Source: Gemmatimonadota bacterium
GTDB taxonomy: Bacteria > Gemmatimonadota > Gemmatimonadetes > Longimicrobiales > Gaopeijiaceae
Direction: 5' to 3'
DNA length: 36,990 nucleotides
Assembly: GCA_007124095.1 (NCBI GenBank)
Contig: SLFU01000241.1
Span: 1-36,990 of the forward strand
Below, piece after piece: positions 1-36,990 of this stretch; the stretch's first letter is position 1; the number at the start of each line of letters is the position of its first letter. The notes beneath the pieces are model-generated. The model was not told the DNA's origin and searched no databases. It worked only from the letters and a program-made list of their open reading frames with translations. Both the position numbers and the translations under genes were made by a program.

Positions 1-2574
1 GGACCCCGAAACACTCCGATATCCCCGTACCACAACCACCGCCTCCCGGAACCCCGGATCGAGGCCGGCGCGCCCCCGGAACGGCTGCGGAAGCCCGGGC
101 TCCCATCGGTTTCGAAGGGAGAGTGATGCGGTCAACCCATCTTCGGTGGAGATCGAGAAGGCTTGGGACCTCGCAGTGGAGAGCCCCGCCGAGATCCGAG
201 CCTCCGCAAGCGTCCCGGTCGGACGTTCCTCACGGTGCTCGGGGCGCTCCCTCCCCCCTTCCTCGAGAAAGGTTCGCTCCTGGCCTATCGCTCGCCCGCC
301 AACGGAAAGGAAGCTCGAGCTTCGAATCCGTTGCCGGCGCAGCTCGGCCGCCGCCCCAACGTACCGCTCCCGACTGGCTACGAAGACCGTGTCCGGGGGA
401 CCTCCCCCCACGGCCCCACCCAGGTCGACGGGAAAGAGGGCGTGCCAACCCTGACCCGCTTCCACCGAAAGAACGGGGTTCCCCAGCCCCGCCCAGGCAT
501 ACCAGCCGCTCCACTCCACCCTATTGTCGAGGTCGGGAAGAGCCACCGTGGCCCGCACGGAGTAACGGTGGCGGCCGACCAGATCCGACCCCGAGGTCCG
601 CGCACCCCAACTCCGGGGAAGCACCCGGGTTCCTCCGACCGAGCGCGCGTCGGACCGGATCGGAGTCCAGTACCGCGGCAGAAGAGTCGGGAGAGGGGAG
701 TACGAGCTCGCCTCTCCCCCGATCTCCTCCGAGGCCCCCGAGGCCGACGCTTCGAACCCGACCGGGGCACCCACCCCACGGGGTAGAAACCACTCGCCCG
801 GGCGGTACGGGACCCGAGCCAGGTCCCACCCCTCCGAGCCGAGGAAGGAGAAGTAGATCCACTCACCCCGTGCGTCGACTGCTGGATACGTCCCGGCTGT
901 GGCAAGATCGGTGATCTGGTGAACCGCTCGGGGCTCTCCACCCTCCTCAGCGAGCTCCACCCCGAAGAGGTTCGGAACTCCGCTCCGGTCCGAGCTCCAT
1001 ATCAGCGTCTCGCCCGCCGGTCCCCAGACGGGGGCCTCGTTCAGGCTCCCGTCTTCCGCCACGGTGTGCAGGATCTCCCCCCCCGCATCCAGGACGAGGA
1101 TCGCGGTACGGCGGTCCGGTCTACGGCGAGCCACCGCCAGCCTCTCGCCATCCGGAGACCAGGAGGGATGGCTCCAGAGGACCCCGGGCTCCGCGTCGTG
1201 CAGAATCCTCTCGACCTCCCCCTCCGCATTCAGCAAGACCAGGCGATTCGACCCGCCCTCCGAGAGGACCGCGACGATCGAGCCGTGCATGGGATGAGGA
1301 TCGGCGTGCAGGACGCGGAGTCCCCTCGTCAGTCGGGTGGCGGCTCCCTCGATCGTCACCCGATACAGGTCGCGGTAAACGCGGTGGGAGTCGAGGAACT
1401 CGGCCTGCGGAACCAGAAGTTCCCCTCCCGAGGTCCACCTCGGGGGAGCCAGGTTGTTCCAGCGGGTCAGGGTTCGATCCCCGTCCGAGGTCCACAGCAC
1501 GAGGCGGGTATCGCTCCGACCGTCACTCCGGACATATGCGACGCCCCCTCCCCCCCCTTTGATCTCCCCCTCGGAAGGAGAGGGCGCCGGATGCAGTGCG
1601 TAGCGACCCAGCTCCGTGAGGAGCTCAGGAGCCTCCTCCGGGCCGGCCCTCCGATCGAGAAGCCTCCGGAACTCCTCCGCTTCCACCTCCACTCCGTCGG
1701 CCCACTCCTCCCAGAGCCCCTGGAAGGAGCGCCCGAAGACCGAGCGCGCCGCCGCGTCGAGCCGGTACGGCACCCAGTGATCCGCTGCGACCTCGAGAAA
1801 GCGCGCGACCGCCGCCTCCCCGTATTCCTCGGCGAGGTGGCGGAAAAAGACGGAGCCGTAAAGATAAGGGCGGTTGGCTCCAGGCCACCGGGGCGACCGC
1901 CCGAGCCCCTGGTCCACCGATTCGACCCCACCCTCGAGCGCCTGCGCTCGGAGCGTCGCTGCCTGGAAGGTACCGTCCAGCCGTCCCCCCTTGGTGTGGA
2001 GGGATTCGAGATGTACCGCGACCCCCTCGATCGCGGCCATCGGCAGGGTGAAGCCGGTAAAGTAGGGCCAACGGGAGGGAACTCGGCCGAAAAACCTACG
2101 GAGAGCTCGACCGAGGGGCCCGGTGTAGTCGAGGTGAAAAATGTGCGCGAGCTCGTGGGTGACCACCAGCTCGACCCAATCGTCGACGTGGGTCAGCCCC
2201 AGGCCGTCGACCGGGGGCTGTGCCCAGACGAGGATGCGGTTCGAGGGGGTGACCTGGGCAAAGCCGTTCGAAGCATCGACGTGGTCGCTCACCAGGATGT
2301 CGATCGTCCCCGCCGGAGCTTGGAAGAAACTCTCGCGGAGGAGGGTGTGCGCCTCCTCCGCCGCCCCGGCCGCCCTCCTGGCCAACTCTTCCAGCCCCGG
2401 GGCGAAGGTCACACGGAAGTGCTCGGTCTCGAAAGTCCGGTAGGAGTCCTGGGGAGGAGCGTCCTGCCCGGCCGCGAGCCAGGGCACCAGGAGGGAGACC
2501 GCCAGGAGCCAGGCCAGGGCGCGGATCCGACCCCCTCCCCTTTCCTCGCGATCCCATCCGTCGCAATCTTTCAA
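1..2574 (-). CDS. Secreted zinc metallopeptidase (MA-like) fused to TolB/PD40-type beta-propeller, 3' end off window
   Basis: The minus-strand frame is open for 858 codons and leaves the window without a stop. After a hydrophobic signal segment (about residues 18-36) comes a gluzincin-type peptidase domain: HELAH at 140-144, with a likely third zinc ligand in EGVAVHLE near 183. From about 330 to 600 there are propeller-like repeats, including the PD40-style motif SPDGERLAVA near residue 470. The remaining ~200 residues look like alternating beta strands, as in an outer-membrane barrel. The start is inferred as TTG at 2574, because a GGAGGG sits 5 nt upstream and no in-frame ATG is present. 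Family knowledge: such MA-peptidase/propeller proteins are secreted and their substrates are unknown. Peptidase and propeller are seen; the barrel is inferred. The gene is divergent from the unknown membrane protein beginning at 2625. Confidence 0.85.
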   Translation of the reverse strand, partial: MKDCDGWDREERGGGRIRALAWLLAVSLLVPWLAAGQDAPPQDSYRTFETEHFRVTFAPGLEELARRAAGAAEEAHTLLRESFFQAPAGTIDILVSDHVDASNGFAQVTPSNRILVWAQPPVDGLGLTHVDDWVELVVTHELAHIFHLDYTGPLGRALRRFFGRVPSRWPYFTGFTLPMAAIEGVAVHLESLHTKGGRLDGTFQAATLRAQALEGGVESVDQGLGRSPRWPGANRPYLYGSVFFRHLAEEYGEAAVARFLEVAADHWVPYRLDAAARSVFGRSFQGLWEEWADGVEVEAEEFRRLLDRRAGPEEAPELLTELGRYALHPAPSPSEGEIKGGGGGVAYVRSDGRSDTRLVLWTSDGDRTLTRWNNLAPPRWTSGGELLVPQAEFLDSHRVYRDLYRVTIEGAATRLTRGLRVLHADPHPMHGSIVAVLSEGGSNRLVLLNAEGEVERILHDAEPGVLWSHPSWSPDGERLAVARRRPDRRTAILVLDAGGEILHTVAEDGSLNEAPVWGPAGETLIWSSDRSGVPNLFGVELAEEGGEPRAVHQITDLATAGTYPAVDARGEWIYFSFLGSEGWDLARVPYRPGEWFLPRGVGAPVGFEASASGASEEIGGEASSYSPLPTLLPRYWTPIRSDARSVGGTRVLPRSWGARTSGSDLVGRHRYSVRATVALPDLDNRVEWSGWYAWAGLGNPVLSVEAGQGWHALFPVDLGGAVGGGPPDTVFVASRERYVGAAAELRRQRIRSSSFLSVGGRAIGQERTFLEEGGRERPEHREERPTGTLAEARISAGLSTARSQAFSISTEDGLTASLSLRNRWEPGLPQPFRGRAGLDPGFREAVVVVRGYRSVSGS

Positions 2575-2624
2575 CCGTTCCCTCCGCTCGACCTGAATGC
2601 ATGTCCCTATTTGAGGAGCGTTGC

Positions 2625-3242
2625 ATGTCCCGAAAAGCCGACCCGATCTGGCAGACGCTCGGCCACTCCCTCGACGCCGCGCTGGACACACTCTCCGGGA
2701 CGCTGGAGTCGCTCTCGTCGAGGCGCCCGTCCCGCCCCGTTTCGGGGGCCCTCACCGCCGTATCCTCGGCCCTCCTTGCAAAGGGTGCGAAGCGTTGGGC
2801 CGAATCCCGCCGGCCGCGCGTCACCCGACTGCTACGAGGCGCCGCCGCCGGCGCCGGCGCGGCGGGCCTTCTCCTGGCCGTCCGGATTCTCCTGGCAGGC
2901 CGGACCGAGGAGTACGAGCGCCCCGCTCGAGAGCTGACCGACGAACTCCTCGCCGGGGCCGGACGTGGGGTTATCTACGCCGCCCTCCTGGATCCCTATC
3001 TCCCCGGGCCGCCGTTGATCAGGGGCGCCCTGACCGGCACGGCGGACTACCTCACGGCCCCATGGGGGGGCATCTTCTCGCCGCTCCAAAACCTCTCCCC
3101 CGCGGGGAAGCTCCCCGTAATCTCGATCCTCCTTGAAACCGGTGACGCAGAGGACGATCCTTATCTGGCCTTCCTCCTCCACGGCGCCGCTCTTGGCCTG
3201 CTCTACGGGGACGGCCCTCGGGCACGCACCCGGAGGAAATAG
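2625..3242 (+). CDS. Unknown membrane-associated protein (205 aa)
   Basis: I do not recognise this family. The ATG at 2625 is preferred over an in-frame ATG at 2601 because GAGGAG lies 6 nt upstream of it; the earlier ATG has no ribosome binding site. The protein begins with a polar N-terminus, has one clear hydrophobic Ala/Gly-rich segment at about residues 72-92, and continues into a conserved-looking stretch with Gly/Pro turns (RGVIYAALLDPYLPG, then GTADYLTAPWGG). A second mildly hydrophobic segment near the C-terminus (LAFLLHGAALGLLYG) could be amphipathic or membrane-embedded. It ends in a basic tail, RARTRRK. Its promoter probably lies between the two divergent genes. It is convergent with the glycosyltransferase gene, 38 bp away. 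Coding status is supported by codon usage and the ribosome binding site; function is unknown. Confidence 0.7.
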   Translation: MSRKADPIWQTLGHSLDAALDTLSGTLESLSSRRPSRPVSGALTAVSSALLAKGAKRWAESRRPRVTRLLRGAAAGAGAAGLLLAVRILLAGRTEEYERPARELTDELLAGAGRGVIYAALLDPYLPGPPLIRGALTGTADYLTAPWGGIFSPLQNLSPAGKLPVISILLETGDAEDDPYLAFLLHGAALGLLYGDGPRARTRRK

Positions 3243-3274
3243 CGGGGCTCGCTCGTCCCTCGCACATGCCAGAG

Positions 3275-3293
3275 GGGACGCTAATCGCGTCCC
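3275..3293. terminator. Short hairpin over the stop codon of the GT-C gene
   Basis: GGGACGC, a 5-nt loop and GCGTCCC form a perfect 7-bp stem that includes the TAG stop of the minus-strand glycosyltransferase gene, between two convergent genes. No T-run follows on either strand, so a role as an intrinsic terminator is uncertain. Confidence 0.3.
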
Positions 3294-4978
3294 ACGCCTC
3301 CAGTCATCAGGAGGGGAACCCGGCGCCCTTCCGGGTCGGGTTCCACAGGGGTAGAGGGAGCGTACCCCTCCGGGCACCATCCCAACTCGCTCATATCCCC
3401 CCCCGAGCGTCGCTCTTCGGGAGGGAGAATCCCGAAGAGGTCCGTTCCCATCCCCCCTGCATTCGTTCCCCAGCCGCGCACGTAGCAGAAAGCCAATGGG
3501 CGAGCCCGGATCACCGCCGGAAGATAATGGAGGGAGATCCCGTCGACATGATCCATAAGAAGGTACCGGGCTCCCAGCCGATCGGCTTCGGCCAGGAGGA
3601 CGTCTGGATCGTGACTGAATGGGTAGGTCCGGCCTCGCCGGCCGGCGAGAACGTACTGAATGCGAGGCTTCCGGTTCAGAACGACCGCGTCCGGGGGAAG
3701 ATTCTCCCCGGACCACGCCGCGGCATCCCGGAACTGCCTGAACCCCTCTCCGTGGCAACTGAATACATCCCCCTGCGCCTCCGCAATTCTCCGGCAGTCT
3801 CCGGCTTCGGAGGCCATCGCGACCCAGCCCGGGAGAGCCGGGCCGACCAGGAGAAGGACCCCCCCGGCCACGGCCGCCTTACCAGCGGCTGGTCCCCGGA
3901 GGCATCCAACCCGATGGAGGGCCTCCCCGGCATAAAGGAGCAGAAAGGGGTAGAGTGGCAGGATGAACCGGTCACCCGACCAGACCTCGGGCCAGAGGAG
4001 GATCAACCCCAGGTATAGGGGCACGAAGAGCTCGGCGGTCCCCGGCCTCGGCCGCAGATTCCGCACCCAGCCCCACACCGCGAGCCCCACCAGGACGATG
4101 CCCAACGCCGCGAGGAGCGCCCCTTCCGCGCCTCCCCACCATTCTCCGGGTAGAATGTCTCCCACGTAGAGGCTCAGGTTGATCCAGGCCCGTGCGGGCA
4201 GATCCAGCCAGCCCACAAGGCCCAGCCCCGGCTCGTAGGGATTCACCATCCAGAACTCGGCCTGGTAGGCTCCCTCCCCTCCCCGTCGGGCACGAAGCCA
4301 CCACCAGGCCGCGGGAAGGGCCAGGACCCCAGCCAGGATCCCGGCTGGCCGAAACCGGCGAGCGAGCAGGAGGGCCGCGAGGAGAGCGAGGATGAGTGGG
4401 AGTCCCGCCGACCGGGTGAAGAAGGCGAGGATCGCCGCAGCTCCCGCGAGGACAAGCCATCCTGTGTCCGCCGTGCGCTCCTGCGGGGCTCCCTTTCCTT
4501 CCAGGGCGTGTTCGGCAGCCCAGAGGGCGAGGAAGGTCCAGACGAGAAAGCTCGGTTCCGAGAGGATCCATCGGCTGGCATCGAGCCATCCGGCCGAAAG
4601 CAGTGTGGTGAGGGCCACCGCGAGCCCGACGATTGGGCCCGAGCGGCGAGCGGTCCACGCGAAGGCGAGGAGGACCGCCGCGGAAACGCAGACCGCCTGG
4701 AGAAGCTTGAAGGCCATCCAGGAAGAAGCACCCAGCCACATCAGCCCCCCGAGGAGGAGGGGGAGTCCCGGAGGATACTTCGTGTGGTTCGGCGTCCCGG
4801 GCTCCCACAGCTCCACGTAGCCGTACCCCTCCACGAGACCATAAGCCAGGGAGAGATACCCCGCGTTGTCTCCCCCCGGGTGCGGTGCAGGCGTGGCGAC
4901 CGCGGTGAGCGCTCCTGCGGCGACCAGCACCAGGAGTCCTCCCAACACCGCGAATTGCCGGAGCTCCTCCGATTTCAC
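3281..4978 (-). CDS. GT-C fold glycosyltransferase, GT39/ArnT-like integral membrane protein
   Basis: This 565-residue protein has a first transmembrane helix at about residues 9-29. A periplasmic loop follows with D37 (GGDNAGYLSLAYGL) and the motif KYPPGLPLLL (67-76). Many further hydrophobic helices run to about residue 400, and a soluble C-terminal part follows. A conserved Asp in the first loop plus a YPPG motif is typical of GT39-like transferases, which use polyprenyl-phosphate sugars at the outer face of the inner membrane. Donor and acceptor cannot be read from the sequence. The GTG start at 4978 overlaps the anmK stop in GTGA, so translation is probably coupled. Linkage to a cell-wall recycling kinase may be only operonic. 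Family fold is confident; exact enzyme is not. Confidence 0.8.
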   Translation of the reverse strand: MKSEELRQFAVLGGLLVLVAAGALTAVATPAPHPGGDNAGYLSLAYGLVEGYGYVELWEPGTPNHTKYPPGLPLLLGGLMWLGASSWMAFKLLQAVCVSAAVLLAFAWTARRSGPIVGLAVALTTLLSAGWLDASRWILSEPSFLVWTFLALWAAEHALEGKGAPQERTADTGWLVLAGAAAILAFFTRSAGLPLILALLAALLLARRFRPAGILAGVLALPAAWWWLRARRGGEGAYQAEFWMVNPYEPGLGLVGWLDLPARAWINLSLYVGDILPGEWWGGAEGALLAALGIVLVGLAVWGWVRNLRPRPGTAELFVPLYLGLILLWPEVWSGDRFILPLYPFLLLYAGEALHRVGCLRGPAAGKAAVAGGVLLLVGPALPGWVAMASEAGDCRRIAEAQGDVFSCHGEGFRQFRDAAAWSGENLPPDAVVLNRKPRIQYVLAGRRGRTYPFSHDPDVLLAEADRLGARYLLMDHVDGISLHYLPAVIRARPLAFCYVRGWGTNAGGMGTDLFGILPPEERRSGGDMSELGWCPEGYAPSTPVEPDPEGRRVPLLMTGGVGRD

Positions 4979-6165
4979 CTGATCCCCTCTCCCGGTCGGG
5001 TCGCCCCCCCGGGAGTCAGGGAACCGAGGACCCTCGGGCCGGAAGCTCCGGTCACGGCGGGGAGGTTTCCGGGAATCCGGCGCAGATGCGCCCAGGAGAG
5101 GAGAGCGAAGGCCGCGGCCTCCCTCGCGTCCGGATCCATGCCCAGCGGCTCCGGGCCCGTGAGGACCGGGATCGGTGCCAACTCTTCCTCGAGACGCTTC
5201 ACCAGAGTCGGATTCCGGGCACCTCCCCCGGTGAGGATTACCTCGTCCACCCCGCCGGCAGGAAGGAACTGCTCGTAGGCCCGGGCCACGCTACGGGCCG
5301 TCAGCAGAGTGAGGGTCGCAAGGAGATCGTCCCAATCGGAGGGCTCCTGGGGTCGTACCTGCCGGACCACCTCTCTCACCCGGACATCGCCGAAGCGCTC
5401 CCGGCCCGTCGAGCGGGGTGGGGGTTCCTCGAAGAAGGGGTCGGCGAGGAGGCGCTCGAGGAGCTCATGGTCAACCCGGCCGCGGGCTGCCCGCTCCCCT
5501 TCGTAATCCCAGAACTGGACCCCACCCGAAGCAAGTCGAGCGGCCCCGTCGATGAGCGCTACACCCGGACCGGTGTCGAAGGCGCGCACCCCGCCCACTT
5601 CCCCATTCGCGGGAAGGAAGGTGACGTTGCCCATCCCTCCAAGGTTCTGGAGCGCTCGTCCCACTCCCTCCCGCCGAAGGAGGACCCAGTCGCACCAGGG
5701 CACTAGGGGGGCACCGTGCCCCCCCGCGGCCATGTCCCGACTGCGGAAGTCGCTCACCACGGGGCACCCCGACCCCTCGGCAAGGGTGGCGGGATCCCCG
5801 ACCTGGAGGGTCATGCCGCGCACCCCGCCATGCGGAGGCTCGTGCCAGATCGTCTGACCGTGGGAGCCGATCACCGTCACCTTCTCCGGTTCCACCCCAA
5901 CCCGATCCAGAAGGGTGAGAAACACCTCACGGAACTTCGTGGCCAGGGCCACGTGAAGGTTGACCAGGTCGATGACCCCGCCATCCGAGAGGACCCCGAG
6001 AATCCTCTCGCGCTCCTCCCGCACGTACGGCTCGCTATGGAACCCGAGCACCTCCCATCGCAGCGTTCGGGGGTCGGTCCCTTCGACGGCGAGCAGGATC
6101 GCGTCCACTCCGTCCAGGGAGGTGCCTGACATCAGCCCCCCCAGGATCGCCCGGTCACGACTCAT
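4975..6165 (-). CDS. anmK: Anhydro-N-acetylmuramic acid kinase
   Basis: AnmK phosphorylates 1,6-anhydro-MurNAc, released from recycled peptidoglycan, to MurNAc-6-phosphate in the cytoplasm. The 396-residue length matches the family. Visible motifs are GLMSGTSLDGVDA at 9-21 (ATP site), GSHGQTIWHEP, NLGGMGNVTFLP, DTGPGVALIDGAAR and GGGARNPTLV, all in the expected order of the ASKHA fold. The ATG at 6165 has GGAGG upstream and lies inside the last codons of the MurQ-like fragment. The 3' end overlaps the GT-C gene by 4 bp. No signs of damage are seen. In many bacteria murQ sits next to anmK; here only its first codons remain, so MurNAc-6-phosphate must be handled by a gene elsewhere or not at all. 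Confidence 0.95.
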   Translation of the reverse strand: MSRDRAILGGLMSGTSLDGVDAILLAVEGTDPRTLRWEVLGFHSEPYVREERERILGVLSDGGVIDLVNLHVALATKFREVFLTLLDRVGVEPEKVTVIGSHGQTIWHEPPHGGVRGMTLQVGDPATLAEGSGCPVVSDFRSRDMAAGGHGAPLVPWCDWVLLRREGVGRALQNLGGMGNVTFLPANGEVGGVRAFDTGPGVALIDGAARLASGGVQFWDYEGERAARGRVDHELLERLLADPFFEEPPPRSTGRERFGDVRVREVVRQVRPQEPSDWDDLLATLTLLTARSVARAYEQFLPAGGVDEVILTGGGARNPTLVKRLEEELAPIPVLTGPEPLGMDPDAREAAAFALLSWAHLRRIPGNLPAVTGASGPRVLGSLTPGGATRPGEGIR

Positions 6166-6304
6166 CGGGGGCCGCCTCCAACCCGACCGCTTCCGCCACG
6201 GTTCGGTCCTCCCGGTTGATCAGGTCCACGATCTTGAGCGGGGACAGCGTGTCGCTTTCGCGACTGCGTGGGTTCCGTTGCTCTGTGAGTCGGTCGTCCA
6301 GCAT
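6155..6304 (-). pseudogene. murQ: Remnant of N-acetylmuramic acid 6-phosphate etherase (N-terminal ~45 residues only)
   Basis: A 49-codon frame starting at ATG 6304 encodes LTEQRNPRSRESDTLSPL, then KIVDLINREDRTVAEAV, then a short tail and TGA at 6157-6155. This matches the conserved N-terminus of MurQ, whose proteins start with a T-E-x-x-N-P motif, then L-S-x-L-E-x-V, then N-x-E-D-x-x-V-x-x-A-V. Normal MurQ is about 300 residues, so the whole SIS domain with the active site is absent and the anmK start overlaps the tail. The simplest reading is a deletion that fused the 5' end of murQ to the region just before anmK. No clear ribosome binding site precedes ATG 6304. Identification is from recalled family consensus; whether the fragment is translated is unknown. 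Confidence 0.7.
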
Positions 6305-6445
6305 GGGCCGTCGGGAGAAGAGAAGGTCGAGTCGGGCACGGTCAGGGTACCCGGCCGAGTCCGGCGATGATAAGTTCGGCGTTGAAGAGATGGTACCGTT
6401 CGCGCCCCGCACCTGTCTACACCCCCGCCAAAACCCAGGTTCGCC

Positions 6446-7657
6446 ATGGACCCCCTCCTCGAACATGCCCGCAAGCTCGCTCCCCTCCTCGTCGAGCTCC
6501 GGCGAGATCTGCACCGACACCCGGAGCTGAGCTACCAGGAGGTGCGCACATCCGAGATCGCGGCCCGCGAGGTGGCCCGTGCGGGCTTCTCGGTTCGTGC
6601 CGGAGTGGCCAGGACCGGCATCGTGGCGGAGCTGGAGAACGGGGAGGGGCCCACCGTGGCGATCCGGGCCGACATGGACGCCCTTCCCATCCAGGAGGAG
6701 AGTGAGGCTCCCTACGCCTCGACGGTCCCCGGCGTCATGCACGCCTGTGGGCACGACGCCCACACGGCCGGGCTCGTCGGCACCTCCATCCTCCTGGCGG
6801 CCCTCCGGGACGCGGGCGAGCTTCCCAAGGGACGCATCCGGCTCCTCTTCCAGCCCTCCGAGGAGGGGATGGACGCGGAGGGGAAGAGCGGGGCACGCAG
6901 GATGGTCGAGGAAGGAGCGATGGAGGGTGTCGATGCGGTCGTAGGTCTACATGTAGGCGCCCACCTTCCCACCGGGCGCATGTACCTGCGGGAGGGCCCT
7001 TTCTTCGCCGGATCCGATGAGGTCTTCGTCACCGTCCATGGACAGAGCTCACATGCCGCCAGGCCGCAGGACGGGGTGGACGCGGTTGCCCTCGCCTCCC
7101 TGGGGGTCGTGGCGGCTCAGCAGGTCGTGAGTCGCCGGGTCGGCCCACTCGAGCGCGGGGTCCTGACCTTCGGGACCATTTCCGGAGGGACCGCGCTCAA
7201 CGTAGTGGCGGACCGGGTGGAGCTCTCGGGCACTCTGCGGTACTTCGATCCGGATGTCCGAAAGCGAATCCGGGAGGGCATTCGCAGTGCCTTCGCGACC
7301 GTGGATGCGATGGGGGGACGAAGCGAGGTCCGGATCCAGGACGGGTACCCGCCCGTAGTGAACGACCCCGCCGTCACAGGGTGGGTGCGGGAGGCGGTCG
7401 CTCCTCTCCTCCCCGAGGATCATCTCGTCCTTAGCGATCCCTGGCTCGAAGCGGAGGACTTCGCCTTCCTGGCCCGTGAGGCGCCCGGAGCCTTCTTCTG
7501 GCTCGGGGCTGGACTCCCCGACCCCAGACGGCATCACCATCCCCGCTTCGACTTGGACGAGTCGGCGCTTCCGCTCGGCTCGGCGATCCTGGCCCGCTCG
7601 GCGACCCATCTCCTGGAGCGGCTCGGAGCTCCAGAACCCGCTCGAGGCGGGCCGTGA
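6446..7657 (+). CDS. M20 family amidohydrolase (IAA-amino acid/hippurate hydrolase-like)
   Basis: A soluble 403-residue metal-dependent amidohydrolase of the M20D type, which releases an amino acid or acyl group from N-acyl conjugates. Seen motifs: DLHRHPELSYQE at 21-32, RADMDALPI at 74-82 and the metal-binding cluster HACGHDAHTAG at 99-109 (C101, H103, H106). QPSEEG follows near 138, then a dimerisation/lid domain (about 185-300) containing the HGQSSHAARP motif. The C-terminal HHHPRFDLDE carries the last conserved His. Length is normal. The actual substrate cannot be deduced. It is divergent from the MurQ fragment/anmK cluster, with about 140 bp between them. No signal peptide is present, so it is cytoplasmic. 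Confidence 0.92.
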   Translation: MDPLLEHARKLAPLLVELRRDLHRHPELSYQEVRTSEIAAREVARAGFSVRAGVARTGIVAELENGEGPTVAIRADMDALPIQEESEAPYASTVPGVMHACGHDAHTAGLVGTSILLAALRDAGELPKGRIRLLFQPSEEGMDAEGKSGARRMVEEGAMEGVDAVVGLHVGAHLPTGRMYLREGPFFAGSDEVFVTVHGQSSHAARPQDGVDAVALASLGVVAAQQVVSRRVGPLERGVLTFGTISGGTALNVVADRVELSGTLRYFDPDVRKRIREGIRSAFATVDAMGGRSEVRIQDGYPPVVNDPAVTGWVREAVAPLLPEDHLVLSDPWLEAEDFAFLAREAPGAFFWLGAGLPDPRRHHHPRFDLDESALPLGSAILARSATHLLERLGAPEPARGGP

Positions 7658-7720
7658 CCCGAGACTTCCGGGGCGAGCGGGAACTTTACCCGGATTCTTC
7701 ACCCTATACCTTCTTTGGTA

Positions 7721-7765
7721 GGACCTTCCTTGATGGGACCTTCCTTGATGGGACCTTCCTTGACG
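7721..7765. repeat. Three tandem copies of a 15-bp repeat
   Basis: The unit GGACCTTCCTTGATG occurs three times in a row, the last copy with one change (GACG). A degenerate fourth unit may precede it (ACCTTCTTTGGTAG). It lies between the M20 gene and the ABC transporter gene, about 105-150 bp before the transporter start. Confidence 0.9.
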
Positions 7766-7871
7766 GGGACGCCTCCTCGGGACCGGACTTGAGCCCGGCC
7801 TGATCCGAACCTGGCCGGGCCCTCCCGGAGCGGGCGCTCGAGCCCCCTTCATCGATTCGGATGCGGTGAGC

Positions 7872-9710
7872 ATGACGCACCTCAGAACCATCCTTCCCTA
7901 TTTTCGCAGGTACCGCACCGGGATGCTGGTGGGTCTCCTTCTGGTAGCCGTCTCGAATTTCTTCACGGTGGCCGGTCCCTGGCTGCTCCGACTGGCGATC
8001 GACGCCCTGGAGGACCCGGAGGTCTCCCGGAACCTCATCCTCGGCTACGCGGGGCTCGTCGTGGGCGCGGCGCTCCTGGGCGGAGCCGCACGCTACGGGA
8101 TGCGAGAGCTCATCAATGGGGTCAGCCGACGAATCGAATGCGACCTGAGGGCGAATTTCTTCGATCACCTGCTGAAACTCGACGCCTCCTTCTTCGATCG
8201 GGAGCGAACCGGCGACATCATGAGCCGGGCGACGAACGACACGCTTGCGGTTCGGCAGGCGGTGGGGCCGGCCGTGATGTACTCCGTGAACACCTCGGTG
8301 ATGTCGGCGTTCACCCTTGCCCTGATGGTGTGGATCTCGCCCAGACTCACTCTTCTGGCCCTGATCCCGATGCTGGTCCTTCCCCCTGTGGTCCTGGGCT
8401 TCGGGCGCATCATCCACCAGCGATTCCAGCGGATTCAGGAACAGTTCGCCGCCCTTTCGACCCAGGTACAGGAGAATCTGACCGGAGTCCGCCTGGTCCG
8501 GGCCTACGTACAGGAGGTCGACCAGGCCCGCCGATTCGAAGAGATGAATCGAGAGTATATGGACCGGAATCTGCACCTGGTGAAAGCCCAGGGGCTCTTC
8601 CACCCGACCCTGGGACTCCTGACCGGTCTGGCGATGGTGATCGTCATCTGGGTCGGCGGAGGACTCGTGATCGATGGCTCGATCTCGGTGGGAGACTTCG
8701 TCGCCTTCATCTTCTACCTGAACCTCCTCACCTGGCCGCTGATCGCCCTGGGATGGGTCGTCAATCTCTTCCAGCGAGGAGAGGCCTCGATGGCACGGAT
8801 CAACCGAATCCTCCACACCGAGCCGCGGATAGCCCCCGCGGTGGGACGGCCCGTGGGTCGGATCCGGGGTGAGCTGGAGTTCGAGGGTGTCTCGTTCCGC
8901 TATCCCGGCACCGATCGGGAAGTCCTTCGAGATCTCTCCTTCAAGGTGCGGCCCGGAGAGACCATCGCGATCGTGGGGGCCACGGGATCCGGAAAGAGTA
9001 CGCTGGTCACCCTCATACCGCGGATCTACGATCCCACCGAAGGCCGCATCCTCCTCGACGGAGTGCCCCTGTCCCAATACGAGCCGGGTGAGCTGCGCTC
9101 TCAGATGGGCGTCGTACCGCAGGACACCTTCTTGTTCTCGGAGACCATCGGCTCGAACGTCGGACTCGGCCTCGGATTCTCGGCGGGAGCTGTCTCCGCG
9201 GACGGCGGTGAGGAAACCGGCGAGGAGATGGACCCGCGGATCCTTCGCGCCTCCGAGATCGCCCAGCTTCACGAGCAGGTGGCCGACTTTCCCCGGGGAT
9301 ACCGCACCTATCTGGGTGAGCGGGGTATCAACCTCTCCGGCGGACAGAAGCAGCGCGCCACTCTCGCACGGGCACTCGCTCGGGACCCGGGGATCCTGAT
9401 CCTGGACGATGCGCTGAGCGCGGTGGACACACAGACGGAGGCGAGGATCCTGTCCGAGCTGAAGGAGTCCCTTCGGGGGCGTACCTGCTTCATCATCTCG
9501 CACCGGGTCACCGCGGTCATGGACGCGGACCGGATCCTGGTCCTCGACGAGGGAGTCCTGGTCGACGAAGGGTCCCACGACGAGCTCCTCTCGCGCGAGG
9601 GCGTCTATGCGGCCCTCCTCCGCCGCCAGCTGCTCGATCGGGAGCTCAATGAGGAGGACGGCGACGCCGATCTCTCCGTCAGATCCGCTCCAGCAGGAAC
9701 TCAGGCGTGA
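7872..9710 (+). CDS. ABC exporter half-transporter (MsbA/multidrug type, fused TMD-NBD)
   Basis: A 612-residue exporter subunit with six transmembrane helices in the first ~310 residues and a nucleotide-binding domain after about 335. The NBD shows Walker A GATGSGKST at 369-377, signature LSGGQKQR from 488, Walker B ILILDD at 508-513 and an H-loop in ISHRVTAV. The residue after Walker B, normally the catalytic Glu, is Asp (LDDALSAVD). From family knowledge this is typical of the degenerate-site subunit in heterodimeric exporters such as TM287 or BmrC, yet no partner gene is adjacent. ATG 7872 is chosen; GTG 7866 is in frame and also possible. The last 32 bp overlap the convergent ccdA gene. 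Substrate (lipid, drug or other) is unknown. Confidence 0.93.
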   Translation: MTHLRTILPYFRRYRTGMLVGLLLVAVSNFFTVAGPWLLRLAIDALEDPEVSRNLILGYAGLVVGAALLGGAARYGMRELINGVSRRIECDLRANFFDHLLKLDASFFDRERTGDIMSRATNDTLAVRQAVGPAVMYSVNTSVMSAFTLALMVWISPRLTLLALIPMLVLPPVVLGFGRIIHQRFQRIQEQFAALSTQVQENLTGVRLVRAYVQEVDQARRFEEMNREYMDRNLHLVKAQGLFHPTLGLLTGLAMVIVIWVGGGLVIDGSISVGDFVAFIFYLNLLTWPLIALGWVVNLFQRGEASMARINRILHTEPRIAPAVGRPVGRIRGELEFEGVSFRYPGTDREVLRDLSFKVRPGETIAIVGATGSGKSTLVTLIPRIYDPTEGRILLDGVPLSQYEPGELRSQMGVVPQDTFLFSETIGSNVGLGLGFSAGAVSADGGEETGEEMDPRILRASEIAQLHEQVADFPRGYRTYLGERGINLSGGQKQRATLARALARDPGILILDDALSAVDTQTEARILSELKESLRGRTCFIISHRVTAVMDADRILVLDEGVLVDEGSHDELLSREGVYAALLRRQLLDRELNEEDGDADLSVRSAPAGTQA

Positions 9711-10404
9711 GGGGAACGAGCCAGCTCGTCAGGGCGGTGAAGCTGCCCGTCATGAGGAGGATGCCCAGCACGAGGAGGAGCACACCGGAGGCGACCTCCA
9801 CGGCGGAGAGGTAGCGACGGAACCGTCCGAACCCCGTGAGGAAGCGGTCGAGCGCCACCGACGCGAGGAGAAACGGGATCGCCAGCCCGGCGGAGTAGAC
9901 TCCGAGAAGTCCCACCCCCTGCCAGAAGGTCTCCTGGGCGGCGGCGAAGGTGAGAATCGCCCCGAGGACCGGCCCGATGCATGGGGTCCACCCAGCCCCG
10001 AAGGCCATCCCCACCGCGACGGCCCCGAGGTAGCCCACGGGCCGGTTCGCCACGTGGAAGCGCTTCTCCCGCATCAGGGGCGCGAGCTTCAGGAGACCGG
10101 TCAGATGGAGGCCGAGGAGGAAGATCACCGCACCCCCGATCCGCGCGATCCACTCCTCGTAGTGGCGAAAGAACTGGCCCAGAAAGGAGGCGGAGGCTCC
10201 TAGGAGGAGGAAAATCAGGCTGAACCCGCCCACGAAGAGGAGGGAGTAGGTGAAGACACGCCTGCGATCCACCCCCTCCTCGAGCTCCTCGAGGCTCATC
10301 CCCGTGACGAAGCTCAGGTACGCGGGCACGAGTGGGAGGACGCACGGCGAGAGAAAGGAAAGGACCCCCGCGGTCAGCGCGATCAACAAGCCCACCTCGA
10401 TCAA
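9679..10404 (-). CDS. ccdA: CcdA-family transmembrane thiol-disulfide transporter
   Basis: A 241-residue membrane protein with about six helices that moves electrons from cytoplasmic thioredoxin to periplasmic thiol proteins, for cytochrome c maturation or disulfide reduction. The two redox cysteines are in the usual places: C21 in SPCVLPLVPAYLSF and C142 in GWTPCIGPVLGAIL. The start is TTG at 10404, which overlaps the stop of the phospholipase D gene (TTGA) and has GGAGG a few bases upstream; a longer open frame exists upstream but contradicts the PLD gene. Its 3' end overlaps the convergent ABC gene. No cytochrome c or thioredoxin partner is adjacent, although a DUF255 thioredoxin-domain protein is encoded at 19103. 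Confidence 0.9.
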   Translation of the reverse strand: MIEVGLLIALTAGVLSFLSPCVLPLVPAYLSFVTGMSLEELEEGVDRRRVFTYSLLFVGGFSLIFLLLGASASFLGQFFRHYEEWIARIGGAVIFLLGLHLTGLLKLAPLMREKRFHVANRPVGYLGAVAVGMAFGAGWTPCIGPVLGAILTFAAAQETFWQGVGLLGVYSAGLAIPFLLASVALDRFLTGFGRFRRYLSAVEVASGVLLLVLGILLMTGSFTALTSWLVPLTPEFLLERI

Positions 10405-11876
10405 GGCACCTCCTCGTCCGTGTCGTCCGTGTCCGATTCCCGACGCGCCCGCCAAGCCTGAGCGATCCCCCGCACGGCGAGCACCAAGCCCACCCACCCC
10501 GTGATGGCGGCCAGAGTCCACCCGACCAGCCGGGGAAAGAAGAAGGCGAAGACCGCGCAGAGCAAGAGGAGCGTCGCCACGGTGCCGAGAAGCGTGCGAT
10601 CTTCCCGCCCGATGACCCTGTGGCCCGCGATCGCGTCTCCGAGCGCGGTCCCCGCCCGCACCAGGTCCGCCAGGGTGAGGCTCTGTGCTCCTCCCGACGG
10701 AAGCCGCTTTCCGGCTTGCCACCTGAACCCCTCGCGATCGAGAGAGGTCGTCCCGAGTCCGGGCTCGCCCACGCCCGCCACCCCCTTTCGCCGGGGGAGG
10801 ACGATCTCCACTGCGGAGGCCAGGTCCGCCATGAACAGGCCTTCGACCTGTCCGGCCAACTCCCGATCCAGGACCCCCACATCCAACTCCCAGTTCCCCA
10901 GGAGGGAGGCCACATTCAGGTTTGAGGAGCCGATGCGGCACCAACGGCCGTCCACCACCGAAGTCTTGGCATGGATCATCGGCCCTTGCCATTCGAAGAT
11001 CCGGACGCCCGCTCGGAGAAGGTTCCGGTATCCCCCCCGGGAGAGGCTACCCACCCAGGGCCAGTTGTTGTGCGCGGGCACCAGGACTCGGACATCGACA
11101 CCGTCCCGGGCCGCCGCCATCAGCCCCTCGGATACCGGGCGGGGGGCCACGAAGTAGGGATCCGTGATCCAGATCCGCTCGCGGGCGACCGAGGCCATCA
11201 ATTGGGTAGCCCTATACACGCGCGATCGCCAGGGAAGCCCTTCGATCAACCATACGGAAGCCGTCCCCGCGGGTGGAACCCCGGAAGGATCGGCGCGGGC
11301 CGGTTCGGGAACCTCCCCTCCCATCTCGGCCCACACTCGCTCGAAGGTCCGGGCGGCGGCGGCGGCAGCCGGCCCCCGGATCTCCACCCCGGTGTCCCGC
11401 CAGGGGGGGTGTTCCCGGGTTCCGACCCACTCCTCCCCGACACAGAAGCCCCCCATGTAGGAGACCTCGCCGTCCACCGCCACCAGCTTTCGATGGTCGC
11501 GCTGAAGCAGCCCGAGAGGATCCCTCAGAGAAGGGGGATTGAAGGCCCGCACCTCCACGCCCGCTTCCCGGAAGGGCCGCCAGAACCGGCGTGGGGTGGC
11601 CCAGCAACCCATCCAGTCGTAGAGAACCCGTACCTCCACCCCGGCGCGAGCCCGATCCACCAGGGCATCGCGAAAGCGGCGGCCGAGGGCGTCGTCCCGG
11701 AGGATGTAGTTTTCGAAATGGACGTACCGGGTGGCCGCCGCGATCGCTTCGAGCCAGGCGTCGAAGGTCGAGGGTCCCTCGAACTGCAGGAGGAGCCTGT
11801 TGCCATCGATTCGAGCCGAGGCCGTGGCCCGCCCCATCGCCCACTCCGGAAAGAGGAGGTCGGAGGGATGTGACAC
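10401..11876 (-). CDS. Phospholipase D/cardiolipin synthase-like protein with C-terminal membrane hairpin
   Basis: 491 residues with two HKD motifs: H128-K130-D135 in RDHRKLVAVDGEVSYMGG and H302-K304-D309 in IHAKTSVVDG followed by GSSN. This is the cardiolipin synthase branch of the PLD superfamily, which condenses phosphatidylglycerol-type lipids by phosphatidyl transfer. Unlike classical bacterial cardiolipin synthases, no N-terminal transmembrane helices are seen. Instead two hydrophobic helices lie at about 428-447 and 450-470, followed by a short acidic tail (TDDTDEEVP). Anchoring from the C-terminus is therefore inferred. It starts 4 bp after the agmatinase stop on the same strand and overlaps ccdA. 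Lipid substrate is inferred from family only. Confidence 0.88.
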   Translation of the reverse strand: MSHPSDLLFPEWAMGRATASARIDGNRLLLQFEGPSTFDAWLEAIAAATRYVHFENYILRDDALGRRFRDALVDRARAGVEVRVLYDWMGCWATPRRFWRPFREAGVEVRAFNPPSLRDPLGLLQRDHRKLVAVDGEVSYMGGFCVGEEWVGTREHPPWRDTGVEIRGPAAAAAARTFERVWAEMGGEVPEPARADPSGVPPAGTASVWLIEGLPWRSRVYRATQLMASVARERIWITDPYFVAPRPVSEGLMAAARDGVDVRVLVPAHNNWPWVGSLSRGGYRNLLRAGVRIFEWQGPMIHAKTSVVDGRWCRIGSSNLNVASLLGNWELDVGVLDRELAGQVEGLFMADLASAVEIVLPRRKGVAGVGEPGLGTTSLDREGFRWQAGKRLPSGGAQSLTLADLVRAGTALGDAIAGHRVIGREDRTLLGTVATLLLLCAVFAFFFPRLVGWTLAAITGWVGLVLAVRGIAQAWRARRESDTDDTDEEVP

Positions 11877-11880
11877 CCCT

Positions 11881-12819
11881 TCAGTCCCCGCTATCGAAAT
11901 GGTATCCCAGGAGCTTGTACACGAGCTTGGCCGCCAGGAAGTCGGGCGCCGTGAACCCCGGGCGGGGTGCGAGCTCCACTACATCCATCCCCACGACCCG
12001 GCGCTCCCGGAACACCCTTCGAAGAAACCGGAGAGTCCGGTACCAGTCGCCCCCTCCCGGTTCCGGAGTACCGGTCGAGGGCATCAGGGCGGGATCGAAA
12101 TAGTCCAGGTCGAAGGTAAGGTAGACCTCCGGCCCGAGCGCCTGAAGCGCCTCGTCCATCCAGGCGTCGTCTTCCCACATGCGGTCGGCCCAGATCAGCC
12201 TGACCCCGTCGCTCGCGCCGGCGAACTGCACCTCCTCGGAGGAAACCGCCCGCACCCCGACGGCCACGAAATCGGCTACATCGACGCAGCGGCGGGCGAA
12301 GGCGGCGTGCGACCAGGGTGCGCCCTCGTAGCCGTCCCTCAAGTCGGCGTGGGCGTCCATCTGGAGGACCGAGAGCCGTTCGGTTCGATCCTGGCGGCCC
12401 GCGGTGGCTCGGACCGCAGGAGCACTCAAGGAGTGCTCCCCTCCGAGCATGACCGGAAACCGACCCTCCAGAGTGGCGAGGATTCGCCCATACGCCTCCT
12501 CGAGCTCCGCCATCGCCGCGGTCGAGCCCTCACGGGTGAGTTCGAGGGCGGGGAGGGTATGGATCCCGTGGCGAGCCGGCTCCTCGTCGAGCTCCTGATC
12601 GTAAAGCTCGATGAAGCGGGAGGCCTCGAGAATCGCGCGAGGGCCACCCCGCGTCCCTCCCGAATAGGATGTAGTGGATTCGTAGGGAACCGGGAGAATG
12701 ACCGCCGCAGCCCCTTCCAGCTCCGCCATCGCCCCTTCCAGCCCCAGAAAGTTGTGGGGGGACTCCCAAGGCAGGTCCTCGAGACCGCGGCTGCCGGTCA
12801 GCCGGCCACCGGGGTTCAT
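11881..12819 (-). CDS. speB: Agmatinase (ureohydrolase family)
   Basis: Hydrolyses agmatine to putrescine and urea with two Mn2+ ions. The 312-residue protein shows the ureohydrolase metal ligands: H129 in LGGEHSLS, D155/H157/D159 in MDAHADLRD, and D237/D239 in TFDLDYFDP, followed by STGTPEPGG, which is typical of agmatinases rather than arginases. The start at ATG 12819 overlaps the stop of the arginine decarboxylase gene (ATGA), so the two are translationally coupled; a longer upstream frame is only read-through across that gene. The pairing with an arginine-to-agmatine enzyme strongly supports agmatine as the substrate. Biochemical discrimination from guanidinobutyrase or similar is not possible from sequence alone. 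Confidence 0.92.
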   Translation of the reverse strand: MNPGGRLTGSRGLEDLPWESPHNFLGLEGAMAELEGAAAVILPVPYESTTSYSGGTRGGPRAILEASRFIELYDQELDEEPARHGIHTLPALELTREGSTAAMAELEEAYGRILATLEGRFPVMLGGEHSLSAPAVRATAGRQDRTERLSVLQMDAHADLRDGYEGAPWSHAAFARRCVDVADFVAVGVRAVSSEEVQFAGASDGVRLIWADRMWEDDAWMDEALQALGPEVYLTFDLDYFDPALMPSTGTPEPGGGDWYRTLRFLRRVFRERRVVGMDVVELAPRPGFTAPDFLAAKLVYKLLGYHFDSGD

Positions 12820-13376
12820 CCGCAGGAGACAGCAGCGCTCACCACCGTCACCCACCTCCCGTCCTCGGGCGCCTCCGCCACGATCGTGTAGTTCCGCGTT
12901 TCCACAATCTTCCCCGAAAGACGCCACTGCTCCTTCCGGTCGTCCCATGCCTTCTCGGGATCGAAGGGCACCCCGAGGACGGTCGCGAGCATGGAGGCAG
13001 CCAGGTCCTCCGCGTAGTCGCCCATCACCGGCTCGCTCTGCCCGTAGGCGTGGTGTTCGGAGATGTAGCCGTAGTGACTGCGGTCCGTGGGAATCGCCAC
13101 CCCGACCGTGGCCCCGACCCGGCGACTCGGCTCGTTGGATGCGGCCTCCGAGAGAACGCAGAAGACGACCTGGCCGGGTCTCAGCAGCTCCACCCCCTCA
13201 TCCCGATGGAGGATCTCACACTCGGGAGGAAAGATCGACGAGATTCGCACCAGGTTGTGTTGAGCGATCCCGGCATCCCTCAAGGCCATCTCGAAGCTGG
13301 TCAGCTTCTCCCTGTGGACCCCGACGCCGGTGGTGAAGAAGATCTTGCTCGGTACCAGCTCGTCACCTTGAAACAA
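12816..13376 (-). CDS. pdaD: Pyruvoyl-dependent arginine decarboxylase
   Basis: Converts arginine to agmatine. The proenzyme cleaves itself at a Ser-Ser bond and the new N-terminal Ser becomes the pyruvoyl cofactor. The 186-residue sequence contains the site in NLVRISSIFPPECEI, with S46-S47 as the predicted cut, and the following family features TGVGVHREKLTSFE, EASNEPSRRVGATVGVAIP and GYISEHHAYG. The start is TTG at 13376, supported by GGAGG about 8 nt upstream. It overlaps speB by 4 bp and follows the Fur-family gene by 52 bp. The class is best known from archaea and Chlamydia and is scattered in bacteria, so lateral origin is possible, but base composition here looks like its neighbours. 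Confidence 0.94.
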   Translation of the reverse strand: MFQGDELVPSKIFFTTGVGVHREKLTSFEMALRDAGIAQHNLVRISSIFPPECEILHRDEGVELLRPGQVVFCVLSEAASNEPSRRVGATVGVAIPTDRSHYGYISEHHAYGQSEPVMGDYAEDLAASMLATVLGVPFDPEKAWDDRKEQWRLSGKIVETRNYTIVAEAPEDGRWVTVVSAAVSCG

Positions 13377-13428
13377 CCCGAGACCTCCAGGAGAGGGAGA
13401 AGGGGGAACAGGAGAGGGAGCGGCGAAG

Positions 13429-13935
13429 TTAGACGGTTTCGATCGGACAGGTCAACCCTTCCCGGGGGAGCTCCGCACCGGCTTCCTGGCATGGGGCGCA
13501 GAGGCCGTAGATCTCCAGCTTGTAGCGATTGGGGCGGAAGCCGCGACTCCTGGCGATCTCTTCCTGGAGGCGCTGAACCTCGTGGCTCCTGAACTCGGTG
13601 ACCGTGCCACACTCCTGGCAGATCAGGTGCTCGTGCTCAGGCTGACGGGAGAGCCGGTGCTCATAGCGCTTGAACCCCTCGTCGAAGTCGTGCTCCTCGA
13701 CCAGCTTGCTCCGGACGAGGAGGTCGAGGGTGCGGTAGATCGTGGCTTTCCCGATCCTCTCCCCAACCTCCCTCAGCCTCTGCTCGATATCGTCGACAGA
13801 AGGGTGATCGTCCGAAGAAAAGACGACGTCGGCGACGGCCTCCCTCTGCTGGGTGACCGGAAGTCCCTGATCTCTCAGGTACCGGCCGAAGAGGCGAACG
13901 AAGGGCGAGACCTGGGGCGGGTTCTGTGTGTTCAC
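13429..13935 (-). CDS. Fur-family metal- or peroxide-responsive transcriptional regulator
   Basis: 168 residues, typical Fur length. The N-terminal winged helix (about 15-85) contains LPVTQQREAVADVVF and the recognition region RIGKATIYRTLDLLV. The C-terminal dimerisation domain has the metal motif HEHLICQECG (H101, H103, C106, C109) and a second CxxC at C146/C149, so a structural zinc site of the four-Cys kind is intact. Whether it senses Fe, Zn, Mn or peroxide cannot be decided; the HEHLIC sequence is common to Fur and PerR. GTG 13935 overlaps the stop of the preceding unknown gene (GTGA). It sits just before pdaD-speB but may regulate genes elsewhere. Confidence 0.92.
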   Translation of the reverse strand: MNTQNPPQVSPFVRLFGRYLRDQGLPVTQQREAVADVVFSSDDHPSVDDIEQRLREVGERIGKATIYRTLDLLVRSKLVEEHDFDEGFKRYEHRLSRQPEHEHLICQECGTVTEFRSHEVQRLQEEIARSRGFRPNRYKLEIYGLCAPCQEAGAELPREGLTCPIETV

Positions 13936-14462
13936 GTGGACTCCTCTTCCCCGGAGGGAATTGGCCCCTCCACTGCCAATACTGACATCGTCGAATCCCC
14001 GAAGTCCGCGGCGGTACGGGGTGAAAGCTCGGCAACGAGCTCGTCGATTCGCTCCGGATCCCCCTTCACCTCCACCGGTCGCGGAGAGCCGGAACCCTTC
14101 CCGGCCTCCGACCGCCGTACCACACCTTCCATGATCCGAGGAAGGCGGTCGCGGGGAGCTGCCCCCTCTTCCTGGACTCGCGCCGCGAAGGTGGTGCCTT
14201 TTCCCGTCATCTCGGCCCTATAGGAGAGAGTGACGAGAAGTCGCCGGTCCTCCGCGGCCGCGGTCCCGTCCGGCTCCCCTCCGACCAATCCGGCATCGAC
14301 GGTCGGATAGCACCCGGCGGCGACCAGTCCCTGCTCGGACCTCCCCCGCTTGAGGGGAGGGAACACCCAGAGCTGATCCAGTTGCGAAGGGGGAATCCGC
14401 CCGACCAGTCGCCGCAGCGCCTCGCCCAGGCTCCCGGGAACTCCCGGATCTCCCTCCGGCAT
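13932..14462 (-). CDS. Unknown soluble protein (176 aa) between DHH phosphoesterase and Fur
   Basis: Not recognised. ATG 14462 overlaps the stop of the DHH gene by one base (TGATG); an in-frame GTG one codon earlier is also possible. No signal peptide or membrane helix is seen. The middle is the best-looking part: QLDQLWVFPPLKRGRSEQGL, then RRLLVTLSYRAEMTGKGTTF, then DRLPRIMEGVVRRS. It suggests a small alpha/beta domain with several Arg/Lys. The C-terminus is acidic (SGEEEST). Tight coupling to both neighbours and codon usage like them support a real gene. A role linked to either nucleotide-phosphate turnover or regulation would be only guesswork. Confidence 0.7.
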   Translation of the reverse strand: MPEGDPGVPGSLGEALRRLVGRIPPSQLDQLWVFPPLKRGRSEQGLVAAGCYPTVDAGLVGGEPDGTAAAEDRRLLVTLSYRAEMTGKGTTFAARVQEEGAAPRDRLPRIMEGVVRRSEAGKGSGSPRPVEVKGDPERIDELVAELSPRTAADFGDSTMSVLAVEGPIPSGEEEST

Positions 14463-15547
14463 CACTCTACGCCTTCTCCATCCTGCGGTTCCCTGGACTC
14501 GGCCAGTCCGGCGTCTCCTGAACCGGGCGCTCCGGCTTCGTCGTGGAGGTATTCGATCGAGCGGGCGACGACCCGGTCACGCACCTGCTCGACCTTCCCT
14601 TCAATGAGGGCTCCGGAAGCGCGAGCGTGCCCTCCGCCTCCGAAGCTCCGCGCGAGGACATTGACATCCGCCGGTCCATTGGATCGGAAAGACACCTTGG
14701 TGCTACCCTCCGCCACCTCGCGGAAGAGGAGCCCCACCTCCACACCGTCCAGCTCCCTGGGGAAATCGACCAGCCCCTCGAGGTCCTCCGACGAGCACGC
14801 CAGCTCCCGAAACGCCTTGGCGGGAACGGTCATCCAGGCCACCCGCCCGTCGGACGACACATCGAGGGTGGCCAGTGCCTTCTCGAGGAGACGATAACGA
14901 CGAAGGGGCGCCCGCCCGTAAATCCGGCGATGCAGCTCCTCGGGATCCGCCCCGCGAGACACCAGCTCCGCGGCGATGCGGTGCACCTCCGGGGTTACAT
15001 TCGAATGGCGAAAGGACCCCGTGTCCGTCAGGAGAGCCACATAGAGCCCTTCTACGAGAGGCCGGGTCCAGGGACCATCCCGCGTCCAGGCCAGATCGAA
15101 GACCAGCTCTCCGGCAGCCGCAGCGGCGGCATCGCGGAAGGAGACCCCTTCCAGGGCGCCGGATCCCGGAGGGTGGTGATCGATGATCACCTTCCCGAGG
15201 TCCTCGACCAGGGGACCGACCCGTCCGATCCTCGACACCTCTCCGGTATCCACCACGATGCAGAGATCCGCGGCGCGACACCGGCGCCGCGTCTCCGGCT
15301 CGTCTACCTCCAGGATCCGCGTGGGATCCGGGACGAGGAAGCGAAAGAGGTCGGGAAAGGGGGTCGGGTTGACGATCCATGCCTGAATCCCCTCCTCGAG
15401 GAGCAGTGAGAGGAGCGCGGCCTCGCATCCCGCCCCATCGCCGTCACCATTTTTGTGAGTCGTGAGGATGACCCGGCTGGCCTTCTCGAGGACGGCCAGG
15501 ACCTGGTCGATGGAAGAACGGCGGGAGGGGGGGATCTCGTAGCTCAT
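14462..15547 (-). CDS. DHH/DHHA1 phosphoesterase, NrnA-like (oligoribonuclease / pAp phosphatase)
   Basis: 361 residues with the four DHH motifs: THKNGDGDGAG at 30-40, VVDTG at 98-102, IIDHHPPGSG at 121-130 and LLTDTGSFRHSN at 172-183. A C-terminal DHHA1 domain carries SFGGGGHARASG at 301-312. NrnA-type enzymes degrade 2-5 nt oligoribonucleotides and dephosphorylate pAp; some relatives cleave cyclic dinucleotide products. Motif I reads HKNGDGDG, a variant of the common H-x-x-P-D-G-D, but all metal ligands are kept. The C-terminal ~40 residues after the DHHA1 domain are rich in Gly, Glu and Asp and probably disordered. It lies in the tightly packed minus-strand block. Confidence 0.88.
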   Translation of the reverse strand: MSYEIPPSRRSSIDQVLAVLEKASRVILTTHKNGDGDGAGCEAALLSLLLEEGIQAWIVNPTPFPDLFRFLVPDPTRILEVDEPETRRRCRAADLCIVVDTGEVSRIGRVGPLVEDLGKVIIDHHPPGSGALEGVSFRDAAAAAAGELVFDLAWTRDGPWTRPLVEGLYVALLTDTGSFRHSNVTPEVHRIAAELVSRGADPEELHRRIYGRAPLRRYRLLEKALATLDVSSDGRVAWMTVPAKAFRELACSSEDLEGLVDFPRELDGVEVGLLFREVAEGSTKVSFRSNGPADVNVLARSFGGGGHARASGALIEGKVEQVRDRVVARSIEYLHDEAGAPGSGDAGLAESREPQDGEGVE

Positions 15548-15590
15548 GGGTGCGAAGGGTAGGCGGGGGCGATTCCGCGGTCAAGCGGGC

Positions 15591-16256
15591 TCAGGGTGGG
15601 GGCTGCATTCGCTTCCAGAGCTTCGCCCAATTGGATGCCAGCCGCACCAGCGGCCAGGCCCGTCGGCCGTGGATCGTGGCCTCCCGGAGCGCATCGAGGA
15701 GCGCCGCGGGTTCGTTCGCGTGATGGGGCAGCTCGACCCATGCGTTCCCCACCTCCCGCACGGTATGGGCATCCGATCCCGCGCCGTGGAGGAGCCCGTG
15801 CCGCTCCGCCAGATCGAGTCCCTTCAGGTTCCGGCGCCGCGAGAAGACACGTGCGTTGAAGACCTCCACGACATCGACAAGGGGAGCGAGGGTCTCGGCC
15901 AGTCGCCCATCCCCACCCTTTCCCCGAGCATACGGATGGGGGAGATAGACGATCCCTCCCTGGGCCCGGATCGACTCGCACGTCGCCCGCGCGGGCGTCC
16001 CCTTGGGGATCTCGCGCTCGAGGTAGAGCCCGATGACGTCGATCCCCTCCGCGGTCTTCACCTCCTCGCCCGCGATGACGCGGCCCGGATAGCGCGAGGA
16101 CATCGTCCTGGCCACCGAGAGCCGATTGTGGTCGGTGATCGCGATCCGCTCCAGGCCGCGTCCCAGCGCACGCTCCAGGACCCGCTCCGGATCGGAGAGG
16201 CAGTCCCACGACCCTGCGGTGTGGAGGTGGAGATCGATCCGAATTCGTTCACTCAC
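15591..16256 (-). CDS. PHP-domain phosphoesterase
   Basis: 221 residues of the PHP fold, a trinuclear-metal phosphoesterase. Motifs: DLHLHT at 8-13, IAITDHN at 38-44, VIAGEEVKT, YLPHPYARG and GAGSDAHTVREVG. This set resembles stand-alone PHP enzymes such as YciV/TrpH (RNase AM, a 5'-3' exonuclease that also dephosphorylates 3',5'-bisphosphates), but the protein is shorter and could have another phosphate substrate. The start at GTG 16256 (MSERIRIDLHLHT) overlaps the coaE end by 8 bp; longer forms would lie inside coaE. Proximity to the DHH/NrnA gene hints at shared small-RNA or nucleotide turnover, an inference from context. Confidence 0.85.
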   Translation of the reverse strand: MSERIRIDLHLHTAGSWDCLSDPERVLERALGRGLERIAITDHNRLSVARTMSSRYPGRVIAGEEVKTAEGIDVIGLYLEREIPKGTPARATCESIRAQGGIVYLPHPYARGKGGDGRLAETLAPLVDVVEVFNARVFSRRRNLKGLDLAERHGLLHGAGSDAHTVREVGNAWVELPHHANEPAALLDALREATIHGRRAWPLVRLASNWAKLWKRMQPPP

Positions 16257-16863
16257 CGGTTGCTCCCGCCGTGGCGCGCAGATGGTCGAGCAGGGCGCTC
16301 GCCTTCTCTTCCAGCTCCGGGATCGTGCCACGATTGTCCAGGACGTGATCCGCGCGCCTCCGCTTCTCCGCGGGGTCGCCCTGACTCGACATGATCCGGC
16401 GTGCCTCGGCGGCGTTCATCCCTCGCCCCTCCACCAGCCGCCGCTTCCGAAGCTCGACCGGGGCGTCCACCACGACCACTACGTCGAACTCTCCCTCCAG
16501 ACCCGCCTCAAAGAGGAGGGGGACCTCGGTCGCCACAAGGGGCTCCCCTTCCCTCCTCCGTTCCGAGAGCCAGCGGCGGCGCAGCTCCGTGATCCGAGGA
16601 TGCGTGATCGCCTCCAATCGCTTCCTGCCCTCGGGGTCGCGAAAGACCCGATCGCGCATCCGGGGACGGTCGAGCGTGCCATCGGGAGCGAGCACCTCGT
16701 CTCCGAACGCCTCTTGGATCTCCCGAAGAGCGGGGCCGCCCGGCCGGACCACCTCCCGGGCCAGCTCGTCGGAGCTCAGGACGGGCACCCCGACCTCACT
16801 CCAGACCCGGGCGACCACCGACTTCCCCGCCGCCACGTTCCCGGTCAGCCCCACCCGGATCAC
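16249..16863 (-). CDS. coaE: Dephospho-CoA kinase
   Basis: Catalyses the last step of coenzyme A synthesis, ATP-dependent phosphorylation of dephospho-CoA. The 204-residue protein has the P-loop GNVAAGKS at 8-15, the SDELAREVVRPGGPA region (31-45), ITHPRI, VPLLFEAGLEGEFDVVVVVDAP and the lid R-x-x-R-x-x motif with ARRIMSSQ, all in standard order. GTG 16863 is the start, overlapping the DedA stop in GTGA. Upstream frame extensions would fall inside the DedA gene. No oddities. Confidence 0.95.
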   Translation of the reverse strand: MIRVGLTGNVAAGKSVVARVWSEVGVPVLSSDELAREVVRPGGPALREIQEAFGDEVLAPDGTLDRPRMRDRVFRDPEGRKRLEAITHPRITELRRRWLSERRREGEPLVATEVPLLFEAGLEGEFDVVVVVDAPVELRKRRLVEGRGMNAAEARRIMSSQGDPAEKRRRADHVLDNRGTIPELEEKASALLDHLRATAGATGE

Positions 16864-17519
16864 GGGAGCTCCCGGGGCCGGGTCGACTCCTCGGGGTACT
16901 CGAGCGGCGCCAGCAAGGCGTCGGCGGCCTCCCTGCGCCGCCGCCTCCTCGCGAGAAGCCAGCTCCCCACGAGGGCGAGGAAGATGATGAGCGCCCATCC
17001 GGTTCCGAGGAGGCCGCTCGCGAGGCGCCAGCTCTCCCCCGCGGCCACCCCGATCCCGGCGTAGAGAGCGATCCAGAGAGCCACCCCCGCAATATCAAAG
17101 GCCAGAAATCGGGGATAGGTCATCCCACTCATCCCCGCGGCCGCCGGCATCAAGGTGCGCACGAAGGACGCGAGGCGGGCCATCGTAACGGAGACGAGAG
17201 GTGGCCGGAGGAGGAGGCCGCGGGCCGCGCCACGGGCCCTCCGGAGCACCCGACCCACCAGCCCGGGGGTGCGCGCGAAGCGGGCCGTCCCCGAACGCCC
17301 GATCCAGAATCCGACAGAATCCCCGACAAGTGCGCCCGATCCCGCTGCGGCCAGCACGGCCCCCCAGGGGAGAAGACCTTCGTGGGCCAGGAAGGCCCCG
17401 AGGGCGAGGCTCACCCCGGCGGGGACCAACAGGCCTGCGGGGACGGAGGTCTCGGCGGCGGCCATCACGAAGAGGAGAAGGGGACCCAAAGCCACGAGGA
17501 CTTCCGGAGATGGCGTCAT
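16860..17519 (-). CDS. DedA/VTT-domain inner-membrane protein
   Basis: 219 residues, DedA family. It has a hydrophobic N-terminal segment, then the re-entrant region ETSVPAGLLVPAG (23-35) and the conserved GDSVGFWIGRSGTARFART (from 66). FVRTLMPAAAGMSGMTYPRFLAFD follows with the family Arg and Gly pattern, and two C-terminal helices precede a basic RRRRR stretch. DedA proteins are polyprenyl-phosphate or phospholipid transporters/scramblases of the inner membrane. The start ATG 17519 overlaps the stop of the upstream pseudopilin-like gene (ATGA). Confidence 0.88.
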   Translation of the reverse strand: MTPSPEVLVALGPLLLFVMAAAETSVPAGLLVPAGVSLALGAFLAHEGLLPWGAVLAAAGSGALVGDSVGFWIGRSGTARFARTPGLVGRVLRRARGAARGLLLRPPLVSVTMARLASFVRTLMPAAAGMSGMTYPRFLAFDIAGVALWIALYAGIGVAAGESWRLASGLLGTGWALIIFLALVGSWLLARRRRRREAADALLAPLEYPEESTRPRELP

Positions 17520-17908
17520 CGGAAGCCGGAGCCCGGTTCCCTCTCCCCCTCCCGGATCAGGTCGTCCTCCGTGTCGAACTCCCCGTCCGGTCCCGCCGAG
17601 ATCACCCGGACGGCGGCTCCGCTCACCTCCATCCGGTAGCGGGTACCCCACGCATCCTGCCTGGAGCTCTCCTGTGGATATCGCGCATTCAGCCAGGCGT
17701 CGAACTCCCCCGGACCCCGCGGCAGCTCCCCCCGGCTCCCCTCGTGGTTCCCGAGGTCCAAGAGGATCCGTTCCATCTGCTGGACGGTCATCCACCGGTA
17801 CCCGGGGTTCAGAATCGGGCGAGTTCGCTCCACGATCACCTCCCGTGATTCCGGGAAGTAGAGCCCCGCCCCGAGGAGTGCGAGAAGCACCAAGAAGAGC
17901 TTTCCCAT
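17516..17908 (-). CDS. Small membrane-anchored protein with GspG-like C-terminal segment
   Basis: 130 residues. A short N-terminal transmembrane or signal segment (3-18) is followed by a polar helical part. The C-terminal stretch around 84-120, QDAWGTRYRMEVSGAA then SAGPDGEFDTEDDL, resembles the C-terminus of type II secretion major pseudopilins (GspG), where DPWG and the S-x-G-x-D-G loop form a Ca2+ site. The classical prepilin cleavage motif (G-F-T-L-I-E) is missing, so this is not a normal pseudopilin. ATG 17908 has GGAGG about 10 nt upstream. No other secretion genes are near. The resemblance is from memory of the motif; function is open. Confidence 0.75.
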   Translation of the reverse strand: MGKLFLVLLALLGAGLYFPESREVIVERTRPILNPGYRWMTVQQMERILLDLGNHEGSRGELPRGPGEFDAWLNARYPQESSRQDAWGTRYRMEVSGAAVRVISAGPDGEFDTEDDLIREGEREPGSGFR

Positions 17909-17927
17909 GGTCCGATCGCCTCCGTGT

Positions 17928-18158
17928 TCAGCCGCCTCCCCGCATACGCCGGGCCCACTTCAGATAACGAGCCATGTCCTCGACGGGCGGCGAATCCACC
18001 TCGTCGCCATAGGCCGTCTCCAGGCGCCACCTCAGGTAGGAGTCGGGAGGGAGAGGCAGGAAGGGGGGGCGCCTGTGCCAGCCCCTGCGCCTGGCGGCCC
18101 AGGCCAGCCCGAGCGCCGCCGGAAGAAGGCCGGGACGACGAACGATGAGTCGCAGCAT
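17928..18158 (-). CDS. Unknown small basic protein (76 aa)
   Basis: First gene of the minus-strand block, ending 19 bp before the pseudopilin-like gene. From ATG 18158 the product is MLRLIVRRPGLLPAALGLAW then an Arg-rich region, PPFLPLPPDSYLRWRLETAYG and a C-terminal MARYLKWARRMRGGG. It is strongly basic with one hydrophobic patch, suggesting membrane-surface binding. An alternative start is TTG 18173, which has a better purine-rich upstream sequence. I recall similar short proteins with PPxxYLRWRLxTAYGD in other bacteria but no assigned function. Confidence 0.6.
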   Translation of the reverse strand: MLRLIVRRPGLLPAALGLAWAARRRGWHRRPPFLPLPPDSYLRWRLETAYGDEVDSPPVEDMARYLKWARRMRGGG

Positions 18159-18342
18159 AGAACGGTAGAAATCCAACCGGCGCCTCTCTTTCCTCGACGT
18201 GACAGGGTTACGTCGCTCCGCCCCGGCGGGACCCGCGAAGGGGTGCGGGGTACCAAACGATGTGCGCCACTCCAGGTGCGCCAATCTAGCATTCGCCACC
18301 CGGTTGCCAGAAGGGCCTCGGAGAATCACCTTCCAAGGATCC

Positions 18343-18822
18343 ATGACCGATTTCAACGCCTTCGTAAGCCCGGAATACCCGGTCCTCCACTCCATCGTCG
18401 GGTCGGAGAGGACGGATCCCGCGATCCCGGCAGGGCACGCGGCGTTCTCCCTCGGGCTCCTCGTGAAGGGCATTCCCTCCTTTCTCGCGACCGTTCCGGT
18501 CGAGGCGAGTCAGGTGGAAGGGGTGGCCGAATCTCTGGACAGCGGAGATGTGCGGGTGGCCGTGGTTGGAATCTCCGTGGACGGGAGCGACCTCCCCACC
18601 GGGGTCGCCACTGCACCGGAGCCGTGGAAAGGGGAGACGGAGGAGAAAGAGCACGACCTCCCCGCAGCCTTCCTCAGCCTCGTCTGTTCGGACGGACGGC
18701 GGATCGGGGTGGCTCGCATCGTCGCCAAGCAGGGCTCCGCCTCGCCCGAGGAGGTCGCCCGTTTCGTGCTGGAACAAATCACCCGGGGCGTACAGATCCC
18801 GGATCTCGCATCGACGCCATGA
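18343..18822 (+). CDS. Unknown soluble protein (159 aa), coupled to SH3/KOW-like protein
   Basis: Not recognised. ATG 18343 ([17 protein letters not shown]) is chosen because the frame upstream looks non-coding; AGGA lies just before it at short spacing. The protein has no signal peptide. It begins with a segment ending in the hydrophobic stretch [20 protein letters not shown], and then alternates beta-like strands ([32 protein letters not shown]) and a C-terminal helix [11 protein letters not shown]. It ends TCGACGCCATGA, where the stop overlaps the start of the next gene by 4 bp, so the two are translationally coupled. It is divergent from the small basic protein gene. Confidence 0.65.
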
Positions 18823-19082
18823 AGATTCATCGTTATCCACAGGGCAGCCGCGTCCGGATCAGTCGCGGGAACCGGTTCCCGATCGACGACTCCCTCGTAG
18901 GCCGACTGGGCACCGTGGTTCACCTCAAGCCGAGTCGGGGAGACAAGTACGGGATCCAGCTGGACGGGGAGACCCGGATCCGGGTCTTCGCCGAGGACGA
19001 GCTGGACCCGGAGGTCGTCGCCGGATCTCTCGAAGAGGCCGGAGAACCCGCAGGGGGAAGCGGAAGCGCCTCCCCATCCTGA
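18819..19082 (+). CDS. Small SH3/KOW-like barrel protein (87 aa)
   Basis: Start ATG 18819 overlaps the previous stop (ATGA). The 87 residues begin [18 protein letters not shown] and contain [20 protein letters not shown] then [16 protein letters not shown]. This pattern, a G-T-V turn, a K-Y-G-I-x-L-D-G strand and a final F-x-x-x-E-L, resembles small KOW/SH3-like barrels that bind nucleic acid or act as domain modules. The tail after residue 70 is Glu/Gly/Ser-rich and likely disordered. Role unknown; binding to RNA or DNA is a suggestion from fold resemblance only. Confidence 0.65.
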
Positions 19083-19102
19083 GTGGGGGGAAGTCCAACC
19101 GG

Positions 19103-21193
19103 ATGCCCAACCGTCTCGCAGAAGAGACCAGCCCCTACCTCCTCCAGCACGCCGAGAACCCGGTGGATTGGTATCCCTGGGGAGAGGAAGCCAACAGGGA
19201 GGCTCGGGAGTCGGGTCGCCCGATCCTCCTTTCCATCGGATACTCCTCGTGTCACTGGTGCCACGTGATGGAGCGGGAGTCCTTCGCGGATCCGTTCATC
19301 GCCCGGACGATGAACGAGCTCTTCGTGAACGTGAAGGTCGACCGCGAGGAACGCCCCGATGTGGACGGGATCTACATGCGAGCCGTCCAGGCCCTCACGG
19401 GCCGAGGAGGATGGCCGCTCACCGTTTTTCTGACTCCCGAAGGGGAGCCCTTTTACGGAGGGACCTACTTCCCTCCCGAGCCCCGGCATGGGATCCCCTC
19501 CTTTTCGCAGATTCTCGAGGCGATTCACCGCGCCTGGGAAGATCGGGGAGACGAGGTCCGAACCGCCGCGTCCGAGATCCGGGACCTTCTGAGGAGATCC
19601 ACCACGGGATCGAGCGGAGATACGGCTGGAGAGGGGGAGTCCCAGGAGCCCAGCATCGACGCAGAGTGGATTCGTGACCTGGCGGGAAGCCTCCTGCAAG
19701 GCCTGGATCCGGTGCATGGAGGATTCGGACGGCCCCCGAAGTTCCCCCAACCGGTAGTCCTCCAGTTCCTCCTCGATTACCACGGCTCCACGAGGGACGG
19801 TTCCGCTCTCGACGCCGTCCTCCTGACCCTTCGGAAGATGGGGCGGGGCGGCATTCGCGACCAGCTCGGGGGGGGATTCCACCGGTACTCGGTGGACGAG
19901 CGCTGGCTCGTTCCACACTTCGAGAAGATGCTCTGCGACAATGCCCTCCTCGCAAGCACCTACCTCCGTGCCTATAAGGTAACCGGGGACGCAGAGCTGG
20001 AACGGATCTGCCGCGAAGTGCTGGGGGACCTCCTCGAGGACTTCCAGGCCCCGGAGGGCGGCTTCTACACGGCGCGGGACGCGGACTCCGAGGGGGAGGA
20101 GGGCCGCTTTTACGTATGGACCGCGGCGGAGGTCGACGAGCTTCTCGGGGAGGAGGAAGGCCGCCTCTTTCGGCGATGCTACGACGTCTCTGCGGGCGGG
20201 AACTTCGAGGGCCGCAACATCCTCCACCTCCCCCACGACCTGGACCGTGTGGCGGGGGAGGAGGAGATCTCCCGTGACGAGCTAGAGAGTCGCCTCGCGA
20301 AAGGCCGGGCGACCCTCGTGTCGGCACGGGCCGGGCGGGAGCATCCCCTCCGGGACGACAAGGTGCTGGCCGGTTGGAACGCCCTGGCCATCCGGAGCCT
20401 TGCCGAAGCCGGAGCTACCTTGAATGAGCCGGCATACGTCGAGGCCGCCCGGAGGGGTGCTGACCGCCTCCTCGCCGTCCTTCGCCCGAACGGGCTCCTC
20501 CTGCACCAGGTCACGCAGGGAAGGGCCCGGATCCCGGGGTTCCTGGAGGATGTGGCGGGGCTCGGCAATGCACTCCTCACCCTCCACGAGACCACTCTGG
20601 AACCGCGCTGGCTCGAGGTGGCGATCGAGCTCGACGAGGAGGTGGAGGACAGGTTCCGGGACCCGGAGACCGACCTCCTCTACGACTCCCCGGAAGACGC
20701 GGAGCCGCTCGTCATTCGACCCCGGGAGCCGATGGACAACCCCATCCCTTCGGGGACCTCCCTCGCCGCCGAGCTCCGAATCCGCCTCGGCCGCATCCTC
20801 GGAGACACCGCACGGGTCGACGCGGCTCGCGCCCTCGTGGCCCGGGAGGCGGCGTCGGCCACCCAGGCCCCTTCCGGATTCGGTCGGCTCCTCAGCGTGG
20901 CCATACGGCTGGCCCATCCCCCCACCGAAGTGGCGATCGTGGGCCCCCGGAAGGATCCGGGGACCCGGGCCCTTCTCCACGAAGTGCACCGCACCTTTCT
21001 TCCCGGAGGGGTGGTGACGGGCCAGGAGCACGCGGACACCTTCCCGGTGCCGACCCCCCTCCTCGCCGGCCGGGGAACCGTGGAGGGGCGGCCGGCCGCC
21101 TACGTCTGCCGACGATTTGCGTGTCGGGCGCCGGTGACGGATCCGGAGGCGCTCCGGGAAGAGCTGCTTCGGCTGGAGCCGGATCCCCCTTGA
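19103..21193 (+). CDS. DUF255 thioredoxin-domain protein (YyaL/SPATA20 family)
   Basis: 696 residues, the usual size. The N-terminal thioredoxin-like domain begins [19 protein letters not shown] and carries the conserved C50-H-W-C53 ([14 protein letters not shown]), then [12 protein letters not shown] and [13 protein letters not shown]. The long C-terminal alpha/alpha barrel is of the glycoside-hydrolase-like toroid kind ([49 protein letters not shown]). The family is widespread in bacteria and animals (human SPATA20) and its reaction is unknown. ATG 19103 is chosen from the family N-terminus; G-rich sequence precedes it. The redox-active cysteines could make it a partner for the CcdA encoded at 9679, but there is no direct evidence. 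Confidence 0.93.
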
Positions 21194-21228
21194 GGCCCCG
21201 ACCCCGCTCGAAACAGCGCCTCTCCGGC

Positions 21229-21257
21229 TTGGCCCCTTCACCTGCCCGACCTATCTT
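21229..21257 (+). promoter_or_regulatory. Sigma70-like promoter for the E1 gene
   Basis: TTGGCC, a 17-bp spacer and TATCTT (21252-21257) match a -35/-10 pair reasonably well. The predicted start is near 21264, leaving about 78 nt of leader before the ATG at 21342. It lies in the only sizeable gap on this side of the E1 gene. Confidence 0.5.
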
Positions 21258-21341
21258 GTCCTAGCCGCGCGACCACTCGTATTCCCGGGGAGGCGGCCCC
21301 GAGGCTCCGGCCTCCTCCCGAGCCGCAAACACGGAGATTCG

Positions 21342-23480
21342 ATGGCCACGAGCATCCCCAACGAGACCGCCACCACCCGAGACCTGCACGGTCTCGGGCG
21401 AGAGGATCTCCTCGCGATCTACCGGCTCATGGTGATGTCCCGCACCCTGGACGAACGGGAGATCAGCCTCAAGCGACAGAATCGGATCTACTTTCAGATT
21501 TCGGCGGCGGGCCACGAGGCGATCCAGGTCAGCATCACCAGGCACCTCCGCCCCGGCTCGGACTGGCTCTATTTCTACTACCGGGACCGACCGTTCGCGC
21601 TGGCGATGGGACAGAGTCCCCTCGAGCACCTCCTCCAGGCAGTGGCCGCCGAAGACGATCCGGCCTCGAGGGGACGCCAGATGCCGGCGCATTTCAGCGA
21701 TCCGAAACTCCGGATTGTAAGCACCTCCTCACCCACCGGAACCCAGTACCTGCAGGCAGTCGGAGCGGCCGAAACCGCCTACCGCGCCCAACTCCTCCCC
21801 GAGCTCCGCGAACGGATCGACGACTTTGAGGACGACGAGGTCGTCGTCGTCTGTTCCGGCGAGGGAACCACCTCGGAGGGGGAGTTCTGGGAGGCGCTCA
21901 ATACCGCGTGCAACCTGAAGCTGCCTGTCGTCTTTCTGATCGAAGATAACAAGTACGCGATCTCTGTACCGGTGGAGGTCCAGACCGTCGGCGGGAGCAT
22001 CTCCAAGTTGGTCCGCAGCTTCCCGGATCTCTTCATCGTCGAGTGTGACGGCACGGATGTCCTCGACTCCTACGCGAAGACGGGAGAGGCGATCCGTTAC
22101 TGCCGGGAGGCGCGTGGGCCGGCGCTCGTCCACGCTCATACGGTGCGCCTCAACTCCCACTCGATGTCCGACAACGACCGGCTCTACCGGGCGGCCACCG
22201 AGATCGAGGAGGACGAGGGCAGGGACCCAATTCCCCGGCTACGCGCCCTCCTCCTGGAAGAAGGCCTCGCGGAGGAGGAGGAGCTGGACCGAATTGGGCG
22301 TGTCCTGAAGGAGGAGATCTCGGAGGCGGCCGACGAGGCGCTAACTCACCCACAGCCCGCCCCGGAGACCGCCACCCGGTGGCTGTACTCGGAGGAGGTC
22401 GACCCGACCTCGGAGGCCTTCGACACCGAGGACAACCCGGACCCCCCGGACGACCAGGAATACACGATGGTCGACCTCCTGAACCTCTGTCTGCGCGATG
22501 AGATGGAACGGGACGTCGGGGTACTCTGCTTCGGGGAGGACGTCGCCGACGCCTCCCGTGAGGAGGCCCTGGCCGAAGTGCCCGGAAAAGGTGGCGTCTT
22601 CAAGGTGACCCACGGACTTCAGCGCCGATTTGGGAGCGTCCGCGTCTTCAACTCGCCCCTCGCGGAAGCGAACATCGTGGGACGCGCCATCGGGATGGCG
22701 TCGCGCGGCCTCAAGCCGGTGGTCGAAATCCAGTTCTTCGACTACATCTGGCCTGCGTTCCACCAGATTCGAAACGAGATGGTCACCCTCAGGTATCGCT
22801 CCGGGGGCGGGTGGGCCGCACCCGTCGTGATCCGAGCCCCGTACGGGGGGTACCTCAAGGGCGGGTCGATCTACCACTCTCAGACGGGTGCCTCGATCTT
22901 CGCCCATACTCCGGGAATCCACGTGGTGCTGCCCTCCACCGCCCTCGACGCGAACGGCCTGCTTAGAACGGCAATCCGAAGTGACGACCCGGTTCTCTTC
23001 CTCGAGCACAAGCACCTCTACAGGCAGGTCTACAACAAGGGTCGCTATCCCGGTCCGGACTTCATGATCCCCTTCGGGAAGGCCAAGGTGGTCCGGGAAG
23101 GCGCGGACCTCACCCTCGTGACCTGCGGGGCGCTCGTCAAACGATCGATGGACGCGGCTCGCCGGGCCTGGGAACGCGACGAGATCGACGTCGAGGTCAT
23201 CGACCTCCGGACGATCAGCCCGCTCGACATGGAGACGATCACGCAATCCGTCAAGAAGACGAACCGGGTGATGGTGGTGCACGAGGATCCGATCTCCTTC
23301 GGCCTCGGTGCCGAGGTGGCCGCCCGGATCGCCGACGAGCTCTTCTCCTGGCTGGACGCACCGGTCCGCCGGGTCGCCTCGCAGGACGTCTGGGTGGCCT
23401 ATTCGCCCCAGCTCGAAGAGGCCATCCTGCCGCAGACTTCGGACGTCCTCAAGGCCATCCGGCACCTGGTGGCGTTCTAG
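21342..23480 (+). CDS. Fused E1 alpha/beta subunit of a branched-chain-type 2-oxoacid dehydrogenase
   Basis: 712 residues joining both thiamine-diphosphate E1 chains. The alpha part (about 20-350) has [24 protein letters not shown], the GHExxxV and [11 protein letters not shown] regions, and the ThDP/Mg motif [17 protein letters not shown] (171-187) ending in EDN (201-203). The beta part (from about 370) has [52 protein letters not shown] and the transketolase C-terminal domain with TCGALV and HEDPISFG. It decarboxylates branched-chain or related 2-oxoacids and passes the acyl group to an E2 lipoyl transferase. No E2 or E3 is in the window, so they must be elsewhere. Fusion is known in several phyla. 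Substrate is inferred. Confidence 0.94.
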
Positions 23481-23537
23481 GAGCTACTCCGCCTCCTGGC
23501 CCGGGTGGAGCCCTTCCACGTATACGGGCCAGGGTGG

Positions 23538-23645
23538 AGGGAGGGAGGGAGGGGTCTTCCGTCCTCCCGCGCTGGGTCCTCGGCGGGCCGGGCGCGCCCG
23601 TTTTTCGCTCCCAGAAGGTCGGACGGAAGACCCCCTCCCTCCGCC
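23538..23645. repeat. Long inverted repeat with inner stem and T-run
   Basis: The left arm ends GGGTCTTCCGTCC (to 23564) and the right arm begins GGACGGAAGACCC (from 23621). The two pair over about 20 bp into the flanking GGAGGG/CCCTCC runs with one unpaired G. The loop holds a smaller stem (CTGGG near 23573, CCCAG near 23610) and CGGGCGCGCCCG directly followed by TTTTT at about 23588-23604. The latter could end E1 transcription on the plus strand. Confidence 0.55.
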
Positions 23646-23736
23646 CACCACCCCCTTCGCGGCCTCCAGGTCAGGGGCTTCCGTTCTGGATGTAACTGCT
23701 GGTTTGCTGGCCGCTCGCCCCTCAAGTGGACAGGAT

Positions 23737-23769
23737 AAAAAAAGCGGGGGCCTCCGAAGAGGCCCCCGC
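23737..23769 (-). terminator. Intrinsic terminator of the repeat-lipoprotein gene
   Basis: Perfect 11-bp stem GCGGGGGCCTC (23744-23754) with a 4-nt loop and GAGGCCCCCGC (23759-23769). Read on the minus strand it is followed by seven T (23743-23737). It begins 50 bp after the stop of the lipoprotein gene. Confidence 0.92.
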
Positions 23770-23818
23770 CGTCCTGATTGCTGCTTCGAGCTGAAAGGCT
23801 CTCAGCTCATTTCCCCGA

Positions 23819-26227
23819 CTAGTTCCAGAGAATCTCCGTCCAGACCGATTCGTCGTTCATGTTCGGGTCGGGGTTCAGCTCGTTGTCGACCGCGGTGTCG
23901 TGCGCCTCGAGGAAGAAGCAAAGCTCCTGAGTGGCGCCCGCGTTCTGCACGCTGAACTGCTCCGTGAAGTCCTCGGCGTTGGCAAGCACGTCCACCTGGT
24001 TCCGGTTCACCTGACCGGCACCGGTGCCCACTGCAACGAGCGGATCCGTCAGAGCGCACACCCCGGGGTTGGTCGGGGCGCGGACCGTGAGCTGCGCCTT
24101 CACCAGACCGTTCGCGTCGCTCGCGTGGCCCTCGATCGTGAAGGTGTGCTGGCTAGCCGTAGTCGGCCCGATCTGCGACGGCGGGCCGTCGATGATGTTC
24201 GTGGTCGGCGGCGTGGTGTCGAGGATGAACTCGAAGAAGTACTCCTCTTCATTCATCAGGATCGACTGGTCACGCGCGGTAACCCTTACCTCGTACTCCC
24301 CGTCGCCCAGGGCACCCTGGATGTCCGGGTGATTCAGGTTGACCTGGAAGTCCGTGCCGCCCGGGGGCTGCGCGACGACAGCCGGCGCCACTGAGCCGTG
24401 CGCCAGGTTGTCGGTGAAGGTCAGGACCGGGCTCGTCGAAAGGTTCCGGACACGGAGGTCCAGATCCGCCTCAGCTGCCAGCCCAGCTCCCGGCTCACCC
24501 GGTGCGAGCACCAGGTCACGCAACCGGAAGAGCAGGACACGCGCGACGTTCTCACCGGTGCCGCGGAAGATGGTGCCATCCACCGGCAGGCGATTGGTCT
24601 TGACCGGGGCCGTCTTGTCGATGTTGAACCCATCGGTCTCACCCGAGTCGAGGAGTGCAGAGATCTGGGCGGCCGTCATCCGGTTGCCCAGCTTGTCCTC
24701 GAAGTACTCCACTTCCGCGGACCAGCGGTCCGCACCGGCCTCGTCCAGCTCGGAGACCATGCGCGTGCCCGGGAACTCGGTGTTGTTCAGGTGGGCCAAG
24801 AAGGAGCCCGGAGTCGCGCTCAGGCCAACACCGGCGTCTGCGGCCTCGGTGTCCGTGCCCGCGTTACCGATCGTGAAGGCTCCGGACGAGAAGAAGGAGC
24901 CGTTGACCGGGATCTCGAGGCTGGTGCCGTTTCTCACCACGACCTGCGAGTTCGCCGGCGCCTGCGGCGCCACGTTGTCGACCTTGATGCCGGTGAGATT
25001 CACAATGTTCACCGAGGCTGGGTCGATCAGCGCCTCGTTCTCCTGGCGGAGCTGGACGATCTGTACCTCGGTCGCCTCACTCCCGACTCCGGTCGCCGGA
25101 TCGTGCTCGATCGCGTTGGCACCGTACTCCGCGGTGTAGCGGAACGGCGGGCCATCCGTCACCGAGGTCGGGGTCAGCGTCAGGTCGGCGAATCCCGTGA
25201 CGGACTGGACGTCCACCCGTCCGACGGTGCGCCCGCTGTACATCGCCGCGAGCACTTCGAAGGTGAGGTCTCCACCACCGACATAGGTGGCACCGGTCGC
25301 GCTGTTGACTGCCGACGTTCCGGTTCCGAGGTCCTCACGCCAACGCACCCACACCTGATCCTCGTTGTTGAAAATCAGCGTGATGGTGTTGGAGGCCCGG
25401 GGCGCAGCGGCGCCGTGGACGTGGAGATCGGCCGAAAGGACGCGCTCGCCATTCAGATGCCATGGCGTGGCCGTGCCGGCTTCGTCGTCGATCGTGTAAC
25501 GGTCGGTGTTGAACGACAGGGTTACCTGCTGGATGGTTTCGGCGGCGTCGTCGTTGTCGCCGTTCTCGTCGTTCCCGTTCTCGTCGTTCCCGTTCTCGTC
25601 GTTCCCGTTCTCGTCGTTGCCGTTTTCGTCGTTGCCGTTTTCGTCGTTGCCGTTCTCGTCGTTGCCGTTAGACGGCGGCGGTGCCGCGCCGAGCGTCTGC
25701 GAGGCAACCTGCTCTCCGTCGATCAAGAGAATGATCTCGTCGAGGAGCTCGTCACCGCGCTCGATGTTCAAGGTGACGTCGAGCTGGCCGGAAATGTCGT
25801 TGATGTCGGCCTGCGTGCCATCCTGCTCGACCCTGCTGATCGTCACGGTGGCGGGCGTAACCGCTCCCACCTGGACGCTCGCGGAGGCAGTCGCGCTCTG
25901 GTCGCCCTTCTGGACCGTGACGGTCACGGAGGTGTTCCCCGCGGCCAGGCCGGTCACGCGGCAGCCGCTGTCGATCTGGCTGACGCTGGCGATGCTGCCG
26001 TCAGAGACGGCGCAGGTGTGGGATACGCTGGCTCCAGCTTCTCCGCCCTGGACGCTGACGGAAAAGTCACCCGTCGAGCCGACCTGGATCTGCGAAGGTC
26101 CGGAAAGGGACACCTGGAGCGGCGGCGGTGGCTGCGGAGGCGCGTCGACGACTTGAACGTCGTCTCCGCACGCCGCGACGCCGAAGGCCAGCAGCCCGGC
26201 GAATAGTGCGTAACGGTGAAGCTTCAT
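23819..26227 (-). CDS. Large secreted lipoprotein with Ig-like N-domain and NGNDE repeat
   Basis: 802 residues. The signal peptide MKLHRYALFAGLLAFGVAAC has a lipobox ending at C20, so it is likely lipid-anchored in the envelope. Residues 37-120 look like a Big2-type Ig domain (LSGPSQIQVGSTGDFSVSVQ, later GLAAGNTSVTVTV) with a possible C72-C89 disulfide. Next is an acidic linker with seven NGNDE units (about 187-221). The rest is beta-rich with Asp/Thr/Asn motifs such as VDNVAPQAP, NIDKTAPVKTN, DTTPPTTNI and GEYEVRVTARDQS, which recall tandem bacterial Ig or cadherin-like domains. A terminator follows at 23737-23769. ATG 26227 is the start because it gives a clean lipoprotein signal; longer frames upstream are not supported. 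No enzyme domain is seen; an adhesin or surface-structure role is inferred. Confidence 0.85.
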   Translation of the reverse strand: MKLHRYALFAGLLAFGVAACGDDVQVVDAPPQPPPPLQVSLSGPSQIQVGSTGDFSVSVQGGEAGASVSHTCAVSDGSIASVSQIDSGCRVTGLAAGNTSVTVTVQKGDQSATASASVQVGAVTPATVTISRVEQDGTQADINDISGQLDVTLNIERGDELLDEIILLIDGEQVASQTLGAAPPPSNGNDENGNDENGNDENGNDENGNDENGNDENGNDENGDNDDAAETIQQVTLSFNTDRYTIDDEAGTATPWHLNGERVLSADLHVHGAAAPRASNTITLIFNNEDQVWVRWREDLGTGTSAVNSATGATYVGGGDLTFEVLAAMYSGRTVGRVDVQSVTGFADLTLTPTSVTDGPPFRYTAEYGANAIEHDPATGVGSEATEVQIVQLRQENEALIDPASVNIVNLTGIKVDNVAPQAPANSQVVVRNGTSLEIPVNGSFFSSGAFTIGNAGTDTEAADAGVGLSATPGSFLAHLNNTEFPGTRMVSELDEAGADRWSAEVEYFEDKLGNRMTAAQISALLDSGETDGFNIDKTAPVKTNRLPVDGTIFRGTGENVARVLLFRLRDLVLAPGEPGAGLAAEADLDLRVRNLSTSPVLTFTDNLAHGSVAPAVVAQPPGGTDFQVNLNHPDIQGALGDGEYEVRVTARDQSILMNEEEYFFEFILDTTPPTTNIIDGPPSQIGPTTASQHTFTIEGHASDANGLVKAQLTVRAPTNPGVCALTDPLVAVGTGAGQVNRNQVDVLANAEDFTEQFSVQNAGATQELCFFLEAHDTAVDNELNPDPNMNDESVWTEILWN
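25561..25665. repeat. Seven tandem 15-bp units inside the lipoprotein gene
   Basis: Units such as CGTTCTCGTCGTTCC, with C/T and C/G variants, repeat seven times in frame and encode NGNDE on the minus strand. The upstream sequence has a degenerate continuation. Copy number changes would keep the reading frame. Confidence 0.95.
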
Positions 26228-26283
26228 AATGCTTTTCCCCTGATTGTGGATTGAGCCCGGCGATTTTGATTCGCTCCAAGCCC

Positions 26284-26319
26284 GGTGCATGTTCGGCCCC
26301 AGGTGCATGTGCGGCCCGG
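26284..26319. repeat. 18-bp direct repeat, two tandem copies
   Basis: GGTGCATGTTCGGCCCCA is followed immediately by GGTGCATGTGCGGCCCGG, three differences in 18. It lies 57-92 bp upstream of the lipoprotein start, in the probable leader or promoter region, and could be an operator. Confidence 0.75.
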
Positions 26320-26586
26320 GGGGCCGGTCGGATCGGGTCTCCTTACACTTCATCTTGGTTCGCCCGATCAACGGACGGCCTGGACCCGTAGAATCCAGAC
26401 GTCCAAGTTGCAAGTCCGATGCCAGTCTTTGGTCAGAGCGCTCGTGCGCTTGGATCCCTTGTGGGAGTAAGAGGGACGCACGAACCATGATTACAGATGG
26501 GGTGAGATCGTCCGCAGATCTCCCAGGTCGGTCTCAGTTTTTTGACGCCGGAGCCCGGGATAGTCACCAAGTCGAAGTATGACGAA

Positions 26587-26618
26587 GGGCCCGCCCCGGC
26601 TGAAGCCGGGACGGGCCC
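26587..26618 (-). terminator. Long hairpin after the outer-membrane protein gene
   Basis: GGGCCCGCCCCGGCT and AGCCGGGACGGGCCC form a stem of about 14 bp with one mismatch or wobble and a tiny loop. It begins 27 bp after the stop of the minus-strand gene at 26646. No T-run follows, so it may slow RNA decay or act as a Rho-assisted end. Confidence 0.55.
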
Positions 26619-26645
26619 GAGAGCCACGGGTACCGCGCTGGATCG

Positions 26646-27698
26646 TCAGCCGCGTACTGCAGCCAGGTCGGTCTGGTAGGGCTGCCACACACCGGGTGTG
26701 ACCGGCACGTAGAGCGTCTCGTAGGGAACCTCGGCTCCAACATCGGCGAAGAGCGGGATCCCGTCGTACTCACCCACCCGCACCACATTGGCGCAGTCTA
26801 GGCCGATCTCACCACCCGACTTCACATATTCGAGGTCCTGCTCGATGTTGCTGACGGTCTGGGTGAGGGTGATCGGAGTGTCCGCAATGAACCACTGGCG
26901 GTCAGCCGCATACTCACCGGCGAAGCCCATGCCCGGTCCGAGCTGATCCACGCGGACACGCTGCTCTCCGACCAACGTGTCGCCCTGTGGCGTCACGTAG
27001 ACAGTGACGTTCTCGCCCGTCGAGAGACAGATCTGGGTCGGGCTGGCCTCGGGAAGGGGCGGTGCCACTTCTTCGGTGACCATCACCGTGTCCGGCGGCG
27101 GCGCCGGCAATTCCACGATCGTCTCCACTTCTCGGTCGCGGAAGGTGACGCTCGCTCCCGCCTGGATCCCGAGGTTCAGCGTCTGGGGCCTGGGGGCGAC
27201 GTGGGCTTCGAGGTCCTCGGATACGTGGTACGCCGTCCCCTCTAGCCGGAAAGAGATCAAATCGGACCACCGGTAGCGGAGGCCGAGGAGCCCCGCGGGC
27301 CCGCCACCGCGGGCCGCGACGTTCCGAACACGGGAGTAGTTGTCCTGAGTGTAGCCGGCGCCGAGGAGTAGCCCCATCGACTCACCCAACCAGTGGGTGT
27401 AGACCAGGCGCGCCTGATAGAGCTCGTGGGAGATGAACTCCCGCCCCTGCCAGCCCGGCTGGTCCGTGAGGTCAGGCTCCCCGTAGGTCCACTGGCCCTC
27501 CAGGAGCACGTTCGGCATCACGAAGATGCCGAGCCGACCTCCGACGAAGGGAGCGGACTCGATGCCCACCTCACTGTCGTAGACGGCGAAGCCGCCGATG
27601 GCGCCGAGCTCGAGCGCTCCGGCCTGCTGCGCCTCGGCTGCATCCGAAAAGAGGAGTGCGGCTCCCGCCGCAATCGCCAGGATAAATCGTCCCTTCAT
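26646..27698 (-). CDS. Outer-membrane beta-barrel protein (OmpA/porin-like, no OmpA C-domain)
   Basis: 350 residues. A signal peptide MKGRFILAIAAGAALLFSDA with likely cleavage after AEA precedes GALELGAIGGFAVYDSEVG. Alternating aromatic strands follow (GGRLGIFVMPNVLLEGQWTY, then ELYQARLVYTHWLGESMGLL, then GLRYRWSDLISFRLEGTAYH), typical of an eight-strand OmpA-like barrel ending near residue 205. A linker with Pro-rich repeats (ELPAPPPDTVMVTEEVAPPLPE) leads to a C-terminal ~130-residue soluble domain that does not carry the OmpA peptidoglycan-binding motif. Its middle (STGENVTVYVTPQGDTLVGE) resembles small beta domains. ATG 27698 has GGGAGG upstream and gives a clean signal; longer frames are not needed. 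Confidence 0.8.
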   Translation of the reverse strand: MKGRFILAIAAGAALLFSDAAEAQQAGALELGAIGGFAVYDSEVGIESAPFVGGRLGIFVMPNVLLEGQWTYGEPDLTDQPGWQGREFISHELYQARLVYTHWLGESMGLLLGAGYTQDNYSRVRNVAARGGGPAGLLGLRYRWSDLISFRLEGTAYHVSEDLEAHVAPRPQTLNLGIQAGASVTFRDREVETIVELPAPPPDTVMVTEEVAPPLPEASPTQICLSTGENVTVYVTPQGDTLVGEQRVRVDQLGPGMGFAGEYAADRQWFIADTPITLTQTVSNIEQDLEYVKSGGEIGLDCANVVRVGEYDGIPLFADVGAEVPYETLYVPVTPGVWQPYQTDLAAVRG

Positions 27699-27857
27699 GG
27701 AGCCTCCCTGATGGTAGGACCTCGAGAAAACTGTAAGATCCGCGCTTTCGATGTTGGCATCCCGGGGCTCTCCCACCGGGAAGCGAGGCGGGCGGGACCC
27801 GGATGGGACACCATGAACCGGACACCCCGTTAAGACCTCGCCACGCAATTCGGCGCC

Positions 27858-27886
27858 AATATAGCCAGTCCGCAAACCTCGCACAA
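27858..27886 (-). promoter_or_regulatory. Promoter for the outer-membrane protein gene
   Basis: On the minus strand TTGTGC, a 17-bp spacer and TATATT (plus-strand 27858-27863). The -10 matches 5 of 6 and the -35 matches 3 of 6 of the sigma70 consensus. The predicted start near 27851 leaves a leader of about 150 nt before the ATG at 27698. Confidence 0.55.
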
Positions 27887-27939
27887 CAGTTCACTTTGAG
27901 CGGCTCTCGACGTCCGGCCTCCGGTTCGGGGGACAGACG

Positions 27940-30186
27940 TCACTGGACGGCTCGCCGCCCCCCCTGAGCGGTGATGAGGAATCGGTCCGCCTCGCCCAGG
28001 AGCTCCTCCATCCGCTCTTCCGTGCCCGACATCCGGTTCGAGGCGTCGGCCATCTGGAGATAGAGGAAGTAGAAGTGCCAAGGGATGTTGAGGGTTGCCC
28101 GGTCGGCCCAGATGTCTCTGTCGCGAAGCCCTCGGTAGAGGAAGATTTCTTCCGCCAGGATACGGGACCGCTCGAAGTCGAACCACTCCCCCCCGAGATT
28201 GTCGGCCACCTGCACCACGCCCGCCCGTTCGCCGAGATCCTCCATGCGGAGCTGCGAGGCCAACCCCTGCCGCAATGCCCACCCCTCCAGGCTGAGGGAC
28301 CGGGCCAGCCCGCCGGTGCTGGCGAAGTGGACCGGACGCTCCTCGAGCGAGTCCTGGATGATCGCCAAGGCGATCTGTTCCCCTCGCCCGAGGCGAGTGC
28401 CCTCCGGGAACTGCACTGCCCCATCCCCGAGCGTCACGGTGTAATCCTGGCTCAGAATCACCGTGGACACCTGGTCCAGCTCGGCGTCGGTGAGAAGGGT
28501 GATGGGCCGAGTTGGCGCGGCATCCGGAGGCTCGTAGAGTCCCAGCCCCTCGTCGTCGGTGAAGGGCCGCTGCCGGTCCGGGTGGGTATGGTACAGGAGC
28601 TGTCGTGGATACCAGTCGGTGAAGAGGTATTGCACCACGATGACCGTCACGTCCTGGCGAATCCCCTCCACTTCCTGGAGGTACCAAAGGGGAAAGGTAT
28701 CGTTGTCCCCGTTCGTGAAAAGGATCCCGTAGGGCTCGACGCTCTGGAGGAGGTTGTATCCCCAGTCTCGCGCCGAGAAATCCCCGCTCCGCGTGGCCCA
28801 TGCCCAGTTCGAGACCAGGGGCACGAAAGCGAGGATCAAGATCGGGGCCGAGAGGGCGAGCTTCCGGGGGTTCAGGCTTCCCCCGGCCGCCCACCTCCAG
28901 GAGGCTGCGATCCCCATTCCGGCGAGGAACCCCCAGAGGTGAAAGGAGCCGATGAAGAAATAGTCCCGCTCACGCACCTCCATCTGGTTGGCGGCGGCCG
29001 TCTCCGGGGCGATGGAGTAGCCGTACCGGAAGTTCAGGTAGTAGACCAGGGCCAATGAAAGGGTAAACGCCAGCGTACCGAGGTAGACGAGATGGCTGCG
29101 GTGGGAGCTTCGTGAAGCCACCAACCCCCAGACCCCGAGGCCGAGGAAGACGAGGGTGAAGGGGAGTCGCGTATTCCCGGGGACCTCCGAAACCGAGAGC
29201 CCTCGCGCCCACTGCCAGTCGAAATACTGGAAGTAGTTGAGGAGCTGGTGACCCAGAATATCGAATCCCCGCGGCGACGGATTGAGCGAGTCCGAAGTGG
29301 GATCAGTGAAGATCGAGGGCTTTCCGTACTGCTCCCGGGTCAAGTTCGCCGCGAGCGCCTGGCAACCGACTCTCCCCATCGAGTAGACGGCGGCCGCGGC
29401 CCCCGCGAAGGACTCGCAAACGGGTTCTCCCTCGTTGATGATCGGTTGCTGAGCCGACCGGATCGGAAGAAAGAAGTTGAAGCTCACCCCGAGGAGGACG
29501 GCCATGGTTGCCCGGGACATGAGCCGCCGATCCAGAAAGACCCCCGGCTTTTCGATGAGGACCACGGCGAGGAAGGCGGGAGCCGGCAGGAGCGCCATGA
29601 GGTGATTGGTGGAGCCCAGAACCATGAGGTAGACCGCCAAGACGAGCAGCCATCCGCTTCCTGGCTCCTCCTTCCGGTCCACCCAGCGCACGGCGAGCCA
29701 GGAGACGACCGCAATTCCCAGGACGCTGAGGGTATAGACCTTCTCGTTGACATTCGACTGATTCCACACCGTGAAGGCGGTGGAGCCGAGGAGTGCACCC
29801 GCCCACGCACCGATGATGGGAACGCGCCGGAACCAGATTGACCCATCCCCTTCGGCCTCCTCCTCCGCTTCGAGCCACCCCTTGAGCACCCGGAACGCAA
29901 CGAGGAAAAAGAAGCCCGTCGCCACGGCCGAGGTCGCGGCGGCCAGGAGGTTGATCCGGACCGCGACCGGGAGCCCCGACGGGGCGAGGAGGAGACTCCA
30001 GACCTTCCCGACCACTACGAAGAGAGGGTTCCCCGGGGGGTGTGGAATTCCCAGGATGTGAGCCGTGGCAATGTACTCGCTCGTGTCCCAGAACCAGGTG
30101 GTGGGAGCCAAGGTGACCACATACAGCAGGAAGGCCGCAGCGGCAGCGCCGGCGGCGTGAAAGTACGGCAGTCGTTCCTCCGTCAT
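27940..30186 (-). CDS. DUF2723 membrane protein (TMEM260-like protein O-mannosyltransferase family)
   Basis: 748 residues with about ten hydrophobic helices. The N-terminal FWDTSEYIATAHILGIPHPPGNPLFVVVGK is the DUF2723 hallmark: an acidic residue in the first loop (WDTSEY) and the HPPGNP motif. The C-terminal third is soluble, with GDNDTFPLWYLQEVEGIRQDV and a helical end. Family knowledge: the eukaryotic member TMEM260 is a protein O-mannosyltransferase of the GT-C fold, and bacterial members are common in Bacteroidota and related phyla. ATG 30186 has GGAG upstream; longer frames into the hydrolase gene are not credible. Divergent from the alpha/beta hydrolase with 75 bp between starts. Acceptor proteins are unknown. 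Confidence 0.88.
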   Translation of the reverse strand: MTEERLPYFHAAGAAAAAFLLYVVTLAPTTWFWDTSEYIATAHILGIPHPPGNPLFVVVGKVWSLLLAPSGLPVAVRINLLAAATSAVATGFFFLVAFRVLKGWLEAEEEAEGDGSIWFRRVPIIGAWAGALLGSTAFTVWNQSNVNEKVYTLSVLGIAVVSWLAVRWVDRKEEPGSGWLLVLAVYLMVLGSTNHLMALLPAPAFLAVVLIEKPGVFLDRRLMSRATMAVLLGVSFNFFLPIRSAQQPIINEGEPVCESFAGAAAAVYSMGRVGCQALAANLTREQYGKPSIFTDPTSDSLNPSPRGFDILGHQLLNYFQYFDWQWARGLSVSEVPGNTRLPFTLVFLGLGVWGLVASRSSHRSHLVYLGTLAFTLSLALVYYLNFRYGYSIAPETAAANQMEVRERDYFFIGSFHLWGFLAGMGIAASWRWAAGGSLNPRKLALSAPILILAFVPLVSNWAWATRSGDFSARDWGYNLLQSVEPYGILFTNGDNDTFPLWYLQEVEGIRQDVTVIVVQYLFTDWYPRQLLYHTHPDRQRPFTDDEGLGLYEPPDAAPTRPITLLTDAELDQVSTVILSQDYTVTLGDGAVQFPEGTRLGRGEQIALAIIQDSLEERPVHFASTGGLARSLSLEGWALRQGLASQLRMEDLGERAGVVQVADNLGGEWFDFERSRILAEEIFLYRGLRDRDIWADRATLNIPWHFYFLYLQMADASNRMSGTEERMEELLGEADRFLITAQGGRRAVQ

Positions 30187-30261
30187 GAATCTCCGTGGCC
30201 CATATGATATAGGTGGCCCCCTGTGCGTGACTGGCCGAGCCATCGTATTTAGACTGGGGGC

Positions 30262-31368
30262 ATGTGGAAAGGTCTCCCGTCGGCGCTCCGCTTCATCCGC
30301 GGTTGGAGCTCCCCGTCCTCGAAGGCGGTTGAGTCCGCAGCCCGCTTTCCCGTTCCGGGGGAGGCAGAGCTCGTATCCGGTACAATGCTCGTCCCCGCAG
30401 GATCCCCGAGCGGGCGCGGATGGGTCGTTTTGCACGGCATCACCCGACCGGGTCCGCGACACCCCGAGCTCCGGAGGTTCGTACGGGCCCTCGCAGGAAC
30501 TGGAGGGAGGGTTCTGGTTCCCGAGATCAGCGACTGGACCGAACTCCGGATGGCCCCGGAGCGGGCTCAGAGAATCCTTCGTGGGGCAGTCCGGTGGCTC
30601 CACGACGACCACGCCTCCACACCGGGCGGCATCATGGTCGTCGGCTTCTCCTTCGGGGCGCCTCAGGCCCTCATCGCGGCGGCGCACTCCGAGCTCGTAC
30701 CCCGGATACGCGGCGTCGTGGGCTGGGGCGGATACGCAGACCTTCACCGAACCTTCCGGTTCGGCTTTACCGGTGAGCACGAGTGGGGCGAGAAACGCTA
30801 TCTTGAACGCCCCGACCCCTACGCACGGTGGGTGGTCGGAATCAATGGCATCCCGCTCTCTCCCTCCCTGCGCAGGCACGAAGGAGTGGTCCGAGCCCTT
30901 TACGCTCTGGCCGCGGCCGCCGGGGAGGGCCGCATCCAGACTCGGGACCCCGGATCCGACGCGATGAAGGCGCGTCTCAGAAGAGAACTCCCACAGGGGG
31001 ACCACTCCCTCTTCGATCTCTTCGCCCCTCCCGTGGACCGGGAACCGGACCCCGGGGAAGTGGCCGGAATCGTAGACGAGCTGGTCCCCTGCATCCGCCG
31101 GGAGCTCCCCCTGGTGGACCCGCTCCCCTGGCTCGAGCCCCTGGATGTGCCGGTGAGGCTGCTCCACCCCCGCTCCGACGCGCTCATCCCCTTCACCGAG
31201 ACTCTTCGGCTCGGTGCGGCGCTCGAACCGATCGTCCCCGACCTGAGCGTCGCGACCACGGGGCTGTTGGAGCACTCGGGTCAGCCATCGACCATTCCCC
31301 TGGCACACCGAGTGCAGGAGAATCTACGCTTTCTGGAAGCACTGCGGGGCATCTTCGCGCTAGTTTGA
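30262..31368 (+). CDS. Alpha/beta hydrolase
   Basis: 368 residues without signal peptide. VVLHGITRPG (55-64) is the oxyanion region and GFSFGAPQA (128-136) carries the nucleophile S130. HPRSDALIPF near 325 supplies the acid and a later LEHSGQPS the probable His. A cap region (about 165-290) with many Arg and Asp residues separates the core parts. It looks like a dienelactone hydrolase or lipase-type esterase; the substrate is unknown. The ATG lies about 10 nt after a TATTTA element (30246-30251), so transcription may begin at or near the start codon. Its last 9 bp overlap the convergent receptor gene. Confidence 0.85.
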   Translation: MWKGLPSALRFIRGWSSPSSKAVESAARFPVPGEAELVSGTMLVPAGSPSGRGWVVLHGITRPGPRHPELRRFVRALAGTGGRVLVPEISDWTELRMAPERAQRILRGAVRWLHDDHASTPGGIMVVGFSFGAPQALIAAAHSELVPRIRGVVGWGGYADLHRTFRFGFTGEHEWGEKRYLERPDPYARWVVGINGIPLSPSLRRHEGVVRALYALAAAAGEGRIQTRDPGSDAMKARLRRELPQGDHSLFDLFAPPVDREPDPGEVAGIVDELVPCIRRELPLVDPLPWLEPLDVPVRLLHPRSDALIPFTETLRLGAALEPIVPDLSVATTGLLEHSGQPSTIPLAHRVQENLRFLEALRGIFALV

Positions 31369-33374
31369 ACGGGAAGGGTCGGTCGGCGGACCTGAATAGA
31401 ATCCGAACCTCCCTTCTAGTCCCAGGAGGGGAAGAAGCGGCCGATGAGCGAGAGGATCGGCGCGATCGCCCCTCCACCGGTCGAAGTAGTAGAAGAGGGC
31501 ATCCCGCCGATCGAGCGCGTTGAGCACCTTGACGTAGGGCCGGAGTTGCGTCGTGCGACCCCCAAGGGTGGGCTCGATCGGCCATGCCGCCTCCAGGTCC
31601 AGCCGCAGGAAGTCTTCCTCGGGGGCGAGCTCCAGCGGTGTCGCGGCCCCTCCCGTGTTCATCCGCTGCTCGGTAATAAGAGTGCTGGGTTCGAAGGCCG
31701 CTTCCCCGGTGGATCCTCCGCGCCCGCTCCGGTCCCGATTCCCCCTTCTACACCGGCCGTCCGGAGGCCGGGTGCAGGGAGGGGCTGGTGGTAGAGCCCC
31801 CCCGAGACTAGGAGCGTCGCTCGATCTGTGAGGGAGAAGCGGGCGGCGATGCGCGGACCCATCCGAATCCGAGCCTCGTGTCCGTAGCGATCTCCTCGGA
31901 GCCCGGCTCGGAGGTGCAGGAGGGGGCTCAGCCACCCCTCCCATTCCACGAACAACCCGGCCCCGGTCGTGGCCACCTCTTCCGGATCCGTCGAAACCGA
32001 GCTGATCCCGGGCGATCCGAGGGGGTCGAGCCGGTACACGAAGCGGTACCGTTCCAGCGCACCTCCGAAACGAACGGCCCCTTCGCCGACGGGTAGGGCC
32101 GGCTGGGTCGCGAGGCGATGCCGTTCCGATCCGCCTCGGGCGAGAACCGGTTCCTCCCAGAGCACCGGAAGACCCGACTCGTAGATCGAGCCGGCGGCGG
32201 TGCTTCGGACGACGGCGGGTCCCAACCGACCGTCATGGTGCAGGGAAAGGGCCCGGTTGCCCCAGTGCGCGTCGTGGCCACCGCCCGGATCGTCCGGGAC
32301 CATGTCCAGCCGCACGCCTTCCCGGTTCTTGAAGCCGGTGAGGCGGAGGGCTTGCCCGTCCCCGATCTCCCCCCCGATCCGAACCAGGAAGTCGTCGTAG
32401 CGGTAGGGAAAGCTACCCGTGCCGACGAGCGCCCCCTGCACCCCGTGGAGGTGGCGCCCCCCGGCGAGTACCCCTCCCCGCGAGCCGACCGGAAGCTCGG
32501 CGGAACCGCTCAGCGTGAGTCCATCCGCTGCGAGGCTCATCCGGAGCCGGTCCGTTCGGGCCGGGCGGGTCTCCAGGTCCAGGAGGTAGGAAAGGCCTCC
32601 GTCGTAGGGATAGGGGGCGCCACCGAGGTAGAGCTTTGCGTCGCCCAGGAACTCGGAGTAGAACGGCTCCACGAGGCCGGCGGCGTGGAAGGGCGTGTGG
32701 ATCGAAGCCCCGTCCACGAGGACCATGCGCGCATCTACGGCAGAACCTCTCATGAAGAGCACCTGCTTCGGATCTCCCGTCTGCTCGCCGGGGAGTGCCG
32801 ACGCCAACCCGGACTCCGCCATCCCGGACGAAGCCTCGAGCGCGCGGAGTCCCATCCCGGGTGCTCGACCTTCGGAGAGGGCCGTGGGCTCCACCGGCCG
32901 GTTCAATCCGACGGGGAGTCGAGGGCTCACCTCGACCCCGGCGAGGACGATGATCCGTCGATCCACCTCCAGGTCCACATCGATGCGGCCACGTGGAGGA
33001 AGTTGGAGATCCATCTCGAAAGGCTGAGCTGCCACGTGGAGCACGGAGAGGGAGGCCGGGCCCGCTCCGAGACCCTCCAGCCGGTAGCGCCCCTCCCCGT
33101 CGGCGAGGGACCGGTGGAGCCTCCCATCCTGCCGGACCTCGACCACCGCGCCAGGGAGGACGCCATCCGATCGATACTCCTTTAAACGCACCACACCGGA
33201 GAGGACGGCGAGAGTGTCCGCTGCGATCTTCCGGGCGGCTCTCGAGCCCGGCTCCACCGAGGAGTGGGCGGTCGCCATCGAAGCGGCGGCCGCCTCCCCC
33301 ACTGGTCCGGGAGGCTCGGGGGCCCAGGATCCGCTAGTCCAGAGGAGTGCGAGCAGGGGAATCCAGCTACTCAT
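31360..33374 (-). pseudogene. TonB-dependent receptor with frameshift and probable internal deletion
   Basis: The first frame runs from ATG 33374 (GGAT upstream) to a TGA at 31659-31661. It has a short signal segment, a CarboxypepD-reg-like N-domain (VVRLKEYRSDGVLPGAVVEV), the plug (FMRGSAVDARMVLVDGASIH) and barrel strands up to GGLYHQPLPAP. It then loses the expected pattern and stops. The typical receptor C-terminus (EDFLRLDLEAAWPIEPT, then RPYVKVLNALDRRDALFYYF, ending GLEGRFGF) sits in another frame, about 31360-31735. A barrel normally needs more residues in between, so a deletion plus a shift is likely near 31690-31740. Whole product would be ~670 residues. Sequencing error must be excluded. 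It follows the anti-sigma gene by 9 bp, so it is probably co-expressed with it. Confidence 0.8.
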
Positions 33375-33383
33375 CAATCGATC

Positions 33384-34211
33384 CTACCCGTTCGGAGCGC
33401 CAGACGTACCAGTGGGGGGGGCCTCGAAGCGCAGCGCGTCGGCGGTCGAGGACATCGGGGGCGGACCGGGAATGGCAAACTCACCTTCGATCACTTCCAC
33501 GAGCAGGACACCGTTCACGCGGACCTCCCCTCGAAGGGAGGCTCTCGGAACCTCGATCCGGATCGGCGCCGAACCGGCCCCAACGCCGGCCATCGCCACG
33601 TGGACCCGTCCCGAACCGGTCTCGAAGTGGGCGTCCTCCGAGGCGAAGACTGAAGCTCGCTCCCCATCCACAAGAGTGACCTCAAGCTGCGTGCCTGGAA
33701 CCACGTCGGTGAAGGCCACACTCAGGGCTCCATCCTGAAGGGCGAGGCCCACGCCCACCTCCGCTCCCACTCCTGAGGGTTCGGCCACCCCTTCAGGAAT
33801 GGATTCGGAGAGCGCGATCGGTGCGCCGGCCGTCTCCCGTGCTTCCCACCAGCTCCGCAGAGGCGATCCCGGCATCGCGGCGGCGACCCCGGCACCGAAG
33901 AGGAGGACGAAGGAGGCGGCGACCGCCGTCCTCCGAAGGAAGCCCGTCCCTGTGGGCTCCCGCCCCTGACCCCGCCGCCGATCGGCTGCCGTCTTGTGAA
34001 CCTTCAAACGCGCTGCCGTGAGATCAGGCTGGTCGGTTTCCAGTTTCCCGAAGGCCGCCCGCGCTTCCCCGGCGAATCGCTCCAATTCCTCCAACCTCCG
34101 GCGGCACATGGCGCAACCCTCCAGGTGGCGGGTGATTACGGCATTGGACCCCTGCGGCACCTCACCGTCCAGGTAGGCCTGGAGAACGCCTTCCTCAGGA
34201 TGCTCCTTCAT
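33384..34211 (-). CDS. ZAS-type anti-sigma factor with periplasmic domain
   Basis: 275 residues. The cytoplasmic N-terminus has the zinc anti-sigma motif H29-x3-C33-x2-C36 (HLEGCAMCRR), which binds ECF sigma factors. A transmembrane helix lies at about 94-113, followed by a periplasmic ~160-residue domain rich in beta strands (VEVTLVDGERASVF, RVHVAMAGVGAGSAPIRIEV) that may sense a signal. ATG 34211 overlaps the sigma gene end by 17 bp, the usual arrangement. The neighbouring TonB receptor suggests surface signalling, but no receptor signalling domain is evident. Confidence 0.9.
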   Translation of the reverse strand: MKEHPEEGVLQAYLDGEVPQGSNAVITRHLEGCAMCRRRLEELERFAGEARAAFGKLETDQPDLTAARLKVHKTAADRRRGQGREPTGTGFLRRTAVAASFVLLFGAGVAAAMPGSPLRSWWEARETAGAPIALSESIPEGVAEPSGVGAEVGVGLALQDGALSVAFTDVVPGTQLEVTLVDGERASVFASEDAHFETGSGRVHVAMAGVGAGSAPIRIEVPRASLRGEVRVNGVLLVEVIEGEFAIPGPPPMSSTADALRFEAPPTGTSGAPNG

Positions 34212-34716
34212 GAATCCTCCGGTTCACCAATGCTCCCTCCTCCTGGCTCAGTACCTGCGCGAATCGACGCCGCGCCCTGGCGAGTAAAGTGCCCACCGAG
34301 CTGGATTGAGCGCCGATCGCCTCGGCCATTTCGCGATACGAGAAACCCTCCTCTCGCATGAGCAGCAACCTCCGCTCCCGCTCGTCCAACGAGTCCAGCG
34401 CTCTCCTCGCCCGACCTTCCATTTCCCGGCGCTCGACGACCTCATCGAGGCTCGGGCCGGCCTCGAGGGTCACCGGGTTCTCTTCGAGGAGGCGGGATCG
34501 ATTCTCCCGAATCCTCGCCTGATCCCGGATCAGATGGGTGGCCACCTTGAAGAGCCACGCACGCAGGCGAGGAGGGTCCCCCTCCACCTTCCGGTCGAGA
34601 AGACGCACGAAGGCTTCCTGGGCCACATCCTCCCCCATGTCCGAATCCGCGCTCAGCCGGGTGCAGTACCGGTGGAGCCGGGGGTAGAGGTCGTCGAAGA
34701 GCTCGTCGAAAGTCAT
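34195..34716 (-). CDS. ECF RNA polymerase sigma factor
   Basis: 173 residues. Region 2 is FDDLYPRLHRYCTRLSADSD, then DVAQEAFVRLL and the RLRAWLFKVATHLIRDQ region. Region 4 is ALDSLDERERRLLLMREEGF and SYREMAEAIGAQSSSVGTLL, followed by ARARRRFAQVL. No C-terminal extension. ATG 34716 is preferred; longer frames have poor support. It is followed by its anti-sigma partner and lies 64 bp after the arginine deiminase gene. ECF group cannot be assigned from sequence here. No clear autoregulatory promoter was recognised in the short gap. Confidence 0.93.
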   Translation of the reverse strand: MTFDELFDDLYPRLHRYCTRLSADSDMGEDVAQEAFVRLLDRKVEGDPPRLRAWLFKVATHLIRDQARIRENRSRLLEENPVTLEAGPSLDEVVERREMEGRARRALDSLDERERRLLLMREEGFSYREMAEAIGAQSSSVGTLLARARRRFAQVLSQEEGALVNRRIHEGAS

Positions 34717-34780
34717 TTCTCGTGAAACGAGCGAGGGCGAGGAATCGTGACAATGCGGCGCGTCGTGAGCCCGACTTCCC

Positions 34781-36118
34781 TCAGATCGGGTCGCGCTCGA
34801 GGGGGTGGGTGAGGCAGTGCGGTCCTCCACGAGCCCGGGAGAGCTCGTTGGAGGCAACGAGGATGCAACGCCTCCTCGGACCCTCTCCCTCGGGTCCCTC
34901 AGGCTCCGCAAGGAGCTCCTCGGCCCCGATCACCCGGTAGCCCCGGCGATCCATCTCCTCCGCGGTCCTCACATTCCGATCGTAGAGAATCACGACGCCC
35001 GGCGCCACAGCCAGGGCGTTCGCGCCATCGGTCCACTGTTCGCGCTGCTGGTGCATCGGATCGGACCCACCGCAGGGGATCGGATCGAAGGAAAAGCCCA
35101 GGTGCGCCAAGGCACTCGGGAGATCTCCCCTCCACTCGGGCGCCGGCTCGCTCGAGTGCAGGTCGTACTCCCACACCTCCGCCGTGTCCGGATGCCCGGG
35201 CAGGATCACCGGGGGAAAAACGAGACAAGCGTCGGGGGATACGGGGGTGAAGAGAGTGTCCAGGTGCATGTACGCACGTTTCCGGGGAAGCTCCACCCGG
35301 AGGAGCCGGCGCGGGGCTCCATCCCTCCGAGCGAGGGAACGGACGAGCGCCTCGATTCCCCCTGCCGTCGTCCGTTCCGAGCCGCCGACCACGATCACCT
35401 CCTCGGAAAGGACCAAGACGTCGCCGCCCTCAAGCGTCACCGGATCCCGCTCCTCCCTCCCTCCCGAGGGAGTCCCCGGCAAAGCTCCGGCCGAGGCTCC
35501 GACGAGCGTCTCCGAACCGATCTCGGGGAATACCGGGGTTCCCTCGAAGGAAGGGTGGAACCGGAAGATCGCCTCGGAGAGCAGCGCCTCCCGGTGCCGG
35601 GCCGAAGTGGCCATCGCCGAAAAGAGAACCCCCCGACCGAGCACGACCTGGGTGTCGCGCTGGAAGCACCAGTTCGGGAGGGGGCGGACCCCGAAGAGCG
35701 TCTCCCGGACCCGGGCGGGGTCGACGGGGTGCCTGCGAATCCCTCCGACCAGCGCCTGGGCCATCTCCGCCGGATCCATCGCGCCGATCCTCTCCCGAAA
35801 CTCCGGAAGGAGGTGCGGCTGAACACGCGTCTCCACCCAGCCCCGCCCCTCCGGGGTGGCCAACGTCTCCGAAAGGAGATCGAGCGCCTCGATCGCTTCG
35901 ACGCCGAGCCGCCGCAGGACCTTTCGGAAGAGCCGGTGTTCCGAGCGGGCCGTCTCTCCATGCAGAATGTCGTCGAAGAGGAGCTCCTGCATCATGCTCG
36001 GAACCATCAGGTCGATCTCTCGACCCGGCTCGTGGACGAGCGCCCTCCGCAGACGACCGACCTCGGAGGTCACCCTGACCGGAAACGCCGCCTTCCCCAC
36101 CCCCGCTCCGTCCCTCAC
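34781..36118 (-). CDS. arcA: Arginine deiminase
   Basis: 445 residues, slightly longer than the usual ~405-415. Hydrolyses arginine to citrulline and ammonia. Motifs: FQRD (152-155, corresponding to FTRDP in other members), EGGD (230-233), HLDT (285-288) and a catalytic Cys at C435 in ARGGPHCLTHPLER. A Gly-rich segment with WTDGANALAVAPG is also as expected. GTG 36118 has GGGAGG a few bases upstream. No ornithine carbamoyltransferase or carbamate kinase gene is adjacent, so ATP production by the full deiminase pathway cannot be inferred. Divergent from the M28 peptidase gene. Confidence 0.92.
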   Translation of the reverse strand: MRDGAGVGKAAFPVRVTSEVGRLRRALVHEPGREIDLMVPSMMQELLFDDILHGETARSEHRLFRKVLRRLGVEAIEALDLLSETLATPEGRGWVETRVQPHLLPEFRERIGAMDPAEMAQALVGGIRRHPVDPARVRETLFGVRPLPNWCFQRDTQVVLGRGVLFSAMATSARHREALLSEAIFRFHPSFEGTPVFPEIGSETLVGASAGALPGTPSGGREERDPVTLEGGDVLVLSEEVIVVGGSERTTAGGIEALVRSLARRDGAPRRLLRVELPRKRAYMHLDTLFTPVSPDACLVFPPVILPGHPDTAEVWEYDLHSSEPAPEWRGDLPSALAHLGFSFDPIPCGGSDPMHQQREQWTDGANALAVAPGVVILYDRNVRTAEEMDRRGYRVIGAEELLAEPEGPEGEGPRRRCILVASNELSRARGGPHCLTHPLERDPI

Positions 36119-36359
36119 GTGCTCCCTCCCGATGACGTCGACGACCGGTGGCCGATTCTCTTGAACCTACCCCGCCCCCCCGGCCGGGATTCCGGCGTTC
36201 CGGGACGCCCCTCCGGGCAGCCGGGGCTCCGTATCGGGAGACCGCCGCGGGCGACGGCCCGCAAAGCGCCCACGGGCTTGCGCCGGCACTCCGCCCCGGG
36301 GATCTTCAGTCGTCAATCGAGTGAAGTCGCCTCCCATCCCTTCCGGCCCTGCGCTCCCG

Positions 36360-36990
36360 ATGCCACCTCGCGACCTCAACCTTCCCTTCCCCGCACTCCT
36401 CCCCACGCTCCTCCTCGGACTCGTCGTCTCGGCATGCGCTCCGTCTCCCCCGGCACCGCCCGCTCCGGCGCCGGAGGTGGCCGAGGCGCCGCTGGCGCTG
36501 GCCGTGGAGAGTCACCTCACCGAAGATCTTCTCTTCGAGCACGTCGCCTTTCTTGCCTCCGACGAGATGAGGGGCCGAAACACTCCGAGCCCGGAGCTCG
36601 AGCGGGCCGCCGACTACCTGGGCGAGAGATTCGAGGCGGCCGGTCTCGAGCCGGCCGGGGACGACGGCAGCTTCTTCCAGCTCTGGCCCTTCGAGCACTC
36701 GGTCCTGGACCCCGATCGGAGCGTGGCTGGCTTCACGGTGGATGGAACGCAGCGGGATTGGCGCTATGGGGACGAGTACTTCGCAATCCCCGGTCCCTCC
36801 ACCTCCGTTGAAGGAACCCCGATCTACGCCGGCGACCCGGCCACCGTGACTGCAGGGCTTCCCCAGGAGGCGAACGGAGGGATCGTGGTCATCTCCCTGC
36901 CGGAAGGACTGGACGAAGGTTTCGCGATCTCCGTGCAGGCCGCGATGATGTCGGGGGCAGCGGCAATCGTGCTGATCATGAGCGAGGAGA
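36360..36990 (+). CDS. M28-type metallopeptidase lipoprotein (5' part; runs off window)
   Basis: 210 complete codons are present. A signal peptide with lipobox LVVSAC puts the lipid anchor at Cys 26. The mature N-terminus SPPAPPAPAPEVAEAP is Pro/Ala-rich. LLFEHVAFLASDEMRGRNTP and the region with PSPELERAADYLGERFEAAG follow; this matches the N-terminal signature of M28 aminopeptidases known from Gemmatimonadota and Bacteroidota. The part at the right edge (GGIVVISLPEGLDEGF and AAMMSGAAAIVLIM) looks like a PA domain. The zinc-binding catalytic part lies outside. ATG 36360 is chosen for the signal; GTG 36321 in frame is an alternative. Confidence 0.8.
   Translation, partial: MPPRDLNLPFPALLPTLLLGLVVSACAPSPPAPPAPAPEVAEAPLALAVESHLTEDLLFEHVAFLASDEMRGRNTPSPELERAADYLGERFEAAGLEPAGDDGSFFQLWPFEHSVLDPDRSVAGFTVDGTQRDWRYGDEYFAIPGPSTSVEGTPIYAGDPATVTAGLPQEANGGIVVISLPEGLDEGFAISVQAAMMSGAAAIVLIMSEE

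Follow-up and report, generated by a model that had tools for sequence, protein, structure and literature searches.

A probable young pseudogene of a TonB-receptor-like outer-membrane protein beside an intact pair of ECF sigma and anti-sigma factor genes in a Gemmatimonadota bacterium

The window analysed here, a stretch of 36,990 nucleotides, is the whole of one contig (G000:C37) of a Gemmatimonadota draft genome of 2.83 Mb, which consists of 242 contigs and is 95.8% complete. On its minus strand we found an operon-like, tightly packed row in which a gene for an ECF sigma factor is followed by a gene for an anti-sigma factor and, in third place, by a gene for a TonB-receptor-like protein. The sigma and anti-sigma genes overlap by 17 bases (stop codon included), and the ATG of the receptor gene is at 33374, with the anti-sigma gene ending at 33384. 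The only genome of the same genus in our search for relatives (G001, a sister species, hereafter the sister) has an identical gene order and an intact receptor of 764 residues. The features of the locus are the following.

34195-34716, minus strand: ECF sigma factor gene, stop included; the start is set by the match to the sister, and the longest frame reaches 34911
33384-34211, minus strand: zf-HC2 anti-sigma factor gene, intact; PF13490 over its cut-off, 56% identity to the sister over residues 1-275
31659-33374, minus strand: 5' fragment of the receptor gene, with a carboxypeptidase-regulatory-like domain, a plug-like region and the first part of the barrel; 67% identity to the sister
31675-31761, minus strand: junction zone of the receptor gene, 87 bases against 472 in the sister; position of the BLASTN gap, with the breakpoints inside it
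31405-31689, minus strand: C-terminal fragment of the receptor gene in another frame; 78% identity to residues 670-764 of the sister
31360-31404, minus strand: run-on of the receptor frame, 14 codons and a stop past the normal C-terminus, defined by the stops of the relatives and a codon comparison with the sister

Genes on both sides of this row also have counterparts in the sister. Tail to tail with the receptor gene lies a conserved gene of 368 residues on the plus strand (30262-31368; 74% identity to the sister), for which no NCBIfam match was found and whose final nine bases are overlapped by the receptor run-on. The minus-strand gene at 34781-36118 encodes an arginine deiminase-like protein with 67% identity to that of the sister, which scores far under the NCBIfam arginine deiminase cut-offs (314 versus 414 bits and 304 versus 489 bits). 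A scan of positions 31200-35200 found no sigma-70-like promoter site and a single terminator-like site, which is inside a gene, where 1.7 were expected.

The original prediction of an intact sigma/anti-sigma pair is borne out by the domains of both proteins and by full-length matches to the sister. The sigma factor is 77% identical to the sister protein over all 173 residues and has all the features of an ECF sigma factor that we looked for: Sigma70_r2 (PF04542) and Sigma70_r4_2 (PF08281) are over their cut-offs and are the sole Pfam matches at 0.001, and TIGR02937 scores 81.9 bits against a cut-off of 42.9. The anti-sigma factor carries the expected N-terminal putative zinc finger at residues 10-37 (PF13490, 26.3 bits against 22.2), again the only Pfam match at 0.001, and the NCBIfam models for the anti-sigma factors ChrR and RsrA match it only far under their cut-offs. 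These two are among seven genes other than the receptor gene that each match the sister contig in one frame; the seven were picked by hand, with presumed antisense shadows left out, and two of them are cut by a contig end (26646-27884 and the gene at the right end of the window).

The receptor gene is broken. Its 5' frame encodes 571 residues from the ATG to a stop codon at 31661-31659, and residues 49-549 match the sister receptor with an E-value of 3e-215. A second open frame extends from a point upstream of 31735 as far as the stop at 31360, and its recognisable receptor part matches the sister with an E-value of 4e-47. The two frames overlap over 31944-31659. These matches confirm the initial observation that the receptor frame ends at 31659 while a clear receptor C-terminus lies in another frame, and chance is excluded as the source of the two receptor frames.

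Comparison with the sister supports the view that an internal deletion accompanies the shift of frame. The DNA of the two genomes is collinear in BLASTN apart from one large gap within the gene, and the net loss in the window is 385 bases (128 codons and one base). A loss of this size explains the shortening as well as the shift and excludes a mere single-base error as the cause. The breakpoints are placed within the junction zone and no finer. The same shortening is seen against more distant genomes: about 91 codons separate the conserved YHQ and RRDA motifs in the window, and in 22 of 30 relatives, those where the pattern found both motifs, the distance is 209-230 codons. A query made of the missing sister segment and a few flanking residues had no match at an E-value of 1 in the whole draft genome of the window, and in a control it matched its target in seven of seven relatives; relocation of the segment to another contig is thus rejected. 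Across 15 relatives 62 positions of the receptor are invariant, and 12 of these belong to the missing part, which probably corresponds to about six predicted barrel strands, a number read from the alignment of the relatives. A structure model of one relative (L031), aligned with both window fragments, had a mean pLDDT of 33 and was not used for counting strands, and all six matches in a profile search for a template of solved structure were to the N-terminal part.

Two routes by which the segment might have been lost were examined and rejected. A repeat spanning the junction would have suggested repeat-mediated deletion, but there is no direct repeat of more than 16 bases in positions 31300-32100 of the window, and the sister segment has only a 16-base pair at 81%, which is not located at both breakpoints. 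Copying from a paralogue was considered as well; the best off-site match of the junction DNA in its own genome is 28 bases at 89%, and the receptor is without a close paralogue in this genome (second match at an E-value of 8e-4).

Both fragments still bear the marks of constraint. Of the invariant positions, 50 are still covered by the window, and 48 of them are unchanged. Pairwise pN/pS values against the sister, which are rough at a dS near 1.1, are 0.37 (0.31-0.43) for the 5' part and 0.18 (0.10-0.27) for the 3' part of the receptor gene, 0.24 for the sigma gene and 0.45 for the anti-sigma gene. Since an old pseudogene would have lost this constraint, the break must be recent, or else an artefact.

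The end of the gene carries a second lesion. In each of the 30 relatives fetched the stop codon comes directly after the C-terminal motif; the window has a sense codon at this position and its frame runs on for 14 codons. The residue before the stop in these relatives is F in 27, and Y, H and T in one each, and thus aromatic (F or Y) in 28; in the window no aromatic residue directly precedes the stop. A tryptophan that occupies the third-last position in 24 of the 30 is also changed. The loss of both the stop and the C-terminal tryptophan favours real decay over an assembly error.

The comparison with close relatives called for at the outset found the receptor gene whole in the sister and in one open frame in 30 of 30 relatives (L002-L031). 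Across the order we searched 154 genomes with a receptor threshold of E 1e-45, scoring at most six candidates per genome, and found the receptor in 79, the genome of the window included; given this limit on candidates, the lack of a match in the remaining 75 genomes does not prove that they are without the gene. In the other 78 the gene is in one frame without stops in 72, is cut by a contig end in five (G106, G108, G128, G133 and G149) and is frame-shifted near its end in one. The latter (G061:C117:4156-6318, corresponding to L039:1357-3519) has its shift near the C-terminus and also a short unreadable stretch near the N-terminus. A scan of a genome collection for other strains, from which the genome of the window may have been left out, gave one relative at 42% identity.

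The sigma and receptor genes usually travel together. Every locus from L002 to L031 has a sigma match next to the receptor, and all except L027 have an anti-sigma match there too. Across the order, 71 of the 79 genomes with the receptor have a close sigma match no more than 2.5 kb away from it; in the other eight no sigma match was found on the contig of the receptor at the threshold used. The receptor is therefore a plausible, if unproven, target of the sigma factor, as the tight spacing and conserved order of the genes also suggest. In eight genomes (G047, G051, G053, G057, G058, G102, G135 and G148) the thresholds applied gave a close sigma match but no receptor match, and these may be orphan regulators, other sigma factors or cases of a missed receptor.

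Intact members of this receptor family resemble TonB-dependent receptors with an N-terminal carboxypeptidase-regulatory-like domain. The domain is present in the four intact relatives scanned (L002, L007, L009 and L031), over its cut-off in all but L002, which is just below, and the C-terminal aromatic residue of most relatives also fits. The 5' fragment in the window has a PF13620 match below cut-off. However, plug and barrel models match below their cut-offs or not at all even in three of these four relatives: both PF07715 and PF00593 exceed their cut-offs in L009 only; PF07715 falls short in L007 and L031 and is absent from L002, and PF00593 falls short in L002 and L031 and is absent from L007. 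In the window we found no plug match at 0.001 and no PF00593 match, and the copy differs from such receptors in that part of the barrel and an in-frame C-terminus are missing, with no complete barrel in one frame.

In FecI-FecR-FecA cell-surface signalling, a sigma factor, an anti-sigma factor and a TonB-type receptor are encoded side by side, as they are at this locus. However, the anti-sigma factor here is a zf-HC2 protein without a FecR match (Pfam, 0.001), and scans of the window fragment and of the four relatives gave no STN domain. By these features, the locus is not a FecIRA system. A literature search at the level of listings found no such sigma, anti-sigma and receptor module for this group.

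We consider that this gene for a TonB-receptor-like outer-membrane protein is probably a young pseudogene. A recent deletion of net 385 bases would have put the gene out of frame and taken away about six predicted strands of the barrel, and translation would end after 571 residues, short of both the final section of the barrel and the C-terminal signal. Outer-membrane proteins need this signal for insertion, and with both elements gone no working receptor is to be expected. We infer both that receptor function is lost and that the assembly is correct. An assembly artefact, in which the genome has an intact receptor and the draft has dropped part of it, for example by joining strain variants, seems unlikely but is the likeliest of the alternatives. 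The draft is fragmented, an artefact would leave the same strong constraint on both fragments, and the shifted copy in the G061 draft indicates that such breaks occur elsewhere, whatever their cause. On the other hand, no direct repeat of more than 16 bases was found around the junction or within the sister segment, which stands in for the lost sequence; the segment was found on no other contig; the seven comparable neighbouring genes are each in one frame; and the stop carries a second lesion.

Explanations that leave the gene with a function fare worse. A programmed frame shift, proposed originally as an alternative, could join the frames into a shortened working receptor within the several hundred bases over which they overlap. 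However, we regard this as very improbable, because none of the 30 relatives needs a shift and a protein made by joining the frames would be short of about 128 barrel residues, with 12 of the 62 invariant positions in the lost part, in addition to extending 14 residues past the normal end. It is scarcely credible that the truncated protein has kept or gained a use of its own, such as signalling from its N-terminal domain to the anti-sigma factor. The good preservation of the N-terminal part and the intact regulator genes would agree with such a role, but the recency of the break explains the preservation, and a signalling domain of the STN type is found neither in the fragment nor in the relatives scanned.

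The young pseudogene that we favour would be an ordinary event. Loss of receptor genes is nothing unusual in bacteria, and pseudogenes formed by internal deletion, in which one lineage loses the frame and its relatives keep the gene, are well known; the window shows no evident difference from these unless the assembly is in error. After the loss, the intact sigma and anti-sigma factors may go on regulating other genes. We think it improbable that the pair has become an orphan regulator freed from its receptor here, or that repeated deletion, under pressure from phages or colicin-like agents, is how the population turns the receptor off. Taken alone, the broken receptor matters little. Unless the assembly is at fault locally, it is a clear example of a receptor lost recently, and naive gene calling would report it as a short receptor. 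Across the order, the close sigma match beside the receptor, as seen in 71 of 79 genomes, gives a testable module.
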